Positions 1 to 64,000 of a stretch of 64,000 bases of DNA are shown here, one piece after another. The translations under genes were made by a program, and so were the position numbers. The first letter of the stretch is position 1; each line of letters begins with the position of its first letter. This DNA is from Phycisphaerae bacterium (GTDB lineage: Bacteria; Planctomycetota; Phycisphaerae; Phycisphaerales; SM1A02). The stretch is taken from contig VGXO01000006.1 of assembly GCA_016873275.1 (NCBI GenBank), positions 20,118 to 84,117 on the forward strand. The letters are read 5' to 3'. The notes under the pieces are model-generated. The model did not search any database, was not told the DNA's origin, and saw only the letters and a program-made list of their open reading frames with translations.

Positions 1-1
1 G

Positions 2-601
2 CACTGGCCGAAGATCGAGAAGCGGATGGCGGCGATCACCGCGGCGGTCGCGATCGCCGGCGCCGTCGTCGCCTTCGCGGTGCCCGCCAAGTCCTTCGAC
101 TTCGTCGCCGCGGACGACCCGGCGACCGCCGACGGGGACGACTCCGCCGCGCCGACCGCCAGCTCGACCTCGGGCTTCGGTCCACGAGCCCCGACTCCAG
201 AGCCGTACTACTTCGACAAGTTCGAGGACTGGGTGGGCAAGCCGATCGCCGCCCAACTGCTGGCGCAGCAGATCTCGCGTCCGCTCCCCGAGGGCTTCCC
301 GCAGGGTCGTTGGTTCATCGTCCTCTACCGCGCCGACTGCGAGCACTGCCACGTGCTCCTCGAGGAGCACTTCAGCGGTCCCCTCGAGACGCCCACCTTG
401 GCGGTCGCCATCCCGGACACCGATCCCGCTGCCGACCTCGGCATGCCCTGCGGGGCGTGCTCGCTGCACGCCTTCACGAAGGGACCGCAGTACGTCCTCA
501 CGACCCCGGTGCTGCTGACGGTGGTGGATGGCATGGTGCTCTGCGCGTGCGAGGACGCCGACGATGCCGCGAAGCTCGCGGAGTGCCTCGATGCCCGCTG
601 A
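2..601 (+). CDS. Thioredoxin-like protein with two CxxC pairs (5' partial)
   Basis: The reading frame is open to the window edge, so this is the C-terminal part of a longer protein. What remains has a membrane segment (about residues 9-30), a Ser/Thr/Asp-rich linker and a thioredoxin-like domain with CEHC followed by His (bases 338-349) and a second pair, CGAC (bases 449-460). The domain ends with a TP...VVDG...C pattern. It is clearly related to the C-terminal domain of the next gene, and its membrane segment aligns with the last one of that protein, so the missing part probably holds a MauE/DoxX-like membrane domain. The next gene starts 11 bases before this stop. An extracytoplasmic thiol-disulfide role is inferred from the motifs; no substrate can be named. 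Confidence 0.75.
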   Translation, partial: HWPKIEKRMAAITAAVAIAGAVVAFAVPAKSFDFVAADDPATADGDDSAAPTASSTSGFGPRAPTPEPYYFDKFEDWVGKPIAAQLLAQQISRPLPEGFPQGRWFIVLYRADCEHCHVLLEEHFSGPLETPTLAVAIPDTDPAADLGMPCGACSLHAFTKGPQYVLTTPVLLTVVDGMVLCACEDADDAAKLAECLDAR

Positions 602-1586
602 GGCGAGCGCCTCCTGGAGAGCGAGCCTCGCCGCGAGGCTCTTCGTGCCTCTGCTTCTGGTCGTGCTGGCGGTCCTCGAGGTCCGCGGGGGCGTCGAGAC
701 CCTGCCGCGCTGGATTGCGACGGTCGGAGCGAGGATCGACGTTCGCGACGAGACGCTCCTCCGCGGCATGATCGCGCTCCAGCTCGGTCTCGCGGCGATC
801 GCCTTGCTGATCCCTCGCTGGTCGCGCGCGACGTCGGCGACGGCGCTGGTGCTTCTCGTCTTCGCCGCGGTCGCGGAGGTCTCGGCGCTCGTCGGCGTCG
901 GCGGCGACGCCCTCGCCTTCGTGCCGCCCTTGGTGGTGCTCGCGGCGTCGGGACTGCTGCTTCCGATCACGCTTCGCGCGGTCCCGACCGCGGGCTCCCC
1001 GGGTTCTCCGGTCTGGCGGGCGATCGGCGCGATGGCGATCGCGGTCGCGGCTCTTGCAGCGTCCGCTCGATTGACCCTTGGTCCCGTGAAGCCTGGTCCC
1101 GCCACCGTGGCTCCCTCCGTCGCGACCTCCCCATCCGTGGAGGTGGTCGAGCTCGCCCTCGAGGATTGGACCGGCCGCTCGCTGCCCGAGACGGGACTGC
1201 CCCGCCGGCTTCCGGAACTCACCGCCCTGACCCTCGAGGGACGATCCGTGCTCGTGCTGCACGACCCTCGCTGCGGGCAGTGCCACGACCTCTTCGCGAC
1301 CTGGTTCGCCGCCCCGGTCGATGCCCGCGTCATCGCGGTCCGAGTGCCGCCAGCACCCGGCGCGTCGCTCCTCGAGAGCGATCAGCCGGAGGAGGTCGCG
1401 TGCGCGGACTGCGTGCGGCTCTCGCTGCCGACCGGACCGACGTGGCTCGTGCAGACTCCGGCGGTCGTCGTGATCGAGGACGGCGTGGTCCGCTGCGCGG
1501 CGAAGGGACTCGATCAGGCGTCCGAGTGCCTCGGGTCGTGGATCTCTCCGGCGGCTGATCCCTCGATCGACGCCGCCTCGCCCTGA
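591..1586 (+). CDS. MauE-like membrane protein fused to thioredoxin-like domain
   Basis: This 331-residue protein has four or five hydrophobic segments in its first 165 residues, arranged like MauE/DoxX-type quinone-linked redox membrane proteins. A thioredoxin-like domain follows, with CGQC plus His (C228/C231) and a second pair CADC (C271/C274). It is a tandem paralogue of the upstream gene. The start at ATG 591 is chosen because it overlaps the upstream stop and begins just before the first membrane segment; an upstream in-frame ATG at 528 would add out-of-character residues that shadow the neighbour. Its 3' end overlaps the convergent tilS gene by 73 bases. A periplasmic disulfide-exchange function is likely but unproven. 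Confidence 0.72.
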   Translation: MPAEASASWRASLAARLFVPLLLVVLAVLEVRGGVETLPRWIATVGARIDVRDETLLRGMIALQLGLAAIALLIPRWSRATSATALVLLVFAAVAEVSALVGVGGDALAFVPPLVVLAASGLLLPITLRAVPTAGSPGSPVWRAIGAMAIAVAALAASARLTLGPVKPGPATVAPSVATSPSVEVVELALEDWTGRSLPETGLPRRLPELTALTLEGRSVLVLHDPRCGQCHDLFATWFAAPVDARVIAVRVPPAPGASLLESDQPEEVACADCVRLSLPTGPTWLVQTPAVVVIEDGVVRCAAKGLDQASECLGSWISPAADPSIDAASP

Positions 1587-2626
1587 CCATGGCGTGACCC
1601 GTCGTGCTCGAGCGAGACCTCGCGCACGTCGATGGTCGCCCGGAGCCCGCCCGGCCAGCTCCATCGCCGCGGACGCTCGTCCCCGTCGCCGATCGCCTCC
1701 GCGACCTCGCGGAGCATGCGCGAGGTCAGCTGCCCCGCAAGCTCGGGCGCCTGATGCAGCGCGGCGCGGCGAAGTCCCGCGGCGCGAAGCTCATGCGGCA
1801 GCCGGGCGAGTTCCCCGCGGCGCCATCGGCGCAGACTGGCGTCGCCGAAGCACTCGAGCAGCCATCGCTCGATCGCCTCCCGGGCAAGCCCGCACTGCTC
1901 CGCGGTCGACGCCGCCCGCGCGGCGGCGTGCGGGAAGATCGCTTCGAGCTCCGGCATCACCGTCGCCCGCAGGCGTCCGCGGAGGCGTCGCGGATCCGAG
2001 TTCGAGGGATCGCGGATGGGATCGAGGCGAAGCCGCGCGACGAACGCCTCGATCGAGGCACGCGAGATGGTGAGCATCGGTCGAACGAGGTCGATGCCCG
2101 GCGCGAGGTTCCTCCGTGGCGGCATGCCGGAAAGTCCTTCGAGTCCGGTCCCCCGCGAGATCGCCGCGAGCAGGGTCTCGAACTGATCGTCCGCGTGGTG
2201 CGCCGTGGCGACCACGGGGCAGGCGTGCTCCGCGGCGATGCAGGCAAGCGCCTCGGCTCGGCGGGTCCGCGCGACCGCCAGGAGGTTCCCCTCGCCGCTG
2301 CAGTCGATCCTCCGCACGACCGCCGGAACGCCAGCCGCGGCCGCCTGCCCCCGGACGATCTCCGCCTCCTGACCTGACTCGACGCGAATCCCATGGTCGA
2401 CATGGGCGACGATCGGGGTCCAGTGCCGAGGGTGGCGGTCTCGCAGCGCCGCCAAGATCCACAGGAGCGTCAAGGAGTCTGGTCCGCCGCTGACCGCGAC
2501 TAGCACCCGCCCCCCGGAGACCCCGCACCGCTGCCGGAGCGACCCCTCCACCTCGGCGGCCAAGGGGCTCCGTCCCGCGGTCAAGAGGGAAGTGGAGGAA
2601 ATCTGCGTCAAATGCCGACCAGCCAT
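1514..2626 (-). CDS. tilS: tRNA(Ile)-lysidine synthase
   Basis: TilS adds lysine to C34 of the CAU anticodon of tRNA-Ile, using ATP, so that it reads AUA. The 370-residue protein has the N-type ATP-pyrophosphatase P-loop SGGPDS at about residues 46-51, followed by AHVDHG and ATAHHADDQFET, all diagnostic of the family. A weaker C-terminal region lies beyond residue 220. The length is within the usual range. The ATG at 2626 is the only upstream Met, and about 25 residues precede the conserved domain, so a somewhat later non-ATG start is possible. The 3' end runs 73 bases into the convergent thioredoxin-like gene. Confidence 0.9.
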   Translation of the reverse strand: MAGRHLTQISSTSLLTAGRSPLAAEVEGSLRQRCGVSGGRVLVAVSGGPDSLTLLWILAALRDRHPRHWTPIVAHVDHGIRVESGQEAEIVRGQAAAAGVPAVVRRIDCSGEGNLLAVARTRRAEALACIAAEHACPVVATAHHADDQFETLLAAISRGTGLEGLSGMPPRRNLAPGIDLVRPMLTISRASIEAFVARLRLDPIRDPSNSDPRRLRGRLRATVMPELEAIFPHAAARAASTAEQCGLAREAIERWLLECFGDASLRRWRRGELARLPHELRAAGLRRAALHQAPELAGQLTSRMLREVAEAIGDGDERPRRWSWPGGLRATIDVREVSLEHDGSRHGQGEAASIEGSAAGEIHDPRHSDA

Positions 2627-2692
2627 TTGTTCTCGGGCGTCGGAGGAGCATACTGCGGGATCTTCCTCACCCTCGGGGAAGCGGAACGGGAG

Positions 2693-3181
2693 ATGTCAGG
2701 CATGGTCGCGGGCATGGACTTGGACATGGTCTTGGGCATGGTCTTGGGCATGGTCGTGATCGGGCAGGTCGACTCGTGGTGGTCGCAGCACTGGTCTGAG
2801 GTCGCGGCGGTCTTGCTCAGCCTTGGTTTCCTCGTGTTGGTTGGGACCGCGGTCCGCTCCTCCCTCTTCCTCGGACAGACCGCCGTCAGCAAGAGGGCGA
2901 AGCGGCGATCAAGCGCCGCCGCTCCTTCGGAGGAGCAGTGGGTCGTCACGGTGATGAACCTCGAGCGACGCATCGCAGATCTCGAGGGACGAGCGGCGCC
3001 CTCGCTCCCCCAGTCGTCCGGCGTGATCGCCACCATCTCCTCCGCCGAGGAGACCCTGCAGGACCGCATCGAGCGGCTCGCCCGCGAGGGCGTCTCGAGC
3101 GCGGAGATCGCCCGCGTCGTCGGCGAGCCGGTGGGCCGGGTCGAGTTGATCCTCAACCTGCGTCGCGCGGCCCGCGGCTGA
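2693..3181 (+). CDS. Single-pass membrane protein with coiled coil and C-terminal HTH-like tail
   Basis: The product has about 162 residues and I cannot assign it to a characterised family. It has a hydrophobic segment after a Trp-rich stretch (VDSWWSQHW), a short coiled coil (NLERRIADLEGR) and a C-terminal helix-turn-helix-like segment (REGVSSAEIARVVGEPVGRVELIL). The layout resembles DUF2802/DUF6115-type proteins, which also pair a membrane anchor with a sigma-like HTH. The start is uncertain: ATGs occur at 2612, 2693 and in every unit of a 12-base tandem repeat (2701-2760), the last being ATG 2750. The 2612 start would overlap the divergent tilS start. It stands alone, divergent from tilS. 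Confidence 0.6.
   Translation: MSGMVAGMDLDMVLGMVLGMVVIGQVDSWWSQHWSEVAAVLLSLGFLVLVGTAVRSSLFLGQTAVSKRAKRRSSAAAPSEEQWVVTVMNLERRIADLEGRAAPSLPQSSGVIATISSAEETLQDRIERLAREGVSSAEIARVVGEPVGRVELILNLRRAARG
2701..2760. repeat. Five 12-base tandem units at the start of a gene
   Basis: Five imperfect 12-base units follow one another, the central two being identical (catggtcttggg). In the plus frame they encode a Met-Val-Leu-Gly-like repeat and place an in-frame ATG in each unit, so changes in copy number would not shift the frame but would alter the N terminus or leader. Confidence 0.8.
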
Positions 3182-3269
3182 CGGTCGCGACGATCGCGGT
3201 TCGCGTGGAGGGTTGTCCTTGCGATTGGGGGTCACCACGACCGCCCGACCCGCGGCGTGCGCGTGATGA

Positions 3270-4889
3270 TCATCGCCCCTGATCGTCCGCGCCTGCCGCC
3301 GAGTCCGCCGTCTCGATCCGGATCGAGGTGCGGTGCCAGCCGGAGGGCGTGCGGCGCACCTCCCAGCGGACCTCGTCGATCGTCCGGAGCACGCTCGCCG
3401 CGCGGGTCCATCGCGCCTCGAACGGTCCCCTCGCCTCCGGATCGGCGAACGCCTCGCCATGCCGCACCCAGCCCTCGAGGTGGCGTGCGACGCGATCGGG
3501 GCGGACCCAGCCGGACTGCACCAGATCGTCCGCCGGCTCGACGACCTGCGCCGCCCCGCTCGTTCCCCCCGCGTCGCTGGAGAGGTCGACCAAGGTCCGT
3601 GGGTCCTCGAGCGATCCAAGGATGCTCCGGAGCCATGGACCGCCCGAGGCGATGACGACCCACTCGCCGGTCCGTCCGGCGACGGTGCCCCAGTCGATCG
3701 ACAGCCTCGCCGCCAACGGGTGATCGCCGAGGAGCGACTCCAGCCAGTCCCGCAGGGTCACGACGCCGCCCTCGGGAGTGACGAGCGACGCCGCCCCTCC
3801 GTCGGGCGCGAGCCGCCGCAGGATCGCCTCGGCGAGGAACGTCGACCAACGCCGCATCCGCGGCAGCGCCTCGGAGGCGTCGCCGACCTCGATGGCATGC
3901 GCGATCGCGGGCGTCTCGAGCGTCGGCCACGGATCACCCGCCCCGCCCCGCGTCTCGCCGAGGACCCAGAGCCTCCGCCCGCGCGCCTCGTCGCCGAGCG
4001 CCGGGGTCGGAGATGCCTCCGGCAGGAGGGCGAGCCACTCGTCGCCCCAAGGAAGTCCGACGCCATGCACCGTGAGCACCACCGCGAGGTGCTCCGACCG
4101 GAGGCGATCGAGGAGCGCCGTCATCTCCGCCTCGACGACGAGCCGGGCGCCCGCATCGAAGGCACGCGGCGAGGACTCGATCGGGCGGAGCTCCGCCGAG
4201 AGTCCTCGGGCATCGAGCTCGCCGACCGCGATGAACGCCTCGCCCTGCGCGATCGCCTCGGACGCGAACGCCTCGATGATCGTCGCGCCCTCCACGACCG
4301 GCATCCATCGAGGACGCTCGAGTCGCGCCATCGAGAGCCTCGGCGCATCCGCGGGCGGGTCGTCGAGGCGGGTCAGGACCTCCTGCCACAGGCGGTCGCC
4401 CCGCACGCCGCCGAGCAGGATCGCCTCGCCGCGCTCCGCGATCCGCAGGTCCTGGTCCACCAACTCGAAGACCCCGCCCCCGAGCGCCCGCGAAGCCCGC
4501 GAGGCGAACGCCTTCCTCGTCTCGGGGGTGGTCACCGCGAGCAGCACCCACTCGGTCCGTTCATCGTCGCGGCGGATCACGCAGGTCGCGTCGGCGCCGA
4601 GCAGCTCGAGCGCGAGCTCCGCCGAGTCCCGCCCCAGCGAGTCCGCCAGGCGCGACCATGCCGCGCCGAGCTCCGAGCCCCGAAGCTCCGAACGAAGCAC
4701 CACCGCGAAGGGGCGCCGGGCGAGCGCCGGCCAGACGTCCGCGAGGTTCCTCGCCCGCACCACGAGGTCCGCGTCGGGCGGCGCCCATGGAACCAGCGAT
4801 GGCGGGGTCGCCGCGGCCGAGACGACCACCGCCGCCACGAGCGCCGACCCGAGGAGGCACGAGGCGGGTGAGACGCGGGACCCGGTCAT
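3270..4889 (-). CDS. Secreted protein of unknown function
   Basis: The 539-residue protein starts at ATG 4889, which overlaps the stop of the upstream membrane-protein gene by four bases (ATGA). It begins with a clear signal peptide (hydrophobic core about residues 8-30, ending VSAAATPPS). The mature part is acidic and Trp-containing, with no enzymatic motif that I recognise. Local phrasing (a conserved-looking stretch on residual activity values and large beta-rich blocks) resembles the DUF3352-type secreted proteins of planctomycetes, but this is a weak impression. It is the last gene of an operon with a membrane protein and an ECF sigma factor, which suggests an envelope role under that regulator. 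Confidence 0.65.
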   Translation of the reverse strand: MTGSRVSPASCLLGSALVAAVVVSAAATPPSLVPWAPPDADLVVRARNLADVWPALARRPFAVVLRSELRGSELGAAWSRLADSLGRDSAELALELLGADATCVIRRDDERTEWVLLAVTTPETRKAFASRASRALGGGVFELVDQDLRIAERGEAILLGGVRGDRLWQEVLTRLDDPPADAPRLSMARLERPRWMPVVEGATIIEAFASEAIAQGEAFIAVGELDARGLSAELRPIESSPRAFDAGARLVVEAEMTALLDRLRSEHLAVVLTVHGVGLPWGDEWLALLPEASPTPALGDEARGRRLWVLGETRGGAGDPWPTLETPAIAHAIEVGDASEALPRMRRWSTFLAEAILRRLAPDGGAASLVTPEGGVVTLRDWLESLLGDHPLAARLSIDWGTVAGRTGEWVVIASGGPWLRSILGSLEDPRTLVDLSSDAGGTSGAAQVVEPADDLVQSGWVRPDRVARHLEGWVRHGEAFADPEARGPFEARWTRAASVLRTIDEVRWEVRRTPSGWHRTSIRIETADSAAGADDQGR

Positions 4890-5320
4890 GTGGAGGACCA
4901 CGGCGCCGAGGCGAGGATCGTCGCGGGACCGCGCGAGGGCTCCGACCGGGGCGGGTCCATGCGCGGGCGGCGACCGAGCCAGTCGATCGCATCGACGGTG
5001 CCCTCCGACCAGGAGTCCGGAGCGGCGATGGCGCCGAGGAACCGGTCGAGGGAGGGCGACGGCGCCTCGGAGAGACCGAGCGACCGCGGAAGCACGAGGA
5101 TCGCCGCGGTCATCGCGAGCACCGCGACGGCGGCGGCACGAATGCTCCGTCGCCATCGCGCGGAGACGCGGCGGTAGCCCAGCCGCGACAGCACGCCGCT
5201 CACCACCCCGTCGGTCGGCGCATCGACCGGGCGGCGGGCGCGGCGGAGCGCGCGGGACGACCGCGGACGGACTCCTCGTCGGGACGCCGGGCGGTTCGCG
5301 GGACGGCGGCGATTACCCAT
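4886..5320 (-). CDS. Small membrane protein between ECF sigma factor and secreted protein (possible anti-sigma)
   Basis: This 144-residue protein has a very Arg-rich cytoplasmic N-terminal half (about 60 residues), one membrane segment (AAAVAVLAMTAAILVLP, about residues 71-88) and an extracytoplasmic C-terminal tail. The start ATG 5320 overlaps the sigma-factor stop by 8 bases, and its stop overlaps the next start by four. Position and topology are those of an anti-sigma factor, but no zinc-binding HxxxCxxC motif of the ZAS family is visible, so this is inference only. A longer reading frame upstream is a shadow of the sigma-factor gene. Confidence 0.6.
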   Translation of the reverse strand: MGNRRRPANRPASRRGVRPRSSRALRRARRPVDAPTDGVVSGVLSRLGYRRVSARWRRSIRAAAVAVLAMTAAILVLPRSLGLSEAPSPSLDRFLGAIAAPDSWSEGTVDAIDWLGRRPRMDPPRSEPSRGPATILASAPWSST

Positions 5321-5918
5321 GGGTCTCACCGCCTCCCTCGATCGCCTCGAGCGCCGCCTTGTGCCGTGGGCCGTCCGCCTCGATCGCCTCCTGCATCCGC
5401 CGTCGGGCACGATGAAGGTGGCTCTTCACGGTGCCGGTCGGGATGCCCAGCTCGGTGGCGATCTCCGGGATCGCCCGCCCCTCCTCATGGAAGAGCCTCA
5501 CGATGCGACGCTGGCGGGGATTCAGCACCGCGAGCGCATGATCGAGCACGGAGAGCACCGCATGCCGTCGCTCTCGCCGCATGAGCGGCGCGGCGGGATC
5601 GTCGCGCGGACCGCCCCGCTGCTCGACGAGCTCGCTGTCCGCGGTGGGATGCATCTTCTCGAGGCTGTTCACCAACAGGCGACGCCCGATGGTGAAGAGC
5701 CAGGTGCTGAAGCGGAAGCGCGGATCGAAGCGATCGAGGCTGCGCAGCACCCTCACGAAGGACTCCTGCACGAGGTCCTCGGCAAGCTCGGGGCGGCGGC
5801 AGCGTCGGAGCAGGAAGGCGTAGAGCGATGCCTGATGGCGGCGCACCAGCGCCTCGATGGCGCGGGCGTCACCTCGACGCGCGTGGTGGATCAGCCGCAG
5901 TTCCTCCTCGCGTTCCAC
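5313..5918 (-). CDS. RNA polymerase sigma factor, ECF-type (sigma-70 family)
   Basis: The 201-residue protein has sigma-70 region 2 (about residues 20-90, with LAEDLVQESFVRVLRSLDRF and FRFSTWLFTIGRRLLVN) and region 4 (about 130-180, with IPEIATELGIPTGTVKSHLHRARRRM), with no region 3, as expected for group 4 sigma factors. It starts with GTG at 5918, only 16 bases after the stop of the ubiE-like gene, so it is probably co-transcribed with it. The membrane and secreted proteins follow with overlapping frames. The operon arrangement suggests envelope-related signalling; its target promoters cannot be read from this window. Confidence 0.9.
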   Translation of the reverse strand: MEREEELRLIHHARRGDARAIEALVRRHQASLYAFLLRRCRRPELAEDLVQESFVRVLRSLDRFDPRFRFSTWLFTIGRRLLVNSLEKMHPTADSELVEQRGGPRDDPAAPLMRRERRHAVLSVLDHALAVLNPRQRRIVRLFHEEGRAIPEIATELGIPTGTVKSHLHRARRRMQEAIEADGPRHKAALEAIEGGGETHG

Positions 5919-5934
5919 GGACGAAGTGTAGAGC

Positions 5935-6810
5935 TCACCCCGTCGGCGGTTGCGTTCGGTGCGCCGGATCGGCGACCCCGACGTAGAGGGTGCAGACGCC
6001 GAAGGTCAGCGGTCGACGGCGGAGGTCGCGGAACCCCGCCTCGGTGATCCACGACCCCAGCACCTCGGGCTCCGGGAAGGTCCGGACCGACCTCGGCAGG
6101 TAGCGGTACGCCCCGGAGCGATCACCCGCGATCAGGGTCGCGGTCCGTGGCATCACCCACTCCGTGTAGAAGCGGTTTCCCCAGCGGAGCAGTCGGTTCC
6201 GAGGCTGGCTGAACTCGAGGATCACCAGCCGACCGAGCGGTCGGAGCACCCGCCGGAACTCCCGGATCGCCCGCTCGGGCGTGGCGACGTTCCGGAGCCC
6301 GAAGGAGATGGTCACCACGTCGAAGGAGGCGTCGGGGAAGTCGAGCGACATCGCGTCGCCGAGGCGGTACTCGACGCGACTTGGGTCGCGCAGCCGGACC
6401 GCCTTCGACTTGGCGATCTCCAGCATCGGCGCGCTGAAGTCCACGCCGACGACCTTGGCGACCCCCGCCTCGGCGAGCTCGCCGGAGAGGTCACCCGTGC
6501 CGCAGGCGACGTCGAGGACCTCGCTGCGCGGGGTGAGCGCTGCTGCCCGCACCGCGGCACGCCGCCACGCGACGTCACGCCCGAACGAGTGCAGCCGATT
6601 GTTGAGGTCGTAGCGACGCGCGATCGCACCGAACATCGCCCGCACCCGCTCCGCCTTCTCCGCATCCTGGTGGGGGTTCCCTGCAAGCCGCTCAGAAGAC
6701 CAAGCAGGCTCGACAGTTGAGGATTGGGGGGAGGGGTTGACCACGGGCGCTGCCAGGCACGTCGACGTCGATCGTACGGTCGCGGCGGCTTCGAGACGGA
6801 GGGGGGACAC
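5935..6810 (-). CDS. ubiE: UbiE/MenG-type demethylmenaquinone methyltransferase
   Basis: This SAM-dependent C-methyltransferase catalyses the ring methylation that completes menaquinone or ubiquinone. Evidence includes KAERVRAMFGAIARRYDLNN, the SAM-binding LDVACGTGDLS, the DAMSLDFPDASFDVVTISFGLRNV block and the family-typical EFSQP and AGDRSGAYRYLPRSVRTFP. The quinone product would feed the complex I encoded further along. The start is uncertain: GTG 6810 gives 291 residues with a roughly 50-residue leader that looks poorly conserved, and a later GTG (VVNPSPQ) would give a more usual length. The ECF sigma gene follows after 16 bases. Confidence 0.9.
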   Translation of the reverse strand: MSPLRLEAAATVRSTSTCLAAPVVNPSPQSSTVEPAWSSERLAGNPHQDAEKAERVRAMFGAIARRYDLNNRLHSFGRDVAWRRAAVRAAALTPRSEVLDVACGTGDLSGELAEAGVAKVVGVDFSAPMLEIAKSKAVRLRDPSRVEYRLGDAMSLDFPDASFDVVTISFGLRNVATPERAIREFRRVLRPLGRLVILEFSQPRNRLLRWGNRFYTEWVMPRTATLIAGDRSGAYRYLPRSVRTFPEPEVLGSWITEAGFRDLRRRPLTFGVCTLYVGVADPAHRTQPPTG

Positions 6811-6947
6811 CGTTTCGAATGCCTCGCGGGAATCAGGACCGATGGTTTGGGATCCCCGGGCATCCCGCTAGGATGTCGCCCCGCGGTGGCGAGTTCTCGT
6901 CGAATCCGAGTTCTCGTGCTCTCTCAGGCGACGTGGAGCCTTCCCGA

Positions 6948-7865
6948 ATGATCGTGGACATGCAGTGTCGGGTCTGGGCGTCTCCGGAACAGCTCGGCTC
7001 GACGCTTGCCGCCCGCCTCCGTCGCTTCGATGCCACCCGCACGGTGCCGCTCGATGCCACGCCCACCCGCCTCGCGTCCGAACTCGAGTGCGTGTCCGCG
7101 GCGTGCGTGCTCGGCTTCCGTTCCGACCGCCGTCGGTCGGCGATCCCCGCCGAGGCGATCGCCGACCTGGTCCGCAAGCACCCCGGTCGCGTCGTGGGCG
7201 TCGCCGGCATCGACCCCCTCTCGGGTGATCCCAAGGAGCAGGTCGCCCACGCCCGTCAGCTCGGGCTGTTTGGCGTGACCGTCAGTCCCTCCGCGCAGGC
7301 GTTCCACCCGACCCACTCCTCCGCGATGAGGGCGTACGAGGCGGCGGAGTCGCTCGGGCTCCCCCTCTGGGTCGCCCGCCCCGCCCTCGCGACCTCCGAG
7401 TGCCGGCTCGAGTTCGATCAGCCGCTCGGATGGGACGAGGTCGCCCGCAGCTTCCCCAAGCTCTCGATCATCCTTGGTGGGCTCGGAGATCCGTGGATCT
7501 CCGAGGCGCTCGCCCTCGTCTCGAAGCACGACCGGGTCTTCGCCGACCTCTCGGGCGTCATCCAGCACCCGTGGTCGCTCTACGGCGCCCTGCAGCAGGC
7601 GGTCGCGTGGGGCGTGGCGGATCGACTCCTGCTCGCGTCGGGATTCCCGTTCGCGACGCCCGCCAAGGCGATCGAGGCGCTCTACTCGGTGAACGCGCTC
7701 ACGCACGGCACGCAGTGGCCTGCGATCCCGCGGTCGGTCCTCAAGTCGATCGTCGAGCGGGACGCGCTCGCGGCGGTCGGCATCGACTTCGAGGTCGGGC
7801 TCGAGTCCGGCCAGCGGACGTCCGGACCCGCCGCGGCGCCCGCGACCGCACGGAACTCCGGTTGA
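6948..7865 (+). CDS. Amidohydrolase-2 fold protein lacking the metal ligands (pseudoenzyme)
   Basis: The 305-residue protein is full length for a single-domain TIM-barrel amidohydrolase-2 protein and keeps the scaffold (VVGVAGIDPL, LGLFGVTVSPSAQAFHP, DEVARSFPKLSII, VFADLSGV). Every metal-binding position appears replaced. The N-terminal DxHxH reads VDMQCRV. The beta-4/5 histidines read LWVARP and GGLGDPW where active homologues have VH and GH. The final GSD reads ASGFPF. The fold is therefore well supported but hydrolysis is not expected; a binding or structural role is inferred. The start ATG 6948 lies just before the first strand. The following lipoprotein starts 5 bases after the stop, so the two are probably co-translated. 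Confidence 0.75.
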   Translation: MIVDMQCRVWASPEQLGSTLAARLRRFDATRTVPLDATPTRLASELECVSAACVLGFRSDRRRSAIPAEAIADLVRKHPGRVVGVAGIDPLSGDPKEQVAHARQLGLFGVTVSPSAQAFHPTHSSAMRAYEAAESLGLPLWVARPALATSECRLEFDQPLGWDEVARSFPKLSIILGGLGDPWISEALALVSKHDRVFADLSGVIQHPWSLYGALQQAVAWGVADRLLLASGFPFATPAKAIEALYSVNALTHGTQWPAIPRSVLKSIVERDALAAVGIDFEVGLESGQRTSGPAAAPATARNSG

Positions 7866-7870
7866 TCCGG

Positions 7871-8590
7871 GTGGGCGGCACTCCGCCAACCTCGAGCTCG
7901 GTCGCCGCACGACTGATCCTCGCGACCATCGCCCTGCTGCTGGCGGGCTGCGGCGGCGGCACGTCGATGCGGCTCGAGTCGCTCGATCAGAAGCCGGTGC
8001 TGCTGCAGCTCGCCCTGCGCGACGGCGCCTACGTGGTCCATCCCTCGGAGACGAGCGTGGTGCTCTCCGACCTGCCATGGGAGGAGCTCGCCAAGGGTCG
8101 TCCCGAGGTCGGTCAGGTCCTGCATGCGCAGTTGCTCTGGGTCCCGAAGCCCGGCTACACCCCGGTCGACTCGACCGCGACCAACGTGACCCTGCGATGG
8201 ATCGTCTTCAGCGGCGGCGAGGTCGGGGTCTATGGTGGCGCCGGCTTCTGCTGGCCGAGCGGGCGCATCGGGAAGGATGCCCTGTCGGTCCGGGTCGCGG
8301 CGTCGACGCTGTCGCTCATCGCCTCGACGAAGGGCTTCGTCGACCTCGCGAGTCCGGCGGCGATCTCCGGTCGCTTCGTCGCCGCCTACGACCCCGAGCA
8401 GGCGCTGCGGGCGCGACAGCAGGTGAGCCAGCTCGTCACCGACGCCCTCGGACGAACCTACTGGGTCGATGAGGCTGGCGGCTCCTCGTGGCGTGCCATG
8501 CTCGCAAGCCGACCGAGCGCGTCGATCAGCGAGGGATCCGCAGGCTCTCCGAGCAACCCCGCCGGGGTCGAGAGGACGACGCGGCGCTGA
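7871..8590 (+). CDS. Predicted lipoprotein
   Basis: The 239-residue product has a lipoprotein signal with lipobox LLAGC about 28 residues from the chosen start and a small Gly-rich spacer. The mature part is beta-rich (LLWVPKPGYTP, TNVTLRWIVFSGGEVGVYGGAGF) and I do not recognise its family. GTG 7871 is chosen; TTG 7862, which overlaps the upstream stop (TTGA), is an alternative. The last 45 or so residues are encoded opposite the 3' end of the convergent pseudouridine synthase gene (133-base overlap) and look low-complexity. The natural protein might end near residue 205 if a frameshift or sequencing error is present. Confidence 0.7.
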   Translation: MGGTPPTSSSVAARLILATIALLLAGCGGGTSMRLESLDQKPVLLQLALRDGAYVVHPSETSVVLSDLPWEELAKGRPEVGQVLHAQLLWVPKPGYTPVDSTATNVTLRWIVFSGGEVGVYGGAGFCWPSGRIGKDALSVRVAASTLSLIASTKGFVDLASPAAISGRFVAAYDPEQALRARQQVSQLVTDALGRTYWVDEAGGSSWRAMLASRPSASISEGSAGSPSNPAGVERTTRR

Positions 8591-9168
8591 AGCCCCACCG
8601 AGTCGAACCCGAGCAGCACCGACTCGAGCCAGAAGGGTCCAGCGTCGCCGCCATAGTCCGCGTCCCCGACGAGTGGCGCCCCGAGGTGCGCGAGCATCGC
8701 CCGGATCTGATGGCGCCGTCCGGTCTCGAGGCGGATCAGCAGGTGATGCTCGCCGCGGCGCGAGGGCGAGGGCGCCGCCGCCACCACCTCGAGCGAGGAG
8801 GGATCGCCGCCGCTTCGGACGATCGTGGTGATCCGTCCGGACGGACGCAGGTAGGCACGATGCCTTCCCACGAGCGCCGTGGGATCCTTCCCGCGGACGC
8901 GGGCGAGGTACGCCTTCGCCACCCGCTGCCCGCGGAACTGCGCCGCGTGCGACGCGGACGCCTCCCGATCGAGCGCGACGAGCAGGAGCCCGCTCGCCGG
9001 ACGGTCGAGGCGGTGGCTCAGCCGAAGCGGCGCGACGCCGAGCGCCTGCTCGACCTCGGCGATCCACGAGTCCCCGCGGGCGTCGCCGGGCAGCTCGCAC
9101 GATCGCCCGGGGGGCTTCGCGAGCACCATCTCGCGGTCGGAGCGGAAGCGGACGTCGGGGGCAGTCAT
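8458..9168 (-). CDS. RluA-family RNA pseudouridine synthase
   Basis: The protein isomerises uridine to pseudouridine in rRNA or tRNA. The catalytic signature HRLDRPASGLLLVALD is present with Asp in the expected position, as are the later family elements KAYLARVRG, LETGRRHQIRAMLAHLG and PLVGDADYGG. At 236 residues it consists of the catalytic domain with no S4 domain, similar to TruC/RluA-like members, so the target base is not predictable. It starts 4 bases after the Nudix gene and is probably in an operon with it. The 3' end overlaps the convergent lipoprotein gene by 133 bases. Confidence 0.88.
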   Translation of the reverse strand: MTAPDVRFRSDREMVLAKPPGRSCELPGDARGDSWIAEVEQALGVAPLRLSHRLDRPASGLLLVALDREASASHAAQFRGQRVAKAYLARVRGKDPTALVGRHRAYLRPSGRITTIVRSGGDPSSLEVVAAAPSPSRRGEHHLLIRLETGRRHQIRAMLAHLGAPLVGDADYGGDAGPFWLESVLLGFDSVGLQRRVVLSTPAGLLGEPADPSLIDALGRLASMARHEEPPASSTQ

Positions 9169-9172
9169 CGCC

Positions 9173-9838
9173 TCACGCCTCCCGCGCCAGTCCCGAGCGC
9201 AGCGACTTCATGACCTCCGCCACCGGCGAGAGCGGTCGCGGCTCCTCGCCCTCGACGACGAAGCGGAGCTCCTGGTACTCCCAGCCCGGCGGGTCGATGC
9301 CCTCGCGGGGTCGGACCTCGACCCGATGGACGATCTCCCAGGTGAAGGCGCTCGGATCGTAGAGAAGCGCGACCGCGATCGGCGGCGACGCCACCTCGAA
9401 GCCGGACTCCTCGCCGAGCTCGCGCTCGAGCATCGTCGAGGGCAGGATGCCGGGCTCGAGGCTGCCGCCCGGCACGAACTCCCAGGCGTCGGGGTAGTAC
9501 GCGACGGTCGCGGCGCGACGCCCCATGAGCCATCGCCCTCGCTGCGAGGAGAGTCCCTTCACGCCGAGCGGTCGCACGCCGGTGTCGAGTCCCTCGCGGA
9601 TCACCGCATAGAAGCGGTAGGCGCTCTCCATCGCGTGGATCGTCACGCCGCCATCGCCACGCCGCGAGACGCCGAGGACGTGCACGACCCGCCCGTCGAA
9701 GAACCGCTTGTTGCGGCGCCGCATCGCCTCCCAGCAGCGATCGACCTTCTCGAGCGCCGGCTCGGTCGGCACGAACGAGCCCGCGACGAGGTTGATCGTC
9801 GGCGGTCGCCGCAGCGGGATCACGCGCGAGCCGTGCAT
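9173..9838 (-). CDS. Nudix hydrolase-like protein with atypical Nudix box
   Basis: The 221-residue protein has a Nudix box (GGSLEPGI...LERELGEESGF) in which the REUxEExGU half is intact, while the conserved Glu right after GG-x4-G is Ile. Ahead of it is a region with MESAYRFYAVIREG and GLSSQRGRWLMGRR, and after it a beta-rich tail ending EVMKSLRSGLA. Because the core metal-binding REx2EE glutamates remain, hydrolytic activity is plausible but may be altered. The substrate is unknown. It lies 33 bases downstream of the POT transporter and 4 bases before the pseudouridine synthase, consistent with one transcript. Confidence 0.75.
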   Translation of the reverse strand: MHGSRVIPLRRPPTINLVAGSFVPTEPALEKVDRCWEAMRRRNKRFFDGRVVHVLGVSRRGDGGVTIHAMESAYRFYAVIREGLDTGVRPLGVKGLSSQRGRWLMGRRAATVAYYPDAWEFVPGGSLEPGILPSTMLERELGEESGFEVASPPIAVALLYDPSAFTWEIVHRVEVRPREGIDPPGWEYQELRFVVEGEEPRPLSPVAEVMKSLRSGLAREA

Positions 9839-9871
9839 CGGGCGAGCTCGATGGGTCCGGAGACCGGGAGA

Positions 9872-11890
9872 TCAGCGGTCATCGAGGCGACCGATCATCG
9901 CCTCGCGGTCGGCGAGCGACGGCTCGGGCTGGTGGTCGTCGCCCTGGATGAAGTCCCGGGGTCGATAGACCATCGCCACGAAGACGAAGAGGATCGCCGC
10001 CACCGCCATCACCGCGGTGAAGAACCAGTAGTAGTCGGCGCCCTCCAGCATCTCGCCGCCCCCCACCGCCGTGGATGCCGCGAAGGTCGCCACGGTGATC
10101 CCGACCGGGGCGGCGTCCGCGGCGCAGGGGACGTGCGTCGCCCGCCAGTCGGGCGGACCCTTGGTCTGCGGCTCGCCCGCGGGCAACGAGAGGCTCACCA
10201 TCGAGCGAAGGTCGTCCGCGGTGAGCCGGGTCCGGTCGGGACCATCGCTCGCGACGAGGTACGCGTCGCCCGAGACGAGGCGGTAGCGGATCGGACCTCC
10301 CCACGGATCGGCGATCCCCTCGAGGATCGCCTCGCCCTTCGGCGTCGTCGGAAGCACGCGGACGGCGTCCGACCCACCGGACGCCCGCCAGTCGTCCTCG
10401 ACTCGACCTCGGGCGTCGGCGAGCGCCGCGTCGGCGCTCGTCGAGACCTCGCCCATCTCGCCGCGCCGACCGACCTCGAGGGCAAGGGCGTCCTCCGCTC
10501 GCTCGCCCGGCACGACCACCTTCCACGACTGGTCCTGCGCCTCGAACGCCAGTGACCGACCTCGAAGCGCGGACTCGAAGCCGGAGCCGTCGAGCACGCC
10601 GTCCGGTCGCCGCGCCTCGGAGATTGCCGCCACCACCGGATCCATCCGCGAGGGCACCTGGATCGCGTTGTTCACGATCGCGGTGAAGACGTTGCCGACC
10701 GAGACCGTCAGGAGGAACAGGCTCATCACGAACGACTTCATCTGCGGCGGCGCCTGCGTGTAGCTGAACTCGAGCCCGGTGATCGAGACCATCACCTCCG
10801 CGGCGGTGATCACCACGTAGGCGAGAAGCTGCCACTTGATGTTGGGGGTGAGTCCCTGGTCGATCCAGCTCTCGATGAGCCCCGAGAGCCCGAACGCCGC
10901 GACGGTGATGAAGAGCCCGAGCGAGATCCTGCGGACCGGCGTGAGCGGGAAGACCCGCGAGATCGCCGGATAGATGAGGTAGGAGAAGAGCGGGATGAAG
11001 GCAAGGATGAGGAGCGGGTTGATCGCCTGCACCTGGCTCTCGAGCCACTCGATCCCCAGGAAGGTGCGGTCCATCTTCGCCGCCTGCAGCACCCAGGCGC
11101 CGCCGGTCTGGTCGTAGAGCGACCAGAACACCGAGATGAAGAGGTAGACGGGAACGAGCTTCAGGATGGTGCGGAGCCCCGGACCGGTGAAGGTCTCGCG
11201 GATGAACGCGAGCCCCCGCGGCCGCACGTGCACGAAGGAGTGGCGACCCATCCAGAAGACGACGGTGGCAAGCAGCATCAGCACGCCCGGCACGCCGAAT
11301 GCCCACGCGGGTCCGTGCCACTTGAGGAGCCACGGCGTGAGGAGCGTCGAGAAGAACGAGCCGAAGTTGATCGAGAAGTAGAACCAGCCGAACACCTTCG
11401 AGAGCAGGTGCTTGTTCCCTCGCCCGAATTGGTCGCCGACGTGAGCGGAGACGCAGGGCTTGATGCCACCCGAGCCGATCGCGATGAGGAGGAGCCCGAT
11501 GAGGAGCCAGGTCTGCGGCTCGAAGGTCGCCTGCAGCGCCGCGGGCGGAAGGTCCATGAGGGCGAGCGCGAGGTGCCCGAGGCAATAGACCCACGACAGG
11601 ATCATGATCGTCAGGTACTTCCCGAGGAAGGCGTCGGCGATGATCGCCCCGATCACCGGGAAGAAGTACGCGCTCGCGGTGAACCACGCGAGGTTCTCCC
11701 GCGCCTGCGCCTCGCTGAAGAACGAGCACTGCCCCGCGGCGTTCATCAGGTACTGGGTCATGAAGACGACGAGGATCGTCTTCATCCCGTAGAAGCTGAA
11801 CCGCTCCGCCGCCTCGTTCCCCACGATGTAGGGGACGCCCCGCGGCATGGTGACGAGGTCCTGCGGGGGAAGCGACGGGTAGGTGCTCAT
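9872..11890 (-). CDS. POT-family peptide transporter with GspG-like extracytoplasmic insertion
   Basis: This proton-coupled oligopeptide transporter (MFS fold) has the ExxER-type motif [12 protein letters not shown] at about residues 25-36 and the FYFSINFGS and ANPGS-like family segments, with about 11 membrane spans up to residue 407. Instead of running straight into the last span, it carries about 205 extra residues (410-615). These include a stretch at about 513-565 ([38 protein letters not shown]) that closely resembles the C-terminal domain of type II secretion major pseudopilin GspG. The final membrane span is at about 618-642. At 672 residues it is longer than ordinary bacterial POT proteins (about 500). 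A -10-like TACACT lies upstream on the minus strand near 11930. Confidence 0.85.
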
Positions 11891-12042
11891 CGGGCGCTCC
11901 GGGGGTCGCGGCGAGGACCTCCCGCAGTGTACGAGACCGCGACGGCGACCTCGCGTGGTCCTCGGGTCGGCCCGCGCCTCGGGAGCTTCCGCGAACTCGT
12001 CGCGCCAGGATCACGAGGCGGCGGACTCCGCGCCCGCGAGGC

Positions 12043-13638
12043 TCAGCCGCCGGTCGCGCCGAGCGGCGCCAGGAACAAGCGCGGCTCGCCAGGTCCGAGC
12101 GGCCATCCCATCCACGCCCAGACGAGCAGGAACGCCGTCCACGCCACCAGCAGCGCCATCGTGTACGGAAGCATCAGCGAGACGAGCGTGCCCAAGCCGC
12201 CCTGCGGCTGATACTGCCGCAGGTAGACGATGATCACGACGAGGTAGGCGTTCAGCGGGGCGATCGCGTTGGTGGTGGAGTCGCCGACTCGGTACGCCGC
12301 CTGCGTGAGCTCCGGCGCGATTCCGAGCCCCATCATGAGCGGCACGAACACCGGCGCGAGCAATGCCCACTTCGCGCTTGCCGAGCCGAGGAAGAGGTTC
12401 AGGAACGCGGTGAAGAGGATCAGCCCCATGAGGAGCGGCAAGGGCCCGAGCCCCGTCGCCCGCAGCCAGTCGACCCCCGCGACCGCAAGCAGCGTGCCGA
12501 GGTTCGACTCGCGGAACCACGCCACGAACTGACCGGCGAAGAAGGCGAGCACGATGTAGGTGCCCATCGACGCCATGGTCTGCCCGAGCATCCGCGCGAC
12601 GTCGCGATCGGAGCGGATGGTGCGGGCGCCGAGCCCGTAGGCGACGCCCGGGATGAGGAACACCAGGAAGAGGATCGGGACGATGACGTCCGCCCACACC
12701 GGCACCGGCGGCTTGCCGGGCGTCTTCTCGTAGGCGCCGTGCAGCGGACCGCCCGGGACGAGGATCAGGAGCCCGAGCCCCACCGCGGCGAGCAGGAACG
12801 CGACGCCGGCGAACGCGAGACCACGCCGCTCCCCCTGCCCGACCTCGTCGGTCGGTGCGCCGTCGCCGAGCGCCTCGCGACCCGCGGCGATCTGCGCCGC
12901 GACGTCCTCGGGCGTGAACCGCGGCTCGACGATCCACGCGGTGACCGCCCAGCCGACGAGCGTCACGAGGAACGTCGAGGCGGCCATGAACCACCAGTTG
13001 CAGTCGACGCGGACGTAGGCGTCCGCGTCGAGCAGCCGCGCCGACTCCTGGGTCAGTCCCTGCAGCAGCGGATCAAGGCTCGTGATGAGGAGGTTCGCGC
13101 TGAAGCCGCCCGCGACGCCGATGAAGACGCTCGCAAGCCCCGCGAGCGGCGCTCGATGGAGCCTCGCGAAGATCGCCGCCGCGAGCGGCGGCAGCACGAC
13201 GTAGCCCGCGTCCGCCGCGAGGCTCGACATCACCCCGACGAAGACGAGCGAGGGCGTCACGAGCGACCGCGGCGTGATCGCCACGAGACCCCGCAGGAGC
13301 ACCGCGATCAATCCCGTGCGCTCGGCGATCCCGATCCCGAGCATGGCGACGAGGACCACGCCGAGCGGATGGAAGTCGGTGAAGTTCTTGACGAGGTTGG
13401 TGAAGACCCACTGAAGCCCCTCCGAGGTGAGGAGGCTTCGCGCCTCGATCATCGTGCCGGTCTTGGTGGGATGCGGCTCCTGCCAGTCGAGTCCCGCCGC
13501 GATCGCCGACGCCGCGAGCACCGCGAGCGATCCGACGGCGAACAGCGTCACCGGATCCGGCAGCCGATTGCCCACCCGCTCGACCCAGTCGAGCCACCGG
13601 GTCGTCCACGAGCGCGAGCCAGGAGGAGGAACGCTCAT
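12043..13638 (-). CDS. AbgT-family transporter
   Basis: This 531-residue integral membrane protein has about 12 hydrophobic segments and family-typical text: HPLGVVLVAMLGIGIAERTGLI, SSLAADAGYVVLPPLAA, GGFSANLLI, and DSTTNAIAPLNAYLVVI near the C terminus. AbgT proteins import p-aminobenzoyl-glutamate or export sulfonamides, using a proton gradient; which applies here cannot be told. It is the last gene of a coupled minus-strand operon (ATGA overlaps) with the short asparaginase and the DUF255 protein. The pairing with an amide hydrolase suggests amino acid or glutamate-conjugate handling, but this is inference. Confidence 0.88.
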   Translation of the reverse strand: MSVPPPGSRSWTTRWLDWVERVGNRLPDPVTLFAVGSLAVLAASAIAAGLDWQEPHPTKTGTMIEARSLLTSEGLQWVFTNLVKNFTDFHPLGVVLVAMLGIGIAERTGLIAVLLRGLVAITPRSLVTPSLVFVGVMSSLAADAGYVVLPPLAAAIFARLHRAPLAGLASVFIGVAGGFSANLLITSLDPLLQGLTQESARLLDADAYVRVDCNWWFMAASTFLVTLVGWAVTAWIVEPRFTPEDVAAQIAAGREALGDGAPTDEVGQGERRGLAFAGVAFLLAAVGLGLLILVPGGPLHGAYEKTPGKPPVPVWADVIVPILFLVFLIPGVAYGLGARTIRSDRDVARMLGQTMASMGTYIVLAFFAGQFVAWFRESNLGTLLAVAGVDWLRATGLGPLPLLMGLILFTAFLNLFLGSASAKWALLAPVFVPLMMGLGIAPELTQAAYRVGDSTTNAIAPLNAYLVVIIVYLRQYQPQGGLGTLVSLMLPYTMALLVAWTAFLLVWAWMGWPLGPGEPRLFLAPLGATGG

Positions 13639-14222
13639 CGACGCACCTCCGCGGAGCTTGGCGTCCTCCGGACGAAGCGTCCGAGGGCGCGGTCCTTGGT
13701 GACCCCCGGGAACGGCAGCACCTCGTTGTGCATCACGCAGTAGACCCCCGGCGGGAGGATCCTCGATGCGAGCAGCGCCTCGACGAGGTTCTGGAGCGCA
13801 TCGGTGCGGCGAAGCTCGTAGGGACGCATCGCGCCGGTGAGTATCACCGGACCGCGGAGCGTGCCGTGTGCGAGGAGTCGCTCGCGGATCCGCTCGCCGC
13901 TGACCGCGAGCCGATCGGTGCCGTGGACCACCACGACCGCGTCGTGCGCGGAGAGCTCCCGCTCGACCGTCTCCGCGATGCGCTGGTGATCCGCCTCGTC
14001 CATCTCGAGGCTGTCCTTGTTCATGAGGCGCACGCGGTCGATCACGAGGGAGCGCGTCTCGAGCGAGGCGAGCATCACGTCGAGCACGCTCACCCGCTCC
14101 GCCACGGCGTTCGCGAGCACGCCGCCGAGCTCGTCGTAGGTCTTCTCGATCGTGCCGCCGGTCGAGACGATCGAGAGGCGGGTCAAGGCGGTGGTGCCGT
14201 GGGCGGCGTCGCGCGGAGTCAT
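13635..14222 (-). CDS. Short asparaginase (N-terminal domain only)
   Basis: At 195 residues this is about 60% of a normal L-asparaginase and corresponds to the catalytic N-terminal domain. The key residues of type I/II asparaginases are present: Thr in STGGTIEKTYDELGG, the Thr-Asp pair in VVVHGTDRL, the VILTGAMRPYE segment and the Lys in GVTKDRALGRF. Activity is therefore plausible even though the C-terminal dimer-stabilising domain is missing. The start ATG 14222 overlaps the DUF255 stop by four bases, and its stop overlaps the AbgT start by four. The short form looks like a separate small family rather than a truncation, because it is neatly embedded in the operon. Confidence 0.8.
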   Translation of the reverse strand: MTPRDAAHGTTALTRLSIVSTGGTIEKTYDELGGVLANAVAERVSVLDVMLASLETRSLVIDRVRLMNKDSLEMDEADHQRIAETVERELSAHDAVVVVHGTDRLAVSGERIRERLLAHGTLRGPVILTGAMRPYELRRTDALQNLVEALLASRILPPGVYCVMHNEVLPFPGVTKDRALGRFVRRTPSSAEVRR

Positions 14223-16501
14223 GGGACGAGGACCTCGAGTCGCAGGGGCGGAAGGCAGAATCGGTCGGTGCATGGCTGGACGATCACCTCGAGCCGCGCC
14301 GGCGACGCGTCGCGTCGCCTCAGGCGGACCGGCACGCGGACCTCGCGGGCATGCACGCGGAGCCGCTCGCGGTAGAGATCGCCGGGGGGATAGGACGCCT
14401 CGACCTCGAGCGCAGGCGATCCCGGACGCACCTCGAGACCGAGGAGACCATCCTCCCCGGGCACGTGGGCGTTCACATGATGGGGCGGGTCGATCTCGAC
14501 GACGATCGTCGCTTCCGCATCGCCCGCCCGACCCGAGAGTGGCGCCGCCGGCTCGAGCCGAGCCCGGACCGGTGGCGCATCCTCCGCCGACGGCTGGCGG
14601 CGCAGCGACCTCGCGGGGGCGAGGCGACGCAGGCGGTCCGCGGCGATCACCGAGAGGCACGCCCCAAGCGGATTCGCCGCGATCGCGCCGGAGGTCCACG
14701 CGAGCGCCCGCTCGACGCGGTCGAGGAGCCCGCGGTCCCCTTGCAGCGCCGCGAGATCGAGCAGCACCAGCATCAAGGTGCCAGCGCCCGAAGGCACCGC
14801 GCCATCATCGATCCGCCTCGCCCGCACGAAGAGGTCCCCCTGCCCCGCCTCGGCGTCGAACCACCCGCCTCCCCGGGCATCGCCGAAGCGGACCTCCGCG
14901 GCGTCGGCGATCGCGCGGGCGTTCGCGAGGAATCCGTCGGCACGAGGATCGCGTCGGCGCCTCAGCTCTCGACCGAGCGCGACGAGACCCTCGGCGAGGA
15001 GCGCATGATCCTCGAGGAAGCCGCGCGGACCATTCGGCAGCCGCCACAGCACGCCATCGCGCCAGTGCGAGCGAAGGAGGCTCTCGGCGACCTCGACCGC
15101 GGCGTCGAGGAACCGCCCTCCGCGCCCGCCAAGCGTCGCGGCGCCGGAGGCGAGTCCGGTGATCGCGAGCCCGTTCCAGCCCGCGATCACCTTGTCGTCG
15201 CGACCCGGCTGCGGACGTCGTCGGCGTGCCGCAAGAAGGATCGCGGCGGTCTCGTCGAGCGCCTCGTGGACCTCGTCGAGCGATCTCCCCTGCCGCGCCG
15301 CGAGCCGGTCCGGTCGCTCCGAGAGCCGGAGCACCCACGCGGGCGGATCGTCGGGATGGTGCGGATCCCGGAAGTTCGCCGGACGATCGAGACCAAGCGC
15401 GGCGGGCATCGAGGCGAGGAGGTCCCCGCGTCCCGCCTCGCGAAGCCGCGACGCGACCTCCTCCGGCGTCCAGAGGTAGCTCGCCCCCTCGCGGGCATCG
15501 ACCTCGGCGTCGAGGGCGCTCGCGAAGGCGCCGCCGGGAACGCGCATCTCCTCGAGCATCCACGCGAGCATCCGCTCCAGCGTCCGCGCGCGATCAGGGT
15601 CGCCCGTCCGTGCGAGGCTCGCGGCGAGCGCGACCGCGAGCTGCCCCTGGTCGTAGAGCATCTTCTCGAAGTGAGGCACCGTCCACGTGGCGTCCACCGC
15701 GTAGCGGTGCATGCCGCCGCCGACGTGGTCATGCAGCCCGCCGAGCGACATCCCATCGAGCGCCCGCTCGATCGCCCCCGCGACGGCGGGGCGATCGACG
15801 GCACCCGCCTCGAGGAGGCGCAGGAAGACCGGCTGCGGGAACTTCGGCGCCCCGCCAAAGCCGCCGTGCTCGCGGTCCTCGATGGAAAGCAGGGAGTCGA
15901 CGGCGCGAGCGAGCAGGTCGTCGGCGAGGTCGGCGGAGCGTGGGAGATCCGCGAGCTCCGACTCGACGAGGTCGCCGAGGTGGGTGCTCTGACCGATCAC
16001 CTCGCCGCGGCGAGACTCCCACGCGTCGGCGAGCGCCGAGAGCACCTGCAGGAAGCTCGCCCGACCATGCGCCGGCGTCGGCGGAAAGTAGGTGCCGACG
16101 AAGAAGGGACGCAGGGTCCTCGGCTCGAGGAACGCCGAGAGCGGCCAGCCCCCGCTCGGTCGACCTTCCGTGAGCCGCGTGAAGACCTGGCAGGCGGTCA
16201 TGAAGACCTCGTCCACGTCCGGTCGCTCCTCGCGGTCGACCTTGATGCTGACGAAGTGGCGGTTCATGACCGCGGCGATCTCGGGCGAGTCGAAGCTCTC
16301 CCGCGCCATCACGTGGCACCAATAGCAGGTGCTGTAGCCGATCGAGAGGAAGATCGGGACGTCGCGCCGGCGGGCGTCCTCGATCGCCGCCGGACACCAC
16401 GACCACCAGTCGACCGGCTGCGCGGCGTGCTGCAGCAGGTAGGGACTCGTCGACTCCCGCAACCGGTTTCGGAGGACGGTGGTGCCGTGCCCGTGGCTCA
16501 T
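14219..16501 (-). CDS. DUF255/YyaL-type thioredoxin-like protein with DsbD-like C-terminal domain
   Basis: The 760-residue protein begins with a thioredoxin-like DUF255 domain (about 8-170) containing the family signature PVDWWSW...IGYSTCYWCHVM and PSGGWPLS. A (alpha/alpha)6-barrel region follows (about 190-640; GGFGGAPKFPQP, GGLHDHVGGGMHRYAVD, VPHFEKMLYDQ). The last 115 residues (HHVNAHVPG, SYPPGDLYRERL, CTDRFCLPP) look like the alpha (N-terminal) domain of DsbD. Family biochemistry is poorly defined. Just upstream of the ATG, the minus strand has GGGTACCCT about nine bases before the start, suggesting a leaderless mRNA. The next two genes overlap it by ATGA. Confidence 0.87.
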   Translation of the reverse strand: MSHGHGTTVLRNRLRESTSPYLLQHAAQPVDWWSWCPAAIEDARRRDVPIFLSIGYSTCYWCHVMARESFDSPEIAAVMNRHFVSIKVDREERPDVDEVFMTACQVFTRLTEGRPSGGWPLSAFLEPRTLRPFFVGTYFPPTPAHGRASFLQVLSALADAWESRRGEVIGQSTHLGDLVESELADLPRSADLADDLLARAVDSLLSIEDREHGGFGGAPKFPQPVFLRLLEAGAVDRPAVAGAIERALDGMSLGGLHDHVGGGMHRYAVDATWTVPHFEKMLYDQGQLAVALAASLARTGDPDRARTLERMLAWMLEEMRVPGGAFASALDAEVDAREGASYLWTPEEVASRLREAGRGDLLASMPAALGLDRPANFRDPHHPDDPPAWVLRLSERPDRLAARQGRSLDEVHEALDETAAILLAARRRRPQPGRDDKVIAGWNGLAITGLASGAATLGGRGGRFLDAAVEVAESLLRSHWRDGVLWRLPNGPRGFLEDHALLAEGLVALGRELRRRRDPRADGFLANARAIADAAEVRFGDARGGGWFDAEAGQGDLFVRARRIDDGAVPSGAGTLMLVLLDLAALQGDRGLLDRVERALAWTSGAIAANPLGACLSVIAADRLRRLAPARSLRRQPSAEDAPPVRARLEPAAPLSGRAGDAEATIVVEIDPPHHVNAHVPGEDGLLGLEVRPGSPALEVEASYPPGDLYRERLRVHAREVRVPVRLRRRDASPARLEVIVQPCTDRFCLPPLRLEVLVP

Positions 16502-16630
16502 GCGGCGGCAAGGGTACCCGCTGCTTCAGCCGTTCTTGCACGCCGTTCGGATCCCGTGCCGATCCTCGCCAAGTCCGGGGGTGACGAGCGTCCTTCCGCG
16601 TGAACGACCGACTCGTCGGAGGCTCCACGC

Positions 16631-17521
16631 ATGCCGATCAACTCTCCCACGCTCGCCGCCACGCCGGCGCCCCTGCCCTCCTTCGACGCCTCGGCGCTCG
16701 CGGAGGCGCTCCGCAGCCTGCCGACCGCCGGGCTCGTCCCCGCGGGCGCGGCGCTCGTGGTGGGGATCCTCCTCTGGTGGTTCGGAGAGCGGTTCCTTCG
16801 GCTTGCGCTCATGGTGCTCGGGGTGATCGTCGGCGTGCCCCTCGGTCTCGCGCTCGGGAGCGCCTGGGCGCCGACGCTGCCGCCGCTCGCGGCGGCGATC
16901 GTCGGGTCCGTGCTCCTGATGATCCTCGCCGCCGTGGGGCTTCGCTTCGCGATCGCGGGCGGTCTCGCGGTGGTCGTGGGCGTCGCGGCGCTCCTCGCGA
17001 CCTCGGTCGCGATCGAGCGTGGACTGGTGCCGCTGGATCCCGCCGGCGACGCGCCGCCCCTCGCCGTCACCGGCGACTTGGGCGTCCGGCTCGTCGGACT
17101 TCCGCGCCCGGCGCCGATGGAGGAGGGCGAGGACGCCACGCCGTCGGACGCTCCGGACGCCGGATCGGTGCTCGATCGCCTCCGTCATGCGCTCCTCGAG
17201 GGTCGCACCTACATGGAGGATCGCTGGCAGGCGCTCCCGCCGCAGGGGCAGACCCTCTGCCTCGCGAGCGGTCTCGGTGGCGCCGTCGTCGGCTTCGGCA
17301 TCGGCATGATCTTCCGCCGCGGCGCCCTGCGGCTCGTGACGGCGCTCCTCGGCTCGCTGCTGATCGTCGCGGGCGGGACCGCCCTTCTTGGTCACTTCTC
17401 GCCCGATTGGGCGGCGGCGAACCTCCCCGGCGGACCTTGGCTCGCGTTATGGGGCGTGCTCGCCGCGGTCGGCGGATGGCTGCAGTGGAAGCGGGCGGAT
17501 CCTTCCGCCGATAACGGGTGA
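16631..17521 (+). CDS. Multi-pass membrane protein (DUF4203-like)
   Basis: The 296-residue protein contains about seven hydrophobic segments in two sets (about residues 38-125 and 212-285) separated by an acidic soluble loop (about 140-205). Glycine- and alanine-rich helix text such as VLGVIVGVPLGLALGSAW and GLGGAVVGFGIGMIF is like DUF4203-type membrane proteins. No function can be stated. The gene is divergent from the DUF255 gene and is followed 34 bases later by another protein of the same kind, so the two may act together. Confidence 0.7.
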   Translation: MPINSPTLAATPAPLPSFDASALAEALRSLPTAGLVPAGAALVVGILLWWFGERFLRLALMVLGVIVGVPLGLALGSAWAPTLPPLAAAIVGSVLLMILAAVGLRFAIAGGLAVVVGVAALLATSVAIERGLVPLDPAGDAPPLAVTGDLGVRLVGLPRPAPMEEGEDATPSDAPDAGSVLDRLRHALLEGRTYMEDRWQALPPQGQTLCLASGLGGAVVGFGIGMIFRRGALRLVTALLGSLLIVAGGTALLGHFSPDWAAANLPGGPWLALWGVLAAVGGWLQWKRADPSADNG

Positions 17522-17555
17522 CCGACGTGATGCCGCGTCGACGGAGCCCGCGACC

Positions 17556-18251
17556 ATGCCGACCTCGCTGCTGATCCTCGCCCAGAACGACGCCGCCAAC
17601 GACACCGAGGACGTGATCCGTCAGGTCGACCTGCTGAGTCGACCTGACGAGCTCCTCAACCAACTGGTCGAGCTTCCCGCGATCGCCGGCGTCCTCGTGA
17701 TGATCGTCGGGCTGATCTGCGTGCTGCGTGGCTACCAGTGGCACCGCTGGATCGTGATCGTGCTGGCGCTGATGCTTGGTCTCGCGGTCGGTCGGATCAT
17801 GAGCCACGAGATGGGTCGCTCGACGGTGGTGGCGGTGGCGATGGGACTCCTCTTCGCGGCGATCGCGTCGCCCTTGCTTCGGTTCACCGTGGCGGTCTTC
17901 GCGGGGCTCTCCGGCGCCTTCCTCGGCGCGAACGTCTGGGCGATCGTGCAGGGTCCCGACTCCGCCAACGGCTGGGCGGGCGCCGCGATGGGATTCATCC
18001 TGCTCGCCCTCTCGAGCTTCCTCCTCTTCCGCCTCTCGATCATCCTCTTCACCGCCCTCGGCGGCGGTGCCATGCTCGTCCTCGGCGGCATCGCGTGCCT
18101 GCTGCACGTCGACTCGATCCAGCAGTCCGTCAGCGATCACCTGGCGCAGCATCAGCTGATCGTGCCGCTCCTCGTCGGCGTGACCACGGTCGCCGGGTTC
18201 GTCCTGCAGGAGAACCGGACCCGCGGCGGATCGACCGAGGACGCCGGCTGA
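17556..18251 (+). CDS. Small multi-pass membrane protein (DUF4203-like)
   Basis: This 231-residue protein has six or seven hydrophobic segments from about residue 45 onward (VLVMIVGLICVLRG, WIVIVLALMLGLAVGRIM, FTVAVFAGLSGAFLGANVW, IILFTALGGGAMLVLGGI) and an acidic N-terminal stretch. The start ATG 17556 is the first in the conserved part; an earlier ATG would run into the preceding gene. It follows the previous membrane protein by 34 bases and precedes lysA by 38. Function is unknown. Confidence 0.7.
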   Translation: MPTSLLILAQNDAANDTEDVIRQVDLLSRPDELLNQLVELPAIAGVLVMIVGLICVLRGYQWHRWIVIVLALMLGLAVGRIMSHEMGRSTVVAVAMGLLFAAIASPLLRFTVAVFAGLSGAFLGANVWAIVQGPDSANGWAGAAMGFILLALSSFLLFRLSIILFTALGGGAMLVLGGIACLLHVDSIQQSVSDHLAQHQLIVPLLVGVTTVAGFVLQENRTRGGSTEDAG

Positions 18252-18275
18252 TCCGGCGGCGTCCCGGCGGGTCCG

Positions 18276-18281
18276 TACCAT
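18276..18281 (+). promoter_or_regulatory. Possible -10 box for leaderless lysA
   Basis: TACCAT ends 8 bases before the lysA ATG at 18290. This spacing puts transcription initiation at or very near the start codon. No convincing -35 hexamer is seen 16-18 bases upstream, so the call rests on position and on the same arrangement at other genes here. Confidence 0.35.
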
Positions 18282-18289
18282 CCGCGGGC

Positions 18290-19618
18290 ATGGACCGCTT
18301 CGAGCACCGCGACGGATCGCTGCGCGCGGAGGAGGTGCCGCTCTCCGCGGTCGCGGAGGCGCACGGCACCCCGACCTTCGTCTACTCCGCCGCCACCTTC
18401 CGCGCCCACCTCCGACGCCTCCGCGAGGCGTTCGCGCCGCTTCGGCCGCAGCTCTGCTACTCGGTGAAGAGCTGCTCGAACCTCGCGATCCTCCGCCTCG
18501 CGGTCGAGGAGGGCGCGGGACTCGACCTCGTGAGCGGCGGCGAGCTGCACCGGGCGATCCTCGCCGGCGCGGATCCGTCGAGGTGCGTGCTCGCCGGCGT
18601 CGGGAAGACCGACCGCGAGATCGCCGGGGCGCTCGAGGCGGGCGTCGGCGTCTTCAACATCGAGAGCGCCGAGGAGCTCGCGAACGTCGCGCGGATCGCC
18701 GACGACCTCGGTCGCCCGGCGCGGGCGGCGCTTCGGATCAATCCCGAGGTCGAGCCGGGCACCCACCGCCACACCGCGACCGGACGACGCGCGACCAAGT
18801 TCGGCGTGGACCTCGCGACCGCGGTCGAGGTCTTTCGAGGGCATGACCGCCGCAGCCGCCTGCGGCTCTGCGGGCTGCACCTCCACATCGGCTCGCCGAT
18901 CGCGACGACCGCGCCCTACGTGGACGCGATCGACCGGGTGCTCGAGCTCCGCGACTCGCTGCGCCGCCACGGTCTCGGCGTCGAGGTGCTCGACCTCGGG
19001 GGCGGCTTCGCCGCGGACTACGTGACCGGTCAGGCGCCGCCCGCCTCGACCTACGCCGCGGCGATCGTCCCGCGGCTTCGCGCGGCGGTCGAGGAGGGGC
19101 TGGAGCTGATCCTCGAGCCGGGGCGGTCGATCGTGGCGAACTCGGGCGTCCTGCTCGTCCGGGTGACCTACACGAAGGAGTCCGGCGGTCGTCGCTTCGT
19201 GATCTGCGACGCGGGCATGAACGCCCTGCTGCGCCCGAGCCACTACGACGCCTTCCACTTCATCTGGCCCTGCGAGGTCCCGCCCGCGCTCGTGCCCTCC
19301 CGACGGGAGGAGCGTCCGGCGCTCCCCGGGCTCGAGGAGGTCGACGTGGTGGGACCGCTCTGCGAGACCGGCGACTACCTCGCGATCGCCCGGTCGCTGC
19401 CGCCCGTCGAGCGCGGCGACCTGCTCGCGGTCTACGCCGCGGGCGCCTACGGGATGAGCATGGCGAGCCGCTACAACTCCTCGCCCCTGCCGGCGGAGGT
19501 CCTCGTCGATGGCTCCTCCGCCCGGCTCGTGCGGCGCCGCGAGACCTACGACGACCTCGTCGCGCACGAGCTCGCCGTCCCGAGCCAGGCGACTCCCCTG
19601 CTCGGAGCCTTGCGATGA
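18290..19618 (+). CDS. lysA: Diaminopimelate decarboxylase
   Basis: LysA decarboxylates meso-diaminopimelate to L-lysine, the last step of lysine synthesis. The 442-residue protein has the PLP-binding Lys60 in CYSVKSCSN, the GLHLHIGSPI block, the GGGFAADY phosphate-binding region, EPGRSIVANSG, and the C-terminal GPLCETGDYLA with the active-site cysteine, followed by AAGAYGMSMASRYNS. The order is that of the alanine-racemase-like fold III decarboxylases. The GPLCE signature favours LysA over arginine or carboxynorspermidine decarboxylase. The start ATG 18290 gives the usual length. The stop overlaps the next gene by ATGA. Confidence 0.92.
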   Translation: MDRFEHRDGSLRAEEVPLSAVAEAHGTPTFVYSAATFRAHLRRLREAFAPLRPQLCYSVKSCSNLAILRLAVEEGAGLDLVSGGELHRAILAGADPSRCVLAGVGKTDREIAGALEAGVGVFNIESAEELANVARIADDLGRPARAALRINPEVEPGTHRHTATGRRATKFGVDLATAVEVFRGHDRRSRLRLCGLHLHIGSPIATTAPYVDAIDRVLELRDSLRRHGLGVEVLDLGGGFAADYVTGQAPPASTYAAAIVPRLRAAVEEGLELILEPGRSIVANSGVLLVRVTYTKESGGRRFVICDAGMNALLRPSHYDAFHFIWPCEVPPALVPSRREERPALPGLEEVDVVGPLCETGDYLAIARSLPPVERGDLLAVYAAGAYGMSMASRYNSSPLPAEVLVDGSSARLVRRRETYDDLVAHELAVPSQATPLLGALR

Positions 19619-19998
19619 GCGTGCTCTCCCTCGTCTCCGACCTGATGTTCGGCTCGAAGGTCGCCGCGACCGCCCGCGCGCACGGGCTCGAGGTCCGCGG
19701 CGCGCGATCGGTCGCCGGGATGCGCGACGCGGCAGGATCGCCCCGGCTCGTCGTGGTCGACCTCGAGGCGGAGGTTCCAGACGGCGATCCGATCGACGTG
19801 GTCCGCGACGCCCTCGCCCGCACGCCGCGACCTCGGGTCGTCGCCTTCGCGGGTCATCTCCTCGTCGACCGCCTCGAGGCGGCGCGGCAGGCGGGCGCCG
19901 ACCTCGTGATGACGCGGGGCGGATTCGCCTCGCGGCTCGAGTCGCTGATGCAGTCGATCGCCGCCGAGGCGCGGACGGGCTCAGCCGAAGAGGCGTGA
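19615..19998 (+). CDS. Degenerate response-regulator receiver-like protein
   Basis: The 127-residue protein has a CheY-like layout. Strand 3 is PRLVVVDLE, with an Asp at the phosphoacceptor position; helix 4 and strand 5 read RVVAFAGHL and GADLVMTRGGF. The acidic pocket normally after strand 1 (DD) is absent (LVSDLMFGSK) and the conserved Lys after strand 5 is Arg, so phosphorylation is uncertain. It is translationally coupled to lysA (ATGA), and its 3' end overlaps the convergent pgpA gene by 18 bases. A role as a protein-interaction module is inferred. Confidence 0.6.
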   Translation: MSVLSLVSDLMFGSKVAATARAHGLEVRGARSVAGMRDAAGSPRLVVVDLEAEVPDGDPIDVVRDALARTPRPRVVAFAGHLLVDRLEAARQAGADLVMTRGGFASRLESLMQSIAAEARTGSAEEA

Positions 19999-20490
19999 GC
20001 CAATCACCAGCAGCGACCACGCCACGACTCCGGCGGCGAGGTCGTCGGCAAGGATCCCCCACCCGCGCGGCAGGCGCTGCAGCGATCCGATCGGCGGCGG
20101 CTTGATCACGTCGAGCATGCGGAAGAGGAGGAAGGCGGCACCCGCGAGGAGCAGGTTGAAGGAGAGGGCTTGAGGCTCGGTCATCGACCGCCACGGGAGG
20201 AAGAGGAGCGCGATCGCCTGACCCGCGACCTCGTCGGCGACCACGCGACCAGGATCCTTGCCCCACGCCCGCTCGGCGTCGCGACCGAGCGCCACGCAGG
20301 CGATCGACGCGAGCAGGGCGAGCACGATCATCACCAGATCGACGACTCCTCGACCGGCGCCGAGCAGGACGAGTCCGAGCGCGACGGCGACCGGCGCGAT
20401 CGAGCCCGCCGTTCCGGGCGCGACGGGTGATCGACCGAGTCCGCCGGCCGTCAGGAGGGTCGCCCGCCAGCGATCGATCGAACCGCTCAC
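19981..20490 (-). CDS. pgpA: Phosphatidylglycerophosphatase A
   Basis: PgpA dephosphorylates phosphatidylglycerol phosphate to phosphatidylglycerol at the inner membrane. The 169-residue protein shows the family motifs GLGRSPVAPGTAGS, GKDPGRVVADEVAGQ, FLLFRMLDVIKPPPIG and GWGILADDLAAG, with about four membrane spans. It lies directly after pgsA, whose product makes its substrate, with an ATGA overlap. The two genes therefore encode consecutive steps. Confidence 0.92.
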   Translation of the reverse strand: MSGSIDRWRATLLTAGGLGRSPVAPGTAGSIAPVAVALGLVLLGAGRGVVDLVMIVLALLASIACVALGRDAERAWGKDPGRVVADEVAGQAIALLFLPWRSMTEPQALSFNLLLAGAAFLLFRMLDVIKPPPIGSLQRLPRGWGILADDLAAGVVAWSLLVIGSRLFG

Positions 20491-21137
20491 GACGCCCCCG
20501 GCGGCGCGACGCGGACCGCCCGCACGACGTAGGGGATCGCCGAGATCACCGTCGCGACCACCGTCGCCCAGGCGATCCCATCACGCGCGAGGATCCATCC
20601 CTCGCTCTCCGCAGGTCCGGCGTGCACCGCGACGAAGAGGCAGACCGGCGCCGCGACCGACTGCAGCAGCATCTTCACCTTGCCCACCGGATCCGCGGGG
20701 AACGGGACCCCGAGTCCCTCGAGCCAGCCCCGCAGGCTCGTGACGAGAAGCTCGCGGGCGAGCAGCACGACGGTCATCCACGCCGTCCACCCGGTGTCCA
20801 TGGGACCCCCGAGCGGACCGGCGGCGAAGGATGGCAGCGCGGCGAGGTAGGTGAACGCCCCGAGGACCATCACCTTGTCGACGCAGGCATCCATGACCCG
20901 CCCGAAGGCGGTCACGGCGTTCCACCGCCGCGCGAGCCATCCGTCGAGGATGTCCGTGAGCGCCGCGACGATGAAGAGCGCCACCGCGGCGTTGCCCCAC
21001 CGGGCAAGCGAGTCCGCGTCGTGGGCGGCAGGCAATCCCCAGCCGAGCACCACGAAGAAGACCGCCGTGATGGCGAGCCGGAGCAGCGTGAGGATGTTGG
21101 GCAGCTGCCGCCACCAGCCGGTCGGACTGCCGGGCAT
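20487..21137 (-). CDS. pgsA: CDP-diacylglycerol-glycerol-3-phosphate 3-phosphatidyltransferase
   Basis: PgsA makes phosphatidylglycerol phosphate from CDP-diacylglycerol and glycerol 3-phosphate. The 216-residue membrane protein has the complete CDP-alcohol phosphotransferase motif DGx2ARx8Gx3Dx3D (DGWLAR...GRVMDACVDK) at about residues 63-87, preceded by the typical LPNILTLLRL N terminus. About six hydrophobic segments are present. It begins at ATG 21137 and is divergent from nuoJ. pgpA follows with an ATGA overlap. Confidence 0.92.
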   Translation of the reverse strand: MPGSPTGWWRQLPNILTLLRLAITAVFFVVLGWGLPAAHDADSLARWGNAAVALFIVAALTDILDGWLARRWNAVTAFGRVMDACVDKVMVLGAFTYLAALPSFAAGPLGGPMDTGWTAWMTVVLLARELLVTSLRGWLEGLGVPFPADPVGKVKMLLQSVAAPVCLFVAVHAGPAESEGWILARDGIAWATVVATVISAIPYVVRAVRVAPPGAS

Positions 21138-21155
21138 CGCCGGATGCTAACGCGG

Positions 21156-21184
21156 TTGCGGGCGCGGACGGCGGGCAATATCCT
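21156..21184 (+). promoter_or_regulatory. Sigma-70-type promoter for nuoJKLMN
   Basis: TTGCGG (21156-21161), a 17-base spacer and TATCCT (21179-21184) form a good promoter on the plus strand, in the 200-base region between divergent pgsA and nuoJ. It implies a leader of about 145 bases before the nuoJ ATG. Confidence 0.6.
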
Positions 21185-21337
21185 CCCCGCCGTTCTTCGG
21201 GCGAGGCGACGGATCGCCGCGGCCGAGGCTCGACGCACGGAGCGAGTGCCCTCCGCGCGTGCCCCGCGCCTGCGAGGTCCCTTCGTGATCGCCCGCACTC
21301 GCGCCCGTCGCTGCGTCGCTCGGAACCGCCTGGCCGC

Positions 21338-22336
21338 ATGATTCCCGTCAACACCCTCTACTTGGCGGCCGTGGCGGGCGCGGTGGCGCTGGTCTTCCTG
21401 CTCCGACCCGGGCGACGGACGATCCGGCTCGCGGCGGCAGTCGTCGCCATCGCCGCGGTCGGCGCGATGCTCGCGGCGGGACTCGAGAAGCTCACGCCGA
21501 AGGAGCCCGGTCGCGCCGTGCCGCTCGTCTTCGGGGCGATCGCCATCATCGCGGCGGTCCGGATGATCACCCTCTCGCGCCCGGTGCTCGCGGCGCTCCA
21601 CTTCGTCCTGGTGGTGGTCGCGTCCGCCGGCATGTTCCTGCTGCTGCAGGCCGAGTTCATGGCGTTCGCCCTGGTGATCGTCTACGCCGGCGCGATCCTG
21701 ATCACCTACCTCTTCGTGCTGATGCTCGCCCGGCAGTCGCCGGACGACGCCTCGGAAGGTCCCTACGACTACGACGCCCTCCCGAGGGAGCCGCTCGCGG
21801 CGTGCCTCGTCGGGCTCCTCATGGTCGCCTCGACCTCCGGCGCGATCGTCGCGGACGCGGAGTCGATCCGCGCCGCGGCGACCTCCCCGCAGGTCGCCGC
21901 GGAGTCGGTGCGGCGCGGCTTGCTCGATCTGCAGGCGATGCCTCGGCTCCTCGACGAGATGGCGGAGGAGCGATTTCCCGGCTCGACCGGCGTCGCCCGC
22001 GACGACCGGGGGCGACCGAAGATGCTCTTCGGCCCGACGGAAGAGCTCGTGCAGACCGCGACCGTGACGGTCGAGTTCCCCGACGGAGAAACGCCGGTCG
22101 AGTGGGTCCTCGGCGCCGCGGAGGTGCCCGGCAACACCCGCCTCGTCGGCATGCGCCTCGTCGCGGGCTTCCCGGTGAGCCTCGAGCTCGCCGGCGTGAT
22201 CCTCCTCATGGCGATGTACGGCGCGGTGGTGCTCGCCCGGCGACAGGTCGAGCTCGGCGAGGACGAGCGCCGCGAGGCGGCCGGTCTTCGCCGGCTCAGC
22301 GTCGACGAGCCCGAGACGAGCGGAGGCGCCCGATGA
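21338..22336 (+). CDS. nuoJ: NADH-quinone oxidoreductase subunit J (enlarged)
   Basis: NuoJ is a membrane subunit of complex I near the quinone site. The core RPVLAALHFVLVVVASAGMFLL and AFALVIVYAGAILITYLFVLML is clear at about residues 88-130. The protein is 332 residues, about twice the usual 160-200. It has two extra N-terminal hydrophobic segments (about 5-50) and a roughly 130-residue mostly soluble insertion (about 140-270, from SPDDASEGPYD to VPGNTRLVG) before the last membrane span (VSLELAGVILLMAMYGAVVLAR). It opens a five-gene cluster, each gene overlapping the next by ATGA. No nuoA-I genes are near. Confidence 0.9.
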   Translation: MIPVNTLYLAAVAGAVALVFLLRPGRRTIRLAAAVVAIAAVGAMLAAGLEKLTPKEPGRAVPLVFGAIAIIAAVRMITLSRPVLAALHFVLVVVASAGMFLLLQAEFMAFALVIVYAGAILITYLFVLMLARQSPDDASEGPYDYDALPREPLAACLVGLLMVASTSGAIVADAESIRAAATSPQVAAESVRRGLLDLQAMPRLLDEMAEERFPGSTGVARDDRGRPKMLFGPTEELVQTATVTVEFPDGETPVEWVLGAAEVPGNTRLVGMRLVAGFPVSLELAGVILLMAMYGAVVLARRQVELGEDERREAAGLRRLSVDEPETSGGAR

Positions 22337-22692
22337 CGGCGCCCGCCCTCGCCTCCGCCCCCGAGCTCGCGGCGTCGCTGCCCGCGCTTCCCAGCGCGGT
22401 CGGCGTCGTGCTGCTCGTGAGCGCGATCCTGATGGCGATCGGTCTGATCGGATTCCTCGTCCGCCGGAACATGATCCTGATGTTCCTCTCGACGGAGCTC
22501 ATGTTCCAGGCGGCGGCGCTCGCGTTCGTGGCGTTCGGACGGATGCACCTCGACCTGTCCGGTCAGGTCTTCGTCATCTTCATCCTGACGGTCGCCGCGG
22601 CGGAGGCAGCCCTCGCGCTGGCGCTGGTTGTGCTCCTCTACCGCCGTCGGGAGACCCTGTCCGCGGACGCCTGGGCGGAGCTGCACGAATGA
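22333..22692 (+). CDS. nuoK: NADH-quinone oxidoreductase subunit K
   Basis: The 119-residue NuoK has three membrane spans; the conserved charged residues of the family appear in MFLSTELMFQAAALAFVAF and FVIFILTVAAAEAALALALVVLLY (Glu in spans 2 and 3, which take part in proton pumping). About 20 extra residues precede the first span. The ATG overlaps the nuoJ stop (ATGA at 22333), and the nuoL ATG overlaps its own stop. Confidence 0.92.
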   Translation: MTAPALASAPELAASLPALPSAVGVVLLVSAILMAIGLIGFLVRRNMILMFLSTELMFQAAALAFVAFGRMHLDLSGQVFVIFILTVAAAEAALALALVVLLYRRRETLSADAWAELHE

Positions 22693-24941
22693 CCCTCCCC
22701 GCCTTGCTTGCCTCCGCGGAGATCCCGCCCTTCCAGGGCGTGCACGCCGCGACGAGCGCGCCGGAGCTCTCCTGGTCGGGGCTCCTGCTCCTCCTCCCGC
22801 TCGCCTCGATGGTGCTCTGCGCCCTCATGGCGATGTCGCGGACCCGCACCAAGCTCCCGGCGATCGTCACGTCCGTCTCCTTCCTCGGGATGTTCGTGAC
22901 GGTGCTCGGGCTCGCCTTCCGCGTGGGCGACACCCCCGTGGTCGTCCACCTCTTCGAGTGGATCAACTTCGGATGGACCGCCGCCACGCCCGGACCGGAG
23001 CGGGCGGGCGAGGAGCTCTGGCGGAGCATCACCGCGAACGTCGGCTTCTACGTCGACTCGCTGACGATCTTCTGGATGCTCTTCGTGACCGGGCTCGGCA
23101 CGCTCATCGCGGTCTACGCGAGCGAGTACATGGAGCAGGATCGGGGGGTCAGCTACTCCCGGTTCTTCTTCGGGATGAGCCTGTTCCTCCTCTCGATGAG
23201 CGCCCTGGTGATGGCGGACAACCTCGTCCTGCTCTACCTCGGCTGGGAGGGCGTCGGCCTCGCGAGCTATCTGCTCATCGGCTACTACTACAAGAAGCCG
23301 GCCGCCGTCGCCGCCGCGAAGAAGGCGTTCATCATGAACCGGATCGGGGATGCCGGGCTCGCCCTCGGCATCTTCCTGACGTGGGTGAACTACGGCACCG
23401 TCGAGTACGCCCCGCTCTTCGCGGCGCTGAGCGATCCGCCGAGCGGCAGCGGCTCGTGGATCCCCGCCGCGATTCCCTTCTGCCTCATGCTCGGCGCGTT
23501 CGGCAAGAGCGCCCAGGGCCCGCTCTTCACCTGGCTTCCCGACGCCATGGAGGGTCCGACGCCGGTCTCCGCGCTCATCCATGCCGCGACCATGGTGACG
23601 GCGGGCGTCTACCTGATCGCCCGCACCTTCCCGCTCTTCGCGGCGCACCCCGACTCGCTCGAGGTGGTCGCGTGGATCGGCGGCGGCACCGCGTTCCTCG
23701 CGGCGACGATCGCCCTCGCCCAACACGACATCAAGCGGGTGTTCGCGTACTCGACGCTCTCGCAGCTTGGCTACATGTTCCTCGGGCTCGGCGCGGTCTC
23801 GACCTTCGGCGCCGCCTACCACGTCTTCACGCATGCGTTCTTCAAGGCGGCGCTCTTCCTCACCGCCGGCGCCGTGATGCACGGGTTCGCGGGGCAGCTC
23901 GACCTCCGCAAGCTCTCGGGTCTGCGTCACCTGCCCGGCTGGAAGATCGTGTCGTGGGCGATGTTCGTGGGATGCCTGTGGCTGAGCGCGTTCCCCTTCA
24001 CCTCGGCGAACTTCTCGAAGGACGCGATCCTCGAGGCGGCGTTCATCATGGATACCCCGAGCTACCGCTTCCTCGGGTGGCTTGGTCTCTTCACCGCGGC
24101 GCTCACCGCGTACTACAGCTTCCGCGTCTGGTTCCGCGTCTGCTGCGGTCCGGTCTCCTACTCGCCGGGCGAGGAGGATCACGGCAGCGACGACCATCAC
24201 GGTCACGACCATGGCTCGCCGGGAGGCGCCGTCCGCGACCACGCCCATGAGCCGGCGACCTCCGCCCACCACGGCGACGGGCACGGCGGCGGCTTCCACC
24301 CGCACGCGCCGCGGCTGGCGATGAACCTGCCGATCATCCTCATCGCCTTGGGCGCGGTGCTCTCCGGCATCCCCGCGTACCAGAAGCTCGCCGGCGGCGA
24401 GAACTGGGCGCAGCAGATGGTGCTCCACTCGAGCGCCTACCAGGGCTCGGCGATGCCGCTCGCCCACGGCGACGCGGCGGTCGAGCACGTGGCGCATCCG
24501 ACGGTGCTCGGCATGAACCCTCACCTCGCGATGATGGTGATCGGCGGCGTCGCGGGAGTCCTCGGCATCGCGATCGCCTGGTGGTTCCACCTCGCCAACC
24601 GCCAGGCGGCGGCGAACCTCCGGTCGAGCCTGCTTGCCTCGCCCGCCACGCGGTGGCTTCCGATCCTGCTCGAGCGGAAGTGGTTCGTCGACGAGATCTA
24701 TCACGCGATCTTCGGCGTGCCCGCGTGGATCGCCTCGCACCTGCTCCACTGGTTCGACCGCCACGTCATCGACGGGCTGCTGGTGAACGGCGTGGGCCGC
24801 ATCCCGCCCTTCCTCGGTCGCGTCTTCCAGCCGCTCTACTCCGGTCGCCTGCAGGGCTACGCGGTGACCATGTCGATCAGCGTCGGAGTGATCCTGCTCT
24901 GGGCACTCTGGGCGTGGATCGTCGGGGAGGCGCCGCGATGA
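22689..24941 (+). CDS. nuoL: NADH-quinone oxidoreductase subunit L
   Basis: This antiporter-like, proton-pumping subunit has 750 residues. Typical stretches include [84 protein letters not shown] and [21 protein letters not shown], written here in discontinuous form. A His/Asp-rich loop (about residues 497-545, with DHHGHDHG and [11 protein letters not shown]) sits before the long C-terminal region that carries the lateral helix; it may be a metal-binding loop. Overlaps with nuoK and nuoM are ATGA. Confidence 0.94.
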   Translation: [750 protein letters not shown]

Positions 24942-26554
24942 CCCTCTGGGCGCTCCTGCTCGCTCCGCTCGCGACCGCCGCGGCGATCTGCCTCGCTCCC
25001 GCCCGGACCGCCAAGTGGATCGCCACCGTCGGCGCCTGCACGGCGACCGCGATCGCCGTGCTCGCGGCGCTCCAGTTCCCCCACTGGACGAGCGAGACCT
25101 TCTGGCCGGACGAGCGGGGTCCGGAGATCTTCGAGTCGCTCGGCGTCACCTTCGAGCTCGGGCTCGACGGCGTGAGCATGCTGATGGTGCTCATGACGGT
25201 GCTGCTCGTGGTGGTCTCGGTGATCGGGTCCTTCACCGCGGTCACCACCCGGGAGCGCGAGTACTACGCGTGGTTCATGGTCCTCGAGAGCTGCGTGCTG
25301 CTGGCGTTCATGGCGCGGGACGCGGTGCTCTTCTACCTCGGGTACGAGTTCACCCTGATCCCGATGTACTTCCTGATCGCCATCTGGGGCGGTCCGGACC
25401 GCCGACCCGCGGCGATCAAGTTCTTCATCTTCACCTTCCTCGCCTCGGTGGTGATGCTCGTCGGGATCGTCTACGTCGCGAGCCGCCGCGCCGAGCACGT
25501 CGGGAGCTGGAGCTTCCTGATTCCCGACCTGATCTCCTATGCCTCGACCCAGCTGACGGCGCAGGAGCAGTTCTGGACCTTCCTCGCGCTCATGATCGCC
25601 TTCGCGGTCAAGACGCCGTTCTTCCCGGTGCACAGCTGGCTCCCCCTCGCCCACGACCAGGCGCCGACCGCGGGCAGCGTGATCCTCGCGGGCGCGCTCC
25701 TCAAGCTCGGCACCTACGGCGCGTTCCGCATCGGTCTGCCGATGGCGCCGCTCGGAGGCGCGGAGCTGAGCCAGTTCTTCGCGGTGATCGCGATCCTCGG
25801 CATCATCGCCGCGGCGATGATCTGCTGGGTCCAGAAGGACGTGAAGAAGCTCGTCGCCTACAGCTCGGTGAGCCACATGGGCATGCTGATGCTGGGCATG
25901 TTCGCCTTGAACCCCATCGGCGTGCAGGGCTCCCTCATCTACTTCGTGAACCACGGTCTCTCGACCGGCGGGCTCTTCCTGCTGATCGGGATGATCTACG
26001 AGCGTCATCACACCAAGGACATGGACCAGCTCGGCGGGCTCGCCCGGACCATGCCGGTCTGGTCGTCGTTCATGATCTTCTTCACGCTCTCGAGCGTCGG
26101 TCTGCCCGGTCTGAACGGCTTCATCGGCGAGGTGCTCTGCCTCTGGGGCTGCTTCACGTCGGAGCACGACGCGGTCTCCGGCTACCCCGGCATGCTTGGT
26201 CCCTGGTTCGGCATCATCGCGATCGTGGGATTGATCCTCGGTGCCCTCTACATGCTCCGCATGGTCGGAGCGATCGTGTGGGGCACGCCGAAGGAGCCGC
26301 ATCACCCGCATGACGGAGGCGACCACGGGACGAGGCTCCCGCGCGACATGTCCCCGCGGGAGATCGGGATCATGCTGCCGCTCGCGGCGTGCTGCCTGCT
26401 GATCGGTCTCTATCCGAAGCCGATCCTCGAGTCGATGGATCCGGCGGTGCGGGCGGCGCTCGTCCGCTATCCCGACGCCGTCGAGAAGGTCCTCGCGGAG
26501 CGCTCCGAGGCCGAGGCGGCAGAAGCCTCCGCGCAGGGAACCGTGACGCCATGA
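24938..26554 (+). CDS. nuoM: NADH-quinone oxidoreductase subunit M
   Basis: The 538-residue second antiporter-like subunit has the expected GLDGVSMLMVLMT, FYLGYEFTLIPMYFLIAIWGG, TPFFPVHSWLPLAHDQAPTAGSVILAG and QKDVKKLVAYSSVSHMGMLMLG segments. A His-containing loop near the end (PHHPHDGGDHG) resembles the one in nuoL. The start is ATG 24938, overlapping the nuoL stop; longer readings upstream are shadows of nuoL. nuoN follows with another ATGA overlap. Confidence 0.94.
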   Translation: MTLWALLLAPLATAAAICLAPARTAKWIATVGACTATAIAVLAALQFPHWTSETFWPDERGPEIFESLGVTFELGLDGVSMLMVLMTVLLVVVSVIGSFTAVTTREREYYAWFMVLESCVLLAFMARDAVLFYLGYEFTLIPMYFLIAIWGGPDRRPAAIKFFIFTFLASVVMLVGIVYVASRRAEHVGSWSFLIPDLISYASTQLTAQEQFWTFLALMIAFAVKTPFFPVHSWLPLAHDQAPTAGSVILAGALLKLGTYGAFRIGLPMAPLGGAELSQFFAVIAILGIIAAAMICWVQKDVKKLVAYSSVSHMGMLMLGMFALNPIGVQGSLIYFVNHGLSTGGLFLLIGMIYERHHTKDMDQLGGLARTMPVWSSFMIFFTLSSVGLPGLNGFIGEVLCLWGCFTSEHDAVSGYPGMLGPWFGIIAIVGLILGALYMLRMVGAIVWGTPKEPHHPHDGGDHGTRLPRDMSPREIGIMLPLAACCLLIGLYPKPILESMDPAVRAALVRYPDAVEKVLAERSEAEAAEASAQGTVTP

Positions 26555-28107
26555 GCATGCCCTTCGCCGAGCGTCTGGTCCTGCTGGTGCCGGAGATGGT
26601 CCTGCTCGCCGGGGCGATCGTGGTGAGCGTCATGGGACTCTCGTCGCGCGGCATCGTGCGGGCGATCGTCCCGTGGGCGACGATCGCCGCCCTCGCGGGC
26701 TCGCTGGTCGCCGTGGTCATGGTCCACCGCCCCGAGCTCGCCGCCTCCGCGGACCTCCCCATCCCGATGCTCGGGCTCTTCGCGCGGGGACTCCTCGCGG
26801 CGATCGGGATCGGCCTCGTGCTGATCACGATGGGCTCGGTCGACCGCCCGCTCGAGCGAGCCTTCGCCAAGGGACTTGCGCCGTTCGATCCGATGCGGGT
26901 CCTCGGCGGCGAGTTCCATGCCTTCATGCTCTTCAGCATCGCCGGGGCGATGCTCGTCACCGTCGCGTCCGACCTGGTCTGGCTCTTCCTCGCGATCGAG
27001 CTCAGCTCGCTCCCGACCTACATCATGGTCGCGACGAGCCGCGGCTCGCGTCTCGCGCAGGAGGCGGCGGTCAAGTACTTCTTCCTCGGGGCGATGTCCA
27101 CGGCGATCCTGCTCTACGGCTTCGCGATGCTCTACGGCGCGACCGGCTCGATGGAGCTCCTCGCGATCGAGGAGGCGATGACCTCCGGCGCCGCGGAGTC
27201 CTCGATCGCGGTGCTTGGGATCATCCTGGTGATCCTGGCGCTCGGCTTCAAGATCACCGCCGTGCCGATGCACTTCTACGCGCCGGACGTCTACGAGGGC
27301 GCCGCGATCTCGACGACCTCGTTCCTCTCGTTCGTCCCGAAGGCGACCGGGCTCTTCGTGCTGATGACGGTGCTCGCGGCAGTGGGCTGGTCCGCGGACG
27401 CCGCACCGGCGTCGCTGCCGCCGGAGGCGGGCAAGGTCCTCTGGATGGTCGCCGCGCTGACCATGACCCTCGGCAACCTCGGCGGGCTGCTGCAGCGGTC
27501 GATCAAGCGGATGCTCGCCTACAGCTCGATCTCGCACTCGGGCTACATGCTCGTGGGCATCGTCGCGGGTCCGCAGTTCGGCGGCTTCGACGCGACGCTC
27601 TTCTACCTGCTGACCTACGGCGTCACCAACCTCGCGGTCTTCGGGGCGATCGCGTCGATCGAGCGGCAAGGCTCCGAGATCGACTCCTTCGACGACCTCG
27701 CGGGTCTCCGCGTGCGCCATCCGTGGGCAAGCGCCATGCTCGCGATCGGCGCGGCGTCGCTCATCGGCATGCCGCCGTTGCTCGGCTTCTGGGGCAAGCT
27801 CGACCTCTTCGCGGCGGGACTCGACGCCGGCCACGTGGTGCTGGTGGTCATCCTCGCGGTGAATAGCGCGATCAGCGTGTGGTACTACCTGCGGCTGATC
27901 GGTCTGCCGATCATCGCGCCGGCCGGACCTCGGACCGAGGGTCTCGAGTCCTCGCCGAGCCGCTTTCCCCTGCTCGCGGCGGTGGTCGCGGGACTCGGAA
28001 CCGTGCTGCTTCCGATCATGCTGGGATCGCTCGTCGATGCAGCGTCGGTCGCCGGACCGACGGCGATCGAGGACGCCAGTCCCCAAGCGGCCGTGACCGC
28101 GCCCTGA
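26551..28107 (+). CDS. nuoN: NADH-quinone oxidoreductase subunit N
   Basis: The 518-residue third antiporter-like subunit contains LVWLFLAIELSSLPTYIMVA, EAAVKYFFLGAMSTAILLYGFAMLYG, ITAVPMHFYAPDVYEGA and QRSIKRMLAYSSISHSGYMLVG (segments given separately), all typical of NuoN. The ATG 26551 overlaps the nuoM stop. It ends the cluster, and a tRNA-Arg gene follows about 90 bases later. Confidence 0.94.
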   Translation: MSMPFAERLVLLVPEMVLLAGAIVVSVMGLSSRGIVRAIVPWATIAALAGSLVAVVMVHRPELAASADLPIPMLGLFARGLLAAIGIGLVLITMGSVDRPLERAFAKGLAPFDPMRVLGGEFHAFMLFSIAGAMLVTVASDLVWLFLAIELSSLPTYIMVATSRGSRLAQEAAVKYFFLGAMSTAILLYGFAMLYGATGSMELLAIEEAMTSGAAESSIAVLGIILVILALGFKITAVPMHFYAPDVYEGAAISTTSFLSFVPKATGLFVLMTVLAAVGWSADAAPASLPPEAGKVLWMVAALTMTLGNLGGLLQRSIKRMLAYSSISHSGYMLVGIVAGPQFGGFDATLFYLLTYGVTNLAVFGAIASIERQGSEIDSFDDLAGLRVRHPWASAMLAIGAASLIGMPPLLGFWGKLDLFAAGLDAGHVVLVVILAVNSAISVWYYLRLIGLPIIAPAGPRTEGLESSPSRFPLLAAVVAGLGTVLLPIMLGSLVDAASVAGPTAIEDASPQAAVTAP

Positions 28108-28198
28108 AGACAAGGCATCGCCAAGGCGGAGAGGACGACCCCTGCGTCGCCCCTCGCCCATCGCCCCCCGGTTGCGGTCGGTATACTTCCGCCCCTTC

Positions 28199-28272
28199 GC
28201 GAGTGTAGCTCAATTGGATAGAGCATCGGTCTACGAAGCCGAGGGTTGAAGGTTCGAGTCCTTCCACTCGCG
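28199..28272 (+). tRNA. tRNA-Arg (anticodon ACG)
   Basis: A full cloverleaf can be drawn: acceptor GCGAGTG / CACTCGC, D arm GCTC...GAGC, anticodon arm TCGGT-CTACGAA-GCCGA, and T arm GAAGG-TTCGAGT-CCTTC. The anticodon loop gives ACG (Arg; A34 is expected to be edited to inosine by TadA). The discriminator is G and CCA is not encoded. A -10-like TATACT (28182-28187) lies 11 bases upstream without a clear -35 hexamer. Confidence 0.93.
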
Positions 28273-28310
28273 TTCTCCGGTCGGGCGACCCTCGGGTCGC
28301 CCGATCGTCC

Positions 28311-28805
28311 ATGGGGATCATCGTGCTCGGTCTTCTGTCGGATAGCCACGGTCGTCGGGCGCGAACCGCCCGCGCGGTCGAGTTGCTGCACGTTGCCGGC
28401 GCGACGACGCTCGTGCATCTCGGCGACCTCGAGGATGCCTCGCTCCTCGAGGAGCTGCTGCTGCCTGGCGTCGAGGTGCACGTCGTCCCGGGGAACATGG
28501 ACGATCCCCGCGAGCTCGCGGCAGTGGCGCGGTCGCTCGGCGTCTCCTTCCACGATCCGGGCGGCACGATCCGCCTCGGCGAGCGGACGATCTCCTTCAC
28601 GCATGGGCACGACCGCGAGCTCGCCCGGCTCCTCGCGGCGCGCCCCGACTACCTCCTCCACGGGCACACGCACGTCGCGGCGGATCGCGAGGTCGACGGC
28701 GTGCGGGTGATCAACCCCGGCGCGCTGCACCGGGCGACCCGCTTCGAGGTCGCGGTCCTCGAGCCCCGTTCCGGTCGGCTCGACCGCCTCGTGGTGCCCG
28801 CGTGA
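28311..28805 (+). CDS. Metallophosphoesterase (YfcE/MJ0936-type)
   Basis: The 164-residue protein has all five phosphoesterase blocks: LSDSHG, HLGDLED, VPGNMDD (GNxD), THGHD, and LLHGHTH. They bind two metals and place it with the short YfcE-like calcineurin-fold phosphodiesterases. Its substrate is unknown. The start ATG 28311 is close to the first motif. The gene lies 38 bases downstream of tRNA-Arg and may share its transcript. Confidence 0.88.
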
Positions 28806-28885
28806 ACGTCGCGCCCCCACGGACGGTCACGGACCTCGCGAACGGCTGAATCGTCCCGAGGCGGCCTCGGCGAAGTGGCGATCCG

Positions 28886-29329
28886 ATGGCGATCGTCCTC
28901 AACCTGCTGCTCGCGTCCTTCATGACGGGCTTGATCTGGTTCGTCCAGGTCGTGCACTACCCGCTCTTCGCGATGGTCGAGGGTCCGGGGTCCTCGGCGT
29001 ATGCCGCGCGGCATCAGGCGGCGACGACCTGGGTGGTCGGCCCCGTCATGCTGGCGGAGCTCGTCATCGCGATCTGGATCGCCGTCGCGCCGCCGAGCGG
29101 CGTCCCGGCGTGGATCCCTCGGGTGGCGCTCGCGCTCCTGGTGGTCGCCTGGCTCTCGACCGCGCTCTGGCAGGTCCCGCTTCATCAGCGGCTGCTCGGG
29201 GGGCACGATGCCTCGACCATCGCGTCGCTCGTCGCCGGCAACTGGGTCCGCACCGGGGCATGGACCGCGCGGGCAGTCCTCGGCGCGTGGATGGCGTGGA
29301 TCCTCCTGCGGACTCCGATCGGACCCTGA
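28886..29329 (+). CDS. Four-span small membrane protein (DUF1772-like)
   Basis: The 147-residue protein has four hydrophobic segments (about 1-24, 50-68, 78-95 and 125-142). Conserved-looking phrases are VQVVHYPLF near the N terminus and [11 protein letters not shown]...[12 protein letters not shown] near the C terminus, which fit DUF1772-type membrane proteins. No function is known. It lies 80 bases after the phosphoesterase and 42 before corA. Confidence 0.75.
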
Positions 29330-29357
29330 CGCATCCCGCGGGGCGCATGCGGGTCGG

Positions 29358-29363
29358 TATCCT
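29358..29363 (+). promoter_or_regulatory. Possible -10 box for leaderless corA
   Basis: TATCCT ends 8 bases before the corA ATG at 29372, so a transcript would start at or near the start codon. There is no good -35 hexamer at the usual distance. The box is inferred from sequence and from matching arrangements at lysA, the DUF255 gene and the gene at the window end. Confidence 0.4.
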
Positions 29364-29371
29364 CGCGGCGC

Positions 29372-30538
29372 ATGGCGCGGCGACGCTCGAAGCATCTTCC
29401 TCCCCGCCGACGACGAGAGCGGCTGCCGCTCCTCCACACCTCGCCCGGGACGATTCCCGTCGCGCCGAGCACGCCGCCTCCGCTGCTTCGGGTCATCGCG
29501 TACGGACCCGATCGCGTGTTGGAGCAGTCGCTCTCCGACCCCGCGGAGCTCGAGCCGCTGATCGGGACGCTGCCGGTCACCTGGATCTCCGTCGCCGGTC
29601 CGCCCGACCATCGGCTGCTCGAGGCGTTCGCACGGCGGTTCGGCGTCCATCCCATGACCATGGAGGACATCGCCGACCTCGCGCAGTCGCCGAAGATCGA
29701 GTACTCCGGCGACCTCCTCTTCATGGTGCTGCGGGCGGCGCACCTCCGACCCGAGACGAGCGAGGAGCCCGCGGACCTCGACGAGGAGCAGCTCTCGGTC
29801 CTCGTGCGGGGCGGCGTGGTGGTGACCTTCGAGGAGCGGGGCGCCAACGCCTCGCTCGAGACGGTGCGGCGCCGCATCCGCGAGGGCCGCGGGTCGGTCC
29901 GCATCTCCGACTCCTCCTACCTCGCCTACGCGATCCTCGACAGCGTGCTCGACGACTACTTCCCGGTGGTCGCGGCGATCGGCGAGCAGCTCGACGACCT
30001 CGAGACCGAGATCCTCGACGCGCCGCGACGGGAGCAGATCGCCCGCATCCGGCACCTCCGCCGGCTCCTGCAGCGCCTGCGTCGGGTGATCTGGCCGCTG
30101 CGGGACGTCGTCGCCGTCACCCTCACCTTCGACCTCCCCGCGAAGTCCGACCTGCGGCCCTACCTCCGCGACGCGCTCGACCACGCGACCCGGCTGATGG
30201 ACCTCGTGGACGGCGACCGCCTGCTCGCCTCCGAGCTGATGGAACTCCACCTCTCCGCGGTCAACAACCGCATCGGCGAGGTCAACAAGTTCCTCACCAT
30301 CATCGCGACGATCTTCATTCCGCTCGGCACGATCGCGAGCATCTACGGGATGAACTTCGACCGCTCGCATCCGTGGAACATGCCCGAGCTCGGCTGGCGC
30401 TTCGGCTACCTCTGGGCGCTCGGTCTGATGGCGCTGACCGCGGCGGCGTTCCTCCTCTACTTCTGGTGCCGCGGGTGGCTCGGCTCGAACGCGGCGTCGA
30501 ATCCGCCGGACGACCGCTCCCGAAGCGGGCGCGGATGA
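29372..30538 (+). CDS. corA: CorA-family magnesium/divalent cation transporter
   Basis: The 388-residue protein has a soluble N-terminal domain with [13 protein letters not shown], a long helical middle part (residues about 200-310) and two C-terminal membrane spans. The first is followed by the selectivity-filter motif YGMNF (GMN) at about residue 325, which is diagnostic of CorA. The first 35 residues are Arg- and Pro-rich and unlike the family core. The AAA+ gene behind it overlaps by ATGA. Confidence 0.93.
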
Positions 30539-31953
30539 GCCACCCCGCCCCACGACCCGCGACGCTCGCCGCGCTCAAGACCTCCGGCTGGCGCTCCCGC
30601 GGCGTGAAGCAGGAGGTCCGCGAGAACCTCGTCGCCGCGCTCGAGCGCGGCGAGCCGCTCTTTCCCGGCATTCTTGGCTACGACGACACGGTGATTCCCG
30701 CGATCACCCACGCGGTGCTCGCGGGGCACGACATGCTGTTCCTCGGCGAGAAGGGCCAAGGGAAGACCAGGCTGATGCGGGCGATCTCGCGGTTCCTCGA
30801 CCCGGAGGTTCCCTACCTCGACCTGCCGGGCTGCCCGGTCCACGAGGACCCGCTGCGACCGATCACCGCGATGGGCAAGCGTCATCTTGCGGCGACGCCG
30901 GAGGACGCGGTCCGCATCGGATGGTGGCGCCGCGAGGACCGATTCGCCGAGCGGCTCGCCCCGGGGACCCGCTTCGCCGATCTCATCGGCGAGATCGATC
31001 CGGCCAAGATGGCGTCCGGCACGAGCCTCTCCGCCGAGGAGGTCCTCCACTTCGGGCTGGTGCCGCGGATGCACCGGGGGATCTTCGCCCTCAACGAGCT
31101 CCCTGACCTCGACGAGAGCGTGCAGGTCGGGCTCTTCAACGTGCTCGAGGAGCGGGACGTCCAGATCCGTGGACATCCGATCCGCTTCGACCTCGACGTG
31201 ATGCTCCTCTTCTCGGCGAACCCCGGCACGTACAACCGCTCGGGCAAGGTGATCCCGCAGCTCAAGGACCGCATCGGCTCCACGATCTCGACGCACTATC
31301 CGCGCGAGCGGGCGCTCGGCATCGCGATCACCCGCCAGGAGGCGGGGCTCGACCTCGGCGGCGCCCATCCGGTCGTCGTGCCGCCCTTCATGGACGAGAT
31401 CCTCGAGCAGCTCGCGGTCGAGGCGCGGGGAAGCCGGCTCGTCGATCAATCCTCCGGGGTCTCCGCGCGGTTCTCGCTCGCCAACTGGCGGACGATGATC
31501 GCAAGCGCCCGCGCCCGCGGGATCCGCCTCGGCGAGCGTCCGTCGGTGCCGCGGATCAGCGACCTTGCCCACCTCGGCTCCTCCGCCACCGGGAAGCTCG
31601 AGCTCGACGCCCTCGGCAATCACGCCATGGACGAGAAGCAGCTGCTCGAGGCGCTGCTTGCGGCGGCGATCCGCGTGGTGTTCACCGAGTACGTCGACGA
31701 GCACGGACTCGACGCCATCGCCGGCGACTTCGCGAAGGGACTGCGGCTCGAGGTGGGCGACATGCTTCCCTCCTCCCACTACGAGGCTCGCCTCAAGGAC
31801 CTGCCGGCCGCCTGGAGCAAGGCGTTCGAGGTGAACGCCGCCGGCGATCCGGCGGTGCGGGCGAGCTGCGTCGAGTTCGTGCTCGCCGGACTCTGGGCGA
31901 CCGACCGCATCAGCCGAAGCGAGCGGCACGGCAACATCCGCTACGAGTCGTAG
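30535..31953 (+). CDS. MoxR/magnesium chelatase-like AAA+ ATPase
   Basis: The 472-residue AAA+ protein has Walker [15 protein letters not shown] at about residues 79-92 and a Walker B-like segment in which the usual VDE reads LNE ([23 protein letters not shown]), followed by [24 protein letters not shown], the sensor region. This is the organisation of Mg-chelatase I subunits and MoxR-like ATPases. It is coupled to corA by ATGA and followed 9 bases later by a VWA protein, the classic MoxR/VWA chaperone pair. No chlorophyll genes are present, so a role in assembling or activating another protein is more likely than tetrapyrrole metallation. Confidence 0.85.
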
Positions 31954-31962
31954 GCTTCATCG

Positions 31963-33708
31963 ATGCCCTCGCCCCCCGACGAGTCGCGCGATCTCCCCTC
32001 GCCGAGGCTCGGTCCGGGCGGCGTGATCCACGCCTACCACGCCTACGACCCGCGGCACGCGCCGCCGCCGCTTGAGCCCCCCGACCTCGTCTCCGGGGTG
32101 TTCGACCGGATGCTCGCCGAGGGACGGCAGCGACCGCTCACGCCGGCAGAGCTCGCCGACGCCGTGAAGATCGACCCCCGCTCGATCGCCGGGCTCGGTC
32201 CGAGCCTCGACGACCTCATCGCCCGCCTCGAGGCGCGGAGGGAGAAGATCCTCGCGTCCTACCGGCTCGACGCGGCGCGGCGGGAGGCACCGAAGGAGAT
32301 CGCCGCGCGGCGAGGGAGCCTCTCGCTTCCGCCGGAGGTCCTCGCCGCGATCGACCGCGAGCTCGAGCGCGAGCACCTCCGAGGGCTCGAGCGGCTCTGG
32401 TCGCGTCTTCCGGATGGCTCCGAGGCGTCCCGGCAGGTCATGCGGCTCCTCAAGGCGCTCGGCGACCGCTTCGAGGTCGAGCGGATCGCGTCGCGCTGGC
32501 GCTTTCGAGGTCGGGAGGACGCCTCGATCCCCCGCGCGATCGAGCTCGGCGAGGAGCTCGATCGGATCGAGAAGCTCCTCGCACAGCTGCGGGAGGCGCG
32601 GCGCCACGCGCGGGTCGGCATCATCGACCTCGACGAGCTGCGGGAGCTCCTCTCCGAGCAGGACGCCGAGTCGGTCGCGGGCATGCAGCGTCAGGTGAAC
32701 GAGATCCTGCGGGCACTCGCGGAGCAGCAAGGGCTCGAGGAGGGACCGGAGGGCTACCAACTGACGCCCAAGGCGTGGCGCACCTACCAGAGCCGCCTGC
32801 TCGCGGCGATCTTCGCCGACCTTCGTCGAGGTCGCTCGGGTCGGCACCAGCCGGTCACGGACGCCGAGGGCGCCATCGAGTCGTCCACGACTCGACCGTG
32901 GGAGTTCGGCGATCCCCTCGCCCACCTCGATCCGGTCGAGAGCATGACCGAGGCGCTGGTCCGCCGGGCGTCCCGACCGACCGCTCCCGCCGGCGGGAAC
33001 GACCCGCTGCTCCGCGGCGAGGACCTCCGCGTCTTCCGCACCCGACACTCGCCCAAGGCGGCGACGGTGGTGATCCTCGACATGTCCGGCTCGATGCGGC
33101 AGGCGGGTCAGTACGTCCACTGCAAGCGGATGGCGCTCGCGCTCGACGGTCTCATCCGACGGGAGTACCCCGGGGACTTCCTCCGCTTCGTGTCGATGGA
33201 CACCCTCGCGAGGGTCCGGACGGTCGCCGAGGTCGCGGAGCTGCTCCCCCGTCCCGTCACGATCCGGAAGCCGATCGTGCGGCTCCGCGCGGATCTCTCG
33301 GATCCCTCCCTCGACGAGCTTGACCTCCCGCTCCACTTCACCAACATCCAGCGGGCGCTGGAGTTGTCGCGTCGGCTGCTCGGAGCCCAGGACGCCGCCA
33401 ACCGTCAGGTGATCCTGATCACCGATGGTCTCCCGACCGCCCACTGCGAGGGCTCCGACCTCTACATGCTCTATCCACCGGATCCCCGGACCGAGGAGGC
33501 GACCCTCCGGGAGGGTCGTCGCGCCGCCGCTGAGGGGATCTGCGTCAACGTGATGCTGCTCCCCTCCTGGAACCAGACGGAGGACGATCTCCGATTCGCC
33601 GATCGCCTCGCGACCTCGACCGGCGGTCGGCTCTTCCACGTCTCGGGCGAGGACCTCGACCGCTTCGTGGTCTGGGACTACCGAGCCCGCCGGCGGCTGG
33701 CGTTCTGA
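31963..33708 (+). CDS. VWA-domain protein, partner of the MoxR-like ATPase
   Basis: The 581-residue protein has a helical N-terminal two-thirds, with an Asp-rich [11 protein letters not shown] region, and a C-terminal von Willebrand A domain (about 365-575). The MIDAS is present: DMSGS, then a Thr in the [10 protein letters not shown] stretch and Asp in LITDGLP. This matches the VWA partner of MoxR-type or ChlI-type ATPases. It follows the AAA+ gene by 9 bases and they are surely co-transcribed. A 14-base tandem repeat array lies right after the stop. Confidence 0.85.
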
Positions 33709-33712
33709 GCCG

Positions 33713-33768
33713 ATGCCTCGCCGGGGATGCCTCGCCGGGGATGCCTCGCCGTGGATGCCTCGCCGGGG
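33713..33768. repeat. Four 14-base tandem units after the VWA gene
   Basis: Four units of atgcctcgccgggg follow one another (the third has one change), plus a partial fifth. They fill the region between the VWA stop and the glutamine synthetase promoter. Units of 14 bases would change the reading frame, and no gene uses them. A second 14-base array with a different sequence sits at 46279-46334. Confidence 0.85.
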
Positions 33769-33830
33769 ATGCCCCCCGTGCTGGGTCGGAGCTCGACGCG
33801 TCCCATTCCGCCCGACCGCGCTTGAGTCGG

Positions 33831-33859
33831 TTGCCCGCTTCTCCGAAGGTCCGGATACT
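33831..33859 (+). promoter_or_regulatory. Sigma-70-type promoter for glutamine synthetase III
   Basis: TTGCCC (33831-33836), a 17-base spacer and GATACT (33854-33859) form a good match to the promoter pattern seen repeatedly here. The predicted start of transcription is about 23 bases before the ATG at 33890. Confidence 0.6.
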
Positions 33860-33889
33860 GCCTCTCTCCGCCCCTCCCGGATTCCTCCC

Positions 33890-36070
33890 ATGCCCCGCGA
33901 ACGGCTCGACTCGATGGACAACGGCTCGATGAACTCCAACTCCTCCTCCTCGGGCGCCCCGCGCGCGTCGGACCTCTACGGCACCTTGACCTTCAGCGGC
34001 GACGTGATGCTGAAGCGTCTGCCCTCCGACGTCTTCGCGAACCTCCAGCGCACCATGCGCCTCGGGCTCGCGCTCGATCCCGCGATCGCGAACACCGTCG
34101 CGAGCGCCATGAAGGACTGGGCGATCGAGCACGGCGCGACCCACTACTGCCACTGGTTCCAGCCGCTCACCGGCTCGACCGCGGAGAAGCACGACGCCTT
34201 CCTCTCGCTCACCTCCGAGGGCGGCGCGATCGAGCGGTTCTCCGGAAGCCAGCTGATCCAGGGAGAGCCGGACGCGAGCAGCTTCCCCTCGGGCGGCATC
34301 CGCGACACCTACGAGGCGCGCGGCTACACCGCCTGGGACGCGACGAGCCCGGCGTTCCTCATCCGCACCGAGTCCGGCGTGACGACGCTCTGCGTCCCCA
34401 CGGTCTTCGTCTCCTACACGGGCGAGGCGCTCGACAAGAAGCTGCCGCTCCTCCGCTCGATCGACGCGGTCAGCCTGCAGGCGATGCGGATCCTCCGGAT
34501 CTTCGGCACCGACGCCGGGGTGAACCGGGTGATCTCGACCCTCGGCGCCGAGCAGGAGTACTTCCTCGTCGATGCCGACCTCGCGTCCGAGCGCCTCGAC
34601 CTTCGGATCTGCGGTCGCACCCTCCTTGGCGCCCCGCCGCCGAAGGGGCAGCAGCAGCACGACCACTACTTCGGGGCGATCCCGGACCGCGTGGTGAGCT
34701 TCATGAGCGAGGTCGAGCGGCGGCTCTTCGAGCTCGGCGTCCCGGTGAAGACCCGGCACAACGAGGTCGCGCCCTCGCAGTACGAGATCGCGCCGATCTT
34801 CGAGAACGCGAACGTCGCCGTCGACCACCAGATGCTCACCATGCACGTGCTCCGCTCGGTGGCGTCCCGCTTCGGCTTCGAATGCATCCTGCACGAGAAG
34901 CCCTTCGCCGGCGTGAACGGCTCCGGCAAGCACTGCAACTGGTCGATCGCGACCGACACGGGCGTCAACCTCCTCGACCCGCGCGACGAGACCCACACCA
35001 ACATGCAGTTCCTCACGTTCCTCTGCGCGGTGATCCGCGCGGTGGACCTGCGGGCGGACCTGCTGCGGGCGGCGATCGCCTCCGCCGGCAACGACCACCG
35101 CCTCGGCGCGAACGAGGCGCCGCCGGCGATCATGTCGATCTTCCTCGGCGAGATGCTCACCGACATCCTCGACCAGCTCGAGTCGGGCAAGGCGACCAAG
35201 ACCCGCAAGGGCGGGTCGCTCGAGCTCGGCGCGAGCTCGATGCCGCAGCTCCCGCGGCACGCGAGCGACCGCAACCGCACCAGCCCCTTCGCCTTCACCG
35301 GCAACAAGTTCGAGTTCCGCGCGGTCGGCTCCACCGCGGCGGTGGCGTGGCCCGTCACCGTCCTCAACACCATCATCGCGGAGAGCCTCGACTTCATCGC
35401 CACCGAGCTCGAGCGCCGCGCCGGCAAGGGCGCGACGAAGGCGAAGCTCGAGTCGGCGGTGCGGGCGCTCCTCAAGGACATCGTCTCCAAGCACCGCCGC
35501 GTCTGCTTCGACGGCGATGGCTACAGCGCCGAGTGGCACGCCGAGGCTGCCCGCCGCGGGCTCCTGAACCTCCGCAGCAGCGCCGAGGCGATCCCGGTCC
35601 TCAAGGCGAAGGCAGCGAAGGACCTCTTCGCGAAGTACGGCGTCCTCTCCTCCCGCGAGCTCGACGCCCGCTATGACGTCCTCTGCGAGCAGTACCTCAC
35701 CGTCCTCGGCATCGAGGCGCGGACGCTGCTCGCGATCGTCCGGACCCAGGTGCTGCCGGCGGCGATGCGGCATCAGGGCGAGCTCGCGGACATCCTCGCC
35801 GCGACCGAGGCGGTGGGCGTCGAGTCCGCGGACGGCACCGCCGAGCTGCGTCACGTCGCCGCGTCGATCTCGAGCCTCCGCGACGCGTGCCGACGCCTCG
35901 AGGAGGCGGAGGCGGAGCATCCGAAGACCTCGGAGAAGCAGCTCCGCCATGGTCGCGACGCGATCGTGCCGCTGCTCCTCGAGATCCGCCAGATCTGCGA
36001 CGCGCTCGAGCGGAGGGTGCCGGCCGACCTTTGGCCGATCCCGACCTACGCGGACCTGATCCTTCGCTGA
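33890..36070 (+). CDS. glnN: Glutamine synthetase type III
   Basis: It makes glutamine from glutamate, ammonia and ATP. At 726 residues it has the length of GSIII, not of GSI (about 470) or GSII. Typical blocks are [47 protein letters not shown]...[29 protein letters not shown] and [15 protein letters not shown], which cover the ATP-, metal- and ammonia-site signatures of the family. The start is ATG 33890, soon after the promoter; ATG 33914 (MDNGS) is the alternative, because the Ser/Asn-rich first 30 residues look unstructured. Earlier ATGs at 33713 would read through the repeats and are rejected. Confidence 0.93.
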
Positions 36071-36199
36071 GCCCTCGCCTCGCTCGCCCCAGGACCCTCG
36101 GCACGCCCCGGTCCGCCCGTGGTGCCGCGCCGAGGGTCCTGCTATTCTCCGGGGCTCGCCCGAGGTCGGTCGCGGACCGTCCTCGTCCGGACCCCGACC

Positions 36200-37597
36200 A
36201 TGACCGACGCCGCCGTCGCCTCCCCCAACGAGCTCTCCGTCGACGTGCAGGTCGACTCGACCTCGCCGACCTCCCGCCGCCTCAAGGTGACGGTGCAGTC
36301 CGCCGAGGTGGACCGCCGCCTCGAGGAGGCGTTCGCCTCCATCGCCCGCGACGCGGCGCTGCCGGGATTTCGGCGCGGCAAGGTTCCCCGGGCGATGCTC
36401 GAGAGGAGGTTCGGTCCTGACGTTGCCCGCGACACCCGCGACCGCCTCATCGGGCTTGCGCTCTCGGAGGCGATCCGCAAGGCGCAGGTGCGTCCGCTCG
36501 GCGAGCCCGAGCTTCCCAAGGGCGCGGTGCCGCCCGAACTCGAGCGCGGTCGCGACTACGTCTTCGAGGTGGACCTCGAGGTGATGCCCGACTTCGAGCT
36601 CCCGAAGATCGAGGGGCTCAAGATCCGCAAGCCCGTCGGCTCCGTGCCCGACGCCGCGATCGACGCGGAGATCGAGCGGCAGCGCCGGTGGTTCGGCAAT
36701 CCCGAGCGGATCAGCGGTCCCTTCGAGGCGATGGATCGGATGATCGGTCCCGTCAAGGTGTTCCGCGAGGGCGTCGCTGAGCCGTTCTTCACCGCCGACG
36801 ATGCCCTCGCGACGGTCCCCACCGACGCGGAGGGCGGCCGCGGGCAGTTCCTCGGCGTTCTCGTCGACGGGCTCGCGGCGAAGCTCAAGGGACGCAAGAT
36901 CGGCGACGCGGTGGTGATCGAGACGATCGGTCCGGAGGGACACGAGCTTCCGGAGGTCCGCGGGGCGAAGCTCCGGATGGAGTACGAGATCCGCGACGCC
37001 GAGCGGATCCATCCTGCCTCGAACGAGGAGGTCGCGGCGGCGCTGGGTCTCCCCTCCGCCGACGACGTCCGTCCGCAGGTGAAGCTCGCCCTCGAGGACC
37101 GCATGTCGAGCGAGCAGCGTGGCGCCATGCGCGAGCAGGTCGCCGAGCAGCTCGTCGGCGCCACGAACATGGCGCTGCCCGAGAAGCTCTCGACCCAGCA
37201 GGCGACCTCGATGGTCGAGCGGCGCCGCGCCGAGCTCCTCTCGCGCGGACTCGATCCCGAGCGCCTCGAGACCGAGCTTGCCCGCTTCCGACAGGAGTCG
37301 GAGCCGCGGCTCCGCGACCAGCTGAAGCTCTCGCTGATCCTCATCCGCGTCGCGGAGCAGCTCGGGGTGACCGTCAGCGAGAACGAGGTCAACGCCCGCA
37401 TCGCGCGGCTCGCCCGGCAGCGCGGGGAGCGACCGGACCAGCTGCGGAACGAGCTCGCCAAGGCGAACCGGATCGGGGCGCTCGCGAGCGACCTTCGCGA
37501 GCAGAAGACGCTCGATCGGATCATCGACAAGGCGGAGGTCACCGAGACCTCGATCGACGAGTGGAACGCCGACGCCGCCCGCCGCGCGACGCGATGA
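36200..37597 (+). CDS. tig: Trigger factor
   Basis: Trigger factor binds ribosomes and assists folding of nascent chains. The 465-residue protein has the ribosome-binding signature GFRRGKVPRAMLERRFG at about residues 53-69, a middle domain in the FKBP position (about 170-260, with an altered sequence that may not be an active prolyl isomerase), and a helical chaperone C terminus (about 265-465). The start ATG 36200 is chosen over an upstream ATG that would add an ill-fitting leader. A -10-like TATTCT is at 36143-36148. The next gene overlaps by ATGA. Confidence 0.92.
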   Translation: MTDAAVASPNELSVDVQVDSTSPTSRRLKVTVQSAEVDRRLEEAFASIARDAALPGFRRGKVPRAMLERRFGPDVARDTRDRLIGLALSEAIRKAQVRPLGEPELPKGAVPPELERGRDYVFEVDLEVMPDFELPKIEGLKIRKPVGSVPDAAIDAEIERQRRWFGNPERISGPFEAMDRMIGPVKVFREGVAEPFFTADDALATVPTDAEGGRGQFLGVLVDGLAAKLKGRKIGDAVVIETIGPEGHELPEVRGAKLRMEYEIRDAERIHPASNEEVAAALGLPSADDVRPQVKLALEDRMSSEQRGAMREQVAEQLVGATNMALPEKLSTQQATSMVERRRAELLSRGLDPERLETELARFRQESEPRLRDQLKLSLILIRVAEQLGVTVSENEVNARIARLARQRGERPDQLRNELAKANRIGALASDLREQKTLDRIIDKAEVTETSIDEWNADAARRATR

Positions 37598-37917
37598 TGT
37601 CGCTCGCGGCGGTGCCCGCAGGTTCGCCCCCGCCCGACGTCGAGTCCCTCGCGGCGGAGACCCTCCCGTGGCTCGGCGTCTTCGCGGTGGCGGCGGTGGT
37701 CCTGTGGATCCTCGCGACCATGCTGAAGCGTCGCCTCGCGAGGGGCGTGGATCGCTCCCCCGCCGGATTCTCGGTCGAGGAGATCGACCGCCTTCGCTCG
37801 CAAGGCGAGCTCTCCGAGGAGCAGGCGCGAGCGATCCGCCGGGCGCTGATCGATGACTCGACACGATCCGCGGTCTCACCTCGGCAGGGACCGGGAACGC
37901 CTCCCTCGGGCGCGTGA
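37594..37917 (+). CDS. Small membrane protein with C-terminal SHOCT-like segment
   Basis: The 107-residue protein has one membrane span ([19 protein letters not shown], about residues 31-50) and then a short amphipathic tail, [24 protein letters not shown], which resembles the SHOCT short C-terminal domain. A low-complexity end follows ([16 protein letters not shown]). It overlaps the trigger factor stop by ATGA, so it is translationally coupled. Function is unknown. Confidence 0.65.
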
Positions 37918-37929
37918 CCACGGGAAAAG

Positions 37930-37949
37930 CGGCGGAAACCTCACCGCCG
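37930..37949 (+). terminator. Possible terminator hairpin after the tig operon
   Basis: CGGCGG and CCGCCG can pair over an 8-base loop, followed by a weak cttgt. There is no T-run, so this is a low-confidence call; it sits in the 178-base gap before clpX. Confidence 0.3.
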
Positions 37950-38095
37950 ACTTGTCCAGCACCGGGCAGGTGCCATCGTCTTGGTCGTTCGAGCAGCGTG
38001 CGTGCCGGGGATGCGCCGGGCATGCTAAGGATCGACCAGTACACTTGCCCTCGCTCCATCGGACGAGGCGCGATCTCGTGAGGAGCCGAGAGCCC

Positions 38096-39502
<1,407 letters not shown>

Positions 39503-39588
39503 CGCCGCGGCGACCACGCCCCTACGGCGCGATCGCGGAGGCGATCGCCGCGCGGGGCGGCGGAGCGCCGCTTGGGCATCGCGAGTTC

Positions 39589-39990
39589 GTGGATCTCCTC
39601 TGGGAGGGTCTCCGCGGGACCGGCGTGTCCTGGCTCGGGATCTACCTCGTCGATCCCGCCGCGCCATCCGACTCGCGGCTCGTGCTGGGAGCCTGCCGCG
39701 ACCGCCCGGCGTGCTCTCCGATCGGGCTCCACGGGGTCTGCGGGCGCGGCCTGACGACGCGGCAGACGGTGATCGTCGAGGACGTCCGGACCTTGGGCTC
39801 GAGCTACGTCGCCTGCGATCCGCGGGACCTCTCCGAGATCGTGCTCCCTCTCGGGAATCCCGAGCCTTGGGGGGTCCTTGACCTCGACAGCCACGAGGTG
39901 GGTGCGTTCGGGGCGGAGGATGCCCGCGGTCTCACCTCGCTGATCGAGGCGGCTCGACTTCGACCCGAGCACTCCGGCGCGGACCGCTGA
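39589..39990 (+). CDS. GAF-domain free methionine-(R)-sulfoxide reductase
   Basis: The 133-residue protein matches the fRMsr family (E. coli YebR/MsrC), which reduces free methionine-R-sulfoxide. All three redox cysteines appear to be present, in the ACSPIG, HGVCGRG and YVACDPRD contexts, followed by SEIVLPLG and WGVLDLDSHEVGAFG. The GTG 39589 start is conservative. The frame is open back to the clpX stop and reads smoothly (PRPYGAIAEAIAARGG...LGHREFVDLLWEGL), which suggests a longer N terminus starting from a non-ATG codon, possibly the CTG that overlaps the clpX stop (CTGA at 39499). Confidence 0.8.
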   Translation: MDLLWEGLRGTGVSWLGIYLVDPAAPSDSRLVLGACRDRPACSPIGLHGVCGRGLTTRQTVIVEDVRTLGSSYVACDPRDLSEIVLPLGNPEPWGVLDLDSHEVGAFGAEDARGLTSLIEAARLRPEHSGADR

Positions 39991-40152
39991 CGCCAAGCCT
40001 GGGTCGGAGCAGGTCGGGGCGCCTCATCCCCGCCGCCTCGCCTGCACGGAACTCCGAGGCTCCCGAGTCGGGCGAGGAAGCCTGCCGAGCCTGCGGAGAA
40101 GTGCTCCCGGATCAACACCTGCCGAGATCGACCCTCGACGTGGGTGGACCGT

Positions 40153-40181
40153 TGCCCCGGTCGAGGCTGCTCGCTATCCTC
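40153..40181 (+). promoter_or_regulatory. Sigma-70-type promoter for rpmB
   Basis: TTGCCC (40153-40158), 17 bases and TATCCT (40176-40181) precede rpmB by 32 bases. The 224-base gap before rpmB otherwise holds nothing I can name. Confidence 0.65.
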
Positions 40182-40213
40182 CGCGATTCTTCAAAGTCGC
40201 CCCGGACACCGCC

Positions 40214-40468
40214 ATGCCCCGTCAATGCCACTTCACCGGCGCCCGAACCTCCTTCGGCAACTCGATCCGTACCCGCGGTCGTGCCAAGTACTTGGGCGGC
40301 GTCGGCACGAAGATCACCGCCTGCACCCGCCGCAAGTTCAAGCCGAACCTGCAGACGGTGACGGCGCTCGTGGATGGCGTGCCGAAGCGGATCAAGGTCT
40401 CGACCAAGGCGATCCGTCAGGGTCTCGTCGTCAAGCCGATGCGCCGCGCGGCGACGCGGGCGAAGTGA
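40214..40468 (+). CDS. rpmB: 50S ribosomal protein bL28
   Basis: The 84-residue ribosomal protein begins CHFTGARTSFGNSIRTRGRAKY and has the characteristic RRKFKPNLQTV segment, where bL28 proteins contact rRNA. Compared with short bL28 forms it has an extra stretch between the N-terminal zinc-ribbon-like part and RRKFKPNLQ (LGGVGTKITACT). Its own promoter lies close upstream. It is followed by a long gap containing another promoter before dnaG. Confidence 0.93.
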   Translation: MPRQCHFTGARTSFGNSIRTRGRAKYLGGVGTKITACTRRKFKPNLQTVTALVDGVPKRIKVSTKAIRQGLVVKPMRRAATRAK

Positions 40469-40538
40469 TCGTCGCGCACGTAGGTCAACTCGCCCGACCG
40501 AAGTCAAGCGGTTCTGGTGAGATTTTCCCTTGTCTTGG

Positions 40539-40566
40539 TTGACCCCCCGCCACATGGGTCTACCCT
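40539..40566 (+). promoter_or_regulatory. Sigma-70-type promoter upstream of dnaG
   Basis: TTGACC (40539-40544), a 16-base spacer and TACCCT (40561-40566) are in the region between rpmB and dnaG. Transcription would start near 40573 and run about 350 bases before the dnaG ATG. Confidence 0.55.
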
Positions 40567-40572
40567 CCCTCC

Positions 40573-40922
40573 CGGAGTGACTCGGACGGTCCATTGGGTG
40601 GATCCGGAAACCCTTCCGACCCCTCGGACCTGAGTGCCAGCCACGCCTCCCGCGCCTTGGAGCGGGCACAACCTGAGGTGTCGCGACCGGCGGGGAACGC
40701 ACCCCGATGAAGCCGGCGCGGGAGATGAGAGGCACGCGGCACGGACGCTCGCGGCTCACAGAGGCTGGAGTCCACTGAATCGCAGGTCAGAACGCCAAGG
40801 CGCCCCCCGGCGACCGTGGCGGTGTTCTTCGCTCGCTCCCGCGCTGCCATGCACTCGCTCCATTCCATCCTTCTGCGTGCGCCCGTCGAGGACTCGGCGG
40901 AGATCTCCGGAGGAATGGCAGC
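40573..40922 (+). ncRNA. Long untranslated leader or unnamed structured RNA upstream of dnaG
   Basis: This is the main part of the only non-coding stretch longer than 300 bases here (rpmB stop 40468 to dnaG ATG 40923). No reading frame in it looks protein-like. Just after the predicted transcription start, gAGTGACTC can pair with GAGTcCACT about 190 bases later (around 40768-40776), closing a domain of roughly 200 bases, a size and outline similar to 6S-type RNAs. It lacks recognisable tmRNA, RNase P or SRP signatures. A long dnaG leader is the alternative. Confidence 0.3.
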
Positions 40923-42791
40923 ATGAGCTTCGACCGCTCCGACCGCGACCGCGTCCTCGAGGCGACCGATCTGGTCGCCCTCGTCGGCGAGCACGTCAGG
41001 CTCGCTCCCAAGGGTCGCGAGCACCTCGGGCTGTGCCCCTTCCATGACGACCACCGCCCGTCGATGGCGGTGGTGACGCACAAGGGAATCCCCTTCTTCA
41101 AGTGCTTCTCCTGCGGCGCCGCGGGCAACGCGATCGACTTCGTGATGCGGTATCACCGCGTGGAGTTCCCCGAGGCGCTGCGGCTGCTCGCCGAGCGGAG
41201 CGGCATCACGCTCACGCCCCGCCGCTCGGAGTCGGGCGCCGATCGCGACGCGCGGACCGGGCTCCTCAAGGCAAACGAGTTCGCGTCGCGCACCTTCCGC
41301 CGGTTCCTCGCCGACGGGTCGCTCGGCACCTCCTCGCGCGAGATGATCGCCCGCCGAGGCGTCCCCGCGGCGGCGCAGGAGTCCTTCGCCCTCGGCGCGG
41401 CGCCCGCCGGCTGGGATCACCTCTCGAAGGTCGTCTCGGCGTGGCTTGCCCGTGGTCGCGGCGCCGAGGATGCCGCCGTGCGGATCGAGGACTTCGTGGA
41501 CGCCGGGCTGCTCCGCCGCAGCTCGCGCGGCGAGTGGATCGACGGGTTCCGCCACCGCCTGATGTTCCCGATCCGCAGCGAGATGGGTCGCGTCGTCGCG
41601 TTCGGGGCGAGGCAGATCGATCCCGAGGACCAGCCCAAGTACCTGAACAGCCCCGAGTCCGCGGTCTTCAAGAAGTCCGCGACGCTCTTCGGGCTCGACC
41701 TCGCCAAGCAGTCGATCATCCGCCGCCGGCTCGCGGTCGTCGTCGAGGGCTACCTCGACGTCATCGCCTGCCATGCCGCGGGCTTCGATCACGTGGTGGC
41801 GACGCTCGGCACCGCCCTCACCGCCGAGCACGCGAGGCTCCTGCGGAACAAGGCGGAGGCGGTGGTCCTCCTCTTCGACGGCGACGAGGCGGGGCAGCGT
41901 GCCGCCGACCGCGCGGTCGAGGTGTTCTTCGGCGGCACGCTCGACGTGCGGATCGGCGTCCTGCCCGGCGGGCTGGATCCGGACGATCTCCTCAAGAAGC
42001 CGGAGGGTCGCGAGGTGCTCGAGGCGACGGTCGCGGGGGCGATCGACTCGCTCGAGTTCCTCCTGCAGCGGTTCCGCGGAACGTGGCGGGACGCGACCGG
42101 ACTCTCGGGGCGACAGCAGGCGCTGGAGGCGTTCCTGCGCCGGCTCGCCGACCTCGGATTCGCGCGGATGAACCCCCTGCGTCGGAGCCTCGTCCTCGAG
42201 CGGCTCGCCGCCTGGACGGGGGTCACCACGGGCGCCCTTCTCGGGGCGATGCCCGCGGCGGTCTCGCGCCAGGTCGCCGCGCCGAGCTCGATGACGGCCG
42301 AATCCCCGCCGCCCTCGGTCGCCTCCCCCTTCGACGCCGCGATCGAGGTGCCGCCGTCGCGGCGGGTCGCGGAGCACACGCTCGTCTCGGTGCTCATCGC
42401 CTTTCCCCAGCACGCCGCCGACGCACCGGCTCGCCCCTTGCTCGATCCCCTCGCGAACGTCGCGCGGACGTGGCTGCTCGCGGCGCTCGCCGCCGGTCGC
42501 GAGCCGGTCTATTCCGACCTCTTCGCCGAGGTGCCCGCCCCGCGGCACCGCGACCTCGACGAGCTCCTTGCGCTCGCCGACCGCCGCCCCTCGCTCGAGG
42601 GCGATGCGCCGACGCAGCTCGCCGCCGCGCTCGACGACCTCGACCGCCTCGACCGCCTCGCGGAGATCGACCGCGAGCGACTCGACTCGGCGAGCCCCTC
42701 GGATCCCCTGGAAGTTGCCCGCCGCCTCGAGCGGCTTCGACATGGAGGCGGTCGCGCGACCGCCATCGGAAGGATCGCCCGCCCCGCGTGA
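40923..42791 (+). CDS. dnaG: DNA primase
   Basis: DnaG synthesises RNA primers at the replication fork. The 622-residue protein has the CHC2-type zinc ribbon (C38, H41, C61 and C64; CPFHDDHRPSM and CFSCGAAGNA), the RNA polymerase basic region, and a TOPRIM core (VVVEGYLDVIACHAAG, LLFDGDEAGQRAADRA). A variable C terminus follows, for helicase binding. Start ATG 40923 has a purine-rich ggagga 14 bases upstream. rpoD follows after 36 bases, the usual dnaG-rpoD pairing, without an upstream rpsU. Confidence 0.94.
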   Translation: MSFDRSDRDRVLEATDLVALVGEHVRLAPKGREHLGLCPFHDDHRPSMAVVTHKGIPFFKCFSCGAAGNAIDFVMRYHRVEFPEALRLLAERSGITLTPRRSESGADRDARTGLLKANEFASRTFRRFLADGSLGTSSREMIARRGVPAAAQESFALGAAPAGWDHLSKVVSAWLARGRGAEDAAVRIEDFVDAGLLRRSSRGEWIDGFRHRLMFPIRSEMGRVVAFGARQIDPEDQPKYLNSPESAVFKKSATLFGLDLAKQSIIRRRLAVVVEGYLDVIACHAAGFDHVVATLGTALTAEHARLLRNKAEAVVLLFDGDEAGQRAADRAVEVFFGGTLDVRIGVLPGGLDPDDLLKKPEGREVLEATVAGAIDSLEFLLQRFRGTWRDATGLSGRQQALEAFLRRLADLGFARMNPLRRSLVLERLAAWTGVTTGALLGAMPAAVSRQVAAPSSMTAESPPPSVASPFDAAIEVPPSRRVAEHTLVSVLIAFPQHAADAPARPLLDPLANVARTWLLAALAAGREPVYSDLFAEVPAPRHRDLDELLALADRRPSLEGDAPTQLAAALDDLDRLDRLAEIDRERLDSASPSDPLEVARRLERLRHGGGRATAIGRIARPA

Positions 42792-42827
42792 ACGCCGCCT
42801 ACCCTCGGCGATTGGAGCCTCGTCCCC

Positions 42828-44696
<1,869 letters not shown>

Positions 44697-44728
44697 CCGG
44701 CGAGGTCGGACGAGTGACCAATCCCCGG

Positions 44729-44754
44729 CGCCGGGGCGGACCTCCGCCCCGGCG
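44729..44754. terminator. Bidirectional terminator between rpoD and aldehyde dehydrogenase
   Basis: CGCCGGGGCGGA and its exact reverse complement TCCGCCCCGGCG form a 12-base-pair stem with a 2-base centre. The hairpin is followed by a weak tcgtcgttc tract. It lies between two convergent genes, where a shared terminator is expected. Confidence 0.7.
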
Positions 44755-44831
44755 TCGTCGTTCATGGTGAGGACGCCCGGCGTCGGCGGCGCCGACGGTC
44801 GAACGCGCCGGGGGCGGCAGGCGATCCGGCG

Positions 44832-46268
44832 CTAGATCCGCCACGAGACGTACTTGAGGCTCGCGAACTCCTCGAGTCCCCACCGCCCGCCCTCGCGACC
44901 GAACCCAGACTGCTTGACGCCGCCGAAGGGCGCCTCCGCCGTCGAGGGAAGCGCATCGTTCGCCCCGACGATGCCGCACTCGAGCGCCTCCGCGACCCGC
45001 ATCAGCCGCGATGCGTCGCGGGTGAAGAAGTACGCGGCGAGACCGTAGGGCGAGTCGTTCGCCATCGCGATCGCCTCCGCCTCGTCGCGGAAGCGACCGA
45101 CCGCGGCGACGGGACCGAAGGTCTCCTCCTGCCAGATCCTCATCGAGCGGTCGAGCCCGTCGAGGAGGGTCGGCGCGAAGAACCGACGGGCGAGCCCCGG
45201 ACGCTCGACCCGGGCGCCCCCAAGCCTCAGTCGCGAGCCCTTCGCCAGCGCGTCGGCGACGTGGCGCTCGACCTTCTCGAGCGCGGCGTCGTCGATGAGC
45301 GGTCCGATCGTCGTGCCGGCGTCGCGTCCGCGCCCGACCTGATGAAGCCGGATCCGCGCCTCGAGGAGCGCGAGGAACTCCTCCGCGACCGGCGCCTCGA
45401 CGAGGATGCGGTTCGCGCAGATGCAGGTCTGCCCGGCGTTGCGCAGCTTGCAGCTCGCCGCGGCGTCGGCGGCGCGGGCAAGGTCGGCGTCGGCGAAGAC
45501 GAGGAGCGGCGCGTGCCCTCCGAGCTCGAGGGAGACCCGCGCGAGGTGCCGGCTCGCGCCAGCCATCAGCATCCGACCAACCTCGGTCGAGCCGGTGAAG
45601 GAGATCGCCCGCACCCGAGGATCATCGAGGATCGCCGCGCCGATCGGCTGCGGTCGCCCGGTCAGCACGTTGACGACCCCCGGCGGGATCCCCGCCTCGA
45701 GGGCGAGCTCGCCGACGCGGAGCCCGCAGAGTGGCGTCCGCTCGTCCGGCTTCACCACCACCGTGCAGCCGACCGCGAGCGCCGGCGCGATCTTGCGGGC
45801 GATCATCGCGAGCGGGAAGTTCCACGGCGTGATGATCGCCGCGACGCCGAGCGGCTCCGGCATCACCAGGATCCTGCGGTCCGGCGTCGAGGAGGGCACG
45901 ATCTCGCCGGCGAACTGCGGACCAGCCTCCGCCGCGACGTCGAGGAAGCTCGCGGAGTACTCGACCTCGCCCCGTGCCTCGGCGAGGGGCTTCCCCTGCT
46001 CGTCGGTCATGAGCTCGGCGATGGCGTCGCGGTCGCGCCGGAGCAACGAGGCGAGCCGACGAAGGAGCTCCGCCCGCGACCGCGCGGTCAGGCGTCGCCA
46101 GCCCGCAAGGGCATCCGACGCCGCGTCGATCGCGGCGCGGGTCGCCTCCGCGCCGCCGTCCGGCACGAGGGCGATCACCCGATCGTCGGCGGGATCGCGA
46201 ACCTCGAGCGTCCGACCATCCGCGGCATCCACCCGCGAGCCGCCGATCACCATGCGCTCCGGCTGCAT
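44832..46268 (-). CDS. NAD(P)-dependent aldehyde dehydrogenase (succinate-semialdehyde dehydrogenase type)
   Basis: The 478-residue protein has the whole aldehyde dehydrogenase apparatus: PWNFPLAMIARKIAPALAVGC, FTGSTEVGR (cofactor binding), Glu in SLELGGHAP as general base, the catalytic Cys in NAGQTCICANR, and EETFGPVAAV near the C terminus. It resembles the GabD subgroup, which oxidises succinate semialdehyde to succinate, but other short-chain aldehydes are possible. It is convergent with rpoD, and no GABA transaminase is nearby. A 14-base tandem repeat array lies just upstream of the start. Confidence 0.88.
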   Translation of the reverse strand: MQPERMVIGGSRVDAADGRTLEVRDPADDRVIALVPDGGAEATRAAIDAASDALAGWRRLTARSRAELLRRLASLLRRDRDAIAELMTDEQGKPLAEARGEVEYSASFLDVAAEAGPQFAGEIVPSSTPDRRILVMPEPLGVAAIITPWNFPLAMIARKIAPALAVGCTVVVKPDERTPLCGLRVGELALEAGIPPGVVNVLTGRPQPIGAAILDDPRVRAISFTGSTEVGRMLMAGASRHLARVSLELGGHAPLLVFADADLARAADAAASCKLRNAGQTCICANRILVEAPVAEEFLALLEARIRLHQVGRGRDAGTTIGPLIDDAALEKVERHVADALAKGSRLRLGGARVERPGLARRFFAPTLLDGLDRSMRIWQEETFGPVAAVGRFRDEAEAIAMANDSPYGLAAYFFTRDASRLMRVAEALECGIVGANDALPSTAEAPFGGVKQSGFGREGGRWGLEEFASLKYVSWRI

Positions 46269-46278
46269 GCGTCGCCTC

Positions 46279-46334
46279 CTCTGGCGCCAGTCCTCTGGAG
46301 TCAGACCTCTGGAGTCAGTCCTCTCGCATCAGTA
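46279..46334. repeat. Four 14-base tandem units between aldehyde dehydrogenase and the WXG100 locus
   Basis: Four imperfect units (ctctggcgccagtc, ctctggagtcagac, ctctggagtcagtc and ctctcgcatcagta) fill part of the 141-base divergent intergenic region. They could influence both divergent genes. A -10-like TAGACT lies at 46376-46381, about 28 bases before the WXG100 ATG. Confidence 0.8.
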
Positions 46335-46409
46335 TGACCTGCGGGACCCGCGTCCGACTCCTTGTTCCATGGCGGATAGACTCGCCTCGGACCCCGCGGA
46401 GCTTCCCCC

Positions 46410-46682
46410 ATGGCGAAGGCGATCGTCGATCCCGAGGAACTGCGCCGCTTCGCCGGCGACCTGCGCAAGACGACCGGCGAGATGCAGGCACGGATGGCGG
46501 GACTCCAGAGCCGGATGAGCCAGCTCTCCGAGACCTGGAAGGACCAGGAGCAGACCAAGTTCGCCGAGGAGTTCGACCAGACCATCAAGGTCCTCGCGCG
46601 GTTCGTGAAGGCGGCGGAGGTCCACGTTCCCTTCCTCATGCGGAAGGCGGACCGGATCGACGAGTACCTCAACCAGCGCTAG
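46410..46682 (+). CDS. WXG100-like small helical protein
   Basis: The 90-residue protein is predicted to be a helical hairpin. Its turn reads SETWKDQEQTKFAEEF, with Trp in the WXG position (the Gly is replaced by Asp) and the Phe-x3-Phe spacing found in EsxA-type proteins. These are secreted dimers in type VII secretion systems. The length (about 100 in the family) also fits. It opens a four-gene plus-strand locus ending with an FtsK/SpoIIIE-type ATPase, as in T7SS loci. No C-terminal YxxxD/E secretion signal is evident apart from a near match, IDEYLNQR. Secretion is inferred, not shown. Confidence 0.75.
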   Translation: MAKAIVDPEELRRFAGDLRKTTGEMQARMAGLQSRMSQLSETWKDQEQTKFAEEFDQTIKVLARFVKAAEVHVPFLMRKADRIDEYLNQR

Positions 46683-46737
46683 CCGTGCCCACCGCCTTGC
46701 CCCTGCCTGCCCCCATCCCCGCCGCGGATCCGACCGC

Positions 46738-47409
46738 GTGAGCGCCGAGGGCGCCGAGGTCCGCAACCTCGAGAGCCTCGAGCGGTTCCGCGCGGGGCTC
46801 CTCGAGTTCATCCACGACGGCGCGAACGCCCTCGCCGAGGCGGACTCCGAGGTCGACCGGATGCAGATCTGGCTCGAGCGCGACCAGAAGATCCACTGGC
46901 AGCACGAGCACCGCCGCCGGAGCGAGGAGGTCGCCCGCGCGAAGAGCGCCCTCTACCGCAAGCAGGTGACCGTCTCGAGCAAGGACCGCCCGCCCTCCGC
47001 GGTCGACGAGAAGAAGGCGCTCCAGAAGGCGCAGGCGCGGCTCGACGAGGCGGAGCAGAAGCTCCGGCGGATCAAGCATTGGTCGGTCGCCTTGGGTCAG
47101 GAGGCGGCTCGCTACAAGGCGGCGACCGCGGCGCTCGGCTCGGTCTTCGAGCGCGACCTCCCCATGTCCGCCGAGCTCCTCAAGCGGGCGATCACCGCCC
47201 TCGAGCAGTACCTCCACGCGGCGCCTCCCGACCTGCGGGCGCTGCTTGGATCGATCAAGGAGCTCACCCCGCCGCCCGCGACCTCGATGCGACGCTCGCC
47301 GGCGGGCGAGGGGGTCGCCTCGGAGGGATCCTCCGCGGACGCCGCGTCCGACGAGACGGGTCCCTCGGACGATCCGCCCGACGAGGTCGCCAAGGGATCC
47401 CGACCATGA
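46738..47409 (+). CDS. Coiled-coil protein of the WXG100/FtsK locus
   Basis: The 223-residue protein starts with GTG 46738, 55 bases after the WXG100 gene. It is almost entirely helical and charged: QIWLERDQKIHWQHEHRRRSEEVARAKSALYRK, then a heptad-like stretch (KKALQKAQARLDEAEQKLRRIKHW), a second helical part with MSAELLKRAITALEQYL, and a low-complexity Ser/Asp/Pro tail. I do not recognise a named family. It may serve as a scaffold or chaperone for the small WXG-like proteins. The next gene overlaps by ATGA. Confidence 0.7.
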   Translation: MSAEGAEVRNLESLERFRAGLLEFIHDGANALAEADSEVDRMQIWLERDQKIHWQHEHRRRSEEVARAKSALYRKQVTVSSKDRPPSAVDEKKALQKAQARLDEAEQKLRRIKHWSVALGQEAARYKAATAALGSVFERDLPMSAELLKRAITALEQYLHAAPPDLRALLGSIKELTPPPATSMRRSPAGEGVASEGSSADAASDETGPSDDPPDEVAKGSRP

Positions 47410-47618
47410 GCGTCGCGTCGAGCCGCCTGCGGCTGCAGCTCCTGCACCAGGAGCTTCTGCAGCGCTGGGGTCGGGTCTGCGAGACCTGGGATGACCCGGT
47501 CCGTCGCGCGCTGCAGGAGAAGCAGATCGAGCCGCTCGACGGGCGCATCCGCGCGGCGCTCGCCGCGATGGACAAGATGCGCGATACGATCGCCGTCGTG
47601 CGTCGAGAGTGCGGGTGA
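47406..47618 (+). CDS. 70-residue WXG-like helical protein
   Basis: This short gene begins at ATG 47406, overlapping the preceding stop. The protein is a predicted helical hairpin and carries CETWDDPVRRALQEKQIEPL, whose ETWxD turn aligns with ETWKD in the first gene of the locus. The partner helix is RIRAALAAMDKMRDTIAVV. It is therefore likely a second, diverged WXG-type protein, although half the usual length. Its stop overlaps the ATPase start. Confidence 0.65.
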   Translation: MSVASSRLRLQLLHQELLQRWGRVCETWDDPVRRALQEKQIEPLDGRIRAALAAMDKMRDTIAVVRRECG

Positions 47619-50600
47619 CCGACCGCGGCGCCGCCTTCCACGCCATGCCGTCCCCGACTCCAGATGCCGCCCGCGACGCCGCCGAAGGGGCGGGCGCGCC
47701 GACCGCGAGCGATCCGCTCCTCGCCGCCGGCGTGCTCGTCGAGGATCTTGCGCGGTCGATCGAGGCGCATCGGGCGGATTCCGCGTCCTCGCGGGAGTCG
47801 AGCGCGAGGCGCCGAGCCGACGCGACCGCCCGACGCGAGCAGCTCGTCAAGGATGCGAGGGAGTCGCGCGATCTAGCGCTTGCCGCGGCGGACGCCGAGC
47901 GGACCGCCGCGATCGAGAAGGAGGAGCACCGCTACGCGGAGCGGCTGCAGCGCATCGAGCGGGAGATCGAGACCGCCCGCCGGGAGGCGCACGAGAAGTG
48001 CGAGCAGGCGGAGGAGGATGCCCGCAAGGCGCTCGCCGAGACACAGTGGCTTGCCGACAGCGTGCACGAGAGCGGTCTCGAGCGGAACCGCGTCGAGCTC
48101 GAGAAGGTGCGCGAGCGGCTGACCGAGGCGCGGGCGGTGCTCGAGGAAGTCCGCGGACGGGTCCGAAGCCATCTGCGTCGCTGCCGGATCGCCGAGCCCA
48201 GAAGCGGCGAGCCCAGAAGCGGCGAGCCCAGAAGCGGCGAGCCAAGGAGCAGCGTGCCGGGTGACGGTCCGTCCGAGGTCCGCGATCCGACCGCCCTTCC
48301 CATGGCGCTCGTCGAGATCCGCGGGGGTGCCGAGCGGATCGAGAAGCTGACGCTCCCGCTCATCTTCCGCGGCGTCTTCCCGCTGCTCTTGGTGCTTCCC
48401 GGCGCCGCGATCGGAGGCGCGATCGGCGCCTGGCTTCGGGAGGCGGACACCGCCGCCATCCTCGTGGGGGTCGGCGCCGGCGTCGCGGTCTCGATCCTCG
48501 CCCTGTTGTGCGCCTCTCTCGTCGCCCGGCGGCAGGTCGGGCGACAGCACCGGAGGATCGCCAGCGCCGCCGCGACGATCGACCGCCTGGCGGAGTCGAT
48601 GCTCAAGCAGGCGAACGAGGCGCGGCGGATCGCCGACGCCGAGCTCGACGCGAACCTCGCCCGCGAGACCGCCGACGCGCTCGCCAAGTTCGATCCCTAC
48701 CTCGCCGAGCTCCTCGCCCGACGCGAGGCGCGGCTCGCGCAGCTCGATGGACTCGGTCCGAAGTACCGCGAGCGTGCCGCCCTCGAGCGAGCCGAGCGGC
48801 TCGAGGCGGCGGACGCCGAGGCGAGCCGACGCCGGACCGACGCGAGCCGCGCCGCCGAGGAGGCGACCGCCGCCGCCGAGCGCGAGGCGACCGAGGCGAT
48901 CCAATCGATCGACGCGGAGGACGCCGACGCCCTCGAACGCCGTCGTCGCGCGTGGGATCAGGCACGCCATCGATTCGAGTGCGGATGCCGGGCACTTGGC
49001 GACCTCGCCGCGCCTCGCGCCCGCCCGTGGAGCGATCCCGCGTGGCGGACCTGGGATCCCGCGGGCGCGCCGAGCCTTCCCCTCGCCGTCGGCGGCGTCG
49101 AGGTCGATCCGGCGCGGCTCGTCACGGCGGCGAAGGATCCCGCGGACGATCCTGCCCGCCCCTGGCCCGCGGCGACCTCGCTTCCCGTCCTCCTCTCCCT
49201 TCCTGCGCGGCGAGGTCTCCTCGTCGAGGTCGATGCGGCGCAGCGACCGCAGGGTCTCGCCCTGCTGCAGGCGGCGGTGCTCCGGATCCTCACGACCCTG
49301 CCGCCCGGCAAGGTCCGGCTCACCTTGGTCGATCCGGTCGGGCTCGGGGCGAGCTTCGCCGGCTTCATGCACCTCGCCGACGAGGACCAGGCGATCGTCG
49401 GCGACCGCATCTGGACCGATCCCCGTCACGTCGAGCAGCGGCTCACCGACCTCACCGAGCACATGGAGACGGTGATCCAGAAGTACCTCCGGAACGAGTT
49501 CGGCTCGATCGACGCCTACAACGAGAAGGCGGGCGAGATCGCGGAGCCCTACCGCGTGCTGGTCATGGCGGACCTGCCGGCGGGTCTCACCGACGCGGGC
49601 GCGAAGCGCCTCGCGAGCATCCTCGAGTCAGGCGCCCGCTGCGGCGTGCTGACGCTCCTCTTGCGGGACCTCCGCACGCCCCTCCCCGCGGCGCTGCCGC
49701 CCGAGGACCTCGCGCGGGGCGCGGTCCGGATCCGCCCGGCGGGCGCCACCGATCCGCGCCTCGTGGTCGAGGCGCCCGGGCTCGATCGGCTGCCGCTTCA
49801 CCTCGACGAGGCGCCCCCCGCCGAGCTGCTGCAGTCCCTCGCGGGGCGGATCGGTCGCAGCGCGAAGCAGGCGTCCCGCGTGGAGGTCCCCTTCGAGGCG
49901 ATCGCCCCCGCGGCGAAGGATCGCTGGACCCTCGACAGCGGCCCGCGGCTCGCGGTCTCCCTCGGTCGCGCCGGCGCCACGAGGCTCCAGCAGATGGTGC
50001 TCGGCGAGGGCACCGCGCAGCACGTCCTCATCGCGGGCAAGACCGGCTCCGGCAAGTCCACCCTGCTGCATGCGCTCGTCACGAACCTCGCCGCGTGGTA
50101 CTCGCCCGAGCAGGTCCAGCTCTACCTCGTCGACTTCAAGAAGGGCGTCGAGTTCAAGACCTACGCGACCCACCGGCTCCCGCACGTGAAGGCGGTCGCG
50201 GTCGAGAGCGACCGGGAGTTCGGGCTCAGCGTGCTGCAGGGGCTCGACGCCGAGCTCAAGCGGCGCGGCGACCTCTTCCGAGCGGTCGGCGTGCAGGACC
50301 TCAAGGGCTTCCGTGCCGCGCGACCAAAGGAGCCGATGCCCCGCACGCTCCTCGTGATCGACGAGTTCCAGGAGCTCTTCACCGAGGACGACAAGGTCGC
50401 GAGCGAGGCGGGTCTCCTGCTCGACCGCATCGCGCGGCAGGGTCGTGCCTTCGGCGTGCACGCGGTGCTCGGCTCGCAGACCTTGGGCGGCGCGTACTCG
50501 CTCGCCCGCAGCACCATGGGTCAGATGGGCGTGCGCATCGCGCTGCAGTGCTCCGAGGCGGACGCGCAGGTGATCCTCTCCGACGACAACACCGCCGCGC

Positions 50601-51628
50601 GGCTGCTGTCGCGACCCGGCGAGGCGATCTACAACGACGCGGGCGGGCTCGTCGAGGGCAACAGTCCCTTCCAGGTGGTGTGGCTCCCGGAGGAGGTCCG
50701 CGACCGCGTCCTCGCCGACGTCGTCGAGCTCGCCCGCGCCCGAGGTCTTCCGCCGGCGATGCCGCTCATCTTCGAGGGCAGCGCCCCCGCCGACCTCGCC
50801 TCGAACGCGCCGCTCGCGGCGATGCTTCGGGATCCCGCGAAGCGACCCTCCCGCGAGCTCCTCCGGCTCTGGGTCGGGGATCCGGTGGCGATCCGCGACC
50901 CCGCGGCGGCGGAGCTCCGGCGCCAGCCCGGCGCGAACCTCGTCCTGGTCGGTCAGCAGATCGAGACCACCCTCGGCATGCTCGCCTCCTCGCTCATCGG
51001 CGCCGCCGTGCAGCGGAAGGGCGTCGGACTGAAGGTGATGCTGCTCGACGGAACGCCCGGTGACGATCCCTCGCACGGGACGCTGCCGAGCCTCGTCGAT
51101 CGGCTGCCGTTCGACGCTCGCGGGGTGTCGCCCCGGGAGGTGCCGGAGGCGCTCGCGGAGCTCGCCGCGGAGGTCGTCGCGCGGCAGGACGATCCGACCC
51201 GCGACGCGACCACCACGCTCCTCGTGATCCACGGTCTCCACCGGTTCCGCGACCTCCGCCGCGCCGAGGACGACTACGGCTTCTCCTCGGACGGCGGCCC
51301 GCCCAAGCCCGACAAGCTGCTCGCCTCGATCCTTCGGGAGGGTCCCTCGGTCGGGGTGCACGTCGTCGCGAGCACCGACACCGTTCCCAACCTGCAGCGG
51401 GTGGTCGACCGCACCGGGCTCCGCGACTTCGACTGGCGGGTCGCCCTGCAGATGGGCGCGACCGACTCAAGCACGCTCGTGGACAGCCCGCTCGCCTCGC
51501 GGCTCGGGCTCACCCGCGCCTACCTCCACAGCGAGGAGCAGGGACTGCTCGAGAAGTTCCGCCCCTATCCGCCGCCGGATCCGGCGTTCGTGGAGGCCGT
51601 GCTTGAACGGCTTGCGAGCCCCGGCTGA
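47615..51628 (+). CDS. FtsK/SpoIIIE-type (EccC-like) ATPase with long coiled-coil N terminus
   Basis: The 1337-residue protein starts at GTG 47615, overlapping the upstream stop (GTGA); GTG 47609 and ATG 47645 are alternatives. Order: a long charged coiled coil (about 30-190), an EPRSG repeat (about 194-213), two membrane spans (about 245-272 and 279-303), a second coiled coil (about 310-470), and a degenerate ATPase-like module (about 500-790). The one canonical FtsK/SpoIIIE module follows, with Walker A GKTGSGKSTLLHAL at about 808-820 and Walker B TLLVIDEFQELF at about 909-920. A third, degenerate module starts near 1105. This three-module order recalls EccC/EssC, in which normally only some modules are active. 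Its N terminus is unlike theirs (no FHA domains). Confidence 0.85.
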   Translation: MTDRGAAFHAMPSPTPDAARDAAEGAGAPTASDPLLAAGVLVEDLARSIEAHRADSASSRESSARRRADATARREQLVKDARESRDLALAAADAERTAAIEKEEHRYAERLQRIEREIETARREAHEKCEQAEEDARKALAETQWLADSVHESGLERNRVELEKVRERLTEARAVLEEVRGRVRSHLRRCRIAEPRSGEPRSGEPRSGEPRSSVPGDGPSEVRDPTALPMALVEIRGGAERIEKLTLPLIFRGVFPLLLVLPGAAIGGAIGAWLREADTAAILVGVGAGVAVSILALLCASLVARRQVGRQHRRIASAAATIDRLAESMLKQANEARRIADAELDANLARETADALAKFDPYLAELLARREARLAQLDGLGPKYRERAALERAERLEAADAEASRRRTDASRAAEEATAAAEREATEAIQSIDAEDADALERRRRAWDQARHRFECGCRALGDLAAPRARPWSDPAWRTWDPAGAPSLPLAVGGVEVDPARLVTAAKDPADDPARPWPAATSLPVLLSLPARRGLLVEVDAAQRPQGLALLQAAVLRILTTLPPGKVRLTLVDPVGLGASFAGFMHLADEDQAIVGDRIWTDPRHVEQRLTDLTEHMETVIQKYLRNEFGSIDAYNEKAGEIAEPYRVLVMADLPAGLTDAGAKRLASILESGARCGVLTLLLRDLRTPLPAALPPEDLARGAVRIRPAGATDPRLVVEAPGLDRLPLHLDEAPPAELLQSLAGRIGRSAKQASRVEVPFEAIAPAAKDRWTLDSGPRLAVSLGRAGATRLQQMVLGEGTAQHVLIAGKTGSGKSTLLHALVTNLAAWYSPEQVQLYLVDFKKGVEFKTYATHRLPHVKAVAVESDREFGLSVLQGLDAELKRRGDLFRAVGVQDLKGFRAARPKEPMPRTLLVIDEFQELFTEDDKVASEAGLLLDRIARQGRAFGVHAVLGSQTLGGAYSLARSTMGQMGVRIALQCSEADAQVILSDDNTAARLLSRPGEAIYNDAGGLVEGNSPFQVVWLPEEVRDRVLADVVELARARGLPPAMPLIFEGSAPADLASNAPLAAMLRDPAKRPSRELLRLWVGDPVAIRDPAAAELRRQPGANLVLVGQQIETTLGMLASSLIGAAVQRKGVGLKVMLLDGTPGDDPSHGTLPSLVDRLPFDARGVSPREVPEALAELAAEVVARQDDPTRDATTTLLVIHGLHRFRDLRRAEDDYGFSSDGGPPKPDKLLASILREGPSVGVHVVASTDTVPNLQRVVDRTGLRDFDWRVALQMGATDSSTLVDSPLASRLGLTRAYLHSEEQGLLEKFRPYPPPDPAFVEAVLERLASPG
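48194..48253. repeat. In-frame 15-base repeat encoding EPRSG
   Basis: Three exact units of gagcccagaagcggc and one variant (gagccaaggagcagc) encode EPRSG three times and EPRSS. They use AGA/AGG arginine codons that are rare in neighbouring sequence. The unit is a multiple of three, so copy number can vary without a frameshift. The repeat sits between the first coiled coil and the first membrane span of the ATPase. Confidence 0.9.
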
Positions 51629-51635
51629 TCGCGAC

Positions 51636-54600
51636 TCATCCCGCGGAACCCTTGCTCGATTGGACGGAGCCAGAGACCGCCTCGCCGAACGCCCGCTCGA
51701 GGCGGGCGAGCGAGATCGGCTCGCGGGTCCCGAGCCGGTCGGCGAAGGTCGCGACGTGGAGCTCCTCGATCAGGCGGCGGAGGCGGCTCGCCCGCGGGTC
51801 ATGCACCGCGAGGTCGCTCGCGCGAAGCCGATCCTCGAACGCGCCGATCGCCGCGGCGTCGGCGAGGTCGCGGGTCGAGCCGCGGAGGCGATCGAGCCGC
51901 GACTCGAGCCCCGCGAGGAACCGGGGAAGGTCCTCGACGAGCTCGACGACGAACGCCTCGTGCCTCGGGTCGAGCCGCGCGAGACGGTCCGCCACCTGCG
52001 CGAGGGTCGTCTGCCACTCGGAGGGCGCCGGCTCGGCGAGGCGTCGCAGGATCGTCCTCCGGCGCCTCCCGGCGTCCGCAAGCGAGGAGACGACGCGGTC
52101 GACCTGCCCAAACAGCTCGCGCTCCCCCTGCTCGAGCCGCGCCTCGAAGCTCGCCGCGTCGCGCACGCGCCGGGGATCGATCCGGAAGGAGCGCTCCGCG
52201 ACGAGGGCGATGACCGCGTCGATCAGCGACGCGCTCCGGCGCCGCGCGGTCGATGCCGACGCTGCGCCGAGCGCGGTCTCGCCTTCCCACGCCGCCCGGA
52301 CCTCCGACCATCGCGGGTGGTAGTCGAGGTGATGCTCGATCGCCATGCGCGAGGCATCGACGAAGAGGCGGCGCAGGCCGAGCATCGTCGAGGCGAGCGC
52401 CCGCGCAAGGTCGTCCTCGAGCCGAAGCCCGACGCCCTCCGCATGCTCGACGAGCGCCGGGTGCATCGCGATCTCGCGACCGCCGAGCCGGACCATGACC
52501 TCGAGCGGGATCGCGACCTCCTCGAGCCGCGCGATCCGCTCGCGGGTGAAGCGGGAGAGCGACTCGGTCTCGCCGGTGCGGTCATCGAGGCGGCGCCGCG
52601 ACTCCGGAAGCCACTGCGCCCTGAGCGACCGCGGATCGCGCGACGCCGCGACGACCTGACCGCCCTCTCGCCGCGGCTCGCCCCGCAGCTCGACCCGCAT
52701 CCGAAGCGATGGCTCGAGCGGCACCTCCATGAGGAGCGATGGCTCCACGCCCTCGCCGATCCGCCGGCGGAGCGCGATCGCGAGGGCGCTCCAGAACGAT
52801 CCGATCCCGAACGTCGAGGGCGACTCCATCGCCCGGGCGCACTCCGCCGCGACCTCCCGCATCGGCTGGAGCCTCACCCGGAGGTCCTTGGGAAGTCCCC
52901 GCAGCACCGCCGCGACCTTCTCCTCGATCCGACCCGGGACCAGCCAGTCGAGGCGATCGAGATCGAGCGCCCCGAGCGCCTCGATCGGGACCTCGACGGT
53001 GACGCCGTCCTCCGCGCTGCCGGGCGCGTGTCGATACCGCAGCGGCAGCGCCAGGCGCCCGCCGCCCGCGCGAGCGACCACGAGCTCCTCGGGAAACGCG
53101 GCGGGGTCGGGCACCTGCCACTCGCCCACCACGTCCTGCGGACGCATCCAGAGGAGCTTCGGCTCCCGCGCCTCGACCTGCCGCCGCCATCGCTCGAAGC
53201 TCGGACCGCTGTGGACCTCCGCCGGGACCCGGCGATCGAAGAACTCGAATACCGCCTGCTCGCGGAGCGACGCGTGCGGTCGGCGCGATCGCGCCTCGAG
53301 CTCCGCCAGCTCCTCGAGGAGCCTCGCGTTCCGCGCCGCGAACAGCCCCCGCGTCCGCCAGCGACCCGCGACGAGCGCCTCCTGGATGAAGACCTGCCGC
53401 GCGGCGGCGGGATCGACGGGACCGAAGGGCACCCGCCGACGCGGGATGATCGTGACCGCGCCGAGCCGCACCCGCTCCCACGCGGCGACCTGACCGGTCT
53501 CCGGGATCCAGTGCGGCTCGAAGTGCTCGCGGGAGAGCAGGTGCGGCGCGACCTCTTCGACCCACGACGCCCGCACCGGCGCGACGGTGCGGAGCCAGCG
53601 CCGCTCGGTCTCGACGAGCTCCGCGCTCACCACCAGTCCCCCGTGATCGCGGGGAAGCGAGGAGGCAGGCCAGATCGACGCCCGCACGCCATCCACGGTG
53701 ACGAACTCCCCCTCCCGCGACCTTGGGTCCTTCCCGCGACCGCCCGACTCGACCGCCTCCCTCGCCGCGACGCCGCTCACGAGCCCCCGGAGCACCGCGC
53801 GATGAAGCCGCACCGGATCGAGACCTGCCGCCACCACGAGCTCCGCCGGCACCTCGACCCGCCACGATCGCCGCACGAGCGCCGCGACCTGCCGCGCGAT
53901 CGCCGTCCACTCGCGGAGCGCCGCCTCCTGCAGGCGGTTCCGCCTCGCCCAGCGGCGCCTTGACGACGCGCCCTCCGAGAGCCGCGACGACCACGCCTCC
54001 CACAGGCGGAGGAGCGAGAGGAAGTCCGACCGCGGATCACGCAGGACCGGCGTCGCCTCCTCGCTCGCGGGACTCCGTGCCTCCGCCCGCTCGCCGAGGC
54101 GGGGATCCGGCGCCGCGAGCGCCGCGGCGATCACGATCGCCTCGACGAGGCAGCCTTCCTCCAGCCCTCCGTGCACGATGCGGGCGAGGCGAGGGTCGAG
54201 CGGAAGCCGCGCCAGCCGACGCGCGAGGGCGTTCGGCCGCTCGCGGAGGACCTCCCCCTGCCACACCTCCTCGAGCGCCCCGATCTCGCGGAGCGTGCGC
54301 CGTGCCTCGTCGATCCGGCTCGCCGGCGGCGGATCGACCCAAGGGAACTCCTCGATCGGCGGAAGCCGTCGATGGTGGAGCTCGAGCATGAGTCCCGCGA
54401 GCCCGCTCCGCAGGATCTCGGGCGGCGTGAACTCCGCGCGGCGGGCGAGGTCCTCCTCCGCGTAGAGCCGAAGGCAGGTCCCGGGACCGACCCGTCCGCA
54501 CCGCCCGGCGCGCTGGAGGGCGCTCGCCCGGCTGATCGGCTCGATCCGCAGCCGGGCGATCCGCCGCCGCGGGTCATGGCGCCGGACGCGGGCGAGTCCC

Positions 54601-55739
54601 GAATCGACCACCGAGCGGACCCAAGGGAGCGTGAGCGAGGTCTCGGCGACGTTCGTCGCGAGGATGACCCGCGGTCCCCTCGGCGCACGGAACGCCGCGT
54701 CCTGCGCCGCCGCGTCGAGCCGGGCGTGCAGCGGGAGGATCGTCGCCCGCGCCGCGAGCCGACCGCCGAGGATCTCCGCGAGGTCGTCGATCGCCCGCGT
54801 GCTCGGCAGGAACGCGAGCACGTCGCCGGGCTCGCCCTCCTGCCGCGCGAGCACCTCGTCGATGCCGGACGCCATCGCCTCGAGGAGCGCTGCCTCCGCG
54901 TCCGCCTCGCCGGACTCCTCGATCGGTCGATGCAGGATCTCGACCGGATGCCGGCGCCCGGGCACGTCGAGGATCGGCGCTCCACCGAAGAACGCGGCGA
55001 TCGGCTCGGCGGCGAGGGTCGCGGAGGAGATGATCACCCGCAGGTCGTCGCGGCGCCGCGTCGCGCGGCGGAGCGCCCCGAGCAGCAGGTCGATGACGAG
55101 GCTCCGCTCGTGCGCCTCGTCGATCACCACCACCTCGCAGCCGCGGAGGAGCGGATCGTGCCCGAGCCGCGCGGCGAGCACGCCGTCGGTCGCGACCTCG
55201 ATGCGGGTCGCGGGCGAGGTGCGGTCCTCGAAGCGGGTGCGGTAGCCGACGCCGCCGCCGAGCTCGACCTTGCACTCCGCGGCGATCCGCGCGGCGATCG
55301 CCCGCGCCGCGATGCGGCGCGGCTGCGTCACCACGATGCGTCCCTCGATCCCGAGCCCGAGCGACGCGGCGATCCGCGGGATCTGGGTGCTCTTGCCGCT
55401 GCCGGTCTCGCCCCGCACGACCACCACGCGGTGCCTACGGATCGCCTCGGCGAGGTCCGACCAGACCGCCGCGATCGGGAGGTCCGCGGGCGGCGGGGTC
55501 AGGTCGAGCGGCATCGAGCGGCGTCGGGCGAGCGCCGCGATCTCCCGCCTCGCCTCCTCGACGGCATGACCCGCGCGAGGACCGCGGAGGCGACCCTCGA
55601 CCACGCGGCGGAGCCGGTCGCCGAACCGCCGCGCGATCGCCGGCTCGAGCAATGCCGCGAGGACCCGCGCCTGCGCCCGCCACGAGGGACGGGGATCGAC
55701 CGCCCCGGATGGTCGAGCCTGAGGCTCCTCCTGTGGCAT
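51636..55739 (-). CDS. hrpA: ATP-dependent RNA helicase HrpA (DEAH box)
   Basis: HrpA is a 3'-5' RNA helicase involved in mRNA processing and ribosome rescue. The roughly 1367-residue protein has Walker A GETGSGKSTQ, DEAHERS (motif II), ISSAT (III), the motif V region ILATNVAETSLTLPWVRSVVD and motif VI QRAGRCGRVGPG, then the winged-helix/HA2 region and the long bacterial HrpA C terminus. Start ATG 55739 is chosen; GTG 55814 or earlier codons would add a low-complexity Pro/Glu/Ser leader. It is convergent with the FtsK-type gene, only 7 bases apart. Confidence 0.9.
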   Translation of the reverse strand: MPQEEPQARPSGAVDPRPSWRAQARVLAALLEPAIARRFGDRLRRVVEGRLRGPRAGHAVEEARREIAALARRRSMPLDLTPPPADLPIAAVWSDLAEAIRRHRVVVVRGETGSGKSTQIPRIAASLGLGIEGRIVVTQPRRIAARAIAARIAAECKVELGGGVGYRTRFEDRTSPATRIEVATDGVLAARLGHDPLLRGCEVVVIDEAHERSLVIDLLLGALRRATRRRDDLRVIISSATLAAEPIAAFFGGAPILDVPGRRHPVEILHRPIEESGEADAEAALLEAMASGIDEVLARQEGEPGDVLAFLPSTRAIDDLAEILGGRLAARATILPLHARLDAAAQDAAFRAPRGPRVILATNVAETSLTLPWVRSVVDSGLARVRRHDPRRRIARLRIEPISRASALQRAGRCGRVGPGTCLRLYAEEDLARRAEFTPPEILRSGLAGLMLELHHRRLPPIEEFPWVDPPPASRIDEARRTLREIGALEEVWQGEVLRERPNALARRLARLPLDPRLARIVHGGLEEGCLVEAIVIAAALAAPDPRLGERAEARSPASEEATPVLRDPRSDFLSLLRLWEAWSSRLSEGASSRRRWARRNRLQEAALREWTAIARQVAALVRRSWRVEVPAELVVAAGLDPVRLHRAVLRGLVSGVAAREAVESGGRGKDPRSREGEFVTVDGVRASIWPASSLPRDHGGLVVSAELVETERRWLRTVAPVRASWVEEVAPHLLSREHFEPHWIPETGQVAAWERVRLGAVTIIPRRRVPFGPVDPAAARQVFIQEALVAGRWRTRGLFAARNARLLEELAELEARSRRPHASLREQAVFEFFDRRVPAEVHSGPSFERWRRQVEAREPKLLWMRPQDVVGEWQVPDPAAFPEELVVARAGGGRLALPLRYRHAPGSAEDGVTVEVPIEALGALDLDRLDWLVPGRIEEKVAAVLRGLPKDLRVRLQPMREVAAECARAMESPSTFGIGSFWSALAIALRRRIGEGVEPSLLMEVPLEPSLRMRVELRGEPRREGGQVVAASRDPRSLRAQWLPESRRRLDDRTGETESLSRFTRERIARLEEVAIPLEVMVRLGGREIAMHPALVEHAEGVGLRLEDDLARALASTMLGLRRLFVDASRMAIEHHLDYHPRWSEVRAAWEGETALGAASASTARRRSASLIDAVIALVAERSFRIDPRRVRDAASFEARLEQGERELFGQVDRVVSSLADAGRRRRTILRRLAEPAPSEWQTTLAQVADRLARLDPRHEAFVVELVEDLPRFLAGLESRLDRLRGSTRDLADAAAIGAFEDRLRASDLAVHDPRASRLRRLIEELHVATFADRLGTREPISLARLERAFGEAVSGSVQSSKGSAG

Positions 55740-55943
55740 CGGCGACTCGGGCGCTTCCGGCGTTCCTGGCGGACGAGGCTCGACCGAACGATCACCCGAC
55801 GGCTCGTGATCCACCGATCGCCTCGTCCTGCTCGACCCGATCCACCGCGACCTGCCGCGTCGCCCTCGGGGGTCGAGGGTCCCGAGGAGCTGCGTCCGCC
55901 GCGGTCGCTTCGTCCGCGACTCGACGCGACGGCTCGATTCTAC

Positions 55944-55960
55944 GGAGCCGCGGCGGCTCC
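55944..55960. other. Perfect inverted repeat upstream of tRNA-Val
   Basis: GGAGCCG-CGG-CGGCTCC forms a perfect 7-base-pair palindrome with a 3-base centre, ending 7 bases before the -10-like TACACT (55968-55973) of tRNA-Val. It occupies the -35 region and could be an operator or a terminator stem; nothing decides between them. Confidence 0.35.
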
Positions 55961-55991
55961 TCCCCCGTACACTTGCCGCTCGATCCACGCC

Positions 55992-56064
55992 GGGCGCTTA
56001 GCTCAGCGGCGAGAGCACCGCCTTTACACGGCGGGGGTCACTGGTTCGAATCCAGTAGCGCCCA
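55992..56064 (+). tRNA. tRNA-Val (anticodon TAC)
   Basis: Acceptor GGGCGCT/AGCGCCC, D arm GCTC...GAGC, anticodon arm CCGCC-TTTACAC-GGCGG and T arm ACTGG-TTCGAAT-CCAGT form a complete cloverleaf. The anticodon is TAC (UAC, valine), the discriminator is A, and CCA is not encoded. A -10-like TACACT lies 18 bases upstream. Confidence 0.93.
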
Positions 56065-56090
56065 TCCGAAGCCTTCCGACGCCAGTCACC

Positions 56091-57974
56091 GTGCCTCATC
56101 CCCGCCTTCGAGTCCTCGCCGCGACGCTCTGCGCCCTCGCCCTGCCGACCCTCGCGGGCTGCATGGTGGAGAAGGCGACGCCCAAGCCGAAGACGACCCG
56201 CAACGAGCCGAACTTCGAGCTCGACGTGGAGCCGATCCTCCGCGGCACGATCATGAGCGAGAGCATCATGATCGGCTTCGAGCCGACCATCGTGCGCGGC
56301 TACGGGCTGGTGGTCGGGCTCAAGGGAACCGGCAGCCGGATCATGCCCGCCGAGGTGCGGGCGCAGATGATCCGCGAGATGGCAAGGCGCGGGATCGGCA
56401 GCGCCGCCCACGGCGCCGGCGACCTCAGCCCGGAGAAGATGCTCAACTCCGACGACGTCGCGGTCGTCATCGTCGAGGGAGTGATCCCCGCGGGCTCGCC
56501 CAAGGAGGCGACCTTCGACGTGCGGGTCGTGGCGATCCCCGGCTCCGGCACCACGAGCCTCGAGGGCGGCACGCTCTACACGACCGACCTCCGACCGGGT
56601 CCGCTCACCACCGGCAGCAAGCAGCCCTTCGCCCTCGCGGAGGCGCGGGGACCGATCTTCATCAACCCCTTCATCGAGCCCGACGCGAACGGACGAGACT
56701 CGATCAACCGCACGTCCGGTCGGATCCTCGAGGGCGGGAAGACCACCAAGGACATCCCGATCAAGGTCCGCCTCGCGAGCACGAGCCACGCCCGCGCCGC
56801 GACGATGCAGTCGGCGGTCAACTCGATGTTCCCCCGCGAGCCCGGGCAGCGCACCGAGACCGCGCACGGTCGCTCCGGGGACGTCATCGAGCTGAACGTG
56901 CCTCCCTCCTGGCGCGACAAGGCGGAGGAGTTCGTGAAGCTCGTGCAGCACACCTCGCTCATGACCACCGCGCCCGAGCAGACCGCCTACGCGGTGCGCC
57001 GGGCGCTCCTCGCGAGCCCCGGTCAGGGCGAGGCGGCCGCGTGGCGCTGGCGGGCGATCGGCTCCAAGTCGATCCCGGTCTTCCAGGACCTCTACACCTA
57101 CCCGGAGGATGGTCCCCGCCGCGCCGCGATCGAGGCGGGCGCCTACCTGAAGGACCCGATGGTCGTGCCGCCCCTCATCGAGATGGCGACCACCGGCGAC
57201 TCCACCACCCGGCTGCTTGCGATCGACCTCCTCGCGAACCTCGGGCTCGACCCGCGGATCGACCTGGCGCTCCGCCCGCTCCTCGACGACGCGGACGTCG
57301 ACATCCGCCTCGCCGCGTTCGAGTGCCTCGAGAAGCGGAACGACCCGATCGTCCGCACCTACGTCGTGGACGACAAGTTCGACCTTCAGGTGGTGCCGAG
57401 CTCGAAGGAGATGATCTACGTCAGCCAGTCCGGTCGCCCGAAGCTCGTCCTCTTCGGCGAGGAGGGCGCGGTCCGGCGTCCGGTGACGTTCGCGGCGTGG
57501 TCGAACCGCCTGATGATCCGCGGCGACGAGGGCACCGAGACGCTCTCGGTCTACTGGAAGCTTCCCGGTCCCGACCCGCCGGTCGTGCTCGACGCCCCCG
57601 CGGCGATCCCGGAGTTCATCGCCTTCCTCGGGCACCAGCGGACCCCCGAGTCGCCGCTTCCGGGGATCGGCCTGACCTACGCCGAGACGATCGGCGCCCT
57701 CCACGCGCTCTGGTCCGACGGCTTCCTGCCCGGCGGCTTCAAGACCGAGCAGGACCGGATCCTCGCCGCGATCATCCGGGCACAGGAGGAGGAGGTCCCG
57801 CCCTCCCGACCGGAGTTCGAGGAGGAGGAGCTCGATCTCGACGACGGTCGGGTCGAGTCGCTCGCCGGGATCGAGGAGACCGGCACCGGCATCGGCGGCG
57901 TGGACGCGCCCAACCAAGCAGACCTCCAGGCGGTTGAGCGAGCCGCGACCGGTCGCGATACTGTGCCCCGCTGA
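56091..57974 (+). CDS. Lipoprotein with FlgI-like (P-ring) domain and HEAT-like repeats
   Basis: The 627-residue protein starts with GTG 56091 and has a lipoprotein signal with lipobox TLAGC at about residue 24. The N-terminal half contains VRGYGLVVGLKGTGSR and the following VAVVIVEGVIPAGSPKEATFDVRVVAIPG, which closely resemble the flagellar P-ring protein FlgI (LIGYGLVVGL...). A central part (about 345-430) has HEAT-like helical repeats (VPPLIEMATTGDSTTRLLAIDLLANLG). The last 30 residues are acidic. No other flagellar gene is in the window, so a ring-like outer-membrane role is inferred by analogy only. The smc promoter overlaps its 3' end. Confidence 0.8.
   Translation: MPHPRLRVLAATLCALALPTLAGCMVEKATPKPKTTRNEPNFELDVEPILRGTIMSESIMIGFEPTIVRGYGLVVGLKGTGSRIMPAEVRAQMIREMARRGIGSAAHGAGDLSPEKMLNSDDVAVVIVEGVIPAGSPKEATFDVRVVAIPGSGTTSLEGGTLYTTDLRPGPLTTGSKQPFALAEARGPIFINPFIEPDANGRDSINRTSGRILEGGKTTKDIPIKVRLASTSHARAATMQSAVNSMFPREPGQRTETAHGRSGDVIELNVPPSWRDKAEEFVKLVQHTSLMTTAPEQTAYAVRRALLASPGQGEAAAWRWRAIGSKSIPVFQDLYTYPEDGPRRAAIEAGAYLKDPMVVPPLIEMATTGDSTTRLLAIDLLANLGLDPRIDLALRPLLDDADVDIRLAAFECLEKRNDPIVRTYVVDDKFDLQVVPSSKEMIYVSQSGRPKLVLFGEEGAVRRPVTFAAWSNRLMIRGDEGTETLSVYWKLPGPDPPVVLDAPAAIPEFIAFLGHQRTPESPLPGIGLTYAETIGALHALWSDGFLPGGFKTEQDRILAAIIRAQEEEVPPSRPEFEEEELDLDDGRVESLAGIEETGTGIGGVDAPNQADLQAVERAATGRDTVPR
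57934..57962 (+). promoter_or_regulatory. Sigma-70-type promoter for smc
   Basis: TTGAGC (57934-57939), a 17-base spacer and GATACT (57957-57962) lie inside the last codons of the FlgI-like gene. Transcription would begin near 57969, about 84 bases ahead of the smc ATG. Confidence 0.6.
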
Positions 57975-58015
57975 CGCGGCGGAGCCGCGACGAACCTGCC
58001 GCGCCGGAGGCGCGG
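57975..58015 (+). promoter_or_regulatory. Two GGA-loop hairpins in the smc leader
   Basis: CGCGGC-GGA-GCCGCG (57975-57989) and CCGCGCC-GGA-GGCGCGG (57999-58015) are perfect hairpins that each present GGA in the loop, in the short region between the FlgI-like stop and smc. GGA in a hairpin loop is the recognition element of CsrA-type RNA-binding proteins. A further ggagg at about 58040 lies near the ribosome binding site. This is a structural resemblance, not evidence of binding. Without a T-run they are poor terminators. Confidence 0.4.
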
Positions 58016-58052
58016 AGGTCCGCGACGAGCGACGAGGCATGGAGGTCCCACG

Positions 58053-61000
58053 ATGCGGTTGAAGAGGCTCACCGTCGCCGGGTTCAAGAGCTTCGCGGAT
58101 CCCACCGAGTTCGAGTTCGACGTGCCGATCGCCGGCGTTGTCGGTCCCAACGGCTGCGGCAAGTCGAACGTCGTCGATGCGGTTCGCTGGGTCCTCGGCG
58201 AGCGGAGCGCCCGCAGCCTGCGCGGCACCGCGATGCTCGACGTCATCTTCGCCGGCAGCGCCGCCCGCCGACCGGCGGGCATGGCGTCGGTCACGCTGAC
58301 CTTCGACAACCCGCTCCGCAGCCTCTCGACCGCGGACGCCGCGCGAGCGGAGGGCGAGGACCTCGCCGCCGACCTCGACCGCCAGTTCGCGGCGGAGGAG
58401 CTCGCGGAGCTCGCCGCGACGGAGGATCCCGATCCGGAGATCGCCGCGGAGGGCGCCTCGCCGATCCGCCGCGACGTCGCGCGGCGGCGGTGGCTGCCGG
58501 TCGATGCCGACGAGGTCTCGGTCAACCGGCGCCTGCACGCGGACGGGCGAAGCGAGTACCTGATCAACGGTCGCAAGTGCCGCCTCAAGGACATCCGCGA
58601 GCTCTTCCTCGACACCGGGATCGGCACCGACGCCTACTCGATCATCGAGCAGGGCAAGGTCGACTCGATGCTCCTCGCGAACCCGCAGGAGCGGCGGGCG
58701 ATCCTCGAGGAGGCGGCGGGCGTCGCCCGGTTCCGCCTGCGGAAGGTCGAGGCGGCGCGCCGGCTCGATCACGCCGAGCGGAGCCTCGTCGCGGTGCGCG
58801 AGCAGTTCGCCTCCACCGAGCGGCGGCTGCGGATCGTCCGCGGGCAGGCGGAGAAGGCGCGGCGCTTCGAGGAGCTCGACGCCCGACGACGCGAGTTGCG
58901 CCGCGTGCTCCTCCTCGAGCAGTACCACGACCTCGTCGTGCGGATCGAGGGGCTCACCAGCGAGCTCTCCCGCGTGGAGGCGGAGAAGGTCGAGATCTCC
59001 CGAACCGTCGAGGAGCTCGCGGCGAAGCGGGAGGTCGCGGAGTCCGCCCGGCACGCCGCGACCGCCGAGCGGCATCGCCTCGCCGAGCAGCGGCTTGGTC
59101 TCCTCGGGATCGCCCGGGAGAACCGCCAGCGGATCGAGCTGACCGAGCAGACCCTCCGCGAGATCGCCGACCGCGAGGAGGCGGACCGAGCCCGCCTCGA
59201 GGACGACGCCCGCCGGCTCGAGGCGCTCGCGAGGCGCCTCGACGAGTGCGCGGAGAAGCTCGCCGCCGCCGCGGAGCACGCCGCCGACCAGGAGCGCGAG
59301 GTCGATCGGCTCGGGCAGCTGCGGGCGACCGCGGCGTCCTCCCTCGTCGAGAGCCAGGCGGCGCACGAGCGCCATCAGGAGACGGCGTCGCGGCTCGGCT
59401 CCGAGCGGAGCCAGCTCGCCGCCCGCCTCGCCGGGGGTCAGGAGCGGATCCGCTCGCTCGGTCGCGACCTCGAGGAGCTCCTCGAGCGCCGCACGCCGCT
59501 CGAGGAGACCCTCGTCGACCGCCGGGCGAGCCTCGCCACCGCGACCGCCGCGCAGTCGAAGGCGGAGCAGTTCCGCGACCGCGCCCGGGCGAGCCTTGCC
59601 GAGATCGGTCGCGTCGCCGCGGAGATCGACGCGCGGCGCGGCCGGCTCGTCGAGGAGCTCGACGCGCTTCGTGATCGTCGCACCAGCCTCAACTCGCGCC
59701 TGCGGCTCCTCGAGGAATGGCGGCAGTCCGGCGAGGGTCTCGACGAGGCGGTCCGTCGCGTCCTCGCGGCGAAGGAGAAGTTCCCGTGGGTCCTCGGACT
59801 CGTCGGCGACCTCCTCGAGACCGACCGCGCGAGCGCCCCGATCGTCGAGGCGGCGCTCGGACCGACGCTCCAGCTCTTCGCGACCACCGATCGCGCCCTC
59901 GTCGCCGCCCACGCCTCCGCGGTCTCCTCGCTCGGCGGCGGCATCGCGTTCCTGCCGCTCGACGCCCCCGCCCGCGCCCGCCCCGCGGTCGCGGTGCCGG
60001 CGGAGGCGATCGCGGTGCGGTCGCTCGTCAAGGTCCGCGCGGACCTCGCGGCGCTCGCCGACCGCCTGCTCGGCTCGACCTACGTCGCGCCGGACCTCGC
60101 GACGGCGCTTCGGTGGACCTCGCCCGGCGGTCCGCTCGAGGGCTGCGACGTGGTCGCCCGCGATGGCTCGCGGGTCGCGGCGGGCGGCACCATCCGCCTC
60201 GGCGTCGCGGCGGCGCGGTCGCGAAGCCTCGGCTGGATCGAGCGTCGCGCCGAGTCGCAGGAGCTCGCCCGCGAGCTCGCGGTCCTCGAGGCGACCATCG
60301 CCGAGCTCTCGCAGGGCGAGGAGTCGCTCGCGAGCGAGCTCGAGGGCAACCGCGCGGACGCCCGGCGGCTCTCCGGCGAGATCGAGACCTCGGGTCGCGA
60401 GGCGGTCGATCGGCAGGTCGAGTCCGAGCGGCTCTCGACCCTGATCGAGCGCCTCGAGCAGGAGCGGAGCCACCTCGACGAGCGCCGCCGCACCCTCGAG
60501 GACCGCCTCGAGACCTCGCAAGCCGAGGTGCGCGAGCAGGAGTCGCGCCTGGCATCCCTCGAGGGGCTCCTCGGCGAGCAGCGACGCCTCGCGGAGGAGA
60601 GCCGCGAGCGCTCCGCCGCCGACCGTCGCCGCCTCGACGAGGCGACCGAGCAGCTCTCCGAGGCTCGGCAGGTGCTTGGTCGCGCCGGCGCCGCGGTCGA
60701 GGCGGCACGCCGCGAGGCGTGGGACCTCGAGCGCGAGCTCGAGGAGACCCGCCGGCAGCACGCGGCGCTCGTCGAGCAGTCCGCCCGCCGCGGCGACCAG
60801 AAGGAGCGTCATCGCGCGATCGTCGCGGAGTCGGTCGATGCCGCCGCCCGCGCCGAGGCGCAGGCGGAGACGCTCGTCGCGGAGGTCGAGTCCGCCGGGC
60901 GGCGTGCCGCCGAGGCGGAGCGGATCGCCGGCGAGGTCGGCGAGGCGCTCGACGCCGGTCGCCGCCGGGCGTCCGAGGTCGACCGGAATCATCACGCCGT

Positions 61001-61967
61001 CGAGATGGGTCGGCAGGAGCTCGAGGTGCGCCGCGAGAACCTCGAGGAGCAGGCGCGGACCGAGCTCGAGGCGGAGATCATGGAGCTGCACCGCCCCTAC
61101 CGCGAGGACCGCGAGCTCCGCGGCGGTCCGCCGGTCGAGGTCGAGCTCGCCCGCGCCGAGGCGGAGGAGCTCCGCGAGGCGATCGCCGGGCTCGGATCGG
61201 TGAACCGCGACGCGATCGCGGAGCTCGCCGAGCTCGAGGGTCGACACGACGACCTCCGGCGCCAGGTCGAGGACATCGACGCCGCCAAGGGTCGCCTCGA
61301 GGAGCTCATCACCCGTCTCGACGAGGTGAGCCGCGTCCGCTTCGAGCGGACCTTCCTCCGCGTGCGGGAGCACTTCGCGGGCACCGACGGCATGTTCCGC
61401 CGGCTCTTCGGCGGCGGCAGCGCGGAGCTCGCCCTCGTCCCCGACGAGGAGGGCCGCATCGACTGGCTCGAGTCCGGGATCGAGATCCGCGCGAAGCCTC
61501 CCGGCAAGGAGCCGCGCGTCCTCGACCAGCTCTCGGGCGGCGAGAAGGCGATGACCGCGGTCGCGCTCTTGATGGCGATCTTCCGGAGCCGACCGGCGCC
61601 CTTCTGCATCCTCGACGAGGTGGACGCGGCGCTCGACGAGGCGAACGTCGAGCGGTTCTGCGCGGCGATCAAGCCGTTCCTCGACCGCAGCCACTTCATC
61701 ATCATCACCCACCACAAGCGCACCATGGCGCACTGCCACCGCCTCTACGGCGTCACCATGCCGCAGCGGGGCGTCTCCCGGCGGGTCGCGGTGCGCATGG
61801 AGGAGATCCGCAGCGACGGCAGCCTCGCCGACGCGGCGATGAAGCGGGCATCCGAGGAGTCGGCGTCGGCGGTCGAGCCGCCGCTCGTCGAGACCTTCCC
61901 GGCGGTCGGCGAGCGTCCGCGCACGCCCGGCGCAAGCCTCGGCCTGGCGAACGCCTGGGAGGAGTAG
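58053..61967 (+). CDS. smc: Chromosome segregation SMC protein with acidic insertion in the head
   Basis: The 1304-residue protein has the N-terminal head with Walker [10 protein letters not shown] (about 30-38), long coiled coils, a hinge (about 575-700, starting [29 protein letters not shown]), and the C-terminal head with the ABC signature [14 protein letters not shown] (about 1160) and Walker [13 protein letters not shown]. It organises and segregates the chromosome with ScpAB, whose genes are not here. An extra 55 or so residues, mainly acidic and Ala-rich ([21 protein letters not shown]...), sit in the N-terminal head between LTFDN and EVSVNRRL. The start ATG 58053 is followed at once by the typical [17 protein letters not shown]. 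Confidence 0.94.
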
Positions 61968-61985
61968 TCCTCTCCCGAGGTCGTC

Positions 61986-63197
61986 ATGCAGCACCCCGAC
62001 CGCACGCGGCTCGACTCGCTCGACCTCCTCCGCGGGATCGCGATCCTCGGGATCCTCCCGATGAACGTCCTCGGGTTCGCCCTGCCGTTCGAGGCGTACT
62101 CGAACCCGCTGGCGATGGGTCCGCTCACGCAGGGCGAGTGGTGGGCATGGCGGGTCTCCCACCTCGTCTTCGACCAGAAGTTCATCACGATCTTCTCGGC
62201 GCTCTTCGGGGCGGGGCTCCTCCTTCTCGACGCGAAGGCGACCCGCGCCGGGCACGGGACCGGCTGGTTCCTGCGGCGCATGGGCTGGCTCCTCGCCATC
62301 GGGATGCTGCACGCGTACCTGCTCTGGTCGGGCGACATCCTCGCCTGCTACGCGATCGTGGGAACCCTCGCGTGGCTGCTGCGCCGACTCCCCTCGGGCT
62401 GGCTCGTCGCCATCGGGCTCGCGCTCCTCGCGGTGCCCGTCCTGATCGCGCTCCTCCTTCACGCCTTGGTGCGGTTCATGCCGGCGGAGGCGATCGAGGG
62501 CATGAGGCTCCAATGGTCCCCCCCGCGCGAGGAGCTCGAGCGGGCGATCGACGCCTACCGCGGCGGCTGGCTCGAGCAGATGCCCCAGCGTGCGATGGAC
62601 ACGATGATGTTCCAGCTCGCCGTCTTCTTCCTCTGGGCGCTGTGGAGGGTCGGCGGCGTGATGCTCCTCGGAATGGTGCTCCTCCGCAGCGGCTTCCTCG
62701 CGGCACGCTGGTCGACGGGCGCGTATGCGTCGATCGCCCTCGCGGGACTCGCGGTCGGCGGCGCGATCTCCGGCTGGGGGCTCCGCTGGAACGAGGCGAT
62801 TCAGTACGCGGCGCCCGACGCGATGACGATCGGTCCGATCTTCAACTACGTCGGGAGCCTCTTCTCCGCCCTCGGCTGGGCGGCGGTCGCGATGCTCCTC
62901 AGCCGTCTCGACGTGCCGGCATCGATCCTGCCGACCCTCGAGGGCGTCGGGCGCACGAGCCTGAGCAACTACCTCCTGCAGACGGCGATCTGCACGACGA
63001 TCTTCTACGGGCACGGACTCGGCTGGCATGGACACGTCGACCGCGTGCATCTGCTGCTGGTGGTGCTGCTGGTGTGGCTCATCCAGGTCACCCTCACCAC
63101 CTTCTGGCTGCGCCGCTTCGAGATCGGTCCAGTCGAGTGGGCGTGGCGGAGCCTCGCCGACTGGCGGCGGCTGCCGATTCGACCACGCGAGGCGTGA
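61986..63197 (+). CDS. DUF418-family membrane protein
   Basis: The 403-residue protein has about eight to ten membrane spans and starts with the family-typical RLDSLDLLRGIAILGILPMN. The end (GRTSLSNYLLQTAICTTIFYGHGLG and FEIGPVEWAWRSLADWR) is also characteristic of DUF418 (YeiB-type) proteins, whose function is not established; transport of sugars or other compounds has been suggested for the group. It follows smc by 18 bases and is probably co-transcribed. Confidence 0.85.
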   Translation: MQHPDRTRLDSLDLLRGIAILGILPMNVLGFALPFEAYSNPLAMGPLTQGEWWAWRVSHLVFDQKFITIFSALFGAGLLLLDAKATRAGHGTGWFLRRMGWLLAIGMLHAYLLWSGDILACYAIVGTLAWLLRRLPSGWLVAIGLALLAVPVLIALLLHALVRFMPAEAIEGMRLQWSPPREELERAIDAYRGGWLEQMPQRAMDTMMFQLAVFFLWALWRVGGVMLLGMVLLRSGFLAARWSTGAYASIALAGLAVGGAISGWGLRWNEAIQYAAPDAMTIGPIFNYVGSLFSALGWAAVAMLLSRLDVPASILPTLEGVGRTSLSNYLLQTAICTTIFYGHGLGWHGHVDRVHLLLVVLLVWLIQVTLTTFWLRRFEIGPVEWAWRSLADWRRLPIRPREA

Positions 63198-63243
63198 GGT
63201 CGCGCCCTCCCGCCGCCATCGAGCCGCGGTGGTCGCGAGTCGA

Positions 63244-63525
63244 TCAGCTCGCCCGTCGGATCCACCGCTCCTCCCGATGGCTGAACCAGGGCAGGTCGGG
63301 TCGAAGCTCGATGCGGCTGATGTCGCGGAGCATGTAGTCCTCCAGCTGTTCCCGCGCCGCCGGCGGATCCTCGAGGAAGCAGAAGCTCCGAAGCCTTTGC
63401 TCGTCCGGGAGGATCATCGTCGCGAGGTGATGCGCCACGATCAGGCGGCGACCATCCTTGAGGTGGACGACGAAGGTCGTGAACTCCTTCGCGTAGCAGA
63501 TCGCCCGGAACTCGTCGATGGTCAT
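63244..63525 (-). CDS. Small beta-rich protein (planctomycete small-barrel type)
   Basis: The roughly 93-residue protein is read from ATG 63525; TTG 63555, overlapping the upstream stop, would add 10 residues. It starts MTIDEFRAICYAKEFTTFVVHLKDGRRLIVAHHLATMIL and continues to DISRIEL, a pattern of short strands seen in abundant, uncharacterised small planctomycete proteins. It looks related to the protein upstream. The gene is convergent with the DUF418 gene, 46 bases away. Confidence 0.65.
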   Translation of the reverse strand: MTIDEFRAICYAKEFTTFVVHLKDGRRLIVAHHLATMILPDEQRLRSFCFLEDPPAAREQLEDYMLRDISRIELRPDLPWFSHREERWIRRAS

Positions 63526-63551
63526 GGGTCGAGCCTCCGCGGAGGAGCGGG

Positions 63552-63818
63552 TCAATCACGGTCCCCGACGAGCCGGAAGTCATTCGGCCCGAGGTCGGTC
63601 GAGTCCCGCTCGACCGCCACGACCTGGGAGATCCGGACATGCGCGTCTCGCCATCCGACGCCGCTTCGGACCAGCAAGCAGAGTGTGGCACCGCTGGCGT
63701 CGAGGGTCAAGCACTCCGGGGACTCGACGATCCACCTGAGCTCGTCGGATGCGACGACGGCGAACGGCACGAAAGGCACCGTCGTCAGCCACGCGTCGAT
63801 GCGAGGTCGGAGACTCAT
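63552..63818 (-). CDS. Small beta-rich protein related to the adjacent gene
   Basis: The 88-residue protein starts at ATG 63818 and shares the pattern of its neighbour: VPFVPFAVVASDELRWIVESPECLTL, then LLVRSG, then ISQVVAVERDST. I infer that the two arose by duplication, but the identity is low. There is no known function. A longer reading from upstream would add residues that look non-coding. Confidence 0.6.
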   Translation of the reverse strand: MSLRPRIDAWLTTVPFVPFAVVASDELRWIVESPECLTLDASGATLCLLVRSGVGWRDAHVRISQVVAVERDSTDLGPNDFRLVGDRD

Positions 63819-63958
63819 GACCGCACCGCACGCGACGAACCGCTCGTGATCGCCGACCGATGCGGAAACGCCGACCACCGACTCGCTCGGGCGTGAGGTC
63901 GCCCGCAGGCCGGATGTCGGGGTCACGTCCCGCGAACGCAATCCCCGCAGTCGGCTGC

Positions 63959-63987
63959 TTGCGGAGGGACCGGATCCCCGGCACACT
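63959..63987 (+). promoter_or_regulatory. Promoter of a gene cut by the window end
   Basis: TTGCGG (63959-63964), 17 bases and CACACT (63982-63987) form a promoter ending 7 bases before ATG 63995. The ATG and next codon (ACC) are the last bases of the window, so the gene itself is not visible. The spacing suggests a leaderless transcript. Confidence 0.5.
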
Positions 63988-64000
63988 TCCCGCCATGACC

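Follow-up and report, generated by a model that had tools for sequence, protein, structure and literature searches.

The type of ATPase/WXG system that is closest to the locus described here is already known. In footnote 6 to a table of Zhang et al. 2012 (PMC3482391), solo WXG domains and mobile versions are listed together with a YueA-like ATPase that has three HerA/FtsK domains, of which only the middle one is active, and planctomycetes are among the hosts named. A related form was described beside CoCoNuTs by Bell et al. 2024 (PMC11090510); in this CoCoNuT-linked form, a fusion of a coiled coil with a restriction endonuclease is encoded beside the ATPase and two WXG100 proteins in a defence locus, the ATPase lacks membrane helices, carries a long coiled coil at its N terminus and has three ATPase domains, of which just the central one is active, and for stand-alone versions the authors refer to Anantharaman 2012. 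In Helicobacter pylori, a WXG100 cluster with HP0062 and HP0066 includes an FtsK/SpoIIIE gene and an HNH/ENDO VII nuclease gene (PMC4978471, PMC3397514), and HP0062 has been reported to be a dimeric helical hairpin with the sequence WRD at its bend (PMC3397514). The secretion systems T7SSa, T7SSb and T7SSc-j, the last defined in Bacillota and Actinomycetota by Garrett et al. 2024 (PMC11217815), combine an EccC/EssC-type ATPase with a WXG100 protein; as reported there, they belong to Actinomycetota and Bacillota, with four NTPase domains and additional components, among which a YukD-like one is usual. LXG toxins, finally, form a heterotrimer with two WXG100-like partners, Lap1 and Lap2 (PMC9600955).

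The locus analysed here lies in a window (the whole stretch of DNA under analysis) of 64,000 nucleotides from a Phycisphaerae bacterium and encodes four proteins, P1 to P4 (Table 1). P4 has three FtsK/HerA modules with a P-loop only in the middle one, which places it in the three-module, middle-active, WXG-linked ATPase type. With the type footnoted in 2012, the locus shares the three modules, the one intact P-loop, the WXG protein and a planctomycete host; while the footnote refers to solo WXG domains and mobile versions, the planctomycete set has P2 and a probable second WXG-like protein in addition, is chromosomal and mostly single-copy, and has an ATPase with two predicted membrane helices. 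The form described by Bell et al. has in common with it the long N-terminal coiled coil, the trio of ATPase domains in which the central one alone is active, the coiled-coil protein and, provided that P3 is WXG100-like as profile comparison suggests, the two WXG100-type proteins, but no nuclease was recognised in the planctomycete set, and two hydrophobic segments were predicted ahead of the ATPase modules in 54 of the 57 P4 family members (one segment in 2, three in 1). With these helices and with no Pfam toxin in any of 57 P2 proteins, the set was not assigned to the CoCoNuT-linked form. As in HP0062, WxG is replaced by WRD in most P1 relatives, although the P1 of the window itself has WKD; the nuclease gene of the H. 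pylori cluster has no recognised counterpart in the planctomycete set. In contrast to T7SSa, T7SSb and T7SSc-j, the planctomycete ATPase has three modules, and YukD and YukC were not found in the genome. LXG toxins resemble the set in that a helical domain is served by two small WXG100-like partners, but P2 showed no Pfam match to LXG or toxin families, either for the protein of the window or for the 57 family members. What appears to be new is a chromosomal, toxin-free version with a predicted membrane anchor, in which P2 ends in a probably disordered tail or, in 11/57, in an Imm33-like domain. No description of the planctomycete four-gene set, of its two-helix ATPase, of its dispersal or of the Imm33 fusion was found among the open-access titles and abstracts listed, a body of text that leaves subscription papers mostly outside.

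Table 1. Features of the four-gene locus and its surroundings (positions in the window)
Feature	Position	Strand	Description
P1	46410-46682	+	WXG100-family protein, 90 aa
P2	46738-47409	+	223 aa; GTG start, 55 bases downstream of P1
P3	47406-47618	+	70 aa; overlaps P2 by 4 bases (ATGA)
P4	47609-51628	+	EccC/EssC-related ATPase; GTG start at 47609 or 47615
P4, tandem repeat	about 48200-48245	+	EPRSG repeats between coiled coil and first membrane helix
P4, predicted transmembrane helices	48359-48511	+	residues 251-269 and 283-301; Kyte-Doolittle, windows of 19
P4, module 1 (D0), degenerate	49091-49708	+	DPVGLG...SFAGFMHL, no P-loop; alignment and D0 profile, limits by eye
P4, middle module, intact	49937-50638	+	Walker A GKTGSGKS at 50036-50059, Walker B IDEFQE; limits approximate
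P4, module 3, degenerate	50756-51583	+	GQQ at P-loop position (by eye); alignment, limits by eye
HrpA-type helicase with DUF3418	51636-55988	-	converges on the ATPase gene
AAA_5/Mg-chelatase-like and VWA-domain genes	29110-33708	+	adjoining genes, ~13 kb upstream of the locus; a MoxR/VWA-like pair
ORF of 1401 aa	40560-44765	-	no Pfam match at 1e-4
ORF of 2350 aa	55998-63050	-	no Pfam match at 1e-4

A preliminary description of this DNA had reported four closely spaced genes, and all four reading frames are indeed present. P4 measures 1339 aa from the listed ORF start at 47609 and 1337 aa from the GTGA start at 47615, and its protein-database copy from the same contig (P0005) has 1337 aa. P1, which had been taken for an EsxA-like helical protein, matched the WXG100 family (PF06013) with an E of 1.3e-10, above the curated cut-off. 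Its motif reads W43-K-D45-Q-E47, and is thus not a canonical WxG; Asp replaces Gly in 57/57 family members, D45 and E47 are invariant (57/57), and W43 was found in all 56 members that have a residue at that column. With the start codons of relatives chosen by script, 53 of 56 loci encode a P1 of 90 residues, and two of the remaining three are truncated by contig ends. The best solved match of the P1 family profile was HP0062 of H. pylori (3fx7, E 1.1e-11, over residues 1-89), and the structures of EsxB and EsxA were matched as well. The same profile also matched small proteins adjoining related ATPases on three plasmids (E 1.6e-25, 2.3e-17 and 1.4e-15).

P3 is probably a second WXG100-like protein, for which profile comparison provides moderate evidence. 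Its profile scored 24.9 against the P1 profile over 58 columns, at an HH probability of 39% that rose to 64% when longer rows were used, and this score was reached by none of 100 column shuffles of P1, the highest of which gave 19.2. Against the same P3 profile, reversed P1 scored 13.5, P2 17.3 and reversed P2 17.6, and the P1 and P2 profiles scored 19.0 against each other. Matches of the P3 profile to EsxA were weak (E 0.04). Within the P3 family, W28-x-D30 is invariant (57/57) and a Cys near the C terminus (Cys69 in the window) is present in 55/57.

The AlphaFold model of P2 (mean pLDDT 86) shows a long helical hairpin, with helices at residues 11-77 and 89-160, followed by a tail; the hairpin mostly has pLDDT values of 93-98, whereas the tail, with values of 54-69, is probably disordered. 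Two columns of the family are invariant, W45 and Y158, and a Foldseek search with the model found nothing specific. Eleven P2 proteins are of a long form of 342-357 aa (L038, L039, L046, L067, L071, L077, L081, L088, L098, L102 and L109), and these are presumably the eleven with an Imm33-like domain; in single scans, this domain was above cut-off in the P2 of L039 and L067 and below it in that of L098. When the long P2 of L067, rather than the P2 of the window, served as query, 86 homologues were obtained in two forms, a short one of 195-268 aa with no Pfam domain and a long one of 342-369 aa with PF24719 in nearly all.

In P4, a long coiled coil is followed by two predicted membrane helices, a second coil and the three ATPase modules, the long coiled coils having been read by eye. 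One intact and two degenerate modules had been described, and this held across the family, with a single P-loop in 57/57 and the exact Walker B string in 51/57. The sole Walker A motif starts at residue 810 (numbering from 47609), within an FtsK_SpoIIIE match at residues 777-958 (E 1.6e-33). The top NCBIfam models were those for T7SS EccCa (E 3.1e-36), EccCb and EssC, all of them far below their cut-offs, and the closest solved structure in the sequence search was EccC (4nh0, E 1.4e-37). EccC 4nh0 was also placed first by Foldseek (E 8.2e-33) when an AlphaFold model of the module part of P4 (pLDDT 85.5) was used. The alignment of this model with EccC runs from end to end over 740 residues with an rmsd of 13.4, the outer modules resting on few rows, and module placement therefore differs between the two. 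The part of the model that covers module 3 aligned with EssC/EccC structures (4lya 280-845, 4n1a 279-847), although regions outside model residues 279-570 were barely tested by the structural alignment; on the middle module, FtsK motors lead by Z (30.6). A profile of module 1 (D0) matched the ATPases of five plasmids with scores of 27-95, and gave 3.1 or less against a Streptomyces EccC, a Rothia ATPase and the genome's own FtsK match. In the tree, P4 falls outside the EccC group, and the planctomycete and four plasmid ATPases are joined at 86/92, at a node that is not starred and has long branches; the Deinococcus plasmid ATPase is placed apart from these, beside the FtsK row, and the Rothia protein, annotated as an FtsK/SpoIIIE domain-containing protein, groups with EccC at a support of 100/100. 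Judged by these sequence comparisons, P4 is related to EccC/EssC.

This relationship bears on the possibility that P4 is an FtsK/SpoIIIE-type DNA translocase that serves segregation or transfer, which we consider very improbable, given that EccC was ranked first by both the sequence search and Foldseek, that a separate and stronger FtsK_SpoIIIE match is encoded on another contig (202 vs 97 bits), that the gamma DNA-binding domain is not among the families listed for P4, which were 25 of 27 (E up to 10), and that the ATPase occurs jointly with WXG proteins.

The joint conservation of the four genes, which the preliminary description had left to be checked in other genomes, was borne out. Genome contigs were scanned for relatives of the ATPase, which number at least 570; the best 80 were kept, and the counts hence describe close relatives. 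Within these 80, P1, P2 and P3 precede the ATPase in this order at 56 loci, 17 loci are cut by contig ends, and at 7 the ATPase lacks an adjoining trio despite at least 6.8 kb of upstream sequence. A cultured planctomycete, Singulisphaera acidiphila DSM 18658 (L080), is among those with all four genes. A small WXG-like gene adjoins the ATPase, with or without P2, in 5 of the 17 contig-end loci. By database label, 75 of the 80 are planctomycetes, and the others are from Lentisphaerae (L105), Alphaproteobacteria (L056) and entries named only as bacterium (L032, L052, L083). In one MAG contig (L085:1292-5269), the ATPase frame is in two pieces, which may reflect either an error or a pseudogene. 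A family of minus-strand ORFs with a median length of 1356 aa was seen in 12 of the best 80 loci, mostly ~4 kb after the start of the ATPase ORF, and may correspond to the HrpA-type helicase of the window.

The set is patchy across the phylum, with the ATPase found in 24 of 199 sampled genomes and thus not in 175. P3 was found in 23/199, which are the ATPase genomes except G107, and in none outside them. WXG100 proteins were found at E up to 0.001 in 41/294 genomes (34/294 above the curated cut-off); all 24 ATPase genomes are among these 41, four of them below that cut-off, and within the overlap of the two genome samples, as far as their labels show, only G028 has a WXG100 match (E 4.3e-4) without the ATPase. 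A WXG100 gene was found in all ten genomes searched, namely those of the 7 exceptions and three more, and P2 was found in 14 of 15 genomes searched, the one without it being G107; the 7 exceptions are all among the 14, and they carry both genes away from the ATPase. Because the genomes share ancestry, these co-occurrences do not represent independent events. Mostly, one copy per genome was found: P3 in 23/23 positive genomes, P2 in 14/14, WXG100 in 39/41 and the ATPase in 23/24, the sole genome with two ATPase genes being G076 (contigs C126 and C138). The genome G107 (L013) has a diverged ATPase of 45% identity beside a WXG100 gene, with P2 and P3 not found, and this ATPase is possibly a separate type.

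The four genes are found together even where they are no longer neighbours. On one contig of G105, the genes lie at about 235 kb (P4), 711 kb (P1), 1936 kb (P3) and 2664 kb (P2), and in G087 the four genes are on four contigs. P2 and P3 stay together in G024, G137 and G194 with P1 and P4 apart, and in G152 the P1-P2-P3 trio is intact with P4 0.7 Mb off. The arrangement in G105 suggests that selection acts on the set and not on the operon, and the retention of genes that have been dispersed indicates that they work together.

Outside the phylum, plasmids of Rhodococcus, Caballeronia, Helicobacter and Deinococcus carry a related ATPase together with a larger gene whose product is partly helical and with small genes, one or more of which are WXG-like; in Rhodococcus pseudokoreensis, the small genes are downstream of the ATPase and Pfam recognised no WXG100 among them. 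Homology of P2 to the proteins at its place on the plasmids is weak. Membrane segments were predicted in the plasmid ATPases of Rhodococcus (one) and Helicobacter (one) and not in that of Caballeronia. The Helicobacter plasmid encodes, in order, a WXG-like protein, a helical protein with a nuclease, a SUKH-1 immunity protein (E 1.6e-6), a small protein at the place of P3 and the ATPase, the nuclease being a C-terminal WHH/colicin-type domain of the larger gene (E 1.1e-11 and 9.8e-9). This nuclease was recognised in Helicobacter only, and no toxin was recognised at the remaining four of the five plasmid loci. Because of the Helicobacter nuclease and of the coiled-coil/restriction-endonuclease fusion described by Bell et al. 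(PMC11090510), the position of P2 seems to be a slot for cargo, free of toxins in planctomycetes. On two plasmids (L133, L150), different neighbours were seen: a related ATPase adjoins TerD genes on one Rhodococcus plasmid, and Hsp70, TPR and GrpE genes on another.

Taken together, the reading that we prefer, at a probability of roughly 0.55, is that the four genes encode a type VII-like exporter that stands alone: P2 would be clasped by P1 and P3 and handed to P4, by which it would be pulled across the inner membrane. Binding of P2 by P1 and P3 is proposed by analogy with Lap1 and Lap2, the partners of LXG toxins in the account cited above (PMC9600955). The complex of the three may then dock on the ATPase, hydrolysis in the middle module of P4 could drive the putative export in the direction proposed, and the pore would be lined by the ATPase's own predicted helices. 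The preliminary description had left the choice between a reduced secretion system and a different FtsK-driven machine, and this interpretation was partly supported. It had also stated that the usual other T7SS genes are absent from the locus, and for two families this was extended beyond it: neither the YukD/EccD ubiquitin-like domain nor YukC/EssB was matched anywhere in the genome, B. subtilis being positive as a control, but for EccB, which also had no match in the genome, no control genome was matched either.

The main competitor to an exporter is a membrane-tethered remodelling machine that exports nothing and in which the WXG pair and P2 would serve as adaptors to envelope or cytoplasmic partners. 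Such a machine would fit a genome without YukD and YukC, as well as the long coiled coils read in P4, the 0/57 P2 proteins with a Pfam toxin and the prevalence of single copies; we nevertheless regard it as unlikely, as secretion is the known context of EccC-type motors and WXG100 proteins (PMC11217815).

Less likely again, and in our judgement improbable, is a defence or conflict cassette as in CoCoNuT/TerY-P loci, which would answer phage or rival attack. A related ATPase/WXG locus lies among VWA, PP2C, kinase and CARF-nuclease genes on the Caballeronia plasmid and another beside the Rhodococcus TerD genes, the defence locus of Bell et al. (PMC11090510) has a related ATPase, and the Imm33-like domain of 11/57 P2 proteins would suit such a role, as would the VWA and AAA genes upstream in the window. 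The ATPase of the window also matched SspH (3.1e-31), mad8 (5.5e-25) and HerA models, but these matches fall on its generic ATPase module, and in the same library P2 gave weak coiled-coil matches (E 0.0013 and worse), with none for P1 or P3. Moreover, the nearest genes with Pfam matches, among the 14 window ORFs scanned, encode an aldehyde dehydrogenase and the HrpA-type helicase, followed by ClpX, trigger factor and glutamine synthetase, and the set is retained when dispersed, unlike a cassette.

If the four genes do form an exporter, their history may also be considered. With a nuclease and an immunity gene at the P2 slot of one plasmid relative and no toxin recognised in planctomycetes, the planctomycete set looks like a domesticated version for the cell's own envelope or surface. 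More specifically, a toxin-delivery cassette may have become a self-contained exporter, in which the helices of the ATPase would replace the EccB/D/E or EsaA/EssB channel and P1 and P3 would be dedicated chaperones for one non-toxic cargo, P2; this is a tentative proposal that we think has less than an even chance of being correct. If true, four genes may come close to the minimum for a type VII-like exporter, in a phylum with two membranes, and one could test directly which T7SS part forms the pore and whether an EccC-type motor can work when the other components of the membrane complex are missing. In addition, a toxin-delivery module would have been retained in these planctomycetes without a recognised toxin.
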